Shown: piece after piece, positions 1 to 64,000 of the stretch
How the letters are laid out: each line of letters starts with the position of its first letter
How positions within the stretch are numbered: position 1 is the stretch's first letter
Assembly (NCBI GenBank): GCA_021791195.1
Contig: JAJYXB010000019.1
Span: 1 to 64,000 of the forward strand
Direction of reading: 5' to 3'
Length of the DNA stretch: 64,000 nucleotides
DNA from: Actinomycetes bacterium
Lineage (GTDB): Bacteria > Actinomycetota > Thermoleophilia > BMS3ABIN01
Notes under the pieces: generated by a model
What the model was told of the DNA's origin: nothing
Databases searched by the model: none
What the model saw: only the letters and a program-made list of their open reading frames with translations
Program-made: the position numbers and the translations under genes

Positions 1-2398
<2,398 letters not shown>

Positions 2399-2399
2399 G

Positions 2400-3620
2400 T
2401 CAGCCAACCCCGCCTTTCGCCTTCATCAGCTTGACAAACTCGTCGAACAGGTAGCGGGAATCGTGCGGACCGGGACTGGCTTCCGGATGATACTGCACCG
2501 AGAAAGCCGGCGCCTCCAGGCAGCGGATGCCCTCGACTGTGCCGTCATAAAGATTGAGATGACTGATGGCGGCTTTTCCGGCTTCGGTGTCGAGCAGCAG
2601 CTCGCCGCTGGGAGGCGCCTCGAAAAAAGTGTTGCCGGAACGGGCCAGCGCCAGCCGCTCGCCGATGGCGGCGGGAAGCTCGACGGCAAAGCCATGGTTC
2701 TGCGAGGTGATCTCCACATGGCCGGTATCGAGATTCTTCACCGGATGGTTGGCGCCCCGGTGGCCGAACTTGAGCTTGTAGGTTGACAGGCCGAGGGCCT
2801 GGCTGAGGATCTGATGTCCCAGGCAGATACCAAATATCGGCACCTTGCCAACAAGGTTTCTGACCGTCTCCACCGCGTAGGTGAGCGGCGCCGGATCGCC
2901 GGGGCCATTGGAGAGAAAGACGCCGTCGGGCTGCAGCGCCAGGATGTCCGCGGCGCTGGTGGCCGCCGGTACGACGGTGACGTTGCAGCCGGCTGCGCCC
3001 AGCCGCTTGATGATGGAGCGCTTGATGCCGTAATCCAGCGCCACCACGCGGCACTTTCCCCGCAGGAACTCGAGCTCGTAGGGCGCCTGGCAGGTGACCT
3101 CGCCCACCAGGTCGCGGCCGGTCATTAGCGGCGTCTCGCGCAGCTGGCGGGCGATCTCCTCGCGAGGGAAGTCTCCCCAGTAGACGCAGGCGCGCATGGC
3201 GCCGGCGCTGCGCAGCCGCCGCGTCAGCGCGCGTGTGTCGATGCCGCTGACCGCGGTGACGCCCTGGGCGCTCAGCCACTCGGCAAAGCCCTGCTCCGCC
3301 GTGCTGTTGCGCGCCAGGTTGTGGCCCTCGCGGACGATCACCGCCCGCGAATGGACGCGGTCGGATTCGTTGGCGGCATTGCTGGCGCCGTAGTTGCCGA
3401 TCAGCGGATAGGTGAAGGTGACCATCTGGCCGAAGTAGGAAGGATCGGTAAGCACCTCCTGGTAGCCGGTCATCGCGGTGTTAAAGACGATCTCGCCGTA
3501 TACGGCGCCGGAGGCGCCAAAGCCGTGCCCCTCGTAGACGGTGCCGTCCTCCAGGACGACCGCCGCGGAAGCGCCGACCGGCGCCGGACGTGACTTGATA
3601 GCTTCACTTTGCGTGCTCAT
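2400..3620 (-). CDS. carA: Carbamoyl-phosphate synthase small (glutaminase) subunit
   Basis: Hydrolyses glutamine and channels ammonia to CarB. The 406-residue protein has the CarA N-terminal domain ([13 protein letters not shown], near residue 24) and a class I glutamine amidotransferase domain with the nucleophile motif GICLGHQ (around residue 270) and the catalytic His-Glu in [12 protein letters not shown] near the C-terminus. Length and order are normal for the family. It lies between pyrC and carB, and its stop is one base from the carB start, which suggests translational coupling. Confidence 0.98.
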
Positions 3621-3663
3621 GGATTCCCTGACTTTTTAGTTGTTCCGATATCCATCTGCCGGT

Positions 3664-5043
3664 TCAGACGCCGTCCCGGTGCGCCACGCGTCCGCCGGCA
3701 AGCGTCAGCAGCACCCGGCCCCGGACGCGGCGGCCGGCAAAAGCGCTGTTGCGCGATTTGCTCCTGAACCGCGCCGGATCGATGTCATATTCATGCTTTG
3801 TGTCAACGAGGCAGAGGTTCGCCTCTTCGCCCTCCGCCAGCGCCGGCTGCGGCAGGCTGAAAGCGCGCGCCGGACCGGTGGACATCGCCAGCACCAGGCG
3901 CTCCAGCGGCACCTCGCCGCTCTGGACCAGGCCGCTGTACAGGACGGGAAAAGCCGTCTCCAGACCGATGGCCCCGAACGGCGCCTGTTCGAACGGCGTC
4001 TCCTTCTCCTGCGCCGCATGCGGCGCGTGGTCGGTGGCAATGCAGTCTATAACGCCGGCGGCCAGCGCCGCCACCAGCGCCCGCCGGTCATCCCCGGCGC
4101 GCAGCGGCGGATTCATCTTGAAACTGGAATCGAGGCCCTCGACCTCGCGGTCGCTCAGGAGCAAATGGTGCGGCGCCGCCTCGCAGGTGATGCGCATGGC
4201 CGGTTCACCGGCCTGCCCGCCAGCCGCGCCGCCGGGCTGGCTGTCCGCGGCGAAGCTGCCAGCCGCGCGCGCCGCCTCGATCAGCTCCAGCGACCGGCCG
4301 CAGCTGACATGGGCGATGTGGACCCGACCGCCGGTATAGGCAGCCACCTCCAGCGCCCGGGCGATATCGGCAGTCTCCGCCACCGCCGGCATGCCGGCCA
4401 GGCCCAGCCGCGCCGAGACCTCGCCCTCGTTCATCACACCGGCGCCGGCCAGGGCGCTGTCCTCGCAGTGCAGGCTGAGCGGCAGGCCGTACAGGCTGGC
4501 CGCCTCCAGCGCGCTTCTGAGCAACGCGGCGTCGGCCACCGGCCGCCCGTCGTCGGAAAATCCCACCGCGCCCGCGCCGGCCATGTCCCAAATGTCGCTT
4601 AAATGGACGCCTGCCTGGCCGCGGCTGATGGCGCCGAAAAAACTTGTCCTGACCAGCGCCTCGTCCGCGGCGACCTCGATCAGTGATGCCAGTACTGCCG
4701 CGTTGTCAACAACCGGGTCGGTGTTGGGCATGGCGCAGATGTGCACATAGCCGCCCGCGGCCGCTGCCGCCGTGCCGCTGGCGATGTCTTCTTCGTCTTC
4801 ACGCCCCGGCGTGCGCAGGTGCGTGTGCGGGTCGATGAACCCCGGCAGCAGCAGCATGCCGGCGGCCTCGATAACGCCGCCGCCGGGAGCCTTGCCCCTG
4901 CCCGCCGGGCTGATGGCGCTGATCTGGCCCTTCTCCACCAGCACGTCAGCCTCGCGGTCCAGGGAGCGGGCCGGATCGAAAACGCGCGCGCCGCGGATGA
5001 GCACGGTTGCTTTTGTGCCTTTTTTTGACATGGATGCGATCAT
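3664..5043 (-). CDS. pyrC: Dihydroorotase, PyrC class I
   Basis: Cyclises carbamoyl aspartate to dihydroorotate in pyrimidine synthesis. It is an amidohydrolase-fold protein of about 459 residues with the metal-binding motif GFIDPHTHLRTPG, a second motif (HIAHVSCGRS) and the late motif DCIATDHAPH. Two starts are possible. The ATG at 5043 has a GGTGAGG ribosome site 5-8 bases upstream and is preferred. A GTG at 5055 would overlap the pyrB stop as GTGA. The second gene inside the operon after pyrB, it directly precedes carA. Confidence 0.97.
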   Translation of the reverse strand: MIASMSKKGTKATVLIRGARVFDPARSLDREADVLVEKGQISAISPAGRGKAPGGGVIEAAGMLLLPGFIDPHTHLRTPGREDEEDIASGTAAAAAGGYVHICAMPNTDPVVDNAAVLASLIEVAADEALVRTSFFGAISRGQAGVHLSDIWDMAGAGAVGFSDDGRPVADAALLRSALEAASLYGLPLSLHCEDSALAGAGVMNEGEVSARLGLAGMPAVAETADIARALEVAAYTGGRVHIAHVSCGRSLELIEAARAAGSFAADSQPGGAAGGQAGEPAMRITCEAAPHHLLLSDREVEGLDSSFKMNPPLRAGDDRRALVAALAAGVIDCIATDHAPHAAQEKETPFEQAPFGAIGLETAFPVLYSGLVQSGEVPLERLVLAMSTGPARAFSLPQPALAEGEEANLCLVDTKHEYDIDPARFRSKSRNSAFAGRRVRGRVLLTLAGGRVAHRDGV

Positions 5044-5051
5044 GAGCGCCC

Positions 5052-6002
5052 TCACCCCACCGCCTGGATATTCCGCACCTCGGACCCCGCGGTGGCGGCG
5101 TTGTCGATAATGATGCGGTAGAGCACCGCCATCCGCACGGCCAGGCCCGCTTCGACCTGCTGCAGGATCATGTTGCCGTCGGCATCCGCCAGCTCGCTCT
5201 CGATCTCCACGCCGCGGTTGATCGGACCCGGATGCAGCACGCGCTGGTCCGGCCGCACATGCCGGCGGCCGACGCAGTAATGGCTGATGTATTCCCGCAG
5301 CGAGGGCAGGTAGTTGGCGCCCTCATGCCGCTCTTTTTGCATCCGCAGCAAGTAGATGACATCGACTTTTTTCAGGTCGTCGAGGGTATGCGAGACCTCG
5401 GCCCCGAGCGACTCCACGCCGCGCGGCAGCAGCGCCGGCGGCGCGATCAGCCGCACCTGCATCCCCATTTTCCTGAAACCGGCGATGTTGGAGCGGGCGA
5501 CGCGGCTGTGGAGGATATCGCCCACGATCGCCACCTTGAGGCCGTCCAGCTCGCCGTAGGTCTGCTTGAGCGAAAAGATGTCCAGCAGGCACTGGGTCGG
5601 ATGCTCGCCCTTGCCGTCGCCGGCGTTGACCACGTGCGCCTGCGTGTAGCGCGCCATGAAAGCGGGCGCGCCCACATGCGGATGGCGCACCACCAGGATG
5701 TCCGGGCGGTAGGCGTTCAGCGTCAGCACCGTATCCTTGAGCGATTCGCCCTTGCCCACGGCACTGGAATCGGCCTTGACGTTGATGACGTCGGCCGAGA
5801 GGCGCTTGCCGGCCAGCTCGAACGAGGTCGACGTGCGGGTGCTCTTCTCGAAGAAAAGGTCAATGATGGTGCGGCCCCTGAGCGTCGGCACCTTCTTGAT
5901 GTCCCGCCGCGAGAGCTCGAGGAAATCCTTGCGGGCCGTGACCAGGATCGAGTCGATCTCCTCGCGCGACAGGTCGCTGATGGATAGCAGATTCCAGTTC
6001 AT
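5052..6002 (-). CDS. pyrB: Aspartate carbamoyltransferase catalytic chain
   Basis: Condenses carbamoyl phosphate with aspartate. The protein (about 316 residues, family-typical) shows the carbamoyl-phosphate loop STRTSTSFE, the GKGEHPTQCLLD segment and the aspartate-loop end HPGPINRGVE. The ATG at 6002 overlaps the pyrR stop (TGATG). A GTG one codon upstream is possible. No separate regulatory PyrI chain follows; the next gene is pyrC, as in operons controlled by PyrR. Confidence 0.98.
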   Translation of the reverse strand: MNWNLLSISDLSREEIDSILVTARKDFLELSRRDIKKVPTLRGRTIIDLFFEKSTRTSTSFELAGKRLSADVINVKADSSAVGKGESLKDTVLTLNAYRPDILVVRHPHVGAPAFMARYTQAHVVNAGDGKGEHPTQCLLDIFSLKQTYGELDGLKVAIVGDILHSRVARSNIAGFRKMGMQVRLIAPPALLPRGVESLGAEVSHTLDDLKKVDVIYLLRMQKERHEGANYLPSLREYISHYCVGRRHVRPDQRVLHPGPINRGVEIESELADADGNMILQQVEAGLAVRMAVLYRIIIDNAATAGSEVRNIQAVG

Positions 6003-6571
6003 CACTCCACCGCCTCCAGAATGATCTCGTCCACCCCGTCAACTTCCTTCAGGTGCACATTGATGCGCTCGTCCTGCGAGGTGGGCAGATTTTTGCCGAC
6101 ATAATCGGGCCGGATCGGCAGCTCGCGGTGGCCCCGGTCCACCAGCACCGCCAGCTGGATGCGTGCCGGCCGGCCGTAATCGAACAGGGCGTCAATGGCG
6201 GCGCGAATGGTCCGGCCGGTGAAGAGGACGTCGTCGACCAGCACGATCGTCTTCTCGTCGATGCTGAAGGGAAGATTGGTGCCGCGCAGCTCCGGATGGG
6301 TCAGTTTGGGCCGCACCGTCAGGCTGCCGCGGGCGGCCACGTCATCACGGTAGAGGGAGATGTCAAGCTCGCCCACCGGGATCTCCCTTCCGGAGAACTC
6401 TTCCAGCAGGCGGGTCAGGCGGTGGGCAAGATGGGCGCCGCGGGTGTGAATGCCGACGATCGCCAGCCCGCCGGCGTCATGGTCTTTTTCCAGGATCTCG
6501 TGAGCAATGCGAACGATGGTCCGCGCCAGCTGATCGGCGGAAACGACTGTCCTTGAAAAAACGCCGCTCAC
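6002..6571 (-). CDS. pyrR: PyrR, bifunctional pyr operon regulator / uracil phosphoribosyltransferase
   Basis: PyrR is a UMP-responsive RNA-binding attenuation protein that usually keeps uracil phosphoribosyltransferase activity. The PRPP-binding signature VLVDDVLFTGRT and the RGHRELPIRPDYVGKNLPTS segment are diagnostic. Starting at GTG 6571 gives about 189 residues (family about 180), beginning MSGVFSRTVVSADQL, which aligns with the family N-terminus. An upstream in-frame GTG at 6655 would add 28 residues, but those codons coincide with an RNA leader that contains a PyrR-binding element and an intrinsic terminator, so they are probably untranslated. No Shine-Dalgarno is obvious at either start. 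Confidence 0.93.
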   Translation of the reverse strand: MSGVFSRTVVSADQLARTIVRIAHEILEKDHDAGGLAIVGIHTRGAHLAHRLTRLLEEFSGREIPVGELDISLYRDDVAARGSLTVRPKLTHPELRGTNLPFSIDEKTIVLVDDVLFTGRTIRAAIDALFDYGRPARIQLAVLVDRGHRELPIRPDYVGKNLPTSQDERINVHLKEVDGVDEIILEAVE

Positions 6572-6599
6572 ACGCGGGTCCGCATGGACACGCGCCGGC
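6556..6599 (-). terminator. Intrinsic terminator / attenuator in the pyr leader
   Basis: On the minus strand an interrupted GC-rich hairpin (outer GCCG/CGGC, then CGCG/CGCG, then GTCC/GGAC around a 4-base loop) is followed directly by six T residues at 6561-6556. It lies downstream of the PyrR-binding element and its 3' arm contains the proposed pyrR start codon (6571-6569), so it could control transcription and hide the start at once. The pairing was done by eye. Confidence 0.65.
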
Positions 6600-6639
6600 A
6601 GCTTGAGAGGAATGTTCCTGCAAACAGGGTCAATTTTCT

Positions 6640-6672
6640 CCCTTGTCAGCCTCACTGGGCGTGATTAAAGGG
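6640..6672 (-). promoter_or_regulatory. PyrR-binding RNA element (pyr leader anti-antiterminator type)
   Basis: The transcript contains a CCCTTTAA arm, the core CCAGTGAGGCTGA, and a closing AAGGG that pairs with CCCTT. This closely matches the PyrR-binding stem-loops of Bacillus pyr leaders, whose core is CCAGAGAGGCTGA closed by CCTT/AAGG. It lies between the promoter and the terminator hairpin, as expected for PyrR/UMP-dependent attenuation. Confidence 0.75.
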
Positions 6673-6692
6673 TGCAACACTTGCTGTCACGT

Positions 6693-6722
6693 AGTTTATC
6701 GGACGCGGCGGGCGCGAGTCAA
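6693..6722 (-). promoter_or_regulatory. Likely sigma-A promoter of the pyr operon
   Basis: TTGACT (6722-6717) and TAAACT (6698-6693) are separated by 18 bases. A start site near 6685 would put the PyrR-binding element and attenuator in the leader. Confidence 0.55.
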
Positions 6723-6890
6723 ACGGAAGATGCTCCAAAATAAAAACGACTTCCTTCAATCACCGTCAAGCAGATCTCCCCGTCCATGCATCGCCTGAAT
6801 CATCCCCGCGAAAGAAAGCTTGGATTCAAAACTCCGTACGAAGCATTCTTCAAAACATCAACCCTATTTACTGCTGCGCTTGAGATGGAA

Positions 6891-7154
6891 CTATCCAAGT
6901 TTTGATCCTTCAAGGCCGAGCAATACCAAGAAAAAAATGAAGAATTCTATCGAGAATAAGACTGGCGTCACCAATACCCAGACCAGGTTGCTGAATCGTT
7001 CAGAGGGGAATAAATGTTCAAGAATAAACCAGTGAACGATCTCAAGAACAACAATGAATGGGCCTAAGACAACAAGCGCCCATATATACCAGGAGCTAAA
7101 GGTAATTTTTAATGCATTGTAATATAAAAAACTAAGTATAAGTAATAATATCAA
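6891..7154 (-). CDS. Small hydrophobic membrane protein, unknown
   Basis: An 87-residue, strongly hydrophobic frame with about three membrane segments (LLLILSFLYYNAL, IWALVVLGPFIVVLEIVHWFI and VLVTPVLFSIEFFIFFLVLLG). The only usable start is TTG at 7154, after a short AGGA; no ATG or GTG is in frame. The DNA is visibly AT-rich compared with the pyr genes and follows 26 bases after the large secreted protein, so the two may have arrived together. No family recognised; it could also be a fragment. Confidence 0.45.
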   Translation of the reverse strand: MILLLILSFLYYNALKITFSSWYIWALVVLGPFIVVLEIVHWFILEHLFPSERFSNLVWVLVTPVLFSIEFFIFFLVLLGLEGSKLG

Positions 7155-7180
7155 CCATCCTATATTAAAAAGCAGCTTTT

Positions 7181-10100
7181 TTATTGCCCCACCACCTCAT
7201 TAAAATACCCATTCCAAAGCACCCGCTGGGAAGCCAGCACTTTGGCTGCCGTCTGTTTGGTTGTGCTGGTCCAAGCCTCTACTTCCGCCGGTCCGTTTTT
7301 TATTCCAGGGAATAGCGGCGTGACATTTGCGCCTGGCTGGATGGTGCCGCTTGTTTTAAGCTGGCCCGCGATCCGGATCTCGTAGTAAATGGATGATGTA
7401 TTCGGGTTTACCACCATCACCCAGTCTGAGGCATTGGCAGACAGGTTGTCATACCAGGTCCAGTTATAGTCACTGGCCAGCGATGACTGCGCTAAGCCGG
7501 GGACCTCTTCAAACGAGGGTCCGAAGAGCACCCTTTGTGAAGAGACGACATTAGCTGGTGTTTGTCTGGTGGCGTCAGTCCAGGCGCTTACCCGAAGCGG
7601 CCCGCCGATCACCCCCGGGAACTGCGGCGTTGCACTTGTGCCCGGCTGGAGCGTGCCGCTTACCGTGGGCTGACCGGGAATCGTTATCTCGTAATAAATC
7701 GGGGTGGCGTTCTGGTTTAGCACCATCACCCAGTCCGAGACCCCAGCAGACTTATTGTCATACCAGGTCCAGAGATAGCTGGATGAAAGTGAGGTCGCCG
7801 GGATGCCTGGCAGTTCATTAAAGGCACTGCCGCTATTTGTTGTTACGCGCTGGGTAGCGATAACTTTGGCAGGCGCCTGTTTGGATGAGTCAGTCCAGGA
7901 CTGGACTTCCACTGGGCCGCCGAGCAGGCCGGGGAAGGTAGGCGCAACGTGGTCTCCTGCCGCCAGGGTACCACTTGCTTTAACCTGGCCGGCGACTCTT
8001 ATCTCGTAGTAGACAGATGCGGGACTCGGGTTCTGGTTAGTTACCATCACCCAGTCAGTAGTCCCGGCCGAAACGTCATCGTACCAGGACCAGTAGTAGT
8101 GACCGGAAAGTGCGCTATCATCGGTGGCTGGCACTTCCTCCAGGGAACCGCTGCTTAGGAGTGTGCGCTGGCTTAAGATGGCTTTTGCTCCCGTGGTTGA
8201 GACTGCCTTTACCGGCCCGCCAAAGACGCCCGGGTAGATTGCGCTTAGCACCTGCCCCGCCGGAACCTGTCCTGGCTGGTAGCCAGTAAGTGAAGGCAGG
8301 GACTCACTTAAGCTGCCGATAAGCAGGTTAAACCAAAGATCAGGATTGTTTGGCGAGGCCGGATTTGCCATAAGCACCCAGTCAGAGTAGCCGCTTGAGG
8401 CGCTGTCGTACCAGACCCAGTAATAGTTTCGGCTGACGTTAAAGGAGCCTGAAGCTGTAGCTGTATTGCCGGCGTTGTCGCCTACCTGAACTGTTAACGT
8501 GTGGCTGCCGGGCGCCAGGTTCGTTGCCGGGCAGCTGATGCCTGAGGCTGTCACTGTACAGCCGCTTAAGGGCAGTCCGTCCAGTTTTGCCGTTGCCGTA
8601 GCCAGGTTAACGCCGCTAGCGGGGCTGGGATCTGAGAAGCTGGCGCTTATGGTCGGCGAGGAGCCGGCGCCGTTGCCGCTTGGGTTAAGACCAGATATTA
8701 CCGGCGCCGCGGTATCGACAAAGAACGTACCTGTAAGCGAGCCGGTATTGCCGGCGTTATCAGTTACGCTCACTAAGATGGCATGACTTCCCTGCGCAAG
8801 ACCAGCTGATGGGCAGCTGACTGTGGTGGCCGAAGCCGTGCAGCCAGGTAGCGCCGTTCCGTCTAGCTTGACGGTGGCAGCAGAAGTGTTGATTCCCGAG
8901 CCGCCATCGGCGTAGCCGGCGCTGATTGTGGGTGAGGCGTTATTTTTGTAGCCGGTGGGAGAGGGACTGTTTATCGTGGGCGCTTGTGTATCTACAGCAA
9001 AACTGCCGCTGGCAGTTCCCACGTTGCCGGCGTTGTCTGCAAGCGACACCGTATAGCTGTAGCTGCCGTCGGCAAGAGAGGTTGTGGGACAGGAAACTGT
9101 ACCGTTGCTGGCCGCGCAGGCTAAAGGAGCGGCGCCGTTTAAGCTCATGGTGGCGCTTGAGGCGTTGATGCCACTGGAAGGGTCAGCGTCGCTATAACTG
9201 GCCGTGATTATGGGCGCGTTGCTGTTTAGCCAGCCGCTGGGCGCAAGGTTTGTGACTACCGGCGCTGCCGTATCTGCCGGGATATAGACTGAGACAACAT
9301 TGGAAAGCGGCGACTGAAGGCCTACCTTGTCGGTGGCCTTAAGGGCAAAGTAGTAGGTCGCGCCAGGGGTAAGCCCGGATACCGTCACGCTCTGGGCAGA
9401 GCCGGCAACAAGCGGCGCCGGAGTCTCAACCGGTACCGCGTCCTTCCAGTACTGATCGGTTACAGCGGAGCCTGAGTAGCGCAGATCGTAGCTTGTGGCG
9501 GTCCCCGTGTTGCCATCGTCGCCAGGGGCAGTGAAGGTCAGTGTCGCAGCGCCGTACGCGGAATTTGAGCCGGCAAGGTCGCTGACCTGGGCCGGCGGCG
9601 TAAAGTCAACGGTATTGGTGGTCGTGGTGTCGGGGGCTTTCTGGGTTACGTCGGTGCCATCGCCGTATTCATCCACAGTGGCTACGTAGTTCTTGGTGCT
9701 GTCAAGGTTCATGGTGACCCTGGTCTGGCTGTTAACAGCGATGTTGTTGTAGTTTAGGGTGTCGACTGTGCCGCCCTGGTGATCTGGGGCGGTGACAATA
9801 AGATCGGCAGGCCCGGTGCCGTTACCGTTAGCCACCATCAGGTAACCGGAGCTTATATCGCTGCCATGGATGATTATGCTTTTTCGATGAAGCTCCGGGT
9901 ATTCCAAATACTCGGAATTTGGAATTTGCTGGTCGATGCTGCCGTCAGGGTTCTTGCCGGTATGGCGGCCTTGGGCATCATAGAGGCTAAAGCCCACAGG
10001 GCAGAGCCATGTAAACTCAGTTTCAGTTCCTTGGGCAGATTGATCCTGGCAGCCATCGCAGGTTTCACCGTCCCAGGCAAAGGCATTATTCCAGGGCTGC

Positions 10101-12064
10101 TGATTAGGCGGGTTATCGGGACCGTTACGTTCGCAACAAACAACATCTACCCCAAGGCTGCCAATCCAGGCGCCGGTGTATTCGCCCCATAGCCCATTGA
10201 ATTGCAGCCATTGGAACTGCGTTCCGCTGGCCTCTACGACCTCGGGTACTACAGTCGCCGAAGTGTTTTTTGCCGGATCCGGGTTACCTGGGTTGTTTAA
10301 AATGTCGCCGTCGCCAAAAGCGGCATCCCAAACATTTGGCAAATGATCAAGAAATTGTTTCCCGGGGGAAAAATAATTCGCATGTGAGCCCTGAGCTACG
10401 TACACCACTGCTTGATTGGGATTACCGACAGCTTTTTCAACGCTACCAGGACCGGTCCAGTCGCGCCACTGCCCGCCTCCATGCTGGCTGTAATCAGCCC
10501 GGAACGGATTCAGGCTGCCGTCAAGGTCGATCTGCACCACTTCCCAGTCCCCTTCATGAAACGACTCTGAAAAATCGTTTGCATAGTAGAAAAACCAGTA
10601 TTGAATGAATGAACTGGCGCTGCTACCTGGTTTTGAGACAACCCGTGTGTAAACAGTTTCTGGAAATTGAGACTTTATTTGCTGGTAGGGAGTTACATAC
10701 CAATGGTTAACAGTGAAATGATCAATCGAGATTGATGGGTCGCCCCCGCCGGCGATGACAGACGAACCTGGAAGGTCGACGTAAAGATCAGACGTATTTG
10801 CATATTGTGCCAGAGTTGCAGTGGTCGGATTAGCAATGTTGAAATTCGGATTATTTACCTGCCGTAATGCAGTTTTTTCAAGGATATTGCCAAACACAGT
10901 ATCGGTAGGAATTACTGCTTGCATCGCCAGGAATGGTTCCACAGGCATGGGTTCAAAATTCTCATCGCTTGTCATTTTTAGTTCTGGCTTATACCTATCC
11001 GCCAGCGTCTGTGCGGTATCGCCAAGCTTATTCTCGAAAATTGCCCAAGTCCCCAGCCGATCATCCCGCCAAACGATATTGCCTGAGGAAATCGACGGCT
11101 GATCAACCGAGGAGGTGCTATTGGAGACTTTTGTGCTTACGGCCGTGGATTGATTGCCGAGATTTGAGAGGTCGCACATGTAAATCTGATTTTCGGTATT
11201 ATCCCATTTGTCCCAGACTACGATATTGCCATCGATTTTGGCGTTATAATCGAATCTGTCATTGGCAATCACTTTTGTTGCTCCAGCCGAGATGTCATAC
11301 AAAAATACGCCGCCGCCGGAATCGTTGACGCCGCCGTTTTTCCACCAGATCAGATTATTACCGCTGATCGACGGCGTTTCCTTGTAGGTCTGGACGCCGT
11401 CATTTGTCACCTTTGTCCACCAGCCGCTGGAAATATTCTTCAGGTAGACATCTGATTCTGTGGTATCAACCCAGGCAACCCAGTCTCCGTCTATGGCGGG
11501 CATCTGGCACCAGCCAGAACCTATTCCTGCTGAGACGTCTGAGAGCTGGCCGGTGTCTAGATCGTACATGTATATCTGATCGGTTCCGCTGATGCTGTCT
11601 TGCCAGATAATGCGATGGCCGGAGACAGTCAGCCAGTCGGCGGAAAGAAGAGGCACGTTGAGGATCTGATCGGTTCCCGGCTGGCCATTATTGAGAAACA
11701 TGTAATGTATCTGACCCTCCAGCCAGACTACCAGGCTGCCGCTGATTGCCGGTTCGGTCTGGCTGGGTATTACCTGATTGTTACCCGGGACCGGCACCAG
11801 CGGCTGCTCGGCGTTACTGGTTGAAAGATCCTTGTAGTAGATACGGGTGGGATGGCCCGAATAAATGTCGTCCCTAAAATCCTCCCACACGGCAATGTTG
11901 CCGCTGACTGCGGGGGCCGTCTGAACATCCGGATGTGTGGCTGTGACCGGTGAGTCATCGCCAAAGACGTACTGCCGGGCGGGATCATAAGGGGCGGTTT
12001 GGGCGTAGGCCAGACCGACAGGAAGCAATATCAGCGTGAGGAGAAAAACGGTCTGGAAAACCAA
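7181..12064 (-). CDS. Very large secreted multidomain protein (propeller, Vps62-like, FN3, Ig-like, WYD repeats)
   Basis: About 1627 residues from a TTG at 12064. Visible order: hydrophobic signal segment ending AYAQ; TolB/WD40-like beta-propeller repeats with recurring SGNxxVW motifs (about 45-350); a Vps62-like domain (about 445-690) with YWFFYYAND, HEGDWEVVQ and VAQGSHANYFSPG; a fibronectin III domain (about 818-930) with GLTPGATYYFALKATD; three Ig-like modules (about 935-1205) each ending in a DNAGN motif; then four C-terminal repeats of about 100 residues (near 1211, 1321, 1430, 1531) with a W-x-WYD...DWVMV...YYEI...QRVL pattern. Probably an exported cell-surface or matrix protein; ligand and activity unknown. 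The true start may be ATG 12168 in another frame (see findings). Composition differs from the neighbouring operons. Confidence 0.9.
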   Translation of the reverse strand: MVFQTVFLLTLILLPVGLAYAQTAPYDPARQYVFGDDSPVTATHPDVQTAPAVSGNIAVWEDFRDDIYSGHPTRIYYKDLSTSNAEQPLVPVPGNNQVIPSQTEPAISGSLVVWLEGQIHYMFLNNGQPGTDQILNVPLLSADWLTVSGHRIIWQDSISGTDQIYMYDLDTGQLSDVSAGIGSGWCQMPAIDGDWVAWVDTTESDVYLKNISSGWWTKVTNDGVQTYKETPSISGNNLIWWKNGGVNDSGGGVFLYDISAGATKVIANDRFDYNAKIDGNIVVWDKWDNTENQIYMCDLSNLGNQSTAVSTKVSNSTSSVDQPSISSGNIVWRDDRLGTWAIFENKLGDTAQTLADRYKPELKMTSDENFEPMPVEPFLAMQAVIPTDTVFGNILEKTALRQVNNPNFNIANPTTATLAQYANTSDLYVDLPGSSVIAGGGDPSISIDHFTVNHWYVTPYQQIKSQFPETVYTRVVSKPGSSASSFIQYWFFYYANDFSESFHEGDWEVVQIDLDGSLNPFRADYSQHGGGQWRDWTGPGSVEKAVGNPNQAVVYVAQGSHANYFSPGKQFLDHLPNVWDAAFGDGDILNNPGNPDPAKNTSATVVPEVVEASGTQFQWLQFNGLWGEYTGAWIGSLGVDVVCCERNGPDNPPNQQPWNNAFAWDGETCDGCQDQSAQGTETEFTWLCPVGFSLYDAQGRHTGKNPDGSIDQQIPNSEYLEYPELHRKSIIIHGSDISSGYLMVANGNGTGPADLIVTAPDHQGGTVDTLNYNNIAVNSQTRVTMNLDSTKNYVATVDEYGDGTDVTQKAPDTTTTNTVDFTPPAQVSDLAGSNSAYGAATLTFTAPGDDGNTGTATSYDLRYSGSAVTDQYWKDAVPVETPAPLVAGSAQSVTVSGLTPGATYYFALKATDKVGLQSPLSNVVSVYIPADTAAPVVTNLAPSGWLNSNAPIITASYSDADPSSGINASSATMSLNGAAPLACAASNGTVSCPTTSLADGSYSYTVSLADNAGNVGTASGSFAVDTQAPTINSPSPTGYKNNASPTISAGYADGGSGINTSAATVKLDGTALPGCTASATTVSCPSAGLAQGSHAILVSVTDNAGNTGSLTGTFFVDTAAPVISGLNPSGNGAGSSPTISASFSDPSPASGVNLATATAKLDGLPLSGCTVTASGISCPATNLAPGSHTLTVQVGDNAGNTATASGSFNVSRNYYWVWYDSASSGYSDWVLMANPASPNNPDLWFNLLIGSLSESLPSLTGYQPGQVPAGQVLSAIYPGVFGGPVKAVSTTGAKAILSQRTLLSSGSLEEVPATDDSALSGHYYWSWYDDVSAGTTDWVMVTNQNPSPASVYYEIRVAGQVKASGTLAAGDHVAPTFPGLLGGPVEVQSWTDSSKQAPAKVIATQRVTTNSGSAFNELPGIPATSLSSSYLWTWYDNKSAGVSDWVMVLNQNATPIYYEITIPGQPTVSGTLQPGTSATPQFPGVIGGPLRVSAWTDATRQTPANVVSSQRVLFGPSFEEVPGLAQSSLASDYNWTWYDNLSANASDWVMVVNPNTSSIYYEIRIAGQLKTSGTIQPGANVTPLFPGIKNGPAEVEAWTSTTKQTAAKVLASQRVLWNGYFNEVVGQ

Positions 12065-12165
12065 AAAGAGGCGCGGTGCGCCGGTGTAATTATTAATCTG
12101 GAAACAGAACCCGGAAATTCCTGCCCCCCTCGGGTCAGCTTTTCATCCGGCACGATAGTCTTGAG

Positions 12166-12180
12166 CATATTTCTCCTCCC
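12166..12180 (-). promoter_or_regulatory. Strong Shine-Dalgarno and ATG out of frame with the large secreted protein
   Basis: GGGAGGAG (12180-12173) is 4 bases before an ATG (12168-12166). That frame runs about 47 codons and stops. One extra G in the six-G run at 12129-12124 would join it to the secreted protein frame. Confidence 0.6.
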
Positions 12181-12248
12181 CCAAAGAGAATCAATGTGCG
12201 GCAATCCTACCGTTTTGCCATTTATCCTTTTAAATGTAAACGAGAGGC

Positions 12249-12277
12249 ATCCTATTGCTTTTACTTTTCTTTGTCAA
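12249..12277 (-). promoter_or_regulatory. Likely sigma-A promoter of the secreted protein gene
   Basis: A perfect TTGACA (12277-12272) and TAGGAT (12254-12249) are spaced 17 bases apart. The predicted start near 12242 leaves a leader of about 74 bases before the ATG at 12168. The remaining 12065-12385 interval shows nothing else. Confidence 0.65.
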
Positions 12278-12385
12278 CAAGTAAAACGGGCCTCGACCGA
12301 AAGATACGCGGCCCCGCTCACTTCTGCCTGAGATGACCGTTTCTCGACTCCGCAAACAGGAATCAGGTATCCTGAAACAGGACTC

Positions 12386-12610
12386 ATGAATCACCAGGAT
12401 AAAAAAGACCGCCAGGAACCTCCCGCACCGCGTGCTTCCAGCGGCAAAGGCTCGCCGCAAAGGGCGCAGTCGACGGCGGCGCGCGTCCTGATAATCCTGT
12501 CCATCATCGCCGTTTTCATCGTCGCCGGCGCGCTGGTGCTGATCGCGCACGCGGCCGGTGGCGACCAGCCGGCGCCGCAGGTGACGGCGACGCAGAGCGC
12601 CAACCCGTAA
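12386..12610 (+). CDS. Small single-pass membrane protein, unknown
   Basis: 74 residues from ATG 12386 with a weak AGGA upstream. A charged N-terminus (about 33 residues, rich in K, R, Q and P) precedes one membrane segment (VLIILSIIAVFIVAGALVLIAHA) and a short polar tail. It is convergent with acs and divergent from the secreted protein gene. No family recognised; the topology suggests a type II or tail-anchored peptide. Confidence 0.5.
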   Translation: MNHQDKKDRQEPPAPRASSGKGSPQRAQSTAARVLIILSIIAVFIVAGALVLIAHAAGGDQPAPQVTATQSANP

Positions 12611-12664
12611 CCCCGCAGAAATTTATCGTGCGAGCGCAAACTGCGGGCCGGGCGCTCCTCCTGG

Positions 12665-14707
12665 CTACAGCCGCCCCGCCACGATCCCGTTAAGCACCTC
12701 CGGATCGGCCAGCGTCGAGGTATCCCCCAGCTCTTCGGTCTCGCCGGCAGCCACTTTCCGCAGGATGCGGCGCATGATCTTGCCGCTGCGCGTCTTCGGC
12801 AGGCCGGCGACGAACTGGATCTTCTCCGGCTTGGCGATCGGGCCGATCTCCTCGCCGATAAAGGCGGTCAGCTGGCGGCACATGTCGTCGCTGCCCTCGT
12901 AGCCCTGGCGCAGCACGACGTAGGCATAGATGCTGCTGCCCTTGACCTCGTGCGGGTACCCGACCACGGCGGCCTCGGCAACGGCTTCCTGCGACACCAG
13001 CGCCGATTCGATCTCGGCGGTTCCCAGCCGGTGGCCGCTGACGTTGATGACGTCGTCGATGCGGCCCATCATCCAGTAGTCGCCGTCCTCGTCCACGGCG
13101 GCGCCGTCGCCGGTGAAGTATTTACCAGGAAAGCGATCGAAATAGACTTCACGCATGCGCTTGTACTCCGGATCGCCGTAGGTGCCGCGCAGCATGCCCG
13201 GCCACGGCTTGTCCACGACCAGGTAGCCGCCCTCGCCCCGCGCCGCCGGCGAGCCGTCCTCGCGCACCACCTGCGGCGCGACCCCCGGGAAAGGCCGGTT
13301 GGCCGACCCAGGCTTGAGCGTCATCGCGCCCGGCAGCGGCGTGATGATGATGCCGCCGGTCTCTGTCTGCCAGTAGGTGTCGACGATCGGCAGGCGGTTG
13401 TGTCCGACATGCTCGTAGTACCACATCCAGGCCTCGGGATTAATCGGCTCGCCAACCGTGCCCAGCAGCCGCAGGCTTTCCAGCGAGTGCTTCTGCACCC
13501 ACTCCGCCCCTTCGCGCATCAGCGCCCGGATGGCCGTTGGCGCCGTGTAGAAGATGCTGACCCGGTGCTTGTCGACGATCTGCCAGAAGCGGTCCGGCTC
13601 CGGATAGCTGGGCACGCCCTCGAACATCAGCGAGGTGGCGCCGTTGCTGAGCGGCCCGTAGACGATGTAGGTGTGGCCGGTGATCCAGCCGATGTCGGCG
13701 GTGCAGAAATGGACGTCTTCCGCCTGATAGTCAAAGATCCACTTGAACGTCAAGTGAGAGTAGAGCATGTAGCCGCCGCTGGTATGCAGCACCCCCTTGG
13801 GCTGGCCGGTGGAGCCGCTGGTATAGAGGATGAACAGGGGATCCTCGGCGCCCATCTCCTCCGGCGGGCAAAAATCCTCGATATCCTCGCGGGCCATCTG
13901 GTCGCTCCACCACTCGTCGCGTCCGGTTTCCATCGGCACCGAGCGGCCGCCGAACCGTTCGGCGACGATCACTTTCTCCACGGTGGGGCAGTGCTCGAGC
14001 GCGTCGTCGGCGTGGGCCTTGAGCGGCACCGCCTTGCCGCCGCGCATGCCGCCATCGGAGGTGATCAGCATGCGGGCGCCGCAATCGTTGATGCGGTCGG
14101 CGAGCGATCCGGAGCTGAAACCGCCGAAGACGATGCTGTGGATGGCGCCGATGCGGGCGCAGGCCAGCATCGCGATCACCAGCTCCGGGATCATCGGCAG
14201 ATAGATGCTGACGCGGTCGCCGCGGTTGATGCCATGCTTTTTCAGCACATTCGCGAAGCGGTTGACTTCCAGGGCCAGCTGTTCGTAGGTGAAAGTGCGG
14301 TGCTCGCCGCCGTCCGCCTCCCAGATGATGGCGGCCTTGTCACGGGTGGGACCGCCCAGATGCCGGTCCAGACAGTTGGAGGACGCGTTCAGCGTGCCGC
14401 CGATGAACCAGGCCACCTCGGGCTTGCTGAAGTCGTATTCCAGCACCCTGTCCCAGCGGCGCATCCAGACAAGGTTCTCTTCGGCCATCTGCGCCCAGAA
14501 TCCCTCCGGATCCTCTATCGAGCGGTCATAGAGCGCCTGATATTCATCCATGCTGGTTATATGCGCGCCTGAGCTGAAACCCTCCGGCGGCGCGAACCGC
14601 CGCTTCTCCAGCAGCAGGCTCTCGATCGCCTCGCCGCTGATGCCGGATGCATGGCCGCCGGATGTATTTTGCCCGGCGACGCCGTCTGGATTTTTCTTGT
14701 CGCTCAA
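12665..14707 (-). CDS. acs: Acetyl-CoA synthetase (AMP-forming)
   Basis: Activates acetate to acetyl-CoA through acetyl-AMP. Motifs include the AMP-binding loop [11 protein letters not shown], the [10 protein letters not shown] motif, the [21 protein letters not shown] hinge and the C-terminal [11 protein letters not shown] with the catalytic, acetylation-regulated lysine. The TTG at 14707 is chosen because AGGAG lies 6 bases upstream and gives 680 residues; an ATG at 14773 adds 22 basic, poorly conserved residues. The gene stands alone on the minus strand, suggesting acetate use as a carbon or electron source, in keeping with sulfite/sulfate respiration. Confidence 0.97.
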
Positions 14708-14833
14708 GATCCGCTCCTTTTTTTGCCGCTGTTTTTTCTCGACTTGATCAGGCCGGATGGCATGCGAGGCCATCTGCGGTCCGAATCATTGATCTGCCCG
14801 GGAATCCCGGGAGCCGCACGAGGGATGCAAAAT

Positions 14834-14842
14834 ATATTATCA
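14834..14842 (-). promoter_or_regulatory. Possible extended -10 promoter of acs
   Basis: TGATAATAT (14842-14834) is an extended -10 type sequence about 130 bases upstream of acs, without a convincing -35. Read by eye only. Confidence 0.35.
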
Positions 14843-14934
14843 GTAAATCAGGCTCATTCCATCCCGCAAATACGGCAGGTGACAGTCAGGCGAATCGGGC
14901 CGGACAGTATGACGGGGATTGCGCAGGAATTTGT

Positions 14935-16107
14935 TCAGCTCACCCGCCGCGCCAACCAGTTTTTGCCGATCTCCATGGCGCCGGTGGGGCACATCTCGTT
15001 GCAGCAATAACATTCGATGCAGCGCTCGCGGTCGATTTCGGGATACGGGTCCATCTTTATGGCTTCCACGGGACAGCTCTTCGAGCAGATGGCGCAGCGG
15101 TCGCACTTTTCCCGGATCAGCTGCGGCCTCACCCTGATCAGCCAATCGATCATTTTCATCACCAGCGGCGGCACGTTGATGCGCCTGCCGCTCGGCTTCT
15201 TGAAATCGACGGCGACGTCGCCGACGCGCTGCCCCAGCACTTCGATCTCCTCCAGCCGGCCGTTGCCCAGACCCCGCCTGGTCGCTTCCGCCGTGGTGAA
15301 TATCTCCATGGGATCGAACCCCATGATCCGCGAGGCGACCGCATCAAGCGCCACCGGATCGCGTGCAGCCAGGATCAGGCCAACGTGCCGCCGGCCGCCG
15401 TGGCGCGGACCCTCGCCTTCCATCCCCTCGACCGCGTCCATGATCGCCAGCTGTGGCCGCAAGACTGAATATATGTCAACCAGAGAGCCGCTGAACTTCT
15501 CGTATGACGCCAGCTTGTGCGCCTCTTTCCTGGTGTGGGTGGCCACTGCGCCGAACATGTTCTTGATGGCGCCGGTATACCAGGTGCTGGCATGGGTCTT
15601 CATTTTGGGCAAGGTGATGATGACGTCGGCCTCGAGCGCCAGCCGCGCGGCGAAAATGCTCTTCAGGTGCACGCCGTCCGGGACGGCGGTCTCGATGAAA
15701 GCGTTCTCGACCGCTTCGAACTGCAGCGATTCAGCGCCGAGATCATCGGCCACGGCGCGGATGCCGCATTTGTCCAGCGCCCGGCATTTGCCGCCGGCAT
15801 AGAAATATCCCGGCGAATCAGCCACCAGCGGCACGCCGCCCGCCTCCTTGACCAGCTCAACGGCGGCGCGCACCACTTCAGGATGGGTGGTCACCGCTTC
15901 TTCCGGGTCGCTGGGCGCCAGCAGATTGGTTTTCAGCAGCACCCTGTCGCCCGGCCGGACCACGCCGCCGAGGCCGCCGATCCGGTTTACGGCTTCCCGC
16001 ATCGCCGAGCACACGTGCTCGCGGGAGTAGTCCGGGCAGCCGATCACGGCTACCGCAGCGGCTTCCCGTCCCTCAGTTTCCCGGCTGGCGCCGTCCTGGT
16101 TGTCCAT
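14935..16107 (-). CDS. DUF362 protein with C-terminal 2[4Fe-4S] ferredoxin domain
   Basis: A 390-residue protein: a DUF362 domain (about 15-310; RVLLKTNLLAP, ITLPKMKTHASTWYTGAIKNMFG and VALDAVASRIMGFDP are typical) followed by a bacterial ferredoxin domain with CDRCAICSKSCP and CIECYCCNEMCP, enough for two [4Fe-4S] clusters. DUF362 proteins are common in anaerobes; the exact reaction is unknown, but an electron-transfer role is likely. The ATG has AAGGG 6 bases upstream. It lies head to head with the plus-strand amidotransferase-like gene. Confidence 0.92.
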   Translation of the reverse strand: MDNQDGASRETEGREAAAVAVIGCPDYSREHVCSAMREAVNRIGGLGGVVRPGDRVLLKTNLLAPSDPEEAVTTHPEVVRAAVELVKEAGGVPLVADSPGYFYAGGKCRALDKCGIRAVADDLGAESLQFEAVENAFIETAVPDGVHLKSIFAARLALEADVIITLPKMKTHASTWYTGAIKNMFGAVATHTRKEAHKLASYEKFSGSLVDIYSVLRPQLAIMDAVEGMEGEGPRHGGRRHVGLILAARDPVALDAVASRIMGFDPMEIFTTAEATRRGLGNGRLEEIEVLGQRVGDVAVDFKKPSGRRINVPPLVMKMIDWLIRVRPQLIREKCDRCAICSKSCPVEAIKMDPYPEIDRERCIECYCCNEMCPTGAMEIGKNWLARRVS

Positions 16108-16258
16108 GGATTACCCTTAATTCGCTGAGCGCTGCCCTGTCTTCGCGCTGCCGCTGGTCCTGCCGGCGACCTGCCGTGTCCCGGCCGCATGCGGGAATCA
16201 GCGGATATGGTGGATATGGTGGAGCGAGTATAACGGAGGGCGGGTGATCGGAAAAGGC

Positions 16259-16345
16259 GGAGCGGGCCTCACGGCCCGCTCCAATGACAAAACCAACGAT
16301 CTGGTTTTTCGTGGGAACCGGTAGTATCGGGGCCTACCGGTTCCC
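16259..16345. repeat. Three consecutive perfect stem-loops in an intergenic region
   Basis: The 377-base gap 16108-16484 contains three perfect stem-loops: a 10-bp stem (16259-16268 with 16273-16282), a 7-bp stem (16289-16295 with 16302-16308) and a 12-bp stem (16313-16324 with 16334-16345). Just downstream is a strong AAGGAGG before a three-codon ATG-stop unit (16389-16400). They could be back-to-back terminators or a structured small RNA. On the minus strand the first stem is followed after three bases by TTTT. Confidence 0.6.
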
Positions 16346-16471
16346 GGGTGCAGGTTAATTATGCGAAAACGATGTTAAGGAGGTTTAATGAGAACGTAAA
16401 ATTTATGTAAAAAGATTCGGCGCCCGGTCGACCCGAGTTTGTCCAACCGTGCACAAACGGTATCGCTGATC

Positions 16472-16477
16472 TATAAT
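16472..16477 (+). promoter_or_regulatory. -10 box placed for a leaderless mRNA
   Basis: A perfect TATAAT ends 7 bases before the ATG at 16485, so transcription would start at or next to the start codon. No clear -35 and no ribosome site are present between them. Confidence 0.55.
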
Positions 16478-16484
16478 CAGTGGC

Positions 16485-17855
16485 ATGAAAAAGGACTTTG
16501 GCAAAATTGCAGTTTTTTGGGATAATTCCTATCTCTGGGGACTGATCGCCTGGCGCGCTTTCGCGGATCTGGGCCTCGACTTCGAGCTGCTGACCGCGGA
16601 GCAGATCAGAACGGGCGCGCTGGACGGAAGCGACGTCCTGTTTGTCCCGGGTGGCTGGGCCAGCGACAAGATCCTCTCGCTTGGGGATGAAGGCGCGCGC
16701 CGCATCCGCGAGTTTGTGCGCGCCGGCGGCGGCTACCTGGGTTTCTGCGGCGGCGCCGGCCTGGCGCTGACGCACAAGAGCGGTCTGGGGCTCACGCCGA
16801 TCGGCCGGCTGCCTGCTTCCATACGGGTCCCCAGTTTCAGCGGCCGCATCGGCCTGCGGCTGGAGGACGGGGCACACCCGGCCTGGCAGGGCGTCGCCGG
16901 TGAAACAGAGTTTTATGCCTGGTGGCCCGGGCAGTTCGCGCTCGGACCGGAAAACGCGGAAGTGCGCGTGCTGGCACGCTACGGGCGCCCCGGGAACGAC
17001 AGCTACGTGACCGACCTGCCCGTCGATCCGCATGTGGACTGGAACGCCTGGGAGCAGAGCTACGGTATCAACCTCAACCCGGAGCGCATCGAGGGCGAAC
17101 CGGCGGTGATCGAGGCGGCGTTCGGCGAAGGGCGGGTGCTGCTGTCATACCTGCACTTCGAAACCCCCGGCGACGCGGCCGGCCACCGGGTACTCCTGAA
17201 CATGATCGGTTACCTGCGGGGCGCACCGGCGGACCGCGAAGCCGCCAGCAAAGCGGCTGTCAAGACGCGCGCGGCGGTGGGACGCGGACTCTGGCGCGCT
17301 CCGGCGCCTGCGCCTGCGAGCGCCCCCGAAGCCGCAGCCGCCATCGAGAGGGCCGCGGCCGCTGCGACAGGTCCGCAGGCAGATGTAGCTGCCCTGGCCG
17401 GCTCGCTCGCGGAAGCCGCCGCCCAGCTGCTGGAGTTCGGCCGGCGTAACTTCCTCTGGTTCCAGCGCAACGACTGGCTGCTGCAGTGGCGTCGCGGCGT
17501 GCGCGGGATCGAGTACAGCACGCTCTACGCCATGCTCCGGCAGCTGGCGGAGCTGGCTGGAAAAGACGCGGCTGCAAGGAGGGATGACAGGCCGGCCACC
17601 GGAGGCATCGACAGCGAGATGCTGGCGCGCCTTAACGAGCTGGTAACGTCTTTCGTGGAGGATGCGCCCAGTCTGCTGATGCTGGAGCGGCGGGCATTCG
17701 GTCATGGTCCCTTAAGCCCGCTAATGACAGAGGACCCGCAGATAGCGGCGCTACGCAAAAGACTGTTCTCAACCACGAAGCGCTGCGGCGGCCTATACCG
17801 GGAGATAGTAGATCTGGCGGATGCGGTCTTGCTGCCGCTGCTTCGCAAGAATTAA
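16485..17855 (+). CDS. BPL-N / class I glutamine-amidotransferase-like protein
   Basis: 456 residues. The N-terminal ~250 residues resemble the biotin-protein-ligase N-terminal (BPL-N) family of amidotransferase-like folds: VLFVPGGWASDK, then the nucleophile-elbow-like GGGYLGFCGGAGLAL with a Cys at about residue 86, and a late segment GEGRVLLSYLHFETPGD. The C-terminal ~200 residues are alanine-rich then helical, with no recognised domain. Substrate unknown. It converges on the end of the dsr cluster, and it has its own leaderless-type promoter. A link to sulfur metabolism is only suggested by position. Confidence 0.85.
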   Translation: MKKDFGKIAVFWDNSYLWGLIAWRAFADLGLDFELLTAEQIRTGALDGSDVLFVPGGWASDKILSLGDEGARRIREFVRAGGGYLGFCGGAGLALTHKSGLGLTPIGRLPASIRVPSFSGRIGLRLEDGAHPAWQGVAGETEFYAWWPGQFALGPENAEVRVLARYGRPGNDSYVTDLPVDPHVDWNAWEQSYGINLNPERIEGEPAVIEAAFGEGRVLLSYLHFETPGDAAGHRVLLNMIGYLRGAPADREAASKAAVKTRAAVGRGLWRAPAPAPASAPEAAAAIERAAAAATGPQADVAALAGSLAEAAAQLLEFGRRNFLWFQRNDWLLQWRRGVRGIEYSTLYAMLRQLAELAGKDAAARRDDRPATGGIDSEMLARLNELVTSFVEDAPSLLMLERRAFGHGPLSPLMTEDPQIAALRKRLFSTTKRCGGLYREIVDLADAVLLPLLRKN

Positions 17856-17877
17856 AGACGGCCGATGCCTGGCGCAC

Positions 17878-17901
17878 AAAAAAGCGGCCCCGAAGGGCCG
17901 C
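17878..17901 (-). terminator. Intrinsic terminator at the end of the dsr cluster
   Basis: Minus strand: perfect 7-bp stem GCGGCCC/GGGCCGC with a TTCG loop followed by six T residues (17883-17878). It lies 31 bases beyond the dsrH stop. Confidence 0.9.
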
Positions 17902-17931
17902 CGCAAGTTCAGCTGATTTGATGCCCGCGTC

Positions 17932-18222
17932 CTACCAGGCAGCCGCGTTGCTTTCCTCAACCAGATCGACAAAGCCCGAGTAGTCGATCTCCTTGACGCC
18001 GTCCACCAGCCGCTCGATGCCACGCAGCGCCACATCCTCCTTCAGGACGTAGACCTCGTGGCTGCTCATGATCTCCTTCATCCGCGCTTCGTGCGAGGAA
18101 CCGGCCAGAGCGCCGTAGATGCCATCCTCGTAAAGCAGGATCCGCGAACCGTCGGACGCATACCTGAGGCAATCCTCGAGGCTTTTGGACTCGAAAGGAG
18201 ATTTGTTGATCATGTGAAGCAT
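17932..18222 (-). CDS. dsrH: DsrH (TusB family) sulfur-relay subunit
   Basis: A 96-residue TusB/DsrH-family protein beginning MLHMINKSPFESKSLEDC, very close to DsrH of phototrophic sulfur oxidisers. The Cys at position 18 corresponds to the conserved DsrH cysteine (Cys20 in Allochromatium numbering). With DsrE and DsrF it should form a hexameric sulfurtransferase that passes persulfide sulfur to DsrC. The ATG has AAAGGAGG upstream. It is the last gene before the strong terminator. Confidence 0.93.
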   Translation of the reverse strand: MLHMINKSPFESKSLEDCLRYASDGSRILLYEDGIYGALAGSSHEARMKEIMSSHEVYVLKEDVALRGIERLVDGVKEIDYSGFVDLVEESNAAAW

Positions 18223-18270
18223 GGTCCTCCTTTGCTGTTTTCGTAAATTTAGCCGCCGCTGACGGCTGGC

Positions 18271-18657
18271 TTAAAACATCATGAAGTTGCGCTGCTCCAC
18301 CATCAACTGCTCGACCTTGCCGGCCTCGATGACCTCGGGCTGAATGATCAGATCCTCCAGCGTGAGGCCGCGTGACTCCAGCGAGGCGCCGTCGATGAAT
18401 ATCTTCTCGACGTCGTACACAGGCTCCAGCGCCTTGAAAGTCGGCGAGAAATCCTTGATGGTGGTGGCAGAGCTATCCATCCCCTTCTTAAGGGCGAGGA
18501 CGCCATCATCAATGAACAGGACGGTAAGATCCTGCTCGTAAGCGGCCGTCATCACCACGTTTTCCAGCCCCTCATAAGCATAGATACTGCCATATGGCGC
18601 TGTACGGAAAACAATCATGAGTTTTGCCGCACCTTCATTTTCCATTTCATCGTTCAA
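18271..18657 (-). CDS. dsrF: DsrF (TusC family) sulfur-relay subunit
   Basis: 128 residues with the TusC/DsrF signature KLMIVFRTAPYGSIYAYEGLE and LFIDDGVLALKKG. It starts at TTG 18657 with GAGGTG upstream; an ATG four codons in is an alternative. As is usual for DsrF it has no conserved catalytic cysteine in the core and is thought to be structural within the DsrEFH complex. Located between dsrE and dsrH in the canonical order. Confidence 0.93.
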   Translation of the reverse strand: MNDEMENEGAAKLMIVFRTAPYGSIYAYEGLENVVMTAAYEQDLTVLFIDDGVLALKKGMDSSATTIKDFSPTFKALEPVYDVEKIFIDGASLESRGLTLEDLIIQPEVIEAGKVEQLMVEQRNFMMF

Positions 18658-18675
18658 AGTCAGTCACCTCTTTCC

Positions 18676-19035
18676 TTAGGCCCTGAAAGTTACAAGCCGG
18701 TCGGCTTCGATCGCCAGATCAGTCAGCATGCCCAGGCCGCCGATCTTGAAATTCTCCGCGACGATATCCTCCACGATGCCGCGGCGCTTGGCGGCGGCGA
18801 CGCAGACGATATACTCGATGCCGTGCTCCTTTGAAAGCTCGGTCCAGCGCTCCTGGATGTGACGGTCATCCCGTTGCACATCCATCAGTTTTGTGGCATT
18901 AAGCACGCCGTCCTGATAAAAGAAAACGCGCGTGATCTCGTGTCCCTTGGCGATAGCAGCCTTGGCAAAATTGTACGCGCTGTCGGACGCTTCGTGCTGG
19001 TAGGGGCCTTCGAGTATCAAAATTCCGAATTTCAC
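18676..19035 (-). CDS. dsrE: DsrE (TusD family) sulfurtransferase subunit
   Basis: 119 residues from GTG 19035, preceded by AGGAAGGAG. It has the DsrE/TusD core (FGILILEGPYQHEASDSAYNFA; RVFFYQDGVLNA) and the catalytic cysteine in EYIVCVAAAKRRGI. Counting from the chosen start this is residue 78, the same number as the essential Cys78 of Allochromatium DsrE, which supports both start and function. The longer open frame upstream (to 19281) overlaps the dsrL stop and the promoter and is rejected. First gene of the dsrEFH unit. Confidence 0.95.
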   Translation of the reverse strand: MKFGILILEGPYQHEASDSAYNFAKAAIAKGHEITRVFFYQDGVLNATKLMDVQRDDRHIQERWTELSKEHGIEYIVCVAAAKRRGIVEDIVAENFKIGGLGMLTDLAIEADRLVTFRA

Positions 19036-19152
19036 AGTGTCTTCACTCCTTCCTGAAAAATAATTTTGGGCGCGGTCATGCGCCCGGAAGCCTGGCAGAG
19101 GCAAAAACTTTGGAAAGAATCCGCAGAATAACAGCCTCGCACCCCGCGCGCT

Positions 19153-19181
19153 ATCGTATATCCGGCGCGGGTTTCTGTCAA
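19153..19181 (-). promoter_or_regulatory. Sigma-A-like promoter of dsrEFH
   Basis: A perfect TTGACA (19181-19176) is 17 bases from TACGAT (19158-19153). It lies in the 164-base gap between the second dsrL and dsrE, so dsrEFH can be transcribed separately from the upstream dsrAB unit. Confidence 0.65.
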
Positions 19182-19199
19182 ATTGGAGCAGCGAAGGAA

Positions 19200-20921
19200 T
19201 CAGCTGATGCCGGCGCCCTGCATCCCCATCTCGATATAGCCGCAGGGGCAGATGTCGGCGCATACGTGGCAGCCGATGCATTTGGTGTAGTCGGTGAACA
19301 TGATCCGGCCCACTGGTTGGGACAGATCGCGGCTGATGGCATGCGTCGGGCAGTAGACGCGGCAGCGGTCGCAGGTGAAGCAGAGGCCGCAGCTCATGCA
19401 GCGGTAGGTCTCTTCCCTGGCCTGGTCCCCGGTCAGCGGCAGATTGACCTCGTCGAAGTTGCGGATGCGCTCCGCGATCGGCAGCTCCTGCTGCTTGTGG
19501 CGCGGCGCGGCGGCATAATAGCCCAGGCTGATGCGGCTGTGATCGATCGGCTTGGGCGCGTAGGGCTCCTTGTACTCGACGCCGTGGAGGTAGACGTCGA
19601 TGGCGCGCGCCGCTTTGCGTCCCCGGCCCACAGCCATGGTGGATACGCCAGGCATTAGTACATCGCCCCCGGCAAAAACGCCTTCGATCCCGGTCCGGCC
19701 GTAGCTGTCAGCGCGGACCCAGCTTCCTTCCGCCAGCCCCTCCAGACCGGTGAGATCCGCTTCCTGCCCGATGGCGGCAATGATGGTATCGGCTTCGATC
19801 TCGAACTCGGAGCCCTCGATCGGCAGCGGGCGGCGGCGGCCGCTACTGTCCGGCTCGCCCAGCTCCATGAGGATGCAGGTGAGCACCAGCCTGTAGGGAG
19901 CGCCCGCGGGCGCCGCGGCGATCTTCGCCGGCGCCGCCAGAAACGTAACCTTGATCCCCTCGTCGATCGCCCCTTGCACCTCGGAGGCCAGCGCCGGCAT
20001 CTCCACCTGCGTACGGCGGTAGATCAGGTCGACCTCCGGCCCCAGCCGCAGGCAGACACGGGCCACGTCCACGGCGGAATTGCCGCCGCCGATCACCAGC
20101 ACGCGCTTGCCCAGCTCGACGCCATCGCCGCAGTTGAGCGATTTGATCAGGTCGATGCCCGGGACCACCCCCGGGAGATCATCGCCCTCGACACCCATGC
20201 GGATGGATCGGTGCAGCCCGGCGGCCAGATAGACAGCGTCATGGCTGCTGCGCAGCTCATCCAGGGAGATGTCGCGGCCGATGCTCGTGTTTAACCGCAG
20301 ATCTACTCCCAGGTCTATGATCTTCTCAATCTCAGCGGCGAGCACATCGCGCGGCAGCCGGTAGGTGGGGATGCCCGCCCGCAGCATGCCGCCCGGCTCT
20401 GCCTCCGACTCGAAAACGGTTACCGGATAGCCGCGCCGCGCCAGCTGGTAGGCGCAGGAGAGCCCCGATGGGCCGGCGCCGATGACGGCCACGCGCCGGT
20501 CGCGCTTCTTTTCGGTGAGCATCCGCAGCCGGAAGCCCCGCCTGATGCCCTCATCCCCGATGTGGCGCTCCAGACTGTGGATGGCGATCGGCTCATCCTT
20601 GAAACCGCGGTTGCAGGCGTCCTCGCAAGGATGCGGGCAGATGCGGCCGTGAACCGCCGGGAAAGGATTCTTGTCGGTGAGGACGTGCCACGCCTGCTCC
20701 ACCGATTCCTCGTGACTGCGGCCGAATTGCAGGCTCTGGGCGATCGCCGTCAGGTAGCCGCGGGCGTCCTCGCTGCTGGGACAGGCCCCCTTGCAGGGAG
20801 CTTCCCGCCGGGTGTAGACCGGGCAGTCGAAATTGTCGTTGTCCTGGACCGGACAGGCCTCGGAAGGGTCCGGCGTCCTGACCCGCATCACCGCCTGACC
20901 CATGCTTTCCCTGGCGCTCAT
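19200..20921 (-). CDS. dsrL: DsrL-like NAD(P)H:acceptor flavoprotein with Fe-S domains, copy 2
   Basis: 573 residues of the GltD-like flavoprotein type: N-terminal Fe-S region (CKGACPSSEDARGYL; CPHPCEDACNRGF), FAD-binding VAVIGAGPSGLSCAYQL, NAD(P)H-binding VIGGGNSAVDVARV, then a C-terminal ferredoxin domain (CMSCGLCFTCDRCRVYCP and CIGCHVCADICPCGYIEMG). DsrL transfers electrons between NAD(P)H and DsrAB. It directly follows the second dsrA-dsrB pair (18 bases), so it is probably its dedicated partner. Clearly related to the copy ending at 23607 but diverged throughout. Confidence 0.9.
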   Translation of the reverse strand: MSARESMGQAVMRVRTPDPSEACPVQDNDNFDCPVYTRREAPCKGACPSSEDARGYLTAIAQSLQFGRSHEESVEQAWHVLTDKNPFPAVHGRICPHPCEDACNRGFKDEPIAIHSLERHIGDEGIRRGFRLRMLTEKKRDRRVAVIGAGPSGLSCAYQLARRGYPVTVFESEAEPGGMLRAGIPTYRLPRDVLAAEIEKIIDLGVDLRLNTSIGRDISLDELRSSHDAVYLAAGLHRSIRMGVEGDDLPGVVPGIDLIKSLNCGDGVELGKRVLVIGGGNSAVDVARVCLRLGPEVDLIYRRTQVEMPALASEVQGAIDEGIKVTFLAAPAKIAAAPAGAPYRLVLTCILMELGEPDSSGRRRPLPIEGSEFEIEADTIIAAIGQEADLTGLEGLAEGSWVRADSYGRTGIEGVFAGGDVLMPGVSTMAVGRGRKAARAIDVYLHGVEYKEPYAPKPIDHSRISLGYYAAAPRHKQQELPIAERIRNFDEVNLPLTGDQAREETYRCMSCGLCFTCDRCRVYCPTHAISRDLSQPVGRIMFTDYTKCIGCHVCADICPCGYIEMGMQGAGIS

Positions 20922-20939
20922 ATTATGCCGCCCCCGCCC

Positions 20940-22019
20940 TTAAAACCTGACATGCGAGGAGGCGTTGAGGGTGGTGCGCGACCAGCGGTACGTGTCGATG
21001 TGGTACTTGGTGAACTTGAAGCCGGTCTGCTCGAAGAAGTTCTTCCAGCCGATGCGCTCGATCCACTCGCCGACGCGCTCGAACTCGCGGGCGCCGCCCT
21101 TGTAGGCGTTCAGGATGGCGCTGACGGCCTCGCCGACCTCGGGCCAGCGCGGCGGGTTGTTCGGCAGCCCCCAGGTGGCCAGCTTCATGAAGGACGGGCC
21201 GGAGCGCGTGTTGGCCGATTTGCCGCCTACCCAGATCGACAGCGTGTCGGTGTCGCCGTCGCGGATCTCCAGCGCCGGGCACTGGGCATGGCAGGCGCCG
21301 CAGTACATGCACTTCTCCTCCACGACCTCCACGGTGTCGTGACCATTTACGCGGTCGGGGCGGACGGCAAGCACCGGACAGATTCCCACCACCTTGGGCA
21401 GCTCGCAGCGGTTGATCATGTCATGGTCAATCCTGGGCGGATGGTGATGCTGCAGGTTGACGGCGATGTCGGTCTGGCCGCCGCAGTTGATCGTGCAGCA
21501 AGAGGTCGAGAGCTTTACCCGCTGGGGAAAGTTCTCATGCGTGAACTCTTCGTAAAGGCGGTCCATCAGCGCCTTGACCACGCCGGCGGCGTCCGTCCCG
21601 GGAAGGTTGCAGTGCAGCCATCCCTGCGTATGGATGATGTTGTGCACTGAGCGGCCGGTGCCGCCGACGGGGAATCCCAGGGTCTGCTCGATATCGTCGA
21701 TCAGCGGCTGGATCTGCTCTTCCTGCTCTACCTGGAACTCGATGTTGTTGCGGCTGGTGAAACGCAGATATCCCTGGCAATGCCTGTCGGCGATGTCGCA
21801 AACCTTGCGCAGCAGCGGCGCGCTCATCATCCGCGGCGAACCGGCGCGCACGGTATAGAGCGAATCGCCGTCCTCGGACACATGCACGAACACGCCGGGC
21901 CTGATGTCGCGATGGTCCTTCCACTTGCCATAGTTGCGCACCATCGACGGATGCAGATACCTGGTGTAGTCAGGCGCTCCCTGGTCACGCGGCGCCAGCG
22001 GTTTTTTCTGATCGGCCAT
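20940..22019 (-). CDS. dsrB: Dissimilatory sulfite reductase beta subunit, copy 2
   Basis: 359 residues. Siroheme-[4Fe-4S] ligands are intact: QGWLHC and SCCTINCG. The ferredoxin insert KCMYCGACHAQCP follows ICPVLAVRP, and the DsrB C-terminus (NNPPRWPEV, GWKNFFEQTGFKFTKYH) is present. With DsrA it reduces sulfite to a DsrC-bound trisulfide. The siroheme-cysteine segment differs from the first copy (CTINCGGQTDIAV against CLNMCGAVHASDI), marking a distinct lineage, not a recent duplicate. Starts 2 bases after the dsrA stop with GGAGG upstream. Confidence 0.95.
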   Translation of the reverse strand: MADQKKPLAPRDQGAPDYTRYLHPSMVRNYGKWKDHRDIRPGVFVHVSEDGDSLYTVRAGSPRMMSAPLLRKVCDIADRHCQGYLRFTSRNNIEFQVEQEEQIQPLIDDIEQTLGFPVGGTGRSVHNIIHTQGWLHCNLPGTDAAGVVKALMDRLYEEFTHENFPQRVKLSTSCCTINCGGQTDIAVNLQHHHPPRIDHDMINRCELPKVVGICPVLAVRPDRVNGHDTVEVVEEKCMYCGACHAQCPALEIRDGDTDTLSIWVGGKSANTRSGPSFMKLATWGLPNNPPRWPEVGEAVSAILNAYKGGAREFERVGEWIERIGWKNFFEQTGFKFTKYHIDTYRWSRTTLNASSHVRF

Positions 22020-22021
22020 GC

Positions 22022-23314
22022 TCAGTCGCCTCCAAAGGGGATCTCGGTGACCTCGGGTTCACGCGGCAGCACGTTGGCCGCCTTTTGCGGCTCGCCCTCT
22101 AGCCGCGGCGCCGTGTATTCCTCAAACTTGATGTAGGGGTTGCTGCGCGGGTTGAGCACCATCTGCGGGTCCGGCTCGATGCCGACGCCATCGAGGAAAG
22201 TCCCCAGGCCGACGCGGTCGATGAACTCGCCAACGCGCTCATGGTCGTGCCCGTGCTCGCCCCAGAATTCCCAGATGCGCTCCACCAGATCAGCCAGGGC
22301 CTCGCGATCGGCGTCGGTCTTCATCTCCATGAAGGGCACCAGCATCGTGCTCACCATCTCACCGCTGCGGACAGTGCGCTTGCCGCCGATCAGCAGCGTC
22401 ACGCCGCGATCATTACCCGGCGCCAGCGCCGCGTGCATGACGTTGATGCAGTGCATGCAGCGGACGCAGTTGTGATTGTCGATCTCGATCTTCCTGCCGT
22501 GCAGGTGGATGCACCGGGTTGGGCAGCGGCTGGTGACGTTCTCGTTGACCCATTCCTCGCCGTGGCGATCGACGAAGTCGGCCACAGCCTGTTCGTCCAC
22601 CTGGATATCATCGCGCCAGGTGCCGATCACCGGCATGTCGGAGCGGGTCATCGCGTTGGCGCAGTCGTTGGCGCAGCCCGAGAGTTTGAACTTGTATTTG
22701 TAGGGAAACTCGGGCCGGTGCAGCTCGCCGATGAACCGCTTCGTGAGGAAGCTGGTGAGTTTGAGCGTGTCATAGCATGACATCTCGCAGCGGGCGGGAC
22801 CGACGCAGCAGGGGATCGTGCGCATGCCGTTGCCGGAGCCGCCGATATCCCAGCCCTGCTCCATCAGGGCCTCGGCGGCCGCGAACATCTTCTCATTGTC
22901 GAAGCCGAGCAGCAGGATGTCGCCGGTCATGCCATGCAGCTGCAGGATGCCGGCGCCGAATTCCTCGCTGGCGTCGGCCAGCTGACGCAAGGACTCGGTG
23001 TTGTAGACGAATGCGGACGGCTCGATCAGGCGGATGGTGTGAAACTGCGCCACATCCGGATACTTCTCGCCCAGGTCGGAGTAGCGGGCGATGACGCCGC
23101 CGCCATAGCCGGAAACGTTGAGGACGGTTCCCCGCCAGTAGTCCCAGCGGTTTTCGTAAGATTCTTCCAGCTGCTGAAGCAGCTGCGCCACCTGCGGCCG
23201 GCGGCTGGCCTGCTGCTTGAGGTCCTTGACGAAGCTGGGCCAGGGCCCTTCCTCCAGCTGGTCCAGCAGCGGCAGCTTCAGATCGGCAGACGTACTTTCT
23301 GAGTCATCCGGCAC
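22022..23314 (-). CDS. dsrA: Dissimilatory sulfite reductase alpha subunit, copy 2
   Basis: 430 residues from GTG 23314 (AAAGGGG upstream); a longer frame to 23404 lacks support. Catalytic cysteines are intact: CCVGPARCE and LSGCANDC for the siroheme-coupled cluster, CPTRC with NCVRCMHC for the ferredoxin cluster. Compared with the first copy it carries a C-terminal tail of about 30 residues (after EEYTAP) and many substitutions, for example in RLIEPSAFVYNTES. It forms a unit with dsrB and dsrL copies 2, downstream of a terminator. Family knowledge predicts an alpha2beta2 sulfite reductase; substrate bias or direction cannot be read from the sequence. Confidence 0.95.
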   Translation of the reverse strand: MPDDSESTSADLKLPLLDQLEEGPWPSFVKDLKQQASRRPQVAQLLQQLEESYENRWDYWRGTVLNVSGYGGGVIARYSDLGEKYPDVAQFHTIRLIEPSAFVYNTESLRQLADASEEFGAGILQLHGMTGDILLLGFDNEKMFAAAEALMEQGWDIGGSGNGMRTIPCCVGPARCEMSCYDTLKLTSFLTKRFIGELHRPEFPYKYKFKLSGCANDCANAMTRSDMPVIGTWRDDIQVDEQAVADFVDRHGEEWVNENVTSRCPTRCIHLHGRKIEIDNHNCVRCMHCINVMHAALAPGNDRGVTLLIGGKRTVRSGEMVSTMLVPFMEMKTDADREALADLVERIWEFWGEHGHDHERVGEFIDRVGLGTFLDGVGIEPDPQMVLNPRSNPYIKFEEYTAPRLEGEPQKAANVLPREPEVTEIPFGGD

Positions 23315-23517
23315 TGATTCCCCTTTCGTAATGTAGTCACGACGCCGGCGAATAGGTGCGATATCCTGACACCCGGGCTTAAAAAGAATGATATCCACCG
23401 GCAAGGCTTTTGAAACGGATATCGCCGCGGCGGCGCGGCTGGTACGAAAGACTTATTGAGTTTGCTTAATGTAGATGAATCAGTTCAGGAGCTGGTACAA
23501 AACGAATCTGATTTCGA

Positions 23518-23547
23518 AATTAGGATCGTTAGGAAAGCAACGTCCCC
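23518..23547. repeat. Solo 30-bp copy of the intergenic inverted-repeat arm
   Basis: A 30-base sequence ending AAAGCAACGTCCCC matches one arm of the inverted repeat at 55383-55476 with a single mismatch (T for A at position 8). It directly abuts the terminator after dsrL copy 1. The gap 23315-23606 otherwise holds no gene. Confidence 0.8.
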
Positions 23548-23577
23548 AAAAAGGGACGCGGCCGGAGGCCGCGTCCC
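23548..23577 (-). terminator. Intrinsic terminator between the two dsrAB units
   Basis: Minus strand: a perfect 11-bp stem (GGGACGCGGCC with GGCCGCGTCCC, 3-base loop) followed by TTTTT (23552-23548), 30 bases past the stop of dsrL copy 1. It separates the dsrM...dsrL unit from dsrA copy 2. Confidence 0.9.
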
Positions 23578-23606
23578 TGGGTCGCTCGCTATTATCGGCG
23601 CCGCGT

Positions 23607-25301
23607 CTAGCCCATGTTGATGTATCCGCAGGGGCATTCCTCGGCGCACTTGGAGCAGCCGACACAGGAGTCGAGGTAGAACTTGTAGAACTCGTGCTCG
23701 TGTGTGCGGTTCTCCGCCGGCACCTTCTTGATCGCGTTATACGAGCAGAAGGAATAGCAGTTCGAGCAGTCGAAGCACATGCCGCAGCTGAGGCAGCGCT
23801 TGGTCTCTTCCAGAGCAACCTCGTCCTGGAAGGTTGAGACAACCTCATCGAAACTGGTCTTGCGCTCTTCCGGCGACTTGGCCACCTTCTGGGCGCGGTC
23901 GGCCGGCTGATAGTAAGAGGCGGCCATCGCATCGAACTTGATGATCTTCGCCGGATAGACCTTCGGGATCTCCTCGCCACGGATGTGGTAGTCGATCGCC
24001 TCGGCGGCCTGACGGCCCAGGCCGACTGCCTCGGTCACCGTACCGAGATGGTTGGTGACGTCGCCGCCGGCGTAGACGCCTTCCTCAGAGGTCTGGCCGC
24101 TGGCCTCATCGACCGTGATCCAGCCCTTCTCGTCCTTGAAGGCCTCAATGCCGCCGAACTGCGGACCCTGGCCAATGGCCGGCAGGACCATGTCGGCGGG
24201 AATGACGAACTCGGAGCCATCAACGGGTTCCGGCCGCCGGCGCCCGCTCTCGTCGGGCTCGCCCAGCTCCATCTTGATGCACTTCAGGCCGGTGACCTTG
24301 CCGCCCTCGCGCACTACCTCCACGGGAGCCGCGAGGTATTCGATATGAATGCCCTCAGCCTCGGTATCCTCGATCTCCTCGGCCTCGGCCGGCATCTCGT
24401 CCCGGGTACGCCGGTAGACGATTTGCGGCTCAGCGCCCATCCTCAGCGACACGCGGGCCGCGTCGACAGCGCTGTTGCCGCCGCCGATGATCAGGATCTT
24501 CTTGCCCTTCACGTCAACGGCTTCGCCGGAGTTTACCCTGTTGAGGAACTCGACCGCGTTCTCCACGCCTTCGCCTTCCTCGCCGGGAATGCCGAGGTTC
24601 CAGCCCTCGTGCGCGCCGATGCCGAGAAAGACAGCTTCATAGTCCTTCTTGATGTCGTCGAGCGAGACGTCCGCGCCGACGCGGGTATCGTACTTGAACT
24701 CGACACCCAGCGCTTCCAGCGCCGCCACTTCGGCGTCCAGGATGTCCTCCGGCAGCCGGTAGCTGGGGATGCCGTAGCGGAGCATGCCGCCGGATTTGGG
24801 GAAGGCCTCGAAGACCGTCACCGGATAGCCGCGGCGAGCCAGCTGGAACGCGCAGGAGAGACCGGCGGGACCGGAACCGATGACTGCCACCTTCTCCGCG
24901 TGCGTCTCGTCAGAGAGCTTCTCGTGCGCCAGATTGTTGTTGATGCCGAAATCGCCGATGAAGCGCTCGATCTGGTTGATCGAGAGAGCCTCATCCTTGA
25001 ACTGCCGGTTGCAGTCCGTCTCGCAGAAATGCGGGCAGACACGGCCCAGCACCGCCGGGATGGGGTTGGTCTCGGTGAGCACCCGCCATGCCTTCTCGGT
25101 GGCCGCTGCCATATCGAGACCGTTGCCCTCGCCCTGCGCGATCGTCGTCAGGAAGCCACGGATGTCGTTGCTGCTGGGACACGCGTTCTGGCAGGGCGGA
25201 GTCTTGGCAACGTAGCTGGGCCTGAGGTGCGATCCCTCACGGCCGCGACTGTAAGTCGCCGCACCGATCTCCCGTTTTCTTGTTTTTAGTACTACCGCCA
25301 T
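23607..25301 (-). CDS. dsrL: DsrL-like NAD(P)H:acceptor flavoprotein with Fe-S domains, copy 1
   Basis: 564 residues from ATG 25301, preceded by AAAGGAG at 5 bases. Same layout as the second copy: Fe-S entry (CQNACPSSNDIRGF; CPHFCETDCNRQF), FAD motif VAVIGSGPAGLSCAFQL, NAD(P)H motif IIGGGNSAVDAARV, C-terminal ferredoxin part (CLSCGMCFDCSNCYSFC and CVGCSKCAEECPCGYINMG). DsrL-2 type enzymes of sulfite/sulfur reducers are thought to carry NAD(P)H electrons to DsrAB. It follows dsrA-dsrB-dsrD and ends the main unit just before a terminator. Assignment as DsrL rather than a glutamate-synthase small chain rests on context. Confidence 0.92.
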   Translation of the reverse strand: MAVVLKTRKREIGAATYSRGREGSHLRPSYVAKTPPCQNACPSSNDIRGFLTTIAQGEGNGLDMAAATEKAWRVLTETNPIPAVLGRVCPHFCETDCNRQFKDEALSINQIERFIGDFGINNNLAHEKLSDETHAEKVAVIGSGPAGLSCAFQLARRGYPVTVFEAFPKSGGMLRYGIPSYRLPEDILDAEVAALEALGVEFKYDTRVGADVSLDDIKKDYEAVFLGIGAHEGWNLGIPGEEGEGVENAVEFLNRVNSGEAVDVKGKKILIIGGGNSAVDAARVSLRMGAEPQIVYRRTRDEMPAEAEEIEDTEAEGIHIEYLAAPVEVVREGGKVTGLKCIKMELGEPDESGRRRPEPVDGSEFVIPADMVLPAIGQGPQFGGIEAFKDEKGWITVDEASGQTSEEGVYAGGDVTNHLGTVTEAVGLGRQAAEAIDYHIRGEEIPKVYPAKIIKFDAMAASYYQPADRAQKVAKSPEERKTSFDEVVSTFQDEVALEETKRCLSCGMCFDCSNCYSFCSYNAIKKVPAENRTHEHEFYKFYLDSCVGCSKCAEECPCGYINMG

Positions 25302-25400
25302 ATGTTCTCCTTTGGATCGCAGGCTTTGCCATGCCACCATTTTGACGCCGGCACGCAAATGCCGGATTCAGCAGGGCGCCGCCTGACGATGCCCTGTCGA

Positions 25401-25649
25401 TTACTGGTTTTCAGCAGCTTCCTTGTGCGGCAGTTCGATCGAGCTGCCGCCGAAGTAGCCGTAAACTGTGCGGCCGGAATCCATCAGCTGCTTGATGGCA
25501 GCCTTGACGTCGGCGCGCCCGATCTGGTCGCCATACTTCGCGGCCATGGCCTTTTGCAGGTCGCCGGCCTTGACCTTCTTCTGCCCGGCGTTCTCAGCCA
25601 CGATTGCATAGCAGTCTTCTGCCAGCTGGTCTACGGAAATATCCCCCAT
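25401..25649 (-). CDS. dsrD: DsrD
   Basis: An 82-residue protein with the winged-helix DsrD pattern, ending in YGYFGGSSIELPHKEAAENQ, which parallels the aromatic-SSG tail of Desulfovibrio DsrD. DsrD stimulates DsrAB sulfite reduction and is used as a marker of the reductive direction. It sits in its canonical place immediately after dsrB, 14 bases away. Sequence similarity to characterised DsrD is modest, so position carries part of the call. Confidence 0.85.
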   Translation of the reverse strand: MGDISVDQLAEDCYAIVAENAGQKKVKAGDLQKAMAAKYGDQIGRADVKAAIKQLMDSGRTVYGYFGGSSIELPHKEAAENQ

Positions 25650-25663
25650 CTGGGAACCTCCTC

Positions 25664-26740
25664 CTAGTATCTGTTTTGGACAGACCTTCTGTAGGTCGTG
25701 CCCGCGTGACGGAAGTCATCAAGATGATACTTGGTGAATTCGATGCCGGTCAGGTCGAAGAATTTGGGCCAACCGATGCGGTTGATCCACTCGCCCACGC
25801 GCTCGAACGGCTTGGCGTTGGCGGCGTAGACCTCGACGATCTGCTTGACGGTGCTGGTGACTTCCGGCCACCGCGGCGGATTGTTGGGGATGTACGGTAC
25901 AGCCAGCTTGGTGAACATCGGTTCTGACCGGGCGTTGGAGATCTTGCCTCCGACCCAGATGGAAACACCGTCATTCAGCGGGTCGGCCAGCGGCATCGCC
26001 GGACAGACCGTGAAGCAGTTGCCGCAGTACATGCACTTGTCTTCGTCGACCTTTACTGTCGTCTTGCCTTCGATCGAAGTCGGCCGGATGGCGTTGTTCG
26101 GGCAGGAAGCGACCGTGGTCGGAATCTCGCACAGGTTCGGCAGCGTTTTGTTGTCGATCCGCGGCGGGGTGCGGTGCAGGCCGAGGATGGCGATGTCGGA
26201 AGCGTGCACGGCGCCGCACATGTTCAGGCAGCAGGCCACGGCGACGCGCAGCTTGGCCGGCAGCTTCTCCGAAGTGAAGTACTCGGCCAGCTCGTCCATG
26301 ACCACCTTGACCAGACCAGAGGCGTCGGTTGCCGCCGAATGGCAGTGCACCCAGCCCTGGGTGTGGACGACGTTGGAGATGGCGTTGTTCGTGCCGCCTA
26401 CCAGGAAGCCCTTGTCCGTGATCTCTTTCTTGAGCGGCTCGATGTTGTCCTTGTTGGCCAGCAGGAACTCCACGTTGTTGCGGCTGGTGAAGCGGAAGTA
26501 GCCATCCGCGTACTTGTCGGCCAGGTCGCAGACCATGCGCAGGAAATTCGACGACACCAGGCGCGCCGAGGACATCCTGACGCTGAAGATGGTGCCGGCG
26601 GGACCCGTGTGGGCCAGCACGCCCGGAGCCAGCGACTCGTGGTACTTCCACTTGCCGAAGTTCTCCTTGATCATCGGATGCAGGAACTTCTCAAAATGTG
26701 GCGGTCCTATATCCGTTACCCTTTTAGCTTCTGTTGCCAT
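25664..26740 (-). CDS. dsrB: Dissimilatory sulfite reductase beta subunit, copy 1
   Basis: 358 residues with classical DsrB features: QGWVHCHSAATDASGLVK, siroheme/[4Fe-4S] ligands in ACCLNMCGAVHASDI, ferredoxin motif KCMYCGNCFTVCPA, and the C-terminal NNPPRWPEV and GWPKFFDLTGIEFTKYH. It looks more like the DsrB of ordinary sulfate reducers than copy 2. It pairs with dsrA copy 1 (65-base gap) and precedes dsrD. Confidence 0.97.
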   Translation of the reverse strand: MATEAKRVTDIGPPHFEKFLHPMIKENFGKWKYHESLAPGVLAHTGPAGTIFSVRMSSARLVSSNFLRMVCDLADKYADGYFRFTSRNNVEFLLANKDNIEPLKKEITDKGFLVGGTNNAISNVVHTQGWVHCHSAATDASGLVKVVMDELAEYFTSEKLPAKLRVAVACCLNMCGAVHASDIAILGLHRTPPRIDNKTLPNLCEIPTTVASCPNNAIRPTSIEGKTTVKVDEDKCMYCGNCFTVCPAMPLADPLNDGVSIWVGGKISNARSEPMFTKLAVPYIPNNPPRWPEVTSTVKQIVEVYAANAKPFERVGEWINRIGWPKFFDLTGIEFTKYHLDDFRHAGTTYRRSVQNRY

Positions 26741-26805
26741 TTATTTCCGACCTCCTATCGGGTTAATGATTTCCACGGGGACAAAATGCGTGTCCCTGCA
26801 CTTGC

Positions 26806-28014
26806 CTATTCCTCGCCCTCGCCCGCATCTTCGTCCGCAAAATACTCTTCGTAGAAGATGTAGGGGTTGTCTCTCGGAGCCTTGACCATCGTCGGCAGCG
26901 GCTCGAGGCCGACGCCTTCGAGGAAGGTAGCCAGGCTGACGCGCTCGATGAACTCGCCGATGCGCTCGCGAGCCATGCCGTGCTCATCCCAGAACTCCCA
27001 GATGCGCTCGATGAGGTCGTAGAGCCCGGCATAGTCGCCGTCCTTGATCTGCATGAACGGGATGATGCTCTGCGCGAACAGGGCGCCTTCGACGATCGGA
27101 GCCTTGGCGCCGATGTTGATGGCGAAGCCCTTCTCATCGCCGACGGACAGCGCCTTCGGCATGCGGTTGATGCAGTGCATGCACTTGACACAGTTGCTGT
27201 TGTCGATGCTGATCTCCTTGCCCTCCACCGAGATGCACTGGGTGGGGCACTTCTCAACTACGAACTCCTTCACGTTGAAGCCGTCGTCGATGTACTTGGC
27301 GAACTCTTCCTTGTCGACCTTGATGTCGTCTTTCCAGATGCCAATGACCGCCATGTCGGAACGGGCGATCGAGGCGGTGCAGTCATTCGGGCAGCCCGAC
27401 ATCTTGATCTTGAACTTGTAGTTGAACATCGGGCGGTGCAGCTCGTCCTGGTAGTTGTGGGTGAGCTGATAGGCCATCTCCATCGTGTCATAGCAGGCGT
27501 TCTCGCAACGCGCCGGACCGACGCAGTTGCTCGGCGTCCGGAGGTCGGAACCCGAACCGCCCAGATCCCAGCCCTTCTCGGTCAGTGCCTGGAAGGTCGG
27601 CTCCAGCTCCTCGGTGCGCGTCCCGAGCAGGACCATGTCACCGGTGGAGCCGTGCATGTTGTACAGGCCCGAGCCGTGGGCATCCCAGATGTCGATGATC
27701 TCCCGCATGGCGTCAGAGGTGTAGAACCAGCCGGAAGGCTGATTGACGCGCACCGTATGAAAATGGGAAACACCGGGGAACTCTTCCGGAAGCGCGGAGT
27801 AGCGCCCGATGACGCCGCCGCCATAACCCATGACGCCGACAAGGCCGCCGTGCTTCCAGTAACCGCGCTTGTCCTCGTAGGATTTCTCCAGCTGACGCAG
27901 AAGATCGCGCGGCATCTCCTTTGTCTCCGCCATGCTCTTGATGTCTGTGACGAAACTGGGCCAGGGACCCTTTTCCAGCTCGTCCAAGAGTGGAGTTTTT
28001 AACTCATCTGCCAT
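26806..28014 (-). CDS. dsrA: Dissimilatory sulfite reductase alpha subunit, copy 1
   Basis: 402 residues. Contains [11 protein letters not shown] near the N-terminus, substrate and siroheme-pocket cysteine motifs NCVGPARCE and MSGCPNDC, and a ferredoxin cluster (CPTQC plus NCVKCMHC). All ligands expected of a functional siroheme sulfite reductase are present. The ATG has AAAAAAGGAGG upstream. It follows the small dsrJ-like gene in the dsrMCKJABDL unit and is probably the main respiratory enzyme. Confidence 0.98.
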
Positions 28015-28141
28015 TTAATACTCCTCCTTTTTTAATTGCTGCTGCATTCGAGCGATCATTCAGACGGCACAAACAGCTGAATGTTCAACCGGGGGGCTGC
28101 CAAACACAGGATGACTTCGACCGGTCTGGTGTTGCCTGCCG

Positions 28142-28468
28142 CTACGACCCGATCGATGGCTTGATCCCGACGTAACTGTGACATCTGTCGCACAGCTGCG
28201 TCCTGTCATGGCATTTCAAACAGTTCTGCGTGCCCCCGTAAGACTGATTAATGAGTCCGATATGGACCATGTGATTTTGCATGATGTCGTTTGGCACCGG
28301 GATCGCTCCGGGCAGCTGGCGGGAGAGCAGGCCATACTGGTTCTGGGCGCTGCCGAGCTGGGGCAGCGGCGCCCCCGAAGACATGTTGCCGTTGATGGCG
28401 TTAATCGAGAACGGCAGCGTCAGGATGGCCAGGAAGATGATGAATGCGATAACTGCTCGTGTTTTCAT
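28142..28468 (-). CDS. dsrJ: Short, two-heme DsrJ-like periplasmic cytochrome c
   Basis: 108 residues: N-terminal membrane anchor or signal (VIAFIIFLAILTLPFSINA) and a C-terminal heme region with CLKCH and CDRCH. The arrangement NHM...NCLKCH...LCDRCHSYVGIKP follows the DsrJ family, where SLxxTCxxCH, FCDxCHxY and then a third CWxCH are expected. Here the protein stops 9 residues after the second motif, so the third heme site is absent. The ATG overlaps the dsrK stop by 4 bases, a tight coupling. Expected role: the periplasmic heme subunit of the Dsr membrane complex, but with two hemes. Confidence 0.88.
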   Translation of the reverse strand: MKTRAVIAFIIFLAILTLPFSINAINGNMSSGAPLPQLGSAQNQYGLLSRQLPGAIPVPNDIMQNHMVHIGLINQSYGGTQNCLKCHDRTQLCDRCHSYVGIKPSIGS

Positions 28469-30027
28469 TCTTTGGCCCCCAGTTCTATCGCCCTGCCGAC
28501 CAGCTGGTGCACGCCGCCGGCCACGGTCATGGGAATTCCATATTTTGGCAATACCTTGGTGAACTGCGCCTTGCAGATGGCGCAGATGAGCGCCATGAAG
28601 TTGACGCCGTCGCTTTCCATCACCGCGTGCAGCGCCTGCATCCTCGGCATGGCGCCGGCGACGCGGATCTCGAGGATCTCGTCCGTCAGCAGACCGCCGC
28701 CGCCGCCGCAGCAAAACGTCTTTTCCATCGTAGTGCTGGGATCCATGTCCACATACTTGTTGCATGAGGCCTTGATGAGTTCGCGCGGCATCGTAAACTG
28801 GCCGCCGGGACGGTCACCCATGCGCGAGCCGCGCGCAACGTTGCACGAATCATGGAAGGTTACGGTGAACTCGTCGTTGGCCGACTTGTCCAGCTTGATC
28901 GCGCCGCGCCTCACGAGGTCAAGTGTGAACTCGACGATGTGCTGCGGCGCCGGATAGCGCGGATCAAGCGTGTCAAACGGGCCAATAAGAGTGTTCCAGA
29001 AGGAGTAGGCAACCCTCCAGGCGTGCCCGCACTCGCCGACGACCAGCCGCTTGGGCTTGAGTTCGCCGATGGCGTTGCGGACCCTCGCGGCCACTTTTTC
29101 CAGCTGGGTGTAGCTGCCGATGAACATGCCGAAGTTGCCAGCCTCGGAAGCGGCCGTGCTCAAGGTCCAGCTGATGCCCGCCTGATGGAAGACTTTGGCG
29201 TAACCAATCAGGGACTCGATGTGAGGCGAAGCGAAGAAGTCAGCCGACGGCGTGACCAGCAGGACGTCGGCGCCTTCCTGGTCGAGCGGCAGCTTGACCG
29301 GAACACCGTCCTCTTCCTCGATGTCCTCTTCCGTGGACTCCAGCGTGGCGGCAAGCGCCTTGGGGTTCATGCCCAGATTGTTGCCGATCTCATGGACCTT
29401 GCCCAGGATCTCGTTGACATACTTCTGGCCGATGCCAATGCTGTCCATGATCTCGCGCGCCGCCATCGAGATCTCGGCGGTATCGATGCCATAGGGGCAG
29501 AACACCGAGCAGCGGCGGCACTGGGAGCACTGGTGAAAATAGGCATACCAGTCGCTGAGCAGGTTCAGGTCGAGCCGATGGGCTCCAGCCAGTTTGCCGA
29601 AAATCTTGCCCTCGGTGGTGAAATATTTCTTGTAAACCCGGCGCAGCAGCTCCGCGCGGGCGACCGGCATGTTGTTCGGGTCGTTGGAACCGATGAAGAA
29701 CTGGCACTTGTCGGTGCAGGAGCCGCACCGCACACAGATATCCAGATAAACCTGAAGCGACTTGTACTTCTCCAGCAGCTCTCCGAGCCGCTTAACCGCG
29801 GCTTCTTCCCAGTTATCCACCAAAGTCTCGGGGAAACCGACCTTGGCCTGGACCGCGGGCTTGGCCATGTGCGGCTTGATGGCGCTGGTGACGCCCTTGC
29901 GCCGGTAGCCGTCCTCAACCCGGGGAACGTTGATCTCCCCGATGAGTTCGGGCACCTTGAAATTTTTATTGATTACCGATTCGGCTACTGTTTCAACAGC
30001 TGTTTTCTCAGCAGGTGGCTCTGCCAT
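28465..30027 (-). CDS. dsrK: DsrK, heterodisulfide-reductase-like Fe-S subunit
   Basis: 520 residues. Two [4Fe-4S] motifs (CVRCGSCTDKC about residue 98 and CSQCRRCSVFCPYGID about 167) are followed by HdrD-like CCG-type domains: FHDSCNVARG and FCCGGGGG, with a further ICAICK. DsrK is the cytoplasmic catalytic subunit of the DsrMKJOP complex, thought to reduce the DsrC trisulfide formed by DsrAB. It lies downstream of dsrC, separated by a strong hairpin, and is coupled to the dsrJ-like gene. Confidence 0.96.
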   Translation of the reverse strand: MAEPPAEKTAVETVAESVINKNFKVPELIGEINVPRVEDGYRRKGVTSAIKPHMAKPAVQAKVGFPETLVDNWEEAAVKRLGELLEKYKSLQVYLDICVRCGSCTDKCQFFIGSNDPNNMPVARAELLRRVYKKYFTTEGKIFGKLAGAHRLDLNLLSDWYAYFHQCSQCRRCSVFCPYGIDTAEISMAAREIMDSIGIGQKYVNEILGKVHEIGNNLGMNPKALAATLESTEEDIEEEDGVPVKLPLDQEGADVLLVTPSADFFASPHIESLIGYAKVFHQAGISWTLSTAASEAGNFGMFIGSYTQLEKVAARVRNAIGELKPKRLVVGECGHAWRVAYSFWNTLIGPFDTLDPRYPAPQHIVEFTLDLVRRGAIKLDKSANDEFTVTFHDSCNVARGSRMGDRPGGQFTMPRELIKASCNKYVDMDPSTTMEKTFCCGGGGGLLTDEILEIRVAGAMPRMQALHAVMESDGVNFMALICAICKAQFTKVLPKYGIPMTVAGGVHQLVGRAIELGAKE

Positions 30028-30062
30028 TGCATGCTATCCTTTCAGCCCAAGGATCGGATAAA

Positions 30063-30096
30063 GCCGCCGGCCGGCCGGAAAAACCCGGCCGGCGGC
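30063..30096 (-). other. Strong intercistronic hairpin between dsrC and dsrK
   Basis: A perfect 11-bp all-GC stem (30063-30073 with 30086-30096, 12-base loop) lies 14 bases past the dsrC stop and is followed on the minus strand by only TTT. It may be a partial terminator or a 3'-end stabiliser that raises dsrC mRNA above dsrK. Confidence 0.7.
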
Positions 30097-30110
30097 GGCG
30101 ATGGTTCGGA

Positions 30111-30443
30111 TTAGACGCAACCAGTCGGCTTCGGCAGACCGGCGATCTTGCAAGCCTGCAGCGCCGGGCCGGCCGGGTACAGGTTGTAGAGGTAAGCACT
30201 GTTCCCCTTGTCGGGGCCGAACATCTTCTTCATCTCCTTGATGAGGATCTTGATGGCCGGAGCAATGCTGTACTCCTGATAGTAATTGCGGAGAAAGTCG
30301 ACGACCTCCCAGTGGGCATCCGTCATCTCCACGCCCTCCATCTCGGCGATGTGGCCGGCAACTTCCCGGTTCCAAGAGTCGAGATCGAGCAGATAACCGT
30401 CGTCGTCCGTCTCATACGTCTTTCCTTCAAATTCGAAACTCAT
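30111..30443 (-). CDS. dsrC: DsrC sulfur-carrier protein
   Basis: 110 residues. The C-terminal arm has both redox cysteines spaced C-x10-C (QACKIAGLPKPTGCV), with the penultimate Cys, which distinguishes true DsrC from single-cysteine TusE and RspA-type relatives. DsrC accepts the sulfur intermediate from DsrAB as a trisulfide and delivers it to DsrMK; DsrEFH is its other known partner. Here it lies between dsrM and dsrK, an unusual place, bounded by a good ribosome site (GGAGG) and a strong 3' hairpin. Confidence 0.97.
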   Translation of the reverse strand: MSFEFEGKTYETDDDGYLLDLDSWNREVAGHIAEMEGVEMTDAHWEVVDFLRNYYQEYSIAPAIKILIKEMKKMFGPDKGNSAYLYNLYPAGPALQACKIAGLPKPTGCV

Positions 30444-30563
30444 CTTGTTTCCTCCTTGTGGTTTTTGACCGAGGTTTCGCCGTTGTCTTAACCTCGCGAG
30501 TTTCCTTCCCCAGCTTCGAATAAGCTTCGGGTCACAACCTGGTTTGTGCCTTCCCGCCCTTCG

Positions 30564-31361
30564 CTAGCCTTCAGATGGCTCTTCCGCCGCCGCAACCGGA
30601 GCCGCCGCAGGCGCCGCAGCCGCGGCCGTCACCTGCTTCGCCCATGGATTGACCCACCGCTTCTCACGCGGGTTGTCGATCTGGTTGCGGGTCGGACTGT
30701 AGAAGACGCCCCCTGCGTGCATCAGCTTGCTGAACGGGAAGTAGATCAGCAGCAGCATCACCAGGCTGAAGTGAATCAAAAACAGCTTGTGTTCGGGAAC
30801 AGAAGCCGGATGAAACGTCACCAGCCCGGCGACAAAGTTTTTCACTTCGGGAACCGAAGGCCGCACGTGGCCGTTTTCCCAGAAGCGGGAGAGCAGCCCG
30901 GTGCCGCCGATGCCGATCAGCAGCAGCAGCAGCGCGTAGTCACTCGCCAGCGATATATAAAAATGCCGGTCGATGGCCAGGCGCAGGATCAGCAGAAATA
31001 TCAGCGCCGCGACGAGGATAAAACCGGAATAGACATCAAACTTTACCAGCGTGCTCAGAATCGAGGAGGTCGGAGCGATGAAAAAACGGAGGTGCTTCAG
31101 CAAAACGAAGAGGAGGCCCAGATGGAATAAATATCCTCCGAGCCACAGCACCTTGTTGCCGCGGAAAAGGCTTTTGAAGACAAAGACTTCCTGAAGATAG
31201 CGCACGCCCACGCCCGGTGCCGACACCGGCGCCGGCGTCTGGGGGATCTTCAGCGGAGCGGGAGTAGAACCGTACTTCCAGACTTTCGCCATGAACCCGA
31301 CCAGGAAAATCGCAATCGACACGTAGAAAAACAGACCGAAGATCAAAGTGAGACCGCTCAT
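30564..31361 (-). CDS. dsrM: DsrM, NarI-like membrane cytochrome b subunit
   Basis: 265 residues with about five membrane segments and paired histidines suited to heme b (YLFHLGLLFVLLKHLRFF; LFLIHFSLVMLLL...KLMHAGG). The end PTRNQIDNPREKRWVNPWA is typical of DsrM, followed by an alanine-rich tail. It is shorter than most DsrM (about 330). DsrM oxidises quinol and passes electrons to DsrK. First gene after two tandem promoters, so it likely starts the main dsr mRNA. Confidence 0.93.
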   Translation of the reverse strand: MSGLTLIFGLFFYVSIAIFLVGFMAKVWKYGSTPAPLKIPQTPAPVSAPGVGVRYLQEVFVFKSLFRGNKVLWLGGYLFHLGLLFVLLKHLRFFIAPTSSILSTLVKFDVYSGFILVAALIFLLILRLAIDRHFYISLASDYALLLLLIGIGGTGLLSRFWENGHVRPSVPEVKNFVAGLVTFHPASVPEHKLFLIHFSLVMLLLIYFPFSKLMHAGGVFYSPTRNQIDNPREKRWVNPWAKQVTAAAAAPAAAPVAAAEEPSEG

Positions 31362-31468
31362 TCTTCTTCCCCTTCGTCCCTTTCACAGTAGGAAGTTTGA
31401 ACCATTCGTGCTGATTTTTGGAAAGAAAAACCGCCTAAAACAGCAGATACCCCCGTAAGTATGCGAAA

Positions 31469-31497
31469 AGATAACACGCCGGCTCCGGACGTGTCAA
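31469..31497 (-). promoter_or_regulatory. Promoter P2 of the main dsr unit
   Basis: Perfect TTGACA (31497-31492), 17-base spacer, TTATCT (31474-31469). About 100 bases upstream of dsrM. Confidence 0.7.
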
Positions 31498-31535
31498 CTA
31501 ATACCCACATAAGCCAGAATTACTAACCGGGAGGA

Positions 31536-31559
31536 TCCAATACCTGACGAGGTATTGGA
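31536..31559. promoter_or_regulatory. Palindromic operator-like site between the two dsr promoters
   Basis: Perfect 9-bp arms TCCAATACC and GGTATTGGA with a 6-base spacer (TGACGA). It falls just downstream of the start site predicted for P1 and upstream of P2, the right place for a repressor or a 5' mRNA hairpin. No known regulator motif recognised. Confidence 0.6.
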
Positions 31560-31569
31560 AGCAAAAGGG

Positions 31570-31598
31570 AATTTACACCCGTTTGCTTTACTTGTCAA
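31570..31598 (-). promoter_or_regulatory. Promoter P1 of the main dsr unit
   Basis: Perfect TTGACA (31598-31593), 17-base spacer, TAAATT (31575-31570). Start predicted near 31563. The gap 31362-31635 contains P1, P2 and the palindrome. Confidence 0.75.
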
Positions 31599-31635
31599 TA
31601 GCTTCCCGAAACAAATATTGAAACCGGTATGCTGA

Positions 31636-32283
31636 TCATTTTGCCTGCAAATCCCCGGAAACCTGGCGGGCCAGATCGCCGATGGCAACGCTTTCCAGGG
31701 CGCGGTTGCGATACAGCCGGAAGCTTCCACGATCCGCCTCCATCGCCTCCACGCGCTGCCCGATGCCCGGAAACCGGGCGCGGGACGCGGCCCAAAGCGC
31801 CATCCCCCTGACCCCGGGCTCGGCCGCGGCAAGGCTGGCGGTGATCACCGCCCGCGCATCGCGGGGCAGGCTCAGGCCGGCCTCCGCCAGCCGGCCCATC
31901 GCCCAGAGCACGCCGGGAAGAAACGGCGGCTCTTCGGAGAGGGACATGATTATCGGCGGCAGGTCGCTGAACTGGCCGGGGCTTTGGGCAACTACCTCCG
32001 CCAGCATCTCCGGTGCGCTCCAGCCGATGGAGCCGGACTCCTCGGTAACCGACCACAGCAGCCGGCGGACGATGTCGCGCGCCATGCCGGGATTGTCGGC
32101 GGCAATGGTGGCCACGGCCAGGCCCATCACCTCGATCGCCCGCCAGGCGATGACGTTCTCCTTGTCGTAAGTTAGCGCCATGATCGCGCCGAAGACGCGC
32201 TTGTTGCCCGGCGCCATGGCAGCGATGCGTTCCAGATCGTCCTCGATGAGAGCGTCTTTGATCTCTTTCCGCAAAGTTGCCAC
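31636..32283 (-). CDS. HEAT-repeat-like protein (resembles the DVU0298 family)
   Basis: About 215 residues from GTG 32283, which overlaps the dsrN stop (TAGTG) and has AAGGAGG 10 bases upstream. It is all-helical with HEAT-like repeats: phrases such as AWRAIEVMGLAVA, GVLWAMGRLAE and VRGMALWAASRA recur. From memory it resembles the HEAT-like DVU0298 type found widely in sulfate reducers. Function unknown; translational coupling to the siroheme-amidase gene and its place next to dsrM suggest a role in Dsr biogenesis. Confidence 0.8.
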   Translation of the reverse strand: MATLRKEIKDALIEDDLERIAAMAPGNKRVFGAIMALTYDKENVIAWRAIEVMGLAVATIAADNPGMARDIVRRLLWSVTEESGSIGWSAPEMLAEVVAQSPGQFSDLPPIIMSLSEEPPFLPGVLWAMGRLAEAGLSLPRDARAVITASLAAAEPGVRGMALWAASRARFPGIGQRVEAMEADRGSFRLYRNRALESVAIGDLARQVSGDLQAK

Positions 32284-33722
32284 TAAAAAGCCGCCTCCTT
32301 GACGAATCTGACAAAACCTTCGGCCCAACCCGGCGAACCCAGCGCGTGCAGGTGAGCGTACGAGGCAATGACGTTGCGGTAGACGATGCCGTCGTGCTGG
32401 CGGTCCAGGCCGGTTCCCCGCACGACATCGTAGGCGAAGCCGACGTCTCCCATGCCGGTGATCTCGGAATAGTGGAACTCATGGCCGCGGATGGTCAGGC
32501 CGGGGGCAAACCAGCCGCCGGCCCCAGTCGCGCGCAGCTTGACGTAACCGTGGCCCCGGGGCTTCTCGTGCATGACCGTATCGCAGGGAAGCGCTCCGGC
32601 CATTTCGCGGGACCTGTCTTTCCAGGACATCCGCCGCGACAGATACATCATCCCGCCGCATTCGGCGTAGACCGGCATGCCGGCCTGGACCGCTTCCCTG
32701 ACGGCGCTGCGCATGGAAGTATTGGCCTCCAGCTCGTCCATGAATACCTCCGGGAAACCGCCACCGATGTACAGGCCGTTGAGGCCGGCGGGCAGCGCCG
32801 CGTCGCTGACGGGACTGAACGGCACCAGCTCGGCGCCGGCAGCTTCGAGCGCTTCCAGGTTCTCGGCATAGTAAAAATTAAACGCCCGGTCGCGCGCCAC
32901 GCCCAGTCGCACTGAGGGTTCCACCCCGGCCACGGCGCCGGATTCCTCACCGCCGGCGAGCGGTGGCGCCGCGGCGGCGATGGCGCGGACGCGCTCCAGA
33001 TCGACGCTGTCAGCGATGATCTGCCTGATCTGGTCGATGACGTCGGCCGGCGCCAGCGATTCCCGCGCCGGCTGCAGGCCCAGATGGCGCATGATGATGC
33101 CCATCTCCGGCCGGCGGCGGACAGCGCCGAGCACTTTGATGTCGGTATAGCGTTCGATGACCGCGCGCAGTTTTTCCTCGTGCCGGGGGCCAGAAACCTT
33201 GTTGAGGACCACGCCGGCGATGTCGATGTCCGGCTCGAAGGCGGTGAACCCCTGGAGCAGCGGCGCTACCGAGCGGGTCATGTTGCGCGTGTCGACGATG
33301 AGGATGACCGGCGCGTCCAGCGTGCGCGCCATGTCGGCGGTGCTGCCGCGGCCCTCCACCTCGATGCTGTCGTAGAGCCCCATGTTGCCCTCGACCAGCG
33401 CCAGCCCGGCGCCGGCGCCGTTGCGGACAAATGAGCCGCGGATGTTCTCTTCGCCCATCATGAAAAGATCGAGGTTGCGGCACTCACGGCCGGCGGCCGC
33501 GGTCAACCACATGGGATCTATGAAATCGGGGCCTTTCTTGAACGGCTGGACTGCCACGCCGGATGCAGCCAGCGCGGCGCACAGGCCGATGCTCAGCGTC
33601 GTTTTGCCGGAGCTGCGGTGGGGAGCCGAGACGACAAGCCGGGGGATAGCCATGCCGCCGGAAGCAGACGGCGCCTCTGGCCCGCCACGCGCCTGTACGG
33701 TTCTGTCACCTTTTGCGGCCAT
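32283..33722 (-). CDS. dsrN: DsrN-type cobyrinate/siroheme a,c-diamide synthase
   Basis: 479 residues of the CbiA/CobB family: N-terminal P-loop (VVSAPHRSSGKTTLSIGL), KKGPDFIDPMWL, then a C-terminal glutamine amidotransferase-type domain with the nucleophile Cys in YAECGGMMYL and a late FHYSEI. In dsr clusters this family (DsrN) amidates siroheme to siroamide, the DsrAB prosthetic group; in other genomes it amidates cobyrinate. Location immediately upstream of the dsr genes favours DsrN. A promoter ends 6 bases before the ATG and there is no ribosome site, pointing to a leaderless message. Confidence 0.92.
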   Translation of the reverse strand: MAAKGDRTVQARGGPEAPSASGGMAIPRLVVSAPHRSSGKTTLSIGLCAALAASGVAVQPFKKGPDFIDPMWLTAAAGRECRNLDLFMMGEENIRGSFVRNGAGAGLALVEGNMGLYDSIEVEGRGSTADMARTLDAPVILIVDTRNMTRSVAPLLQGFTAFEPDIDIAGVVLNKVSGPRHEEKLRAVIERYTDIKVLGAVRRRPEMGIIMRHLGLQPARESLAPADVIDQIRQIIADSVDLERVRAIAAAAPPLAGGEESGAVAGVEPSVRLGVARDRAFNFYYAENLEALEAAGAELVPFSPVSDAALPAGLNGLYIGGGFPEVFMDELEANTSMRSAVREAVQAGMPVYAECGGMMYLSRRMSWKDRSREMAGALPCDTVMHEKPRGHGYVKLRATGAGGWFAPGLTIRGHEFHYSEITGMGDVGFAYDVVRGTGLDRQHDGIVYRNVIASYAHLHALGSPGWAEGFVRFVKEAAF

Positions 33723-33728
33723 GGAAGT

Positions 33729-33757
33729 AACATACTAAACTGACCACCTCAATCCAA
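33729..33757 (-). promoter_or_regulatory. Promoter of dsrN, leaderless arrangement
   Basis: TTGGAT (33757-33752), 17-base spacer, TATGTT (33734-33729); only ACTTCC separates the -10 box from the ATG at 33722. Confidence 0.5.
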
Positions 33758-33863
33758 CCCGGGTGACGGATAAGGCGCGCGCGAACCAAGGCAGGGATTT
33801 ACTCCGGACGGCAACCGCCAGCGGAACCGGCCGGCGGCAGGAAGGGATGCGAACGGCGCTTCG

Positions 33864-35933
33864 TCAGCCGCCCAGCGATTTCAGGCCGCTGCCGGCATCC
33901 TCATCCCTGGGGTTCAGCTTGAGGGCATGCCGGTATGTGTCCGCGGCCTGACCGGCGCTGCCCATCGCCTGGTAGGCTCTGCCCAGGGCATCGTAGGCGC
34001 TCGGGTTCTGCGGTGCGAGCGCGACCGCGGTCTTAAGCGTTTCAACCGCGTTCTGGTAGCGTCCCAGCTTGATCTCGGTGCGGCCGGCATTCAGAAAAGC
34101 GCCGGCATAATGCGAATTGCCGTCGGTGGCCTTCGTGAAGGCCGCCAGCGCCTGTTCCGGCTTGTTCATGGCGTTGTACGCCAGCCCCATGTTGTTGTAG
34201 GCTTCGACGAAATCGGGCTGCAGCTGCACCGCTTTTTGAAACTCGGCGATCGCCTGATCGAACTGTTTTTTCTCGGCATACATGACGCCCAGATCGTTGT
34301 GGGCGTTGACGAAATTCGGGTCGAGTGTCACCGCCGCCTTGTACTCCGCCATCGCCTTGTCGATCTGACCTGCCTGGTCATCGACGCGGCCCAGGTTGTA
34401 ATAGGCGCCGTAGTATCCGGGGTATAGCGCCACCGCGATCTCAAACTCGGTCCTGGCCATGTTGTTGTCGCCTGCATCGTTCATCAGGGCAACGCCCAGC
34501 GCATTGTGCACCCGGGCCTTTCCCGGGCTCTTGCTGACAGTGTCGGTCCAGAGGGAAAGCGTGTTGTGCCAGACAACGTTGCGGGCATATGCGAGCCCGC
34601 CGAACACAAGCACGACCAGCGTCAACGCGGGAATCGCCGCCTTGCCCAGCACCGGCAGCCGCGGCTTGAGATAGGCGGCTCCCGCGGTCAGGGCGGTCAC
34701 GGCGGCGACGAATAATCCCATCGAGGGCAGGTAGAGCCGGTGTTCGAAGATGACATCCTCGATCGGGATAATGCTCGATTCCACGGAGAGCGTGAGGAAA
34801 AACCAGAAGATGCCGAAAGCGATCAGCCTGAGCGGCGCGCTGGCGGCGCTCCTGCCCGAGCGGCGCAGCAGATATACGCCGCCGGCCACGATCGCCAGCA
34901 GAAATGCCAGTGAGAGAAAGACGTTGGGATCCGCTAGCGAGTGATAAACCGGATAATCGTAGTCAAGATTCTGGTTGACCGGGAAGACCAGCAGGCGCAG
35001 GTAAGTGACGATGACGCGGAACTGGGTCATCAGATAGTCCACGGCCGGAGGCGGCGGCGTGCCGCCTGTCGCGGAAAGCAGGGAGATATTGCTTACCAGG
35101 AGGCTCAGCGGGATCAGAATGGTCGTGGCCGCGAACGGCAGCAGGCCGGCTATCCGCTTCCGCAGCCCGCGGCCGGTGCCGCTCATGAAGAAAAATTCCC
35201 ACAGGGCAAGCGCGGCCGGCAGCGTAAATGCCGTCTCCTTGGAAGCCATCGCCGCCACGGCCGCCAGCAGGGCGGCGCCATAGAAAAAGGCGCGCCTGGC
35301 CCTGGAAGCGCCTGCTTCGGTCCCGGATGGCAAAGCCAGCCGCCACCTGGCATACAGCACGGCCGCCAGCAGATAAAACATGGCCACCATCGAAGCGTAC
35401 CGCTGCACTATGTATGTCACGGCCTGCGTCTGCACCGGGTGCACGGCAAATATCAGGGCGGAGAACAGGGCGACCACGAACGCGACGTTCGCGGCCGAGC
35501 TGCTGCCGCCGATGAACCTGCGGAAGAACGGCGTCCGGAACGTCACCCGAACGAAGGCGAACACCAGCAGCGACGTCGCCACGTGGATGGCCAGGTTTAC
35601 CAGATGAAAGCTTGAGAGGTTAAAGCCGCTGATTTTGTAGTTGAGAAAGAAGCTGAAGAGTCCCAGCATCCGCTGATGGTTATCCGCGGCCAGAAGGTTG
35701 TGAAAGCTGTGGATGGCAACGTTGTTGTAGACGTTGACGTCGTCGAAGACGAACGGAACCTTGTAAGTATTGGAGTAGACCAGCGCGGCAGCCAGGGAGA
35801 TCAGCCCCATGGCCATGGCGGTCGCTTTTGCGCCGCTCAGCTGGAAGCGGCCCAGCTCTGGGCCCGCGCCCTGATCCGGGTGGCCGGCCCGTTCCTCGAA
35901 ACCGTCCCCGGGATTGTGTGGATTTTCCTGCAT
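33864..35933 (-). CDS. Polytopic membrane protein with C-terminal TPR repeats (TMTC/mannosyltransferase-like)
   Basis: 689 residues. The N-terminal ~430 residues hold about ten membrane segments with FVFDDVNVYNN near residue 61 and motifs (HPVQTQAVTYIVQRYASM, MASKETAFTLP, VIFEHRLYLPSMG) shared with TMTC-type and other GT-C-fold O-mannosyltransferase-like proteins. The C-terminal ~230 residues are at least six TPR units (for example AEYKAAVTLDPNFVNAHNDLG). Substrate unknown; a surface glycosylation role is plausible. It is transcribed in the same direction upstream of dsrN, 141 bases away, and is probably separate from it. Confidence 0.88.
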   Translation of the reverse strand: MQENPHNPGDGFEERAGHPDQGAGPELGRFQLSGAKATAMAMGLISLAAALVYSNTYKVPFVFDDVNVYNNVAIHSFHNLLAADNHQRMLGLFSFFLNYKISGFNLSSFHLVNLAIHVATSLLVFAFVRVTFRTPFFRRFIGGSSSAANVAFVVALFSALIFAVHPVQTQAVTYIVQRYASMVAMFYLLAAVLYARWRLALPSGTEAGASRARRAFFYGAALLAAVAAMASKETAFTLPAALALWEFFFMSGTGRGLRKRIAGLLPFAATTILIPLSLLVSNISLLSATGGTPPPPAVDYLMTQFRVIVTYLRLLVFPVNQNLDYDYPVYHSLADPNVFLSLAFLLAIVAGGVYLLRRSGRSAASAPLRLIAFGIFWFFLTLSVESSIIPIEDVIFEHRLYLPSMGLFVAAVTALTAGAAYLKPRLPVLGKAAIPALTLVVLVFGGLAYARNVVWHNTLSLWTDTVSKSPGKARVHNALGVALMNDAGDNNMARTEFEIAVALYPGYYGAYYNLGRVDDQAGQIDKAMAEYKAAVTLDPNFVNAHNDLGVMYAEKKQFDQAIAEFQKAVQLQPDFVEAYNNMGLAYNAMNKPEQALAAFTKATDGNSHYAGAFLNAGRTEIKLGRYQNAVETLKTAVALAPQNPSAYDALGRAYQAMGSAGQAADTYRHALKLNPRDEDAGSGLKSLGG

Positions 35934-36020
35934 GAGCGCGTCCCCCGGCGCGTGATGATTGATGTTTGCGGCCTGAACCGCCGTGAGCGCCTTCCCGCTG
36001 CCTGGGCGGGCAAAGCCGGT

Positions 36021-36992
36021 TTACCCCAGTTGGTCGAGAACCTGCCGCAGATCGTCGGGCAGCGGCGACTCCACTGTAACCATCTCATCGGTCCGGGGGT
36101 GGTGAAAGTTTAACCGGGCGGAATGGAGGAACTGGCGGCCGACGGCGAGCGTGTCGCGGCGCTGGCCGTAGACCCTGTCGCCGGCGACCGGATGGCCGAT
36201 CGCGGCCAGATGGACGCGGATCTGGTGGGTGCGCCCGGTTTCAAGCTGGACCTCCAGCAACGAGAAGCCGCCGCCGTGCGCACCGGCAGCGCCAGGGGTC
36301 CCCGCCGCGCCCCGCGGGCGGCCGGTCCAGCTTTTCAGCACCCGGAAGTGGGTAACCGCCTCGCGCCCGCCGCGCGAGACCGCCATTCGCTGGCGCACGC
36401 GGCTGTCGCGCGCCACCGGCGCCTCGACGGTGCCCTCGCGGGTCTCGAACAGGCCGTGGACGAGCGCCAGATAAGTCCGGTTGACCTCATGGGCCGCCAT
36501 CATCCCGACCAGAAGCCGGTGCGTCTCTTCGTCCTTGGCGACGATCAGCAGGCCGGAGGTTTCCTTGTCCAGCCGGTGCACGATCCCCGGCCGGTGCGGA
36601 TTGGCGCCGCCGGCGATCTGATGGGCCAGCAGCCCGTGCACCAGTGTGCCGCTGTCGTGACCTTTGGCCGGATGCGTCACAATGCCGGCGGGCTTGTCGA
36701 CAACCAGCAGGTATGGATCCTCGTAGGGGATATCGAAGGTCATCGGCTCGGGGACGAGGTCGGAAACCGGCGGTGGCGGCACTGACACCGCCAGCCGCTG
36801 CCCGCGGCGTACGCGAAAATTCTTGGCGCGCGGCTCGCCGTCCACCAGCGCCAGGCCGCCGGCGATCAGCTTCTGCGCCGCCGCGCGGGAGCCGACCGCG
36901 GCCAGGCCGGCCAGCAGCACGTCGAGACGGGCGCCGTCTTCAGCCTCCCCCACGATGAGCTCCAGCGGCTGCTGATCTGACCCGGAGTCCAT
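36021..36992 (-). CDS. rluD: RluA/RluD-family rRNA pseudouridine synthase
   Basis: 323 residues: N-terminal S4 RNA-binding domain (LDVLLAGLAAVGSRAAAQKLI) and a pseudouridine synthase domain with the catalytic Asp in GIVHRLDKETSGLLIVAKD and a C-terminal GRTHQIRVHLAAIGHPVAGD. It probably modifies 23S rRNA helix 69. It follows lspA by 21 bases, the common lspA-rluD pairing. The exact RluA-family subtype is not certain. Confidence 0.95.
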   Translation of the reverse strand: MDSGSDQQPLELIVGEAEDGARLDVLLAGLAAVGSRAAAQKLIAGGLALVDGEPRAKNFRVRRGQRLAVSVPPPPVSDLVPEPMTFDIPYEDPYLLVVDKPAGIVTHPAKGHDSGTLVHGLLAHQIAGGANPHRPGIVHRLDKETSGLLIVAKDEETHRLLVGMMAAHEVNRTYLALVHGLFETREGTVEAPVARDSRVRQRMAVSRGGREAVTHFRVLKSWTGRPRGAAGTPGAAGAHGGGFSLLEVQLETGRTHQIRVHLAAIGHPVAGDRVYGQRRDTLAVGRQFLHSARLNFHHPRTDEMVTVESPLPDDLRQVLDQLG

Positions 36993-37013
36993 CTCAAAGA
37001 AAGGCCGCCGGCC

Positions 37014-37607
37014 TCAAACCGGCGTCCGCTCCGAATCGGTCCCGGCCATGGCAAGCCGGTCCCATTCGTCCTGCCCATCCACATCATCGTCCTGCCAGCT
37101 GCGTCCCTCGCCGTCCGCCCAGCCGGATTCATCCTGCTCGAACCAGAGCGCCTCGCCGCCGTCGTTTTCCGGCTGGCGCACGAGGTTGAGGATGAGCAGG
37201 CAGACGCCGGTGACGATGAACACGTCGGCAAAATTGAACGCCGGCCAGTGGGGCAGGCGGATGAAGTCGGTGACGCTGCCCATCCAGACGCGGTCCAGCA
37301 GATTGCCCACCGCGCCGGCGCCAAGCAGGGCAAACGGCCAGTGCCAGCGGCGGTTGTGACGCACCACCACGGCGGCCAACAGCAGCATCACGACGATCGC
37401 CGAGCTGGTAGCGATGATGGTGACGGCATGACCCTCCAGATACCCGAAGGCAATGCCGGGGTTGCGCAGATACTCCAGGTGCAGAAAGGGGAGGATGGTG
37501 ACCGATTGGCCGGGTTTCATGAACCCCCGCACGGCCAGCTTGGTGATCTGATCGATCCCGAGAAGGACGGCGACGCGCGCCAGCAGTCTGACCGATTGGC
37601 GATGCAC
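37014..37607 (-). CDS. lspA: Lipoprotein signal peptidase II with long acidic tail
   Basis: Cleaves signal peptides of prolipoproteins in the membrane. 197 residues with four membrane segments, the NPGIAFG motif and both catalytic aspartates (GNLLDRV and FNFADVF). The family is usually about 150-165 residues; here about 45 extra polar, mostly acidic residues follow the last membrane helix (rich in D, E, W). Starts 6 bases from the DksA-like stop. Confidence 0.95.
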   Translation of the reverse strand: MHRQSVRLLARVAVLLGIDQITKLAVRGFMKPGQSVTILPFLHLEYLRNPGIAFGYLEGHAVTIIATSSAIVVMLLLAAVVVRHNRRWHWPFALLGAGAVGNLLDRVWMGSVTDFIRLPHWPAFNFADVFIVTGVCLLILNLVRQPENDGGEALWFEQDESGWADGEGRSWQDDDVDGQDEWDRLAMAGTDSERTPV

Positions 37608-37613
37608 CGCCGG

Positions 37614-37979
37614 CTATCTCTTTTCCTGTTTCCGCTGGCAGGCCACGCAGCGGTCGGCGTAGGGCACCGCCGCCAGCCGCTCCTCGGGGATCGGCCTTCC
37701 GCAGGAGACACAGATTCCGTAGGTGCCTTCCTCGACGGCCTCGACCGCCACCTCGACCCGCGCCAGCAGTTTGCGCAGATGCTCCTCCAGGGTGACGTCG
37801 GCTTCCTGGTTCTGCATCAGCGCCGCGATCTCGGCGATGCGGTCCTCGCGGTTGGCCTGCTCGGCCATCTCGCGCTGCGCCATGCCGACGTCTTCCTCCA
37901 GCCGCTCGATGTCGCGCTGGATCTGCGCCCGCAGGGCCAGCAGCCTCTCGGTCTGTTTTTTGGTAGTTTTAGGAGTCAC
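37614..37979 (-). CDS. TraR/DksA-family C4 zinc-finger protein
   Basis: 121 residues from GTG 37979 (GGAAAA before it); an ATG-less longer frame to 38051 is less likely. Coiled-coil N-terminal half, then a four-cysteine zinc finger CVSC-x17-CVAC. DksA-type proteins bind RNA polymerase through the secondary channel; the Gram-positive members next to lspA are poorly characterised. Conserved TraR-like features ANREDRIAEIAALM and VEEGTYGICVSCGRPIPEERL. Confidence 0.92.
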   Translation of the reverse strand: MTPKTTKKQTERLLALRAQIQRDIERLEEDVGMAQREMAEQANREDRIAEIAALMQNQEADVTLEEHLRKLLARVEVAVEAVEEGTYGICVSCGRPIPEERLAAVPYADRCVACQRKQEKR

Positions 37980-38053
37980 TTTTCCTGTCCTGTGGAGCAG
38001 GTTGTGGATCGACGGCCGGGGGATTTCCACGCCGGACCGCTCCAGCGGCAATA

Positions 38054-38356
38054 TTATTCCCGCTCTACCGTTGATTTTATCACCTGAAGGGCGTCATCGA
38101 GGGCGACGCCTTCCAGCATCAGCAGCTTGTCGCGGGAGCGCTGGCCGGAAACGAGCCGGATGCGATTCTTCTTCAGACCGAGGCTGGCGGCGAGGAATTT
38201 CTGCAGCGCGGCGTTCGCCTTGCCTTCGAGAGGCGGCGCCTGCAGCCGCACTTTCAGGCGGCCGCCCTCCTCTCCGGCCACCTGGTTCTTCCTGGCGCCG
38301 GGGATGACGCGCACCTTGAGCAGGGTACCGGCTCCATCCGGCGACGGGAACAGCAA
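38054..38356 (-). CDS. DUF167 (YggU-type) protein
   Basis: 100 residues with the family pattern VRVIPGARKNQV, LKVRLQAPPLEGKANAALQKFLA and SGQRSRDKLL. Function unknown across bacteria; often near yggT and proC, as here. Starts at TTG 38356 with no clear ribosome site; a slightly different start is possible. Confidence 0.9.
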   Translation of the reverse strand: MLFPSPDGAGTLLKVRVIPGARKNQVAGEEGGRLKVRLQAPPLEGKANAALQKFLAASLGLKKNRIRLVSGQRSRDKLLMLEGVALDDALQVIKSTVERE

Positions 38357-38398
38357 CTTCAGCTACAGTTCAAGCGAACGCTTGCCCGCCGGCTCCTC

Positions 38399-39235
38399 TC
38401 ACCATTTGAATCTGCTGTCATCGGTGTCGCTCTCGACATCGGCAAAAGGATCATCGTCATCGCCGCGGATGGCGGCAGAGCTGGGCGGCGCCGGTTCGGC
38501 AAGCGGCGCCTCATCGACAACCGGCGGCTCCGCGGCGGAAGCCGGTTCCGGGGCAGGCGCCGGTTCCGCGGCGGACCGCAGCAGTTCGCCGGCTTCGTGG
38601 CCGGCGGCCGCGCGCGGCTCCTCGGGCTTCCGGGGCAGCGGCAGCTCCGACCCGTCGCCCATCAACTCGGCGGCTAGGGCGGCTTCTACTCCCGGCGTCA
38701 CCCGGGCGACCTGCGGAACATGGTAGGGCGTGCTCAGCGGCGCACGGGCGGCGCTGGCTTCAGCGCCTTCGTACAGTTCCCCGCCGGCCAGCTCGCCGTC
38801 TTGGTCAAGCAGGTTCGTATAGGAATCGAGCAATGACCTCATCTGATATTTAAGGTCTTCCTGCTTCTGCTTCAGCGCCTGCACCGAACGCTGGATTTTC
38901 TGCCGCTCGGCATAGGAGTCGTTGAGGATGCTGCGCGCCTTCAGCTCGGCGTCGCGCAGGATCAGGTCCGCCTCTTTCTTGGCGTTCTGCTTCAGCTCCT
39001 CCGCCTGCTGCTGCGCCGAGACCAGCGTCTTCTTCAGCGTTTCCTCGATGTTTTTGTACTGCTCGTTCTTCTCTTCCAGAGACTCCAGGCGCTCTTTATG
39101 ATCGATGTTCTCATTGAAGAGGCGCTCGAACTCATCCGCGATGTCATCGAGGAACTCATCCACCTCAAGGTCCTTGTAGCCGCGCATCGCGCGCGCAAAC
39201 TCTTTGTGCCTGATGTCAAGCGGTGTCAGCTTCAT
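38399..39235 (-). CDS. divIVA: DivIVA-family cell-division/polarity protein
   Basis: 278 residues. It begins MKLTPLDIRHKEFARAMRGYKDLEVDEFLDDIADE, the DivIVA membrane-curvature domain, followed by a long coiled coil (about 35-140) and a low-complexity proline/alanine/glutamate tail ending in an acidic cluster. DivIVA scaffolds septa or poles in Gram-positive bacteria. Downstream of yggT in the post-ftsZ block. Confidence 0.95.
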   Translation of the reverse strand: MKLTPLDIRHKEFARAMRGYKDLEVDEFLDDIADEFERLFNENIDHKERLESLEEKNEQYKNIEETLKKTLVSAQQQAEELKQNAKKEADLILRDAELKARSILNDSYAERQKIQRSVQALKQKQEDLKYQMRSLLDSYTNLLDQDGELAGGELYEGAEASAARAPLSTPYHVPQVARVTPGVEAALAAELMGDGSELPLPRKPEEPRAAAGHEAGELLRSAAEPAPAPEPASAAEPPVVDEAPLAEPAPPSSAAIRGDDDDPFADVESDTDDSRFKW

Positions 39236-39257
39236 CGCCCTTCCTCCCTGTAGTTAT

Positions 39258-39521
39258 CTAAATAATGTATTGGAGCAAATAGTACCGAATTATCAACAAC
39301 ACCATCATGCCGACCATCGGGCTGAAATCAATGCCGCCCGCCACTGGCACGATTCGTCGGAACAACCCCAGGTATGGTTCGGTGACATCGTAGACAAACC
39401 GGTAGACCGTTATCAGACCGCCGGAAGGCCGCACCCAGCTGAACAGCACCCGGATGAAGATGAGAATGAAATACACCCAAAAAAGGGCGTTGATAAAATT
39501 TGCGAGGCCGGTGCTGCTCAT
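39258..39521 (-). CDS. yggT: YggT-family membrane protein
   Basis: 87 residues with two membrane helices (FINALFWVYFILIFIRVLFSW and a C-terminal helix) and the family motif FRRIVPVAGGIDFSPMVGMM. Role unclear, implicated in division or osmotic stress. Between proC and divIVA, two bases after the proC stop. Confidence 0.93.
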   Translation of the reverse strand: MSSTGLANFINALFWVYFILIFIRVLFSWVRPSGGLITVYRFVYDVTEPYLGLFRRIVPVAGGIDFSPMVGMMVLLIIRYYLLQYII

Positions 39522-39523
39522 GG

Positions 39524-40330
39524 CTAGCCGAGCTCATAGGCGCGTTCATATGCCACCTGAACGGCATCGATGATCGCCGAGCGGGCGCCATCACGCTCCA
39601 GCTGTGCCAGTCCGGCCGCGGTCGTGCCGGCCGGGGAAGTGACGCGCCGCCTGAGCTCGATCGGGCTAAGGCCGCTCTCGGCAAGCAGCTGGCTGGTGCC
39701 GGTCAGCATCGAGTAAGTCAGTTCGCGGGCGGCGCTGACGGGCAGGCCGGCCATGACTCCGGCATCGATGAAGGCGTCGACGATCAGGGCCATGAAACCG
39801 GGGCCGCTGCCGCCGATAGCGGTGGCGGCGGCGAAAAGCTTCTCCGGCAGCGGTACCACCCTGCCCAGAGGCGCCAGCAGTTCGCAGACCTGTTCCTCGA
39901 CCTCCTGGTCGACGTTACCGCCGGCCGCAAAGGCGATCGTGCCGGCGCCGACCTCGACGGCAACGTTGGGCATCAGGCGGATAACGGCGACATCGAACGG
40001 GAACATCGTCTCCAGAAAGGCGATCGTACGCCCGGCGGCCAACGACACCAGGATCTTGCCCCGGCCGAACTGCTCCACCGATCCCTTGAGCGCGGCCTCG
40101 ACATCCTGCGGCTTGACTGCCAGCAGCACCAGATCCGACTTTTCGACCAGCTCCTGGTTGCTGTTCGCCACGGCTACACCAGTCGCATCGGCAAGCTTTT
40201 CCGCCGCCTGCGGACGGGCATCGGCCACGGTGATGCGGCCAGCCATCGCCGGGTCAGACCTGACCCATCCGCGGACGAAAGCGCCGGCGATGTTGCCCGA
40301 GCCTATGAGGCCGATGCTGTCGATACTCAT
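39524..40330 (-). CDS. proC: Pyrroline-5-carboxylate reductase
   Basis: Last step of proline synthesis: NAD(P)H-dependent reduction of pyrroline-5-carboxylate. 268 residues with an N-terminal nucleotide fold (GLIGSGNIAGAFVRGW) and the C-terminal ProC motif region (GSGPGFMALIVDAFIDAGVMAGLP; TSPAGTTAAGLAQLE). The ATG overlaps the sepF stop (ATGA). A common neighbour of sepF and yggT. Confidence 0.97.
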   Translation of the reverse strand: MSIDSIGLIGSGNIAGAFVRGWVRSDPAMAGRITVADARPQAAEKLADATGVAVANSNQELVEKSDLVLLAVKPQDVEAALKGSVEQFGRGKILVSLAAGRTIAFLETMFPFDVAVIRLMPNVAVEVGAGTIAFAAGGNVDQEVEEQVCELLAPLGRVVPLPEKLFAAATAIGGSGPGFMALIVDAFIDAGVMAGLPVSAARELTYSMLTGTSQLLAESGLSPIELRRRVTSPAGTTAAGLAQLERDGARSAIIDAVQVAYERAYELG

Positions 40331-40848
40331 GACTGGTTAAAAAATCCTTTCTCCATCAGGCGCGCCCGTTCCTCGGCGGAGACGTCGACGTTGCGCGGAG
40401 TCAGCAGGAAGACCTTGTCCGCGACGCGCTGCATGCCGCCGTCCAGGGCGTATGTAAGACCGCTGGAGAAATCGATCAGCCGCTTGGCCAGATCGGTGTC
40501 GGCGTTCTGCAGATTGATGATGACGGGTACGTCGGACTTGAACTTGTCGGCCACCTGCTGGGCGTCATTGAAGCTCTTGGGCATGACCAGGTGCACCCTG
40601 ACGTTTGCCGGTGATTGCGCAGCCCTGAGCGGCCGCACGCGCGCGACCTTCTTCTCGTCCGGATAGATATCATCGTAATCCACCCGGTGCTTCCGGTCGC
40701 GCCGGCTGAGCTTGCGCACGTTGGGGCGCTCCCGGTAAGACTCCTCCAGCTCCCGGTGAGCGGCCAGATGCTCCTCCTCCTCATCGAATTCCTTGTCGTC
40801 GAAGCCATCCTCAGCAAGGCCGAAATAAACCAGCGCCCGGTTCCACAT
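40327..40848 (-). CDS. sepF: SepF cell-division protein
   Basis: FtsZ membrane anchor and Z-ring organiser. 173 residues from ATG 40848 (MWNRALVYFGLAEDG), with an acidic linker and the SepF core (VHLVMPKSFNDAQQVADKFKSDVPVIINLQ; SGLTYALDGGMQRVADKVFLLTP). The only strong GGAGGTG lies about 20 bases upstream of this ATG, so a start slightly upstream (GTG 40875 or a rare ATT/ATC) cannot be excluded. Confidence 0.95.
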   Translation of the reverse strand: MWNRALVYFGLAEDGFDDKEFDEEEEHLAAHRELEESYRERPNVRKLSRRDRKHRVDYDDIYPDEKKVARVRPLRAAQSPANVRVHLVMPKSFNDAQQVADKFKSDVPVIINLQNADTDLAKRLIDFSSGLTYALDGGMQRVADKVFLLTPRNVDVSAEERARLMEKGFFNQS

Positions 40849-40988
40849 ATTATTATTGGTTGCGATAGCAATCACCTCCAGTTGATATAGAGACTCGGGA
40901 GTCGAGGATCAAGAGGGGGATGAGGGTTCCCCCCGGCGGCGGTGTCTGGCCCGCCCTTAATTCTTCACTCCCTCATCCTGTCCTTTTT

Positions 40989-41723
40989 CTACCCTGGGCT
41001 CCCTATCCCTTCCGTTCCAAACACGATGCTCCCGACCCTCACGATCGTGGCCCCCTCCTCTACGGCAACGGCAAAGTCGCGGCTGGTCCCCATGGACAGA
41101 TGATGAAACAGATATCTGCCATTCCATTTTTGGGAGAGCTCGGACGCCAGCCGGCGAACGGCCGTGAAGAAAGGTTTGACAACCTTGGGGTCCGCCAGGG
41201 GCGGCATTGTCATAAGGCCGGTGAAGTTCACCTTTAGATATTTTGCAGCCTCCTCAAGGAAGCGGTCAACTTCGGATGGAATGATACCATACTTGCCCGC
41301 CTCCTGGCCAATATTGACTTGAAGGAGCACATTTGTTGTAGTCTGGCCGGGAGTGTGCCTGTCGATCTCCGCCACCGCCGAGAGCGAATCCACCGAGTGG
41401 ATCAGCCGCACCAGCGGCAGGATCTGGCGCACCTTGTTGCTCTGCAGGTGGCCGATGAAATCCCAGGTGAAGCGGCCGCCGTAGAGAGCGTGCTTGGCGG
41501 TCAGGTCCTGGGCCCGGTTCTCGCCGATGAGCGTGATGCCGGCCCCGGACAGCTTCTCCAGGCCGCTGGCATCGACGTACTTGGTCGCCGTGAGGATCTC
41601 TACCGCCGCCGGATCGCGCCCGGCGCGGGAGCAGGCCGCCGCGACCTCTTCGCGGATGCGGCTGTAGTTGTCGCGGATACGTTCGGCATCGAGGTCGGCG
41701 GCGGTTTTCAGCGTGCGCTTCAC
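40989..41723 (-). CDS. yggS: YggS/PLPBP, PLP-homeostasis protein
   Basis: 244 residues from GTG 41723 with AAGGGGG upstream, 14 bases after pgeF. PLP-binding lysine in ILTATKYVDASGLEKL; IGENRAQDL, WDFIGHLQSNKVRQI and LSMGTSRDFAVAVEEGATIVRVGS are family motifs. It balances vitamin B6 and amino-acid pools and usually lies between ftsZ and sepF. The 140 bases between sepF and yggS show nothing notable. Confidence 0.96.
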   Translation of the reverse strand: MKRTLKTAADLDAERIRDNYSRIREEVAAACSRAGRDPAAVEILTATKYVDASGLEKLSGAGITLIGENRAQDLTAKHALYGGRFTWDFIGHLQSNKVRQILPLVRLIHSVDSLSAVAEIDRHTPGQTTTNVLLQVNIGQEAGKYGIIPSEVDRFLEEAAKYLKVNFTGLMTMPPLADPKVVKPFFTAVRRLASELSQKWNGRYLFHHLSMGTSRDFAVAVEEGATIVRVGSIVFGTEGIGSPG

Positions 41724-41736
41724 GGTTCGATCCCCC

Positions 41737-42588
41737 TTATTCGATCCAGGCCAGCGCGCCGTGGCGGCCGGTGACGCCGTCGCGGCGGTAGGAATAAAAA
41801 TCACGGTCGCAGGCGGTGCAGATGTCGAGCAGGTGGATGTTGGCGGGCCGGACGCCCGCGGCCTTGAGATCGACGATGGCGGCGGCGGCCAGATCGACAC
41901 GGTCGTCACCGGCTACCGCTTCCTCGCCGAACCTTTCCCCGAATGCGGCGGCGATCTCCGGGCCGACCTCGTAGCAGCACGGACCGATCGCCGGCCCCAG
42001 CGCCGCCGTGATGCATTCCGGGCTGGCGCCCAGGCGCTCTGCCAGCATCGAGACTCCGTTTCGCACCACGCCAGCCATCAAACCCTGGCGGCCGCCATGC
42101 AGCACTGCGATCGCCGGCCGGGCGCCTGCGGCCGCCAGGACCACCGGCAGACAATCCGCGAATTGCAGCAGGATGGGGACGCGCCTGAGCGCAGTCGCCA
42201 GCCCGTCGCAGGGATCGAAAACCGACTCCTCGCTGAAGGCGCCGGCGCCAGCCTGCTCTTTGTGCTCCAGCAGCTCGACCACGGCGGTATGCCGCTGCCG
42301 CGGCGACGTGACAAGGGCAGGATCGATGCCATGCGCCTCGCTGAGCGCCACCCGGTTCCGGATCACGAGCTCGGGGTCGTCGCCGACGTGGAATCCCAGA
42401 TTCAGCGAGTCGTAGGGAGCGGGGCTGACGCCGCCCCTGCGCATGGTGAAAAAGATCCGGACGCCCGCCGGCGCAGCGGTGAACCGCCAGTCCAGCGGCA
42501 GCCGCAACAGCGGGTTTATCTTCGCAAACGATCCGTAGCTGTTGATACCGTCATATATCTGTGACTGGTTTTGTTTTTTGTCAATCAT
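41737..42588 (-). CDS. pgeF: PgeF/YfiH-family peptidoglycan editing factor
   Basis: 283 residues, a multicopper-oxidase-like (DUF152) fold: LNLGFHVGDDPELVIRNR, the metal site in QFADCLPVVL and VLHGGRQGLMAGV, and GPAIGPCCYEVGPE. In E. coli it removes L-Ser misincorporated into muropeptides; members are also called laccase-domain proteins. First gene beyond the ftsZ terminator. Confidence 0.95.
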   Translation of the reverse strand: MIDKKQNQSQIYDGINSYGSFAKINPLLRLPLDWRFTAAPAGVRIFFTMRRGGVSPAPYDSLNLGFHVGDDPELVIRNRVALSEAHGIDPALVTSPRQRHTAVVELLEHKEQAGAGAFSEESVFDPCDGLATALRRVPILLQFADCLPVVLAAAGARPAIAVLHGGRQGLMAGVVRNGVSMLAERLGASPECITAALGPAIGPCCYEVGPEIAAAFGERFGEEAVAGDDRVDLAAAAIVDLKAAGVRPANIHLLDICTACDRDFYSYRRDGVTGRHGALAWIE

Positions 42589-42619
42589 CCAGGGTCCGGG
42601 GCCTGAAGCCGCGAGGCTG

Positions 42620-42653
42620 AAAAAAAAGAGGCAAGCCCGTCAAGGCCTGCCTC
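42620..42653 (-). terminator. Intrinsic terminator after ftsZ
   Basis: Minus strand: about 10-bp stem (GAGGCAGGCC with GGGCTTGCCTC, one G-T pair) followed by eight T residues (42627-42620), 45 bases after the ftsZ stop. Confidence 0.88.
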
Positions 42654-42697
42654 GCATCTTGCGCTTCAGATCCGGCTGCGGCTGCGGCGGACGCGCG

Positions 42698-43795
42698 TCA
42701 GTCCTTATCCCTCAAAAAAGTAGGAATGTCAAGCACGTCGTCGTTGACTTCGAAGTCAGGCACATTGCCCTGCTCGCGTGGTTCGCTGGCCGTCCTCCGC
42801 AGCAGCGGCTCGCTCGCCGTTTCCCGGCCGCGGCCCAGCCGGCTGGAAGCCTTGTCGAAGCCGGTGGCGATGACGGTCACCTTGACCTCGTCCTTGATAG
42901 TGTCGTCGATGACGGCGCCAAAGATGATGTTGCAGTTGGCGTCAGCGGCGCTGGAGATGACCTCCGCCGACTCGTTCACCTCGAACAGCCCCAGGTCGGG
43001 GCCGCCGGTGATGTTGAGCAGGATGCCGGTCGCGCCTTCCACCGACGCTTCCAGCAGCGGCGAAGAGATGGCGGCCTTGGCCGCTTCGGCGGCGCGGTTC
43101 TCGCCGCTGGCGACGCCGATGCCCATCAGCGCCGAACCGGCGTCCTTCATGATGGCCTTGACATCGGCAAAATCCAGATTGATAAGTCCCGGAACTGTGA
43201 TCAGGTCGGTGATGCCCTGGACACCCTGCCGCAGGACATCGTCAGCAACCTTGAAAGCGTCGATGATGGAGGTGCGCTTCTCGACCACCTGCAGCAGGCG
43301 GTCGTTGGGAATGATGATGACGGTGTCGACCTTCTCGCGGAGGGCGCGGATGCCTTCTTCGGCCTGGTCGCTGCGGCGCTTGCCTTCGAACGAAAAGGGG
43401 CGTGTCACCACGCCGACGGTGAGAGCGCCCAGCTCCTTCGCGATCTCGGCGATCACCGGCGCGGCGCCAGTGCCGGTGCCGCCGCCCTTGCCGGCGGTCA
43501 CGAAGACCATGTCGGAACCCTTGATCGCCTCGCGGATCTCGTCGCGGCTCTCCTCAGCGGCTTCCCGGCCCACTTCGGGGTTGGCGCCCGCTCCCAGACC
43601 CTGGGTGATCTTGCCGCCGATATGCAGCTTCACGTCGGCGTCGCACATGAGCAGCGCCTGCGCATCGGTGTTCACGGCGATAAACTCGACCCCCTTGAGG
43701 CCTGCGTCCACCATGCGGTTTACCGCGTTGGTGCCGCCACCCCCTACTCCCACAACTCTTATGACTGCCAGGTAACTGCTGCCAGGATCCAACAT
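42698..43795 (-). CDS. ftsZ: FtsZ
   Basis: Tubulin-like GTPase forming the Z ring. About 365 residues from ATG 43795 (TTG 43804 is an alternative), with [20 protein letters not shown], the tubulin signature [14 protein letters not shown] and the C-terminal peptide [17 protein letters not shown] that binds FtsA and SepF. The last gene of the dcw unit before a strong terminator. Confidence 0.99.
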
Positions 43796-43816
43796 GATGG
43801 TCAAAACCTCCAGGGT

Positions 43817-45301
43817 CTAGGTTTTGTTACGCAGCCCAAACCAACCCTTAACTTTCGCCATAACCTCTTCCCACAACCCTAAAGTACTGGTCAATGGTTC
43901 TGGCGGCTGACTCGGCCCCCGCGCAAAAACTCTCTCGCTTCCAAACAAAAGCAAGCCTACGGCGGTAGCATAAACGGGATTACTGGGGATGTCAACAATG
44001 CTCCCGGCCACGGCGGGATAACCAATCCTGCAGGGAAATTCTGTCACCAGCTCCGCCAGCCCACAGATACCCTCAAGCTGACTTGAACCCCCCGTGACCA
44101 CAATCCCTGAAGCAACGCTCGAGAGATAGCCGCTGTCTTTCGCCTGCTGCAAAACCAGTGAGAAAATCTCCGCCACGCGCGCCTCGATGATGCGCGCCAG
44201 GAATTTGCGCGAAAAGGTCACCGGACGCTCCCCGGCATCTCCCGGCTCCTCCACCATTACCCGGGCCATCTCGATGTCCTCCACCAGGTGGCTCTGCGCG
44301 TGGCCGAACTCCAGTTTGATCTTTTCCGCTGCGGCCAGTGGCACCTTCAGCCCCACAGAGATATCCCTGGTGATGTGGTTTCCGCCCACCGGCAGCACCG
44401 CCGAGTGCGCCAGGCGTCCGGAGACGAACAGGGCGATGTCAGTGGTACCGCCACCGATGTCCACCAGCAGCGTCCCGGAACGCATGTCCTGTTCGCTCAA
44501 GCAGGCCCGGCTGGAAGCCAGCGGTTCGAGGATGATGTCGTCGACGCGCAGCCCGCCGTGCTCGACGGCGCCCACCAGATTCTGCACGGAGTTGACCGCG
44601 CCGAAGACCAGGTGGCCCTCCATCTCGATATTGGTGGCGTACATGCCTACCGGCCGCTTGATGCCGTCCTGGCCGTCTAGCATGTACTCGCGCGGCAAGG
44701 CGTGTATCAACTTAAGATCTGGCGATACGTCAACTTCCTTCAGCTTGCGCAGCAGCTCCTGGCGTTCCGCCCTGGTGATGCGATGGTCGGGGTTGGGATT
44801 GGTGATCGAGACCCTGCGGTTCATCGAGACGACATGCGAGCCGGCGACGCCCACGAAGACACCGGCCGCCGCCGCCGTCTCATCCTGCTCATCCTCGGCG
44901 GCTGCCGCGGCAGCCGCCTCCGCCGCGGCCCTGATCGACTCTGACGCTTCGGCCATGTCCACGACTACTCCCTTGTGCATCCCGCGAGCGGGCACACTGG
45001 CGATCCCGGTAACGGCGATGAGGTTGCCCTCGCCATCCAGTTCTCCGTGCAGGCAGGCGATCTTGGTCGTGCCCACGTCCAGGGCGATGACCGGCGGGTA
45101 TTCGCGCGCAGCCTGCCTGCGACCACGGGCAGCCTGCCTGTCCCCACGCGCGGGCGGCTTTTCCCCGCGGGCGGGCCGATTGCCCTCACGGGCGGGCGGC
45201 ACGTCCTCTCGCGCAGGCCGATTGTCCCCGCGCGCGGCCTGCCGCCGCCTCCGGCTGCCGTCACTGTTTCTGGCTGTGTTTCTGTCTTTAGGTTTTTTCA
45301 T
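43817..45301 (-). CDS. ftsA: FtsA with a basic heptapeptide-repeat N-terminal extension
   Basis: Actin-like protein anchoring FtsZ. The core begins about residue 70 (VIALDVGTTKIACLHGELD), has the phosphate-2 loop LLVDIGGGTTDIALF and VTGGSSQLEG, and ends with the amphipathic helix (LWEEVMAKVKGWFGLRNK) needed for membrane binding. Core length about 425 is normal. Residues 23-70 are seven near-repeats of a 7-residue unit AR(G/E)xxxP, rich in Arg and Pro, not a usual FtsA feature. A GTG inside the repeat (residue 34) is the only later in-frame start before the core. Confidence 0.96.
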   Translation of the reverse strand: MKKPKDRNTARNSDGSRRRRQAARGDNRPAREDVPPAREGNRPARGEKPPARGDRQAARGRRQAAREYPPVIALDVGTTKIACLHGELDGEGNLIAVTGIASVPARGMHKGVVVDMAEASESIRAAAEAAAAAAAEDEQDETAAAAGVFVGVAGSHVVSMNRRVSITNPNPDHRITRAERQELLRKLKEVDVSPDLKLIHALPREYMLDGQDGIKRPVGMYATNIEMEGHLVFGAVNSVQNLVGAVEHGGLRVDDIILEPLASSRACLSEQDMRSGTLLVDIGGGTTDIALFVSGRLAHSAVLPVGGNHITRDISVGLKVPLAAAEKIKLEFGHAQSHLVEDIEMARVMVEEPGDAGERPVTFSRKFLARIIEARVAEIFSLVLQQAKDSGYLSSVASGIVVTGGSSQLEGICGLAELVTEFPCRIGYPAVAGSIVDIPSNPVYATAVGLLLFGSERVFARGPSQPPEPLTSTLGLWEEVMAKVKGWFGLRNKT

Positions 45302-45427
45302 GATGTGAGGCCGGCATCGACGCGCGCCGTCCGGCTATCTCCGCGATTTAAGCACTAACGGCTTCGCCTTCGGCAATTCCATGCCAATCAATTACCTGTG
45401 CCGCCTCCGGCCAATCCCGGGCAGGCA

Positions 45428-46141
45428 TCAGGATGGCTGTTTTGTGACCGGACGGTCCGGCACGGATACGTCGATCGATCCTCCGGCAACCGACCGGGCG
45501 ATCAGCTGCTTGAGCACCTCGAACTTGAAATTGTAATTATCAAGCGTGCCAAAATGGATGTTGATGTTTGCCTTTGTCCTGGCACTGATATCGCCGTCAT
45601 ATACGTTGGCGGAGGCAATCTGCTGGTCGAAATCAACCGGGATGTTCCCCAGGAACCGCACTCCCTGGTTGACATCCGGACAGTCGATCTTCTGGCCGGG
45701 ATCCGCAGCGCACGGTCCCTTTACCGTAAGCAGCGGGAATGCCGGGTCTGGCGCCGGCTTCGACGCCAGCACGTAGCCGTCAGCCGACAGGAACAGGTTG
45801 CCGCCACCGGTGGCCAGATACGCCAGCGGCTGCCGCTCCTCCACATGCAGATGGATCGTGTGCGGAAAATCTCGCTGGACGTCGACGCGCTCGATAAACG
45901 GGAACTGCGAGAGCGCGCGGCCGGCGTCATCGAAGGAGAAGCTCAGCAGGCTGCGGCCCTTGAGCAGCGGCGTGACCGTTGCCAGTATCTGGTCCGTGGC
46001 GACCGCATGGTTTCCATCCACGGTGATGTTGTCGATCGCGAGCAGCGACGATTGGCTGAGGCCGAAAAACCCGCCGGCGCCGATACCCACGATCAGCACT
46101 ACCAGGCTCAGCCGCCATATCCAGCGGGAACCGGTGCTCAT
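45428..46141 (-). CDS. ftsQ: FtsQ/DivIB
   Basis: 237 residues: short cytoplasmic part, one membrane segment (IWRLSLVVLIVGIGAGGFFGLS), then a POTRA domain (IDNITVDGNHAVATDQIL) and the FtsQ core (ERVDVQRDFPHTIHLHVEERQPLAYL). Links early and late divisome. The ATG overlaps the murB stop by 4 bases. Confidence 0.94.
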   Translation of the reverse strand: MSTGSRWIWRLSLVVLIVGIGAGGFFGLSQSSLLAIDNITVDGNHAVATDQILATVTPLLKGRSLLSFSFDDAGRALSQFPFIERVDVQRDFPHTIHLHVEERQPLAYLATGGGNLFLSADGYVLASKPAPDPAFPLLTVKGPCAADPGQKIDCPDVNQGVRFLGNIPVDFDQQIASANVYDGDISARTKANINIHFGTLDNYNFKFEVLKQLIARSVAGGSIDVSVPDRPVTKQPS

Positions 46142-47088
46142 GACAGCGGCTCCAGCCCGATCGGGCCGACCAGGCGGACTTCAGGCTCCAGCACGATGCC
46201 GGTGCGCTCGAAGACGCGGCGGCGGCAGCGGTTCATCAGCTCCAGGACGTCAGCCGTGCGGGCGCCGCCGGCGTTGACGATGAAATTGGCGTGCCTGCTG
46301 GAAACGGCCGCGCCGCCCTGGGTCATCCCCTTGCAGCCGGCCTCATCCAGCAGTTGCCCGGCGCTCAGACCGGCGCCGGCATCCGGTCCGGGGTTCCTGA
46401 AGACGCTGCCGCAACTGCGGCCCGCCGGCTGCGACGTTTCACGCCTGGCGCGCACTTCGCGCATGCGCGCGGCTACCGCCGCGGGATCAGCCGGCGTGAG
46501 CAGCAACACCGCGCGGCTGACGACGCCCCCGGGCGGCAGCGCCGCGCTGCGATAACCAAACTTGAGCATGTCCCTGTTTTGTGTGATTGCTTCTCCCGGA
46601 AGGCAGATCTCCAGCGACTCGACCAGAGCGCCGATGCTGGCGCCGAAGGCGCCCGCGTTCATGGCCACGGCCCCGCCGACCGTCCCCGGGATGCCGGCCA
46701 GCGGTTCCAGACCCGTGAGCCCGGCGCTCCGCGCCGCCGCGGTCGTCATGGACAGCGCCGCTCCGGCGCCGCACCGCAGCCGGTTCCCGCGGATGCTGAC
46801 AGACTTCAGATCATCAGTCAACTTAATGACCACTCCCGGCCAGCCCGCATCAGCCACCAGCAGATTCGAGCCCAGACCGAGCACGAACCAGGGCAGGGAA
46901 TGACGCTGGATTGCCGCCAGGATGGCTGACAGATGCACGGCATCGACGGCCTCGATCATCAGCGCCGCCGTCCCGCCGCAGCCGATGGTTGTCAGACTGC
47001 CCAGCCCGGCGTCCGCGACTCCGGCGCGTCCGGCGGCCTGCTCAAGGTCGGCCTTGGCCGCCGCCTCAAGCAGGGCCGCCTCAGACAA
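46138..47088 (-). CDS. murB: UDP-N-acetylenolpyruvoylglucosamine reductase
   Basis: Reduces the enolpyruvyl product to UDP-MurNAc with FAD and NADPH. 316 residues from TTG 47088, overlapping the end of murC by 8 bases. FAD-binding GLGSNLLVADAGWPGVVIKL, LAGIPGTVGGAVAMNAGAFG and the catalytic region AGRSCGSVFRNP (Ser), with a late Glu in VLEPEVRLVG. Type IIa/b details were not resolved. Confidence 0.96.
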   Translation of the reverse strand: MSEAALLEAAAKADLEQAAGRAGVADAGLGSLTTIGCGGTAALMIEAVDAVHLSAILAAIQRHSLPWFVLGLGSNLLVADAGWPGVVIKLTDDLKSVSIRGNRLRCGAGAALSMTTAAARSAGLTGLEPLAGIPGTVGGAVAMNAGAFGASIGALVESLEICLPGEAITQNRDMLKFGYRSAALPPGGVVSRAVLLLTPADPAAVAARMREVRARRETSQPAGRSCGSVFRNPGPDAGAGLSAGQLLDEAGCKGMTQGGAAVSSRHANFIVNAGGARTADVLELMNRCRRRVFERTGIVLEPEVRLVGPIGLEPLS

Positions 47089-48487
47089 GGCTTGCCTGCC
47101 TCTCGAGGGCGGCCAGCAGTTCCTCGCCAACCTTGAAGATATCACCCGCCCCCAGAGTCAACACCAGATCGCCGGGGCGCAACTCGTCCAGGAGCAGCGG
47201 CACGATGTCACGTGCCTTGGGAATATAGGCGATGTTTGCTTCCGGCTCCCACTTGAGCGCGGAATCAACGATCAGCTTGCCGCTGATTCCGGGTTCGGGC
47301 TCCTCGCGGGCGCCAAAGACATCGGTGACGATGGCAAGATCGCACAGGTTGAGTGCGCGGCCGAATTCATCATGAAGATACCGGGTGCGTGAATAGAGAT
47401 GCGGCTGGAAAGCGCCGATGATCCGCGACCAGCCGGCGGCCCGCGCCGCCTCCAGCGTCGCCTGGATCTCGGTGGGATGATGGGCGTAGTCGTCGACGAT
47501 GGTGACGCCACCGGCTTCGCCCTTGATCTCGAAACGGCGGGCCGCGCCGCTGAACCTGGTCAGCGCCGGCGCGGCGGTTGCCGGCGCGGCGCCCAGCTGG
47601 TCCAGCACCGCCAGGGCGGCCATGGCATTGAGGACGTTGTGGCTGCCCCGTACTGACAGTACCACCTGCTCGCGCCCGGAAGCCCCCTCGCCCTGCGGCA
47701 GCGACAGCAGGAAGCTGGTTCCATCCCTGGTCACGAGGATGTTCTCAGCGCGATAGTCGGAATCGCCATTCAGACCATAAGTAATGACTCTGGCTTTAGT
47801 GGATGCGGCCAGCCGCCGCAGCTGCGGTGTATCCCAGATCACCAACGCGCCGTCGGCCGGCAGGCCGGCAACAAATCTTTCAAAGACCTCAACCACCTGC
47901 TCGATGGACGAATAATGAGAATGGTGATCAAGTTCTACATTTGTGATAACTGCTATCTCCGGATGCAGGTACAGCAGCGAGCCGTCGCTCTCATCCGCCT
48001 CGGCCACCAGCCAGTCGCCGCTGCCGGCGCGGGCGTTGCTGCCCACGTCATTGAGTTCGCCGCCGACCACATAGGACGGCTCCAGGCCCAGCAGCTCCAT
48101 CGTGTGCGCCACCATCGAGGTGGTGGTGGTCTTGCCGTGGGTGCCGGCGATGGCGATGCCGCGCTTCATGCCCATCAGCTCGGCCAGCATCTGCGCCCGG
48201 TGATAGACCGGGATGCCGAGGTCAAGCGCTGCGTTGAGCTCCACGTTCTGGGAGGAGATCGCCGAAGATACCACGACTGCGTCCGGCTGCCCGCCCGGCT
48301 GCCTCAGATTGGCCGGATCATGGCCGAACGCAACCTCGATGCCGATGGCATTGAGCATGCGCGTATAACGGGACCGCTTCAGATCCGAGCCGCTCACCTC
48401 ATAGCCGAGGCTGCGCGAAACCTGGGCGATGCCGCTCATGCCGGCGCCGCCGATACCGATGAAATGCAATTTTTTACTGGCTTTCAA
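47081..48487 (-). CDS. murC: UDP-N-acetylmuramate-L-alanine ligase
   Basis: Adds L-Ala to UDP-MurNAc. 468 residues: GIGGAGMSGIAQV at the N-terminus, ATP P-loop GTHGKTTTTSMVAH, VAEADESDGS, and YAHHPTEI in the C-terminal domain. Starts at TTG 48487 with no ribosome site visible; the 120-base gap from murG shows only a CCGCATGCGG palindrome. Confidence 0.97.
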   Translation of the reverse strand: MKASKKLHFIGIGGAGMSGIAQVSRSLGYEVSGSDLKRSRYTRMLNAIGIEVAFGHDPANLRQPGGQPDAVVVSSAISSQNVELNAALDLGIPVYHRAQMLAELMGMKRGIAIAGTHGKTTTTSMVAHTMELLGLEPSYVVGGELNDVGSNARAGSGDWLVAEADESDGSLLYLHPEIAVITNVELDHHSHYSSIEQVVEVFERFVAGLPADGALVIWDTPQLRRLAASTKARVITYGLNGDSDYRAENILVTRDGTSFLLSLPQGEGASGREQVVLSVRGSHNVLNAMAALAVLDQLGAAPATAAPALTRFSGAARRFEIKGEAGGVTIVDDYAHHPTEIQATLEAARAAGWSRIIGAFQPHLYSRTRYLHDEFGRALNLCDLAIVTDVFGAREEPEPGISGKLIVDSALKWEPEANIAYIPKARDIVPLLLDELRPGDLVLTLGAGDIFKVGEELLAALERQASLV

Positions 48488-48607
48488 TTATAAAAATCCA
48501 TTCTGGCTTTCGTGGAAAACCGCCTCCGCAAATCCGCCGCCGGCATGCCATCGCCGGGGTTCCGGCCGCCCGCGGAGGTGGCCTCCTTTTATCCGCATGC
48601 GGAAAAA

Positions 48608-49726
48608 CTAATCCCGGCCAGCGAGCGTGAATATTTCCCGCGCGATGCGCCCGGCGCCGTCGCGCCTGCCGAGCGCGGCGCTGGCAGCGGCCATTTCCCG
48701 CAGACGCTCCGGGGCGCACAGCAGCGACGTGATCCTGTCCTTGAGCACCTCGGCGGTCAGCTGCCAGTCGGGAATGATCTCCGCCGCGCCCGCATCCGCC
48801 ATCCACTGCGCGTTGTGCAGCTGGTGATCCGCGGTAGCGTGCGGGTAGGGCACCAGCAGCGCCGGCTTGCCCAGCGCCGCCACCTCCATCACGGAAGCCC
48901 CGGCGCGGCCCACCACCAGGTCGGCGGCCGCCATCAGCTGCGGCAAAGAGTTCGTATAGTCTAACAAATGATAATTCTCCGGGTCGGCGCCCTGCTCCTG
49001 CAAGATGGCGCGGATCATCTCATGGTCGCGCTTGCCGCTGACGTGCACCAGCTGCAGGTTTTCCAGCTTTCCCCGTCCGAAAGCCCGGGCGCAGGCCAGA
49101 TTGATCGAGCGGGCCCCAAGGCTGCCGCCGCTGACCAGCACCACCGGCCTGCCCTCGCGCAGGGCGAGCAGGCGGCGGCCCTCCGCCGCCGTGGCTTCCA
49201 GCAGCGCGGCCGGCAGCGGCCGCCCGGTCACGACGTATTTTCCGCCCTGGCGGCCGGCGATGGGAAAGCTGAGGCAGACCCTGTCCACCAGCGGCGCCAG
49301 GAAACGGTTGGCCAGCCCCATGTAGGAGTCAAGCTCGACCGTCAGCGCCGGCCGGCGCCTCAGCGCCGCCAGAAACACCGGCACGGCGCTGACATATCCG
49401 CCGCCGCCGACGACAACGTCCGGACGGCGGCGCCTGAGGATGCGCAGGCAATCCAGGCTGCCTGCGAGCAGCGACCAGAAGAAAAGGAGGGTCCGGGGCG
49501 AGAGCCGTCTTTCGAGCCCGCGCAGATCGGCGAGGTCGAGTTCGTAACCTGCTTCCGGGACCAGCTTTGTCTCCAGACCGCGGCCGGTGCCGATGAAGGA
49601 GACCGCCGCTCCCTTACGCGTGAGCGCTCCGGCGAGCGCGAGCGCGGGCACCAGATGCCCGGCCGTCCCGCCGGCCGCGATTACCACCTTCAATTGCTTT
49701 GAGTTTTCTTGTGCCGGAAGCGGCAA
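48608..49726 (-). CDS. murG: MurG, lipid II-forming GlcNAc transferase
   Basis: 372 residues from TTG 49726 with GGAG 5 bases upstream. Glycine-rich GGTAGHLVPALALA and GRGLETKLVPEAGYEL for membrane/lipid I, and the UDP-GlcNAc site GRAGASVMEVAALGKPALLVPYPHATADHQ. It overlaps the ftsW reading frame by 113 bases, a long overlap for this cluster; both ends look genuine. Confidence 0.96.
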   Translation of the reverse strand: MPLPAQENSKQLKVVIAAGGTAGHLVPALALAGALTRKGAAVSFIGTGRGLETKLVPEAGYELDLADLRGLERRLSPRTLLFFWSLLAGSLDCLRILRRRRPDVVVGGGGYVSAVPVFLAALRRRPALTVELDSYMGLANRFLAPLVDRVCLSFPIAGRQGGKYVVTGRPLPAALLEATAAEGRRLLALREGRPVVLVSGGSLGARSINLACARAFGRGKLENLQLVHVSGKRDHEMIRAILQEQGADPENYHLLDYTNSLPQLMAAADLVVGRAGASVMEVAALGKPALLVPYPHATADHQLHNAQWMADAGAAEIIPDWQLTAEVLKDRITSLLCAPERLREMAAASAALGRRDGAGRIAREIFTLAGRD

Positions 49727-50915
49727 CCTGACTCCGTTTGCTGACCGAGATGTTGAGCAATATGCCTACACTTGCCAATATTATCACAAGGCTGCTGCCG
49801 CCGTAACTAATCACCGGCAGCGGCACGCCGGTCAGCGGCAGCAAGCCGGTGACCGCGCAAAAATTGACCGCCGCCTGGCTTACCACCAGCGTGGTGATGC
49901 CGGCGGCCAGATATTTCCCGAAAGGATCGCGGCATTTCAGGGCGATCCGGAAGCCGATGAAGGCGAAGCCGATGAAGGCGAACAGCACCGCCAGCACACC
50001 GATCAGCCCCAGCTCCTCGCCGACGATCGACAGGATCATGTCGGTATGATGCTCCGGCAGCCAGTCGTACTTCTGGACGCTGTTGCCGATTCCTACCCCG
50101 AAGAGTCCGCCCGAAGCCAGCGCCACCCACGACTGGATCACCTGATAGCCGGCGCCCTGAGCATCCTTCCAGGGGTCCAGAAATGAAGTGATACGAGCCG
50201 CCTGATGCGGCGACACCAGCACCGAAAGCGCCGCCAGCAGGCCGCCGCCCATCACCGGCAACACCAGCAACCTCAGCTGGATGCCGGCCACGATCAGGAT
50301 CGCCCCCAGCGTGAGACAGATGGTGATGGCGGTGCCCATGTCCGGCTCCACCAGCACCAGGGCGCAGGCGGCCACGGGCATCAGCAGCAGCGGCGCCAGC
50401 ATGTCGCGAAAACTGCCCAGCAGACGCGGACGCGCCGCGACCACCGAGGCGGCAAACAGGATGACCGCCAGCTTCGCCAGTTCGGCCGGCTGCGGCTGGA
50501 AACCGAGAAAGCCGATGCTGAGCCAGCGGCGGGCGCCCTTGGCGGACACGCCGATACCCGGGATCAGCACGGCCAGGAGCAGTACCAGCGAGACGACCAT
50601 CAGCAGCGGCGCTATCTTGCGCAGGCGGCCATAATCGAAGCGCGCCAGGAAGAACATCAGGCCCAGGCCCATGCCGGCGAAGATCAGTTCCCGCTTCAGG
50701 TAAAAAAGGCTATCCTGCGTCTCGCCCATATATGAACTCGCCCAGCTGGCGCTGAACACCATGACGATCCCGAACGCCAGCAGGATCATCGTCAGCACCA
50801 GCAGCGCCGCGTATTCGGTCGAGCCGCGCGGCGCCCGCCGCGCGCCCTTGCCTCCGGGTGCGCCTTTGCGGCCCGCGCCCCCGCCTCTATTTGCTTTCCT
50901 GGAAAATATCCTCAA
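49614..50915 (-). CDS. ftsW: FtsW, SEDS-family peptidoglycan glycosyltransferase
   Basis: 433 residues with about ten membrane segments, FLGFQPQPAELAKLAVILF, the Asp-containing VEPDMGTAI and the C-terminal LPVISYGGSSLV. It polymerises lipid II at the septum with FtsI. N-terminal ~35 residues are basic and glycine-rich. The ~30-residue Arg-rich tail (GGNRGRRDGRASGARARARRSAHA pattern) is encoded inside the murG overlap. TTG start with GGAG upstream. Confidence 0.96.
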   Translation of the reverse strand: MRIFSRKANRGGGAGRKGAPGGKGARRAPRGSTEYAALLVLTMILLAFGIVMVFSASWASSYMGETQDSLFYLKRELIFAGMGLGLMFFLARFDYGRLRKIAPLLMVVSLVLLLAVLIPGIGVSAKGARRWLSIGFLGFQPQPAELAKLAVILFAASVVAARPRLLGSFRDMLAPLLLMPVAACALVLVEPDMGTAITICLTLGAILIVAGIQLRLLVLPVMGGGLLAALSVLVSPHQAARITSFLDPWKDAQGAGYQVIQSWVALASGGLFGVGIGNSVQKYDWLPEHHTDMILSIVGEELGLIGVLAVLFAFIGFAFIGFRIALKCRDPFGKYLAAGITTLVVSQAAVNFCAVTGLLPLTGVPLPVISYGGSSLVIILASVGILLNISVSKRSQVAASGTRKLKAIEGGNRGRRDGRASGARARARRSAHA

Positions 50916-50928
50916 TTATGCTCCGGCT

Positions 50929-52500
50929 TCATTCTCGAGCTTTATCCGCGGTCCGCATCCGCTCCACCAGCGCAATGAAATGCTCGCCGCGTTTTTCAAA
51001 ATTTTCGTACTGGTCGTAGCTGGCGCATGCCGGCGCCAGCAGCACGGTGTCGCCGGGCCCGGCGCTGTCCGCGGCGGCGCGGACGGCCTCCTCCAGACCG
51101 CCGGCCCGTTCCACCCCGCGCCCGGCGCGCCCGAAACTGGCAGCAATCTCGTCCGCTGCCTGACCGATGACAAGCACCTGCCTGACTTTGTCACCCGCGG
51201 CGGCCCGCGCCAGCTCGTCGAACGAACAGCCCTTGAGGCTGCCACCGAGGATCAGGTGGATGCCGCCGGAAAACGCCGTCAGCGCCTTGATGGCCGCATC
51301 CACGTTCGTTGCCTTCGAGTCGTTAACATAAGTGACCCCGCGGATCCGGGCCACCGGCTGCAGCCTGTGCGGCACCCCGGGAAAGCTGCGGATGCCGGCT
51401 GCCACCTCCGTGGCGGTAAGCCCCAGGCTGAGGCAGACCGCCGCGGCCGCCAGAGCGTTCTCGCGGTTGTGCTCACCCTTCAGCGCCGCCTCCGGCCAGA
51501 AGATGATGTCCTGGACCGGTCCCTCTGATTCTTCGCCGCGCCGGTTGGCATTCCTGCCGGCGACAGCCTGCAGAGCGGCCGGCAAGCCGGCCGGCCGGAA
51601 CTTAAGCCAGTCGTCCCGGGAAAAAACCGCCAGCACAGTCACGCTGCTGCTCGTGCCTCCGGCCGCCGGGGCGTCCACGTCATTGCCCGTGCCTCCGGGT
51701 GCCGGGGCGTCCACGTCATTGCCTGTACCTCCGGCCGCCGGGGCGTCCACGCTGCTGCCTGCTTGCCCGCCCGGGGCGGCCCCGTTTTCCGCCGCGCCAA
51801 ACCAGACCTGCGCCGCCTCTCCGGGGATGTGCGCGCTGCGGACGGCCACATCACCGGCGTTGAGTACGGCCACGTCTTCCGGGCCCTGGTTGGCGAAGAT
51901 CCGCATCTTGGCCGCGGCATAGCTCTCCGGTTCGGGATGACGGTCGCGGTGGTCTTCACTCAGATTGAGCAGGACTGCCACGTCGGCCCTGAAATCGATA
52001 CCGTCCTCCAGCTGGAAGCTGGAAAGCTCCAGCACCAGGATCTCATCCGCAGCTATCGTCCCGGCCAGCGACGACAAGGCCGTGCCCACGTTGCCGGCCA
52101 CTCGGCAGGGCCGGCCGGCCTCGCGCAGGATGTGGCCGATCAGCTCCGTGGTGGTGGTCTTGCCGTTGGTGCCGGTGACGCCGACCACGGGATTCTCCAG
52201 CAGCCGCCAGGCAAACTCGATCTCGCCCCAGACCGCGATGCCGCGCCGGCGCGCTTCCTGAAGCAGCGGGATAGTCCGCGGCACTCCGGGGCTCTTGATC
52301 ACCAGGCTGGCGCCGTCCAGCAGCGCCGTATCCTGATCTCCCAGCCGCATCCGGACGCCGGCGGCCTCGAGTTCGGCCGCGGCCTCGGCACTCAAAGCGC
52401 CCGGGTCGCGGTCACAGATGACGACCGGCGCCTGGGGCAGCGTCCGCCGGGCCAGCGCCGCCGCCGCGGCTCCCGAGCGGGCGGCGCCAACGATCAGCAC
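50929..52500 (-). CDS. murD: UDP-MurNAc-L-Ala-D-Glu ligase, with repeat insertion
   Basis: 523 residues (family about 450). MurD motifs: VVGVTGTNGKTTTTELIG, LELSSFQLE, NLSEDHRDRHP, EHNRENALAAAAV, and YVNDSKATNVDA. The excess is an insertion of about 50 residues in the central domain that holds three 12-residue repeats (GNDVDAPAAGGT type). Start taken as GTG 52500; a CTG about 45 bases upstream would add the usual N-terminal Rossmann strand. Confidence 0.95.
   Translation of the reverse strand: MLIVGAARSGAAAAALARRTLPQAPVVICDRDPGALSAEAAAELEAAGVRMRLGDQDTALLDGASLVIKSPGVPRTIPLLQEARRRGIAVWGEIEFAWRLLENPVVGVTGTNGKTTTTELIGHILREAGRPCRVAGNVGTALSSLAGTIAADEILVLELSSFQLEDGIDFRADVAVLLNLSEDHRDRHPEPESYAAAKMRIFANQGPEDVAVLNAGDVAVRSAHIPGEAAQVWFGAAENGAAPGGQAGSSVDAPAAGGTGNDVDAPAPGGTGNDVDAPAAGGTSSSVTVLAVFSRDDWLKFRPAGLPAALQAVAGRNANRRGEESEGPVQDIIFWPEAALKGEHNRENALAAAAVCLSLGLTATEVAAGIRSFPGVPHRLQPVARIRGVTYVNDSKATNVDAAIKALTAFSGGIHLILGGSLKGCSFDELARAAAGDKVRQVLVIGQAADEIAASFGRAGRGVERAGGLEEAVRAAADSAGPGDTVLLAPACASYDQYENFEKRGEHFIALVERMRTADKARE
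51653..51760 (-). repeat. In-frame 36-bp tandem repeat (x3) within murD
   Basis: Three consecutive 36-bp units (51653-51688, 51689-51724, 51725-51760), differing by a few bases, encode Gly/Ala/Pro/Asp-rich 12-residue units. The length is a multiple of 3, so copy-number change would keep the frame. Confidence 0.9.
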
Positions 52501-52554
52501 GCTGCCCGCGCCGATCTCAGGCGGCAGGCTCTTGTCATGGGCTTTCAGCCGGCC

Positions 52555-53526
52555 TCATCTCCCGATCGACAGGTAATACATGGTAAATCCGGTCGAGGCA
52601 AAGATGGAGCCGATGATCCAGAAACGCATGATGATCTTCGACTCCGACCAGTCCATCAGCTCAAAATGATGATGGATCGGCGTCATCAAGAAGACACGTT
52701 TTCCCAGCGACTTGAAGCTCAGCACCTGGATGATCACCGAAAGCGCCTCAGCGACAAAGATGCCGCCGATTATCACCAGCAGGATCTCGGTGCGGGTCAT
52801 CACCGCCAGCGCGGCGATGGCGCCGCCCAGGCCGAGCGAGCCGGTATCGCCCATGAACACCTCCGCGGGAAACGAGTTAAACCAGAGGAAGCCGACGCAG
52901 GCGCCGCCGATGCACGCGGAGATAATGCCCAGGTCTGTCTGGCCGGCGATGAAGGCGATGGCGGTATAGGTGAGCATCGTCACCGTCACCAGGCCGGCGG
53001 CGAGGCCGTCAAGACCGTCGGTCAGATTGACGGCGTTGGATGTGCCCACGATCACCAAAAAGATGATGAGATAATAAGCGTAGCTGACGTTGACCACGGT
53101 ATTGCTCAGCGGAATCCTGATCGATTCCGCCAGGCCGCCATAATGAACCGCCACCAGACCGACGATCACCGCCAGCACCAGCTGCAGGCCGATCTTGCCG
53201 CGGGCCCGCAGCCCCAGCGAGCGCTTCATGCGGATCTTGGCAAGGTCGTCGGCAAAACCGATGGCGGCACAGCCCAGCGCCGTCAGCAGCACCAGCACGC
53301 CGGGGATGCTGCGGTCGCTGAGAATGAGGAAGGGAACCGTCATGCCCGCCATGATCAGCAGGCCTCCGAGCGAAGGGATCCCCTTCTTGGTGTTGTGGTG
53401 CTCCTGCGGTCCCTCTTCGCGGATCTGCTGCCCGAATTCGTTCCGCCGCAGGAACGCGATGAATTTCGGCCCCAGAAAAAGGGTGATGAGCATCGAGGCC
53501 AGTCCGGCGGCGAGGAGTTGAAACAT
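52555..53526 (-). CDS. mraY: Phospho-MurNAc-pentapeptide transferase
   Basis: Makes lipid I. 323 residues, about ten membrane segments, with GFADDLAKI, NAVNLTDGLDGLAAG, FMGDTGSLGLGG and MTPIHHHFELMDWSE, covering the catalytic aspartates and Mg/UDP site. Its stop lies within the putative extended start region of murD. Confidence 0.97.
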   Translation of the reverse strand: MFQLLAAGLASMLITLFLGPKFIAFLRRNEFGQQIREEGPQEHHNTKKGIPSLGGLLIMAGMTVPFLILSDRSIPGVLVLLTALGCAAIGFADDLAKIRMKRSLGLRARGKIGLQLVLAVIVGLVAVHYGGLAESIRIPLSNTVVNVSYAYYLIIFLVIVGTSNAVNLTDGLDGLAAGLVTVTMLTYTAIAFIAGQTDLGIISACIGGACVGFLWFNSFPAEVFMGDTGSLGLGGAIAALAVMTRTEILLVIIGGIFVAEALSVIIQVLSFKSLGKRVFLMTPIHHHFELMDWSESKIIMRFWIIGSIFASTGFTMYYLSIGR

Positions 53527-53528
53527 GC

Positions 53529-55070
53529 CTAGCGGGTCTCTCCCACTGGTCCGGAGCCCCAGCCTTGGAAACCATTGTCCGCGTTCCCGCCGTCTGACCC
53601 GGAGCCGGTGAGCGCCGCGCTGAGCTCCTCCAGCCGCATGAAACGCGATGCCTTGACCAGGATTATGTCACCCGGTCTGACAAACTCGTGCCGGCCGTCG
53701 ATGGCGGCCTCACGATCGCCATAGTGGAAGAGCTCGCAGCCGGAGCCGGCTTCGCTAGCGCCCTCGACGTAACCCGCCGCTTGCCTGCCGACACCGACGA
53801 TGCAATCGACGCCCAGTTCGGCCGCGGCCGCGCCGACCTGACGATGGTAACGGTCCGACTCCGGGCCCAGCTCGCCCATATCGCCCAGCACCGCAACCGT
53901 GCGCCCGCCGCCCGCAGCCGCGATCAGGTAGTCGAGTGATGAGCGCATCGACAATGGATTGGCGTTATAGCAGTCATTTAGCAGAGTGCCTCCGCCGGGC
54001 AGCGGCAGCGCTTCACCGCGCATGCTGGGCAGATGCAGCTCCCACGCCGCCGCGGGCACCGCTTCCAGCGGCAGCCCCAGCAGCCCGTAGGCGCCGATTG
54101 CCGCCATGGCGTTCAGCAGATGATGGCGGGCGGCAAAATTAAAACAGATGTCGATCTCCTCTCCCAGGCAGGAAAGTGTGCAGCACAGCCGCCCGTCTTC
54201 CAGATGCCCGTGGTTGATGGTGTGGATGTCAGCCGCCTGGTCGAAGCCGAAAGTCACGCGGCGGGCGGCGAGCCCGCGCAGATGCGGCTCCAGCAGCTCC
54301 TCGCCGTAGGGCAGCACCAGGGCGCCCCCGGCGGGCAGCGCTGCGGCGATCTCCGCCTTGCCGCGGGCGATGTTGTCCAGGCTGCCGGCAAACTCCAGAT
54401 GCGCCGGACCGATGTTCGTGATGATGGCAATCTGGGGCGCCGCCACCGCGCAAAGTTCGGCGATCTCGCCGGGCGCCTGCATGCCCATCTCCACTACCGC
54501 CACCTGCGTATCGCGGGCGATCGACAGCAGCGTCAGGGGCACACCGACCTCATTGTTGAAGCTGGCCTTGCTGGCCACGGCGCTCAACTGCGATCCGAGC
54601 AGGCTGAAAAGGATGTCCTTGGTGGAAGTCTTGCCGGTGCTGCCTGTGATCGCTACCACGGGGGCGTCGCTGCGCCCCGCCACCAGCGTCGCAATCTGCT
54701 TGAGCGCCTGTCCGGAATCTGCTACCGAAATGACCACCTGGTCCCTGAAACCGCCGTCGGCGCTTGCCGCTTGCGCCGGATCGCCACCGGCAGCCAGCCC
54801 GGCCGCCAGCGCCAGCGCGGCTTCGCTTTCCACCACGACGCCGGCGGCGCCACTGCCGAGCGCATCCGCGGCGAACACACCGCCGTCGAAGCGCTCGCCC
54901 CGCAATCCTACAAAAAAACTTCCTGTCAAATCCTCGCGGGTGTCGGTGCAAACGCGGATGACTGGCGTCGCGCCGTTGCCGGCCAGCAGCTCGCCAGAGC
55001 ACGCATCACAAATCTCTTGAGCTGTAAGAGTAATCACTTCTTCAATCTGTTTTAGTGTCGAAACCGCCAT
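53529..55070 (-). CDS. murF: UDP-MurNAc-tripeptide-D-Ala-D-Ala ligase
   Basis: 513 residues. N-terminal MurF-type domain (DTREDLTGSFFVGLRGERFDG), P-loop AITGSTGKTSTKD, GMQAPGEIAELCAVAAPQIAIITNIGPAHLE, and DCYNANPLSM. MurF normally acts after MurE, yet murE is not beside it. Stop is two bases from the mraY start. Confidence 0.97.
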   Translation of the reverse strand: MAVSTLKQIEEVITLTAQEICDACSGELLAGNGATPVIRVCTDTREDLTGSFFVGLRGERFDGGVFAADALGSGAAGVVVESEAALALAAGLAAGGDPAQAASADGGFRDQVVISVADSGQALKQIATLVAGRSDAPVVAITGSTGKTSTKDILFSLLGSQLSAVASKASFNNEVGVPLTLLSIARDTQVAVVEMGMQAPGEIAELCAVAAPQIAIITNIGPAHLEFAGSLDNIARGKAEIAAALPAGGALVLPYGEELLEPHLRGLAARRVTFGFDQAADIHTINHGHLEDGRLCCTLSCLGEEIDICFNFAARHHLLNAMAAIGAYGLLGLPLEAVPAAAWELHLPSMRGEALPLPGGGTLLNDCYNANPLSMRSSLDYLIAAAGGGRTVAVLGDMGELGPESDRYHRQVGAAAAELGVDCIVGVGRQAAGYVEGASEAGSGCELFHYGDREAAIDGRHEFVRPGDIILVKASRFMRLEELSAALTGSGSDGGNADNGFQGWGSGPVGETR

Positions 55071-55076
55071 CGCCCG

Positions 55077-55334
55077 CTAGCCATGCAGGGATTGTCTGTA
55101 TCCACATACCCGCGTCGCCGAAGTTCGCATCCCCTTTTCCCCGGCGATTCCCAAATTTCTTCGGGCCGGCATCTGAAACCAGGTGACCGTTGTACTGAGG
55201 GAGATCACCGGAGCCCAGGAAACACGGTTGATCGGCACCGACCAGCAACGTGCCAGGGACTTTGGATTTTGGGGATGATAGACCGCGGTGGCCAGCAGGC
55301 CGTCGAGAAGGGTGAAGTAGTAGTCCGCCTTCAT
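55077..55334 (-). other. Unrecognised region in the ftsI-murF gap, possibly decayed coding sequence
   Basis: In the 407-base gap 55071-55477 two overlapping minus-strand frames (55334-55077, starting MKADYYFTLLDGLLATAVYHPQ, and 55248-55042) are open but neither is recognised, and the second runs into murF. They might be a frameshifted remnant or chance open frames. No similarity to MurE motifs (no P-loop, no DNPR) was seen. Confidence 0.3.
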
Positions 55335-55382
55335 CGAGGCATTATTCTACGAGAGTGACGCCGAAATTGCCAGCCGGGCGCT

Positions 55383-55476
55383 GGGGACGTTGCTTTCCTA
55401 ACGTTCCTAATTTTCAGTTTTCCCTGCATATCAGCGTTCTTTTCATAATTAGGAACGTTAGGAAAGCAACGTCCCC
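55383..55476. mobile_element. 94-bp element with perfect 30-bp inverted repeats (MITE/REP-like)
   Basis: Arms 55383-55412 and 55447-55476 are perfect reverse complements, around a 34-base centre; the outer ends are GGGGACGTTGC and GCAACGTCCCC. A third, solo arm is at 23518-23547 (29 of 30 identical). The right end is one base from the ftsI stop. No transposase is in the window; the type (REP/RAYT-related or MITE) is inferred. Confidence 0.75.
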
Positions 55477-55477
55477 C

Positions 55478-57163
55478 TCACGGGGTGATGCCTAGCTTGC
55501 CGATTGCGAACTTGGTGATCTTCTGGAATGCCGGCGCCGCCACCGTGCTGCCGCCGCCGAACGGATGGGGCTCGTCGACCTTTACCAGCACCAGCAGCTG
55601 CGGATCGTCGGCCGGCAGGTAGCCGACAAAAGAGCCGATGTAATTCTCGTTGGAGTAACGCCCGTCGGGATCGATCTTCTGCGCCGTGCCGGTCTTGCCG
55701 GCGATCTTGAAGCCGTCGATCTGGGCCTCCGGCGCGCCGCCGTCAGCGACGACTCCCACCAGCAGCTTGGTCAGCTCACCGGCTATATCCGCCGAGATGA
55801 TCCGCTGACCGGTGGGCTCGGCGATCTGCCGGTCGCCTTCCTGCCTGAGCAGATGCGGCTGCGGGCGGATGCCGCCGTTGGCGATGGTCGCGTATGCCGT
55901 CGCCATCTGCAGCGGCGTCGTCGAGATGCCCTGGCCAATCGGCACGTTGCCGATCGTGGAGGCGGTCCACCGGTTCGGCGGGATGACGATGCCGCCGGTC
56001 TCGCCGGGGAAATCGATCCCGGTAGGCACGCCGAAGCCAAACCGGTTGATCCAGTCGCTCAGCTTGTCCTTGCCGACGCTCATGCCAACCTTGATCGCAC
56101 CGATGTTGCTGGAATGGATCAGGATCGTCCCCAGATCCCAGTTGACCGGACCGCGATCGACGGCATCCTTGATGGTGTAGCCGCCCATATCGAGTTCTGG
56201 CGGCAGGTAGAACGACTCGGTGGGAGTGATGGTCTTCTCCTCCAGCGCCGCCGCCGAGGTGACCGCCTTGAAGATCGAGCCGGGCTCGTAGCTGTCGGTC
56301 ACCGGCCGGTTGCGGCGCTCGGCGTTGGTAAGGTTGGGATAATTGTTGGCGTCCACGGTGGGCACGCTGGCCATGGCGTAGATGGCGCCTGTCCTGGGAT
56401 TCATCACCACCGCCTCGGCGCCCTTGGCGTGCCACTGCTTGACGGTGTCGCTCAGCACCTTCTCCGTTTCATACTGGATCGACTCGTCCAGCGTCAGCCA
56501 GACATCCTTGCCCGGCACGCCGTCCTGGAGGCTAAGCGTATCGATCTGGCTGCCGTCGGCAGCCATGATCACCTGCTGCTTGCCCTCGGTGCCCCTGAGT
56601 ACTTTATCCAGCTGCAGCTCCATCCCGGCCAGGCCGTTGTTGTCGGTGCCGGCGTAGCCGATCACCTGCGCCGCCAGCTGGTTCTGGGGATAGACGCGCT
56701 TTTCCTCCCGCCGGGTGGAGATCCCCGGCAGATGTTCTTTTTCCACCAGCTGGTCAACCTGGTCGCCTACGGATGCGTCGATCTTGCGGGCGAGGTAGAG
56801 GAAACCGGTGCCGGCAGCCTTGCCGCTGGTCAGCGTCTGCTGCAGCGCGTAGGGATCCATTTTCAGCAGCGGCGCCAGCAGGCTGGCGGTCTTCACGGGA
56901 TCCTGCACCTGCAGTGGATTTGCGATCACGGTCTTCACCTGGATACCCACCGCCAGCTCGTTGCCGTTGCGGTCATAAATGGTGCCGCGGTGGGCCGGTG
57001 TGACTATCTCCTCCACGTGCTTGATGCTGATGTCGTGCTTTGAGAGGTCGGCCGCGTTTACCGTCTGCAGCAGCGCCGCCTTGCCGGCGATGATGACAAA
57101 GGTAACGATGAAGAACAGCAGGGTCCAGCGAATCCTTTTGTCGGGATTGCCCAGCTTAGGCAT
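55478..57163 (-). CDS. ftsI: FtsI-type class B penicillin-binding protein
   Basis: Septal transpeptidase. 561 residues: N-terminal membrane anchor (LLFFIVTFVIIAGKAALL), dimerisation domain, then the transpeptidase with SYEPGSIFKAVTS (SxxK), HSSNIG (SxN) and GKTGTAQ (KTG). Adjacent to the ftsL stop (TAGATG). It is the last gene before the inverted-repeat element and murF. Confidence 0.96.
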   Translation of the reverse strand: MPKLGNPDKRIRWTLLFFIVTFVIIAGKAALLQTVNAADLSKHDISIKHVEEIVTPAHRGTIYDRNGNELAVGIQVKTVIANPLQVQDPVKTASLLAPLLKMDPYALQQTLTSGKAAGTGFLYLARKIDASVGDQVDQLVEKEHLPGISTRREEKRVYPQNQLAAQVIGYAGTDNNGLAGMELQLDKVLRGTEGKQQVIMAADGSQIDTLSLQDGVPGKDVWLTLDESIQYETEKVLSDTVKQWHAKGAEAVVMNPRTGAIYAMASVPTVDANNYPNLTNAERRNRPVTDSYEPGSIFKAVTSAAALEEKTITPTESFYLPPELDMGGYTIKDAVDRGPVNWDLGTILIHSSNIGAIKVGMSVGKDKLSDWINRFGFGVPTGIDFPGETGGIVIPPNRWTASTIGNVPIGQGISTTPLQMATAYATIANGGIRPQPHLLRQEGDRQIAEPTGQRIISADIAGELTKLLVGVVADGGAPEAQIDGFKIAGKTGTAQKIDPDGRYSNENYIGSFVGYLPADDPQLLVLVKVDEPHPFGGGSTVAAPAFQKITKFAIGKLGITP

Positions 57164-57616
57164 CTAGTGCGAAGCCGTCCTTCCATCCGGCCGGCCGGCC
57201 TGGCTCAGGTCAGCGTACTGCTGTCCGTCAGGAGGATCGATATAGACGTACTGTACCTTGTCGGTGGAAACCATCCCCAGCTTTCCCTCGGCGATCTGCT
57301 CGATGCGTTGCGGCGAGGAGAGCGCCGATACGTCGCGGGAGAGGCTGTCGTTCTGGACCTGCAGGGTGTTCTTCTGCGCGATGAGATCGTTGTACTGGAT
57401 ATTCTTGTAAAGCAGGCTGACGCGCAGCCCCACCAGCCCCATCAACAGCAGCGCGATGACACCGACCCAGACGCCGGCGTGCATGGCGCTGCGCGCGGGC
57501 GCTGGTGTCCAGCGCGGCCGCGGCGCCTGCCTGCGCCGCCGGGACGGCTTCGACTGGCGCTCGAACTTGCGGGTGATCTCGGTAAAACCCCAATCCTGCT
57601 GTGCGGCTCCAGCCAT
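57164..57616 (-). CDS. ftsL: FtsL-like septum protein
   Basis: 150 residues: basic N-terminus with an RRRRQAPRPR-type run, one membrane segment (WVGVIALLLMGLVGLRVSLL), then a short coiled coil (NDLIAQKNTLQVQNDSLSRDVSAL) and IEQIAEGKLGMV, the FtsL/DivIC pattern. Sequence is poorly conserved in this family; position between rsmH and ftsI makes the call. Starts with AGGAAGGGG upstream. Confidence 0.88.
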   Translation of the reverse strand: MAGAAQQDWGFTEITRKFERQSKPSRRRRQAPRPRWTPAPARSAMHAGVWVGVIALLLMGLVGLRVSLLYKNIQYNDLIAQKNTLQVQNDSLSRDVSALSSPQRIEQIAEGKLGMVSTDKVQYVYIDPPDGQQYADLSQAGRPDGRTASH

Positions 57617-57655
57617 GTTCCCCTTCCTCTAATAGCCTGCTGCTGTCCGGTCCCG

Positions 57656-58627
57656 CTAGCGGAGCTTCTCGACTACACGAAGCTTGGCCGATTGCGAGCG
57701 GGGATTGGCAGACATCTCTGCCACGGACGGCGTCACCGGCCGCCGCGTGATGATACGCAGTTGCGCTTTCGCCTTGCAGACGCATTTGGGCAGGTCAGGC
57801 GGGCAGGTACACTTGCCGATCCTGGCTGCGAAAAATTTCTTGACGATCCTGTCTTCCAGCGAGTGGAAGCTGATTACGGCCATGCGGCCACCGGGCGCCA
57901 GCACCTCGAAAGCATTTTCCAGCCCTTGCGATAGCGAGGAGAGCTCGTCGTTGACGGCGATGCGCAGCGCCTGGAAAATGCGGCGCGCCGGATGGCCGGC
58001 GCCGAAGCGGGCCGGCGTGGGGATGGCGGCCTTGATCGTGTCGACCAGCTGCAGCGTCGTTTCCAGCGGGGCCTGCTGCCGCTCGCTGGCTATCCGTCTG
58101 GCGATCTGCCGGGCGTAACGTTCCTCGCCGAAAGCCTTGAAGATGCGCGCCAGCTCCTCGGGCGGCCATTCATTGACAATCTGCCTGGCCGTGACCTTGC
58201 TGTCAGGATCCATGCGCATGTCAAGCGGCGCGTTATAACTGTAGGAAAAACCGCGCTCGGGCCTGTCCAGCTGCATCGAAGAGACGCCCAGGTCGAGATA
58301 GATGAGATCCGCCTCGAACTCCTTGTCGGCCAGTTCCTGGAAGGCGTCGGCAAAATTTCCCTGGATGAAGCGGCAACGGAATGGCTGGTACTGCGCGAAC
58401 AGCTCGAAATAGCGGCCCGCGACCGGATCGCGATCGATGCCGATGAACAGCGCGTCCTGGCCGAGGCGTTGCGCCAGCCGGCGGGCATGGCCACCGGCGC
58501 CGAAAGTGCCGTCGATGATGGTGTCCTGCGGCTGCGGGTCGAGCAGCTCGGTCAGCTCATCCGCCAGCACCGGTACGTGCGACCCGGCGTTTTCCCAATC
58601 TTCCTTTATGCTGTTGTTGAGCTGCAT
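57656..58627 (-). CDS. rsmH: 16S rRNA (cytosine1402-N4)-methyltransferase
   Basis: 323 residues: N-terminal HVPVLADELTELLDPQP, SAM motif DGTFGAGGHARRL, DLGVSSMQLDRPERGFSY, and C-terminal GGRMAVISFHSLEDRIVKKF. Second gene of the dcw cluster, between mraZ and ftsL. Confidence 0.97.
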   Translation of the reverse strand: MQLNNSIKEDWENAGSHVPVLADELTELLDPQPQDTIIDGTFGAGGHARRLAQRLGQDALFIGIDRDPVAGRYFELFAQYQPFRCRFIQGNFADAFQELADKEFEADLIYLDLGVSSMQLDRPERGFSYSYNAPLDMRMDPDSKVTARQIVNEWPPEELARIFKAFGEERYARQIARRIASERQQAPLETTLQLVDTIKAAIPTPARFGAGHPARRIFQALRIAVNDELSSLSQGLENAFEVLAPGGRMAVISFHSLEDRIVKKFFAARIGKCTCPPDLPKCVCKAKAQLRIITRRPVTPSVAEMSANPRSQSAKLRVVEKLR

Positions 58628-58676
58628 TCCCTTCTCCCTGAAGCGGGGGAGTCACGGCGCCGCGGTCAGCCGCGCG

Positions 58677-59111
58677 CTATTCCGCTTCCTCCCATTGTTT
58701 CCGGTAGACTTTCCTGTAAGCCTCCCACTTCCTGCGGTCCCAGATCTCAAAACTGTCGTGCATGCCCCTGAACACCACCTCCTTGCCGATGCCGGCATTG
58801 CGGATATGATCCGGCGTGATACAGATCCGGCCCTGCTTGTCGAGCTCGCACTCGACTACCGAGCCGAACATCATCCGCTTGATATCGCGGTTCTTCTTGC
58901 TATCAATCTCATCCAGCCCGGCGATCCGGGCCGCAATGTTCTTCTCCCATTCGGCCGCCGGCTGCACCGTGAGGCATTCCTCGAAGTTCTCCCGGACGAC
59001 CACCTTGCCGTCCTTCAGCTGCTGCCGGAACTTTGCAGGAATAGCCACCCGATTCTTCGAATCAAGTGAGTGTGAAAACTGTCCCCAGAATTTGTACGTT
59101 GCAGCAGCCAT
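58677..59111 (-). CDS. mraZ: MraZ transcriptional regulator of the dcw operon
   Basis: 144 residues, two AbrB-like halves (FSHSLDSKNRVAIPAKFRQQL and ECELDKQGRICITPDHIRNAG with the DxxGR signatures). MraZ binds repeats upstream of its own gene. It heads the division cluster. A GGGGG run lies 7 bases before the ATG and doubles as part of a MraZ repeat. Confidence 0.97.
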   Translation of the reverse strand: MAAATYKFWGQFSHSLDSKNRVAIPAKFRQQLKDGKVVVRENFEECLTVQPAAEWEKNIAARIAGLDEIDSKKNRDIKRMMFGSVVECELDKQGRICITPDHIRNAGIGKEVVFRGMHDSFEIWDRRKWEAYRKVYRKQWEEAE

Positions 59112-59115
59112 AATT

Positions 59116-59145
59116 TGTCCCCCACTTTATACCACTTTTCCCCAC
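59116..59145 (-). promoter_or_regulatory. Three MraZ-binding repeats overlapping the dcw promoter
   Basis: Three 10-base units each beginning GTGG (59145-59136, 59135-59126, 59125-59116) lie in phase one helical turn apart. The middle one contains a TATAAA -10-like box, so binding would block the promoter. This matches known MraZ operators. Confidence 0.8.
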
Positions 59146-59330
59146 CGAGCAAGCAGATCCAGGCCAAAAAATAGGGGGATTCACCGAAAAAAGGTGGAAA
59201 TCCGCCCCGAGTCGCGCAGTTTGCGTTGCAAACAGGTGGTTTCAGGCTGGGCGCTGCGAAAAACAGGAGCAGCGCGGGAAGGTGTTACTTCGGCTTGCAG
59301 CGTTATCCGCGGGGGGGATGGTGGGGAAAC

Positions 59331-60062
59331 TTATTTTCCTAGGGGTTTGCTGTATGCCGCGAGGATATACATGTTGAATCTTCTTGGCCACTGCCAGGCG
59401 ATCATCCGCTGTTCCAGCCGGAGGACAAGCTGCAGGAGCCTGGAGTTCCACATGAAATATTCCGGGTTCGGATAGGTCTTCAGGAATAATTCATCAAACC
59501 CGGCTGTTTTCGCATGCCTGTGGATGGCCGCGGGCGTGTTCATCCGCAGATATACGGGGAACAGGTCGCGATCGTCCTTCTTCAGCATGCTCCTCAGCAG
59601 CCAATCCTTGAACGCCGACGGAATCGCCCCGCCGAGCCAGACCAGGGGGTTGTTCCTGTTGGGCGTCAGGAGCACCACATGTCCGCCGTCCCTGAGCACC
59701 CTGCTGAATTCGGCGAACACCTTGACCGGCTCGGCGACATGCTCTGCGACCCATTCGCTGACAATGATATCAAATGTGTTATCAGGAAACGGGAGAGCGG
59801 CCAGGTCCGCGACGTGCTGCTCGTCCATGTAGGGATTCCTGTCAGCGCCAGAGTCGACGCCGATGACCGTTTTCCGCCGCGCCCGGGAGTTCAGCTCGCT
59901 TCGGGAGAAGATGCCTTCATGACCGCACCCCGCGTCCAGGACAACCGAATCTTCTGTCAGCAGGCCCGAGAGGGTCTCGAGGTAATCCGCGTCCATCCGC
60001 AGCGGCCCGGACTCGCGGGAAAACCTGTCCAGTTCCCGGACAAGGTCTCGTTCATACATCAT
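59331..60062 (-). CDS. Class I SAM-dependent methyltransferase
   Basis: 243 residues. SAM motif VVLDAGCGHEG, a downstream acid (GVDSGADRNPYMDE), DIIVSEWVAEHVAEP (post I) and HVVLLTPNRNNPL, typical of Methyltransf_11/UbiE-like enzymes. Substrate unknown; basic, lipid or glycan targets are all possible. Forms a pair with the following TPR gene only by position. Confidence 0.88.
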   Translation of the reverse strand: MMYERDLVRELDRFSRESGPLRMDADYLETLSGLLTEDSVVLDAGCGHEGIFSRSELNSRARRKTVIGVDSGADRNPYMDEQHVADLAALPFPDNTFDIIVSEWVAEHVAEPVKVFAEFSRVLRDGGHVVLLTPNRNNPLVWLGGAIPSAFKDWLLRSMLKKDDRDLFPVYLRMNTPAAIHRHAKTAGFDELFLKTYPNPEYFMWNSRLLQLVLRLEQRMIAWQWPRRFNMYILAAYSKPLGK

Positions 60063-60095
60063 CGGCGATTCAGGGACGCGCGGCCGCCTGACATC

Positions 60096-60689
60096 CTAGG
60101 GACCATGTTGCTGCTGCAGCGGCGGCGCGGTGGTGGTCGAGCCGGGATTATTCTGCTGCGAGATCAGTTCCTTGGCCGTATGCGCCATCCTGTTGTTCGG
60201 GTTGATGTCGATCGCCTTCTGCCACATCTGCCTGGCCTGAGCCGACTGATTGGTGTGGCTGTCGATCAGGCCGATATCGATCATGATCGCCTGGTTCCTG
60301 GGATCGATGGAAAGGCCGGTATTCAGCTCCCGCAACGCCACGTCGATCATGTTCAGGCCGTAATACGCCTCCCCCAGCCGGCCGTGGTAAAGCGCGTTGC
60401 CGGGATCAATCGAGGTGGCCTGCTCGAACAGGTCCTTTGCCTGGGAATAATTTCCCTGGCCCATGTAGACGTCTCCCAGGCCGGAGAGAGCCACGGCGTC
60501 CTTGGGGTTGGCCTTGAGCAGATCCTGGTAAGCCTCGATCTGCGGCGTGTAATCGGGCTGCTGTTCCTGCGAATGCGGATCGGTGCCGCTGGCGCTGGAG
60601 CCGCCGAATACCCGCGGCAGGACAAAGATGAGGACGACTACCACACCGACAGCGGCAAAAATCGCCCAATAATATGACTTGAACTTCAA
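60096..60689 (-). CDS. Membrane-anchored TPR protein
   Basis: 197 residues: N-terminal membrane anchor (YWAIFAAVGVVVVLIFVLP) then four TPR-like units (NPKDAVALSGLGDVYMGQGNYSQAKDLFEQAT and similar) to a polar, Q/T-rich end. Likely an extracytoplasmic scaffold. TTG start. Specific function unknown. Confidence 0.85.
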   Translation of the reverse strand: MKFKSYYWAIFAAVGVVVVLIFVLPRVFGGSSASGTDPHSQEQQPDYTPQIEAYQDLLKANPKDAVALSGLGDVYMGQGNYSQAKDLFEQATSIDPGNALYHGRLGEAYYGLNMIDVALRELNTGLSIDPRNQAIMIDIGLIDSHTNQSAQARQMWQKAIDINPNNRMAHTAKELISQQNNPGSTTTAPPLQQQHGP

Positions 60690-60822
60690 GAGTTACCTCC
60701 GGGAGGAACAGCTGCGCTTATTATACTCAAATCGGGCGCAAACAGGGAGTGAAATCCAAAAAATAACTTCCGGACCGCAAAGCCCGGTCCAATCTGGTAA
60801 AATTCAATCCCGGTAAGCTCGC

Positions 60823-61374
60823 ATGGATTATTCTGCCTTTCACATGATCAACCAGCTGGCCGGGCATTATGCCCTCCTGGACAGCCTTATGAAAGCAACG
60901 GCGAAATACGGCGTGGTGATGTTCGCCGTGCCGTTGCTCTTTCTCTGGTTCCGGGGCGGCATCAGCGGCAAGAAGGCAGCGCTGCTGGCGATGCTGGCCA
61001 TGGCCATCGCGCTCCTGGCCGGCCAGGTGATCACCCACATTTACATGCGGCCGCGGCCCTTTATGGTGCACACCGTCAACCAGCTGGTCAACCACTCCGG
61101 TGATCCTTCGTTCCCTTCCGATCACGCGCTGTTTTCCTTCGGACTGGCAGGCGTGATTCTGCTGGAGAATCGACGCTGGGGTATCGCCGCCATCGCCTTT
61201 GCCTGCCTCGTGGCCTTTTCGCGCGTGTTCACAGGATTGCACTACCCAGGCGACGTCATCGGCGGCGCGCTCATCGGACTTGTCTGCGGCCTTGTGGTCT
61301 GGCGGGTGCGCAAGGTCTTCGATCCGGTCCTGGATTTCCTCATCGGCATCGCCCGCCGGCTGAAGCTGGCGTAG
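60823..61374 (+). CDS. PAP2-family phosphatase (undecaprenyl pyrophosphate phosphatase-like)
   Basis: 183 residues, about five membrane segments, with the PAP2 triad KATAKYGV..., RPRPF, PSDHALFSFG and SRVFTGLHYPGDVIGG. It may recycle undecaprenyl phosphate for wall synthesis (BcrC-like) or act on phosphatidate. Plus-strand, convergent with the prepilin peptidase gene. Weak ribosome site (GGTAAG). Confidence 0.92.
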   Translation: MDYSAFHMINQLAGHYALLDSLMKATAKYGVVMFAVPLLFLWFRGGISGKKAALLAMLAMAIALLAGQVITHIYMRPRPFMVHTVNQLVNHSGDPSFPSDHALFSFGLAGVILLENRRWGIAAIAFACLVAFSRVFTGLHYPGDVIGGALIGLVCGLVVWRVRKVFDPVLDFLIGIARRLKLA

Positions 61375-61417
61375 ACGCCCCGGCGCCATCGGCATCGCCC
61401 GCCGGCTGAACCTGGCG
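61341..61417 (+). repeat. Direct repeat duplicating the 3' end of the PAP2 gene
   Basis: 61341-61371 (last coding part) and 61387-61417 are identical over 31 bases except one. The second copy lies just after the stop, indicating a small tandem duplication. Confidence 0.85.
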
Positions 61418-61422
61418 CGGCG

Positions 61423-61440
61423 CCGGCCCCCGCCGGTTTT
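61423..61440 (+). terminator. Possible terminator after the PAP2 gene
   Basis: CCGGC-CCCC-GCCGG stem followed by TTTT. Short stem and T run. Confidence 0.4.
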
Positions 61441-61441
61441 C

Positions 61442-62194
61442 CTAAAAGCCGACCAGTCTGAGATACTTGTCCAGCAGGGTTGGGCCGTAGAACAACGCCA
61501 GCATGGCGCCCACCGCCAGGAAGGGACCGAAAGGCAGCCGGCTCTTGCGCCCCTTCACTCCTGCCACGATCAGCGCCACACCGACCAGCGCCCCCAACAG
61601 AAACGCCGCGAACAGAGCCACCACCACCGACCAGCCGAGGAAGAACCCCAGCATCATCGCCATCTTGGCGTCGCCCAGCCCCATCCCCTTGGGGAAGATC
61701 AGCACGATCGCGAAAAAGAAAACGCCGCTGATCAGACCGGCGGCCAGCAGCTCCAGCCAGCGGTCAGGCGAAATGGCGATCATCGCGCCCAGGCCGATGA
61801 CCGCGACCGGCAGCACGACCACGTTGGGGATGATGTAATGCTCCAGGTCGATGAAGAAGATGACGATCAGCGCCGCGATCAGCAGCAGCGCCGGCAGCAG
61901 CTCCACATTGGGGCCGAATTTCCAGCCCGCCAGCGCAAACAGCACCGCTGTCAGCAGCTCGACCGCCGGATACCAGAACGAGATCGGGTCGCCGCAGCGG
62001 CGGCAGCGGCCTCCGAGCAGCAGGTAGCTGACCAGGGGAATGTTGTCATACCAGCTGACCGGCATATCGCAGTTGGGACAGTGCGAACCCGGCGACACGA
62101 TCGACTCGTGCCGCGGCAGGCGGTAGATGCAGACATTGAGAAAACTGCCGATGATGGCGCCGATGATGAACAGTAAGATGATTGTGAGGATCAA
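61442..62194 (-). CDS. pilD: Prepilin leader peptidase/N-methyltransferase
   Basis: 250 residues. Cytoplasmic zinc-type pairs CPNCDMPVSW and CRRCGDPISFWYP, and both catalytic aspartates (FIDLEHYIIPN and GLGDAKM) of the type IV prepilin peptidase family, plus about seven membrane helices. Processes type IV pilin-like preproteins; no pilin gene is in the window. Confidence 0.95.
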   Translation of the reverse strand: MILTIILLFIIGAIIGSFLNVCIYRLPRHESIVSPGSHCPNCDMPVSWYDNIPLVSYLLLGGRCRRCGDPISFWYPAVELLTAVLFALAGWKFGPNVELLPALLLIAALIVIFFIDLEHYIIPNVVVLPVAVIGLGAMIAISPDRWLELLAAGLISGVFFFAIVLIFPKGMGLGDAKMAMMLGFFLGWSVVVALFAAFLLGALVGVALIVAGVKGRKSRLPFGPFLAVGAMLALFYGPTLLDKYLRLVGF

Positions 62195-62212
62195 ACAGAC
62201 TCCCGCAAGCCG

Positions 62213-62872
62213 CTAGTAGGCCGGATCAAGCACTACTATTTTCGGTCCGCCGGAAAGATTTTCCTTTACCGGTTCAAGCTCGCTGACACCCGGCGTCTCG
62301 ACCCGGCTCTTGCCTTCCAGGAAAGCGGAGACGCCTTCGATGCTGAAATGGCACTTGTCATTGCGGAAATGCATGGGGATAGCCACCGCCGGCGGACCCA
62401 ACTGCTGCCAGACCCGGGTGGCCCGGGCGGCGTCGATGGTAAAAACGCCGCCGACCGGCAGCAGCACGATGTCCAGCGGACCGATCTCGTCCACCTGACG
62501 GCTGCTGAGCTCATGGCCGAGATCGCCCAGGTGGGCCACGGTGACGCCGTCTGCCCGGACGACGAAAACCGTGTTGCTGCCTCGCTGCGATCCCTGGGAG
62601 CTGTCATGAAAAGTGGCGACGCCGCGGATATTAAACCCGTCGATGTCATATTCCCCCGTTGAGTCAAGGATGCGCGGGGCGCCGCCCAGATGCCTGACGC
62701 CGGCGTGGTCGGCATGGGCATGGCTGATGGTGACGACGTCGGGGCTTAAATCCACCTGGCGGTAAAGCAAAGTCCCCTGGTAAGCTTCCGCATCGTAAGG
62801 ATCCGTCAGCAGCGTAGCGCCGGAATCCCCCGTGATCAGGAAGCAGCTGTGTCCTATCCATTCGATCTTCAT
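62213..62872 (-). CDS. Metallo-beta-lactamase-fold hydrolase (UlaG-like)
   Basis: 219 residues: IEWIGHSCFLI start, metal motif SHAHADHAG, HLGDLGHEL and PMHFRNDKCHFSI. This is the UPF0173/UlaG-like branch, often annotated as a metal-dependent hydrolase with unknown substrate. Eighteen bases separate it from the prepilin peptidase start. Confidence 0.9.
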   Translation of the reverse strand: MKIEWIGHSCFLITGDSGATLLTDPYDAEAYQGTLLYRQVDLSPDVVTISHAHADHAGVRHLGGAPRILDSTGEYDIDGFNIRGVATFHDSSQGSQRGSNTVFVVRADGVTVAHLGDLGHELSSRQVDEIGPLDIVLLPVGGVFTIDAARATRVWQQLGPPAVAIPMHFRNDKCHFSIEGVSAFLEGKSRVETPGVSELEPVKENLSGGPKIVVLDPAY

Positions 62873-63055
62873 CTGACTTTATCTCCTGCCGTTCGGAGCT
62901 GCCTGTCGACGCTGGCATCGCCAGCCGCGCATATATTGTTTCTATCCAGAGGCCCGAGTCTAAAACAGCCGCCGCGGCCGCAATAAGAGAACCGGCCCGC
63001 CATTCCGGCGTGAGCCGGCAAGGAACCGCCCCGGGACGGCGGCTGCCGCCCAGCC

Positions 63056-63913
63056 TTAAAGCTCGGCCGGCAGCCGGCGCAGTTCGTCGAGGGTGAACAC
63101 CGGCCCATCGGTGCAGACGTACTTCGGGCCCACATTGCAACGGCCGCAGAGGCCGATACCACATTTCATCCGCCGCTCCAGCGTGGTGAAGATCTGCTGA
63201 TCGCCAAAGCCGAGGCGCTCGAGACTCTGCAGCGTGAACTTTATCATCACCGGCGGACCGCAGATGACCGCCACCGCGCCCGCGGCCGGCGGCTGCTCCT
63301 CCTCCAGGACGCCCGGCAGCAGCCCCACCCTGCCGGACCAGTCCGGGTGCGCGGCGTCGATGGCGGCGATGAAATCGACGTCGGCGCGCGCTTCCCAGGC
63401 GGCGCGGTCCTCCGCGTAGCAGAGGTCGGCGGGCGTGCGCGCACCGTAGAAAGCCTGGATGCGGCCAAAGTCGCCGCGGTTATCAAGCAGGTGCATTAGC
63501 AACGACCTGAGCGGCGCCATGCCGATGCCGCCGCCAGCGATGATGACATCCTTCTCCTTCCAGGAATCGACCGGAAAGGCGCAGCCCAGCGGCGCCCGCA
63601 GCGCCACCCGGTCCCCTTCAGCCAGCTCGTGGATGGCGCTGGTGACCGCGCCGGTCCTCATCACGGAGAACTGGATGTAATCCTTTTGCGACGGCGGTGA
63701 GGAGATGGCGAAGGTAGACTCGCCGGCGCCGAAGATGCTGATCAGGCCAATCTGGCCCGGCGCAAACATAAAGGCCGCCATCAGCGCCGGGTCGTCAAAT
63801 ACCAGCCGGTAGGTGCGGATGGCCGGAGTCTCCTGGATCACCGCCACCACGGTAGCCGGCTCCGGCACGAGGGGAGTTGTTGCGTTAATGCCTTTTTTTG
63901 GTATTGTGCTCAT
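63056..63913 (-). CDS. FAD/NAD(P)-binding electron-transfer subunit with [2Fe-2S] (AsrB/HydG-like)
   Basis: 285 residues: FAD-binding front domain (TYRLVFDD...APGQIGLISIFGAGESTFAISSPP), NAD(P) domain (VIIAGGGIGMAPLRSLL; FYGARTPADLCYAED) and a C-terminal PyrK/AsrB-type [2Fe-2S] site (MKCGIGLCGRCNVGPKYVCTDGP). Homologues are the gamma subunit of sulfhydrogenases and anaerobic sulfite reductase AsrB. The ATG overlaps the stop of the upstream gene. It likely feeds NAD(P)H electrons to a hydrogenase or reductase. Confidence 0.92.
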   Translation of the reverse strand: MSTIPKKGINATTPLVPEPATVVAVIQETPAIRTYRLVFDDPALMAAFMFAPGQIGLISIFGAGESTFAISSPPSQKDYIQFSVMRTGAVTSAIHELAEGDRVALRAPLGCAFPVDSWKEKDVIIAGGGIGMAPLRSLLMHLLDNRGDFGRIQAFYGARTPADLCYAEDRAAWEARADVDFIAAIDAAHPDWSGRVGLLPGVLEEEQPPAAGAVAVICGPPVMIKFTLQSLERLGFGDQQIFTTLERRMKCGIGLCGRCNVGPKYVCTDGPVFTLDELRRLPAEL

Positions 63914-64000
63914 GACTCTGTTTCCTGCTGGAGGGCGCCGCCTGGCGTGGCCGGACGCGCCGCCGCCGCCTTCAGAACCTCGCGGATGTCCACACCTGCG
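63910..64000 (-). CDS. C-terminal end of a gene coupled to the FAD/NAD subunit
   Basis: Only the last 30 residues are visible (ending ALQQETES, stop TGA 63912-63910), overlapping the next ATG as ATGA. In related operons this position holds a 4Fe-4S beta subunit (HydB/AsrA type). Too short to identify. Confidence 0.7.
   Translation of the reverse strand, partial: AGVDIREVLKAAAARPATPGGALQQETES

Follow-up and report, generated by a model that had tools for sequence, protein, structure and literature searches.

DsrJ is essential for the oxidation of stored sulfur in Allochromatium (PMC4213376), and its rare Cys-ligated heme was proposed to take part in sulfur chemistry (PMC9562282, which states a His/Cys heme and cites Grein 2010). 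Nevertheless, the role of the protein is unsettled. The window, i.e. the whole stretch of 64,000 nucleotides analysed here, lies on contig C26 of a 2.15 Mb genome (97.5% complete, 27 contigs), and a preliminary description had reported in it a dsrMCKJ set with a truncated, two-heme DsrJ and without dsrO or dsrP. The locus raises the question whether such a shortened DsrJ is real, and what it says about the partners of the cytochrome. Our analysis, which draws throughout on genome sequences, mostly metagenome-assembled, suggests with a probability of about 0.72 that the locus encodes a genuine and selected reduced membrane complex, composed of DsrMK and a membrane-anchored two-heme DsrJ that would act as an electron wire, without DsrO and DsrP.

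The nearest DsrK relatives came from uncultured Actinobacteria that bear the label Thermoleophilia, Gaiellales or Actinomycetes. The genes on the minus strand run in the order dsrN-like, DVU0298-family, dsrM, dsrC, dsrK, dsrJ, dsrA1, dsrB1, dsrD and dsrL1, followed by dsrA2, dsrB2, dsrL2, dsrE, dsrF and dsrH (Table 1); the second dsrAB, the second dsrL and dsrEFH are additions to the preliminary description. Orthologues of both DsrM and DsrK are present, the DsrM score being below its cut-off, and the DsrC partner ends in CKIAGLPKPTGCV with both C-terminal cysteines. The dsrN-like gene was also found upstream of dsrM in relatives of types A and C (see below), and dsrD has syntenic homologues in eight of the related loci (L004, L006, L010-L012 and L014-L016). 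The first dsrA copy groups with A1 of actinobacteria, Desantisbacteria and Nitrospirota while the second forms a separate clade distant from A1; copy 1 of relatives is classed as reductive-type in PMC9326234.

Table 1. Features of the dsr cluster in the window, listed in minus-strand gene order.
Feature	Position	Strand	Evidence
dsrN-like, cobyrinate-type a,c-diamide synthase	32283..33722	-	TIGR00379 468.7 bits
DVU0298-family protein, operon member	31636..32328	-	NF045662 151.8 bits
dsrM, 265 aa	30564..31361	-	NF038037 177.9 bits (under cut-off 300), PF02665
dsrC	30111..30443	-	PF04358 148.7 bits, TIGR03342 157.9 bits
dsrK, 520 aa	28465..30027	-	NF045796 546.7 bits, cut-off 400
dsrJ, two-heme variant, 108 aa	28142..28468	-	follows dsrK, overlaps dsrK stop
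first heme site CLKCH	28208..28222	-	J residues 83-87; C83, C86, H87 invariant (40-sequence alignment)
second heme site CDRCH	28178..28192	-	J residues 93-97; C93, C96, H97 invariant (40-sequence alignment)
dsrA copy 1	26806..28014	-	TIGR02064 555 bits
dsrB copy 1	25664..26740	-	TIGR02066 489.5 bits
dsrD	25401..25649	-	position and conservation in relatives (61-76%); no family match
dsrL copy 1	23607..25313	-	NF009410 614 bits, DsrL-like domain order
dsrA copy 2	22022..23404	-	TIGR02064 482.7 bits; start uncertain, TTG as listed
dsrB copy 2	20940..22019	-	TIGR02066 453 bits
dsrL copy 2	19200..20921	-	NF009410 596.9 bits
dsrE	18676-19281	-	TIGR03012/TIGR03010 family models, above cut-off; start over-long
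dsrF	18271-18657	-	TIGR03012/TIGR03010 family models, above cut-off
dsrH-like	17932-18222	-	position and homology to relatives

The listed open reading frame of 207 aa (28142-28765) is too long for dsrJ, whose true start is the ATG at 28468. The encoded protein has the position after dsrK, the alignable N-terminal anchor and the first two heme sites of a DsrJ. Its N-terminal hydrophobic helix (residues 2-25; AlphaFold2 pLDDT 92-94 over residues 1-20) was the only firm part of a model with a mean pLDDT of 76.8 and a pTM of 0.46. Besides the heme sites, H66 was invariant and M63 near-invariant in the 40-sequence alignment. The protein terminates with YVGIKPSIGS and a stop after CDRCH, and no further CxxCH or CXnCH was found in the three forward frames from the end of dsrJ through the gap (28015-28141) up to dsrA1. 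According to the alignment, two-heme J proteins jointly lack three features of ordinary DsrJ: the region of the Cys, a linker with an R-x-x-x-V-R-x-G pattern that precedes the first heme site, and the third heme site. The upstream column, which we take to hold the Cys ligand of the His/Cys heme, contains no Cys in J of types A and B or in the Nitrospirota J considered below; a "Cys" flag in L006 and its copies came from a lineage-specific insert outside this column. With two CxxCH sites, no upstream Cys and 31.6 bits, over the last stretch only, against the curated DsrJ model NF038038 (cut-off 100), the protein is not a triheme DsrJ. As J is present and conserved, the set is not a DsrMK-only system either.

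Comparison with the best 80 DsrK loci in GTDB species genomes (L003-L082) showed that the arrangement recurs. A J with two CxxCH sites directly follows dsrK in all actinobacterial loci among them, and three types could be distinguished. Type A (the window, L003, L004, L006 and L010) has the arrangement of the window as far as the contigs extend. Type B (L005, L007 and L008) consists of dsrM-K-J only, with dsrC and dsrAB not adjoining. In type C (L009 and L011-L016), the gene order is N-M-C-K-J-O-P-A-B-D-L; here J has retained the upstream Cys, and its third site is broadened to CX6CH or CX9CH, e.g. CFDKTGGCH. Types B and C occur together in the genomes DBS2-5.bin27 and SURF_19. The two-heme J stands right behind dsrK in all actinobacterial type A and B loci (L003-L008, L010, L115-L122 and L129), each with the overlap between the J start and dsrK. 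In the family of the window, such a DsrK is present in 17 of the 19 genomes, and wherever J could be read the locus is of type A/B or type C; the two-heme form is common in this family. The third CxxCH was missing in all close relatives. A local frameshift, which the preliminary description had named as the way in which it could fail, was ruled out, as was an assembly error, by the three-frame check together with the many two-heme relatives. Its central observations were confirmed: CLKCH and CDRCH are retained, the third site and first-motif Cys are missing, and the DsrMKJ set, which lacks OP, has a real DsrJ with two hemes.

A second group of such proteins was found in Nitrospirota. At loci with oxidative-type DsrK in this phylum, J resembles a lipoprotein and has two hemes (L017, L018, L022, L024, L031, L173, L174, L176 and L184) or four (L172, L175 and L177-L183). 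The four-heme form is the two-heme unit repeated in tandem (internal alignment of four sequences; Z 13-34 against shuffles). No dsrO or dsrP was seen beside these J genes. Reductive-type DsrK loci of the phylum (L137-L166) have an ordinary J, and dsrO is nearly always next within the available stretch. The absence of DsrP is less firm in Nitrospirota than in the actinobacteria because reductive-type DsrP reached only 87-119 bits with the DsrP profile, like other NrfD proteins in Nitrospirota, and because a distant tetraheme/O-like/P-like locus (L189, L190 and L192-L195), which resembles the one of cable bacteria (PMC13047784), occurs in several genomes.

The form of J went together with dsrO. 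Among the 73 loci of L003-L082 with enough downstream sequence (L013 and L019 were excluded as too near to contig ends), dsrO adjoined every J with a third site (CxxCH, CX6CH or CX9CH) and the upstream Cys (61/61), but none of the J without a third site (0/12). The two losses may share another cause, and direct contact is not implied. In the window's genome, the absence of dsrO and dsrP from the cluster held as described, and a profile search found neither elsewhere in the 97.5% complete assembly. The search for them returned only a paralogous NrfCD-like pair (C13:81436-83028; 43% identity to DsrO and 30% to DsrP over parts). No second DsrK exceeded the cut-off, hence there is no second dsrMK locus able to hold a longer dsrJ. 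That OP was overlooked, being lost in an assembly gap or replaced by the C13 pair, seems quite improbable to us. The incomplete assembly in 27 contigs and the identities of the pair would allow it, and in cable bacteria dsrTMKJ is separate from a distant dsrOhPh-tetraheme locus according to PMC13047784. However, true DsrP scored 665-696 bits in the full complexes of G412, G413 and G419, whereas the maximum was 153-161 bits in all seven type A genomes searched (G000, the window's own, and G381, G347, G067, G302, G404 and G405). The C13 protein (C13:82153-83028; 156.6 bits), the only NrfD of the genome, is accompanied by an NrfC-like protein, a molybdopterin oxidoreductase, and 12- and 7-heme cytochromes, and G412 and G413 have a similar-scoring NrfD paralogue alongside their real DsrP. 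The C13 NrfD module could in principle still serve the DsrMKJ complex.

The set had further been regarded as an intermediate between DsrMK-only and full DsrMKJOP complexes. This is right for subunit composition but not for history. In a DsrK tree that omits L112 and L113 as long-branch rows, the actinobacteria with a two-heme J formed a clade (99/99) inside the OP-bearing type C actinobacteria (100/99, at two levels), and this nesting indicates a secondary reduction in the window's lineage; the two-heme DsrMKJ of this clade is, on the tree, a secondary loss and not an intermediate. Forcing all two-heme rows into one clade was rejected in the same tree (AU p = 1.06e-5). An order of events in which DsrMK first recruited a two-heme J, with OP and the third heme added later, is possible only for the separate Nitrospirota grade and appears unlikely overall, though somewhat less so than a missed OP. 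In a quick tree, the Nitrospirota branches with a two- or four-heme J are basal within the oxidative-type DsrK clade, where they make up a grade, and PMC10504309 gives a basal position there to lineages that have only oxidative-type dsrMK. On the other side, the reductive outgroup already has the Cys, the third CxxCH and dsrO, which makes loss the simplest account of the two-heme state, and a single Nitrospirota clade was not rejected (AU p 0.37). Nitrospirota may have experienced one loss or several, or may retain an old two-heme state. To J being a non-working leftover that decays after the loss of OP, we give as little credit as to a missed OP. Its middle part is variable and it evolves faster than DsrK (dN/dS about 0.2 vs 0.06-0.08 in the same pairs), but values of 0.07-0.23 are far under 1 and indicate purifying selection; both heme sites are invariant in every copy, no type A or B locus has given up the overlap with dsrK, and the Nitrospirota unit was duplicated to a four-heme form, not lost.

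For the reduced complex with a working two-heme J, a function can be proposed. DsrK, DsrM and DsrC look intact by sequence, and the genome encodes a cytochrome c assembly protein, multiheme cytochromes, and AprA, which indicates that a sulfate/sulfite pathway exists. Electrons would still pass between menaquinol and the DsrC trisulfide by way of DsrM and DsrK, and the two-heme J would be a membrane-anchored wire for electrons between DsrM and the outer face, with multiheme cytochromes such as those of C13 as possible partners. His66 and Met63 are candidate distal ligands of the two hemes. The Cys-ligated/third-heme part of ordinary DsrJ may serve the DsrOP quinone module, or sulfur chemistry, and would become dispensable after OP loss. 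The missing Cys-heme argues that sulfur chemistry is not needed in the present complex. A functional tie between the lost part and DsrOP is suggested by correlation, not by demonstration. More tentatively, and with rather less than even confidence, DsrJ could consist of two separable parts, a two-heme wire for DsrMK and a Cys/third-heme part for DsrOP, the second having been deleted with OP in two phyla and the first doubled in some Nitrospirota; there would then be a widespread, under-annotated class of DsrMKJ, maybe counted as DsrMK-only so far. As the Cys, the third heme and DsrOP were lost together in separate lineages, the question of the role of DsrJ can be put to a direct test. This pattern predicts the partner that each heme faces, and also that J can work without its unusual heme; its occurrence in a second phylum hints which part of the cytochrome serves which partner.

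The locus shares with the DsrMKJOP systems of Desulfovibrio and Allochromatium the DsrM and DsrK orthologues, DsrC, an operon with dsrAB and J, and a J with two heme sites and an N-terminal anchor. It differs from them in lacking DsrO and DsrP and, within J, the Cys, the linker before heme 1 and the third heme site. DsrOP is likewise missing from DsrMK-only systems (archaea, some Clostridia and Deltaproteobacteria; both systems and their evolution are treated in PMC10504309); unlike them, the window keeps a conserved cytochrome J, and its DsrK is nested between relatives that have MKJOP and does not fall into a basal MK-only clade of the kind shown in PMC10504309. In DsrTMKJ of cable bacteria, too, dsrMKJ are together with no dsrOP in the operon, the arrangement being reported in PMC13047784 and the DsrMKJ complex drawn in a model in PMC13293266. 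Cable bacteria differ in that OP homologues lie far away, at a locus that also encodes a tetraheme cytochrome, and the parts of both papers considered here report no two-heme J. Within the window's own lineage, the available parts of PMC9326234 and PMC7596348 describe two dsrAB types with dsrEFH in ACT_02/ACT_11 (L010 and L003) and the dsr cluster of Gaiellales SURF_19 (L007 and L011), with two dsrAB types, dsrL and dsrEFH together as here; they comment neither on the shape of dsrJ nor on dsrOP being absent. Besides its full MKJOP cluster, SURF_19 has a type B dsrMKJ that stands apart from it. DsrMKJ apart from OP and the tandem dsrAB of close relatives are thus already published, while a two- or four-heme (diheme, truncated) DsrJ was not found described in the open-access literature.

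Some minor observations concern the tools. Sequence searches of the PDB with J and DsrK returned no DsrMKJOP structure. TGA flags had hinted at selenocysteine in DsrK; this reading was rejected, as in the case checked (L101) the profile simply overruns the stop. PF14537, tried as a DsrJ finder, matched other multiheme cytochromes only. Against the curated DsrJ model, the remaining J with two or four hemes scored 25.8-41.3 bits or did not match at all; the three-heme J of L021 (87.1) and L011 (71.5) were likewise under its cut-off while the canonical L092 passed (185.1), and surveys relying on this model may undercount DsrJ.

The window carries two complete dsrAB sets in tandem, forming one cluster with two dsrL genes and dsrEFH (17932-28014), and the two dsrAB copies were distant from one another. 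Such an arrangement was known before from the close relatives ACT_02 and ACT_11 (PMC9326234). In a quick DsrA tree, DsrA of copy 1 (26806-28014) clustered with those of L003 and L004, relatives' loci sharing the window's dsrMCKJ arrangement (two-heme DsrJ, no dsrOP), and of L016, which has the full N-M-C-K-J-O-P-A-B-D-L cluster; DsrA1 from L006 and L010, also with the window's arrangement, separated from this group. This grouping was unlike that of DsrK and hints that dsrAB was exchanged between cluster types.

In actinobacterial DsrJ with full DsrMKJOP, the third heme site was widened to CX6CH or CX9CH, replacing CxxCH. The four-heme DsrJ-like lipoproteins of Nitrospirota, encoded after dsrC-M-K, represent a two-heme unit duplicated in tandem. 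Several Nitrospirota genomes with two- or four-heme DsrJ also had a locus (L189, L190, L192-L195) that encodes a tetraheme cytochrome, a DsrO-like and an NrfD-like protein and is similar to the dsrOhPh-tetraheme locus described in cable bacteria.

DsrJ variants in other loci
Feature	Locus and position
DsrJ with widened third heme site	L009:11491-11892
DsrJ with widened third heme site	L011:11578-11973
DsrJ with widened third heme site	L012-L016 and others
Four-heme DsrJ-like lipoprotein	L172:3084-3725
Four-heme DsrJ-like lipoprotein	L175:3003-3527
Four-heme DsrJ-like lipoprotein	L177:2765-3292
Four-heme DsrJ-like lipoprotein	L178-L183

A dsrM-K-J set alone, without dsrC or dsrAB, occurred at L005, L007, L008, L115 and L117-L119, and these genomes also contained a full dsrMKJOP cluster. 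Elsewhere in the window's own genome (G000), contig C13 grouped 12-heme and 7-heme cytochromes, an NrfC/NrfD-like pair and a molybdopterin oxidoreductase (L086:7939-14212). On contig C25, which also carries aprA, two radical-SAM-like proteins, one lipoate-ligase-like and one FAD protein adjoined HdrB/HdrC-like proteins and one that is HdrD-like and has a membrane N-terminus (L087:2302-10327; names assigned by eye, not from a search).
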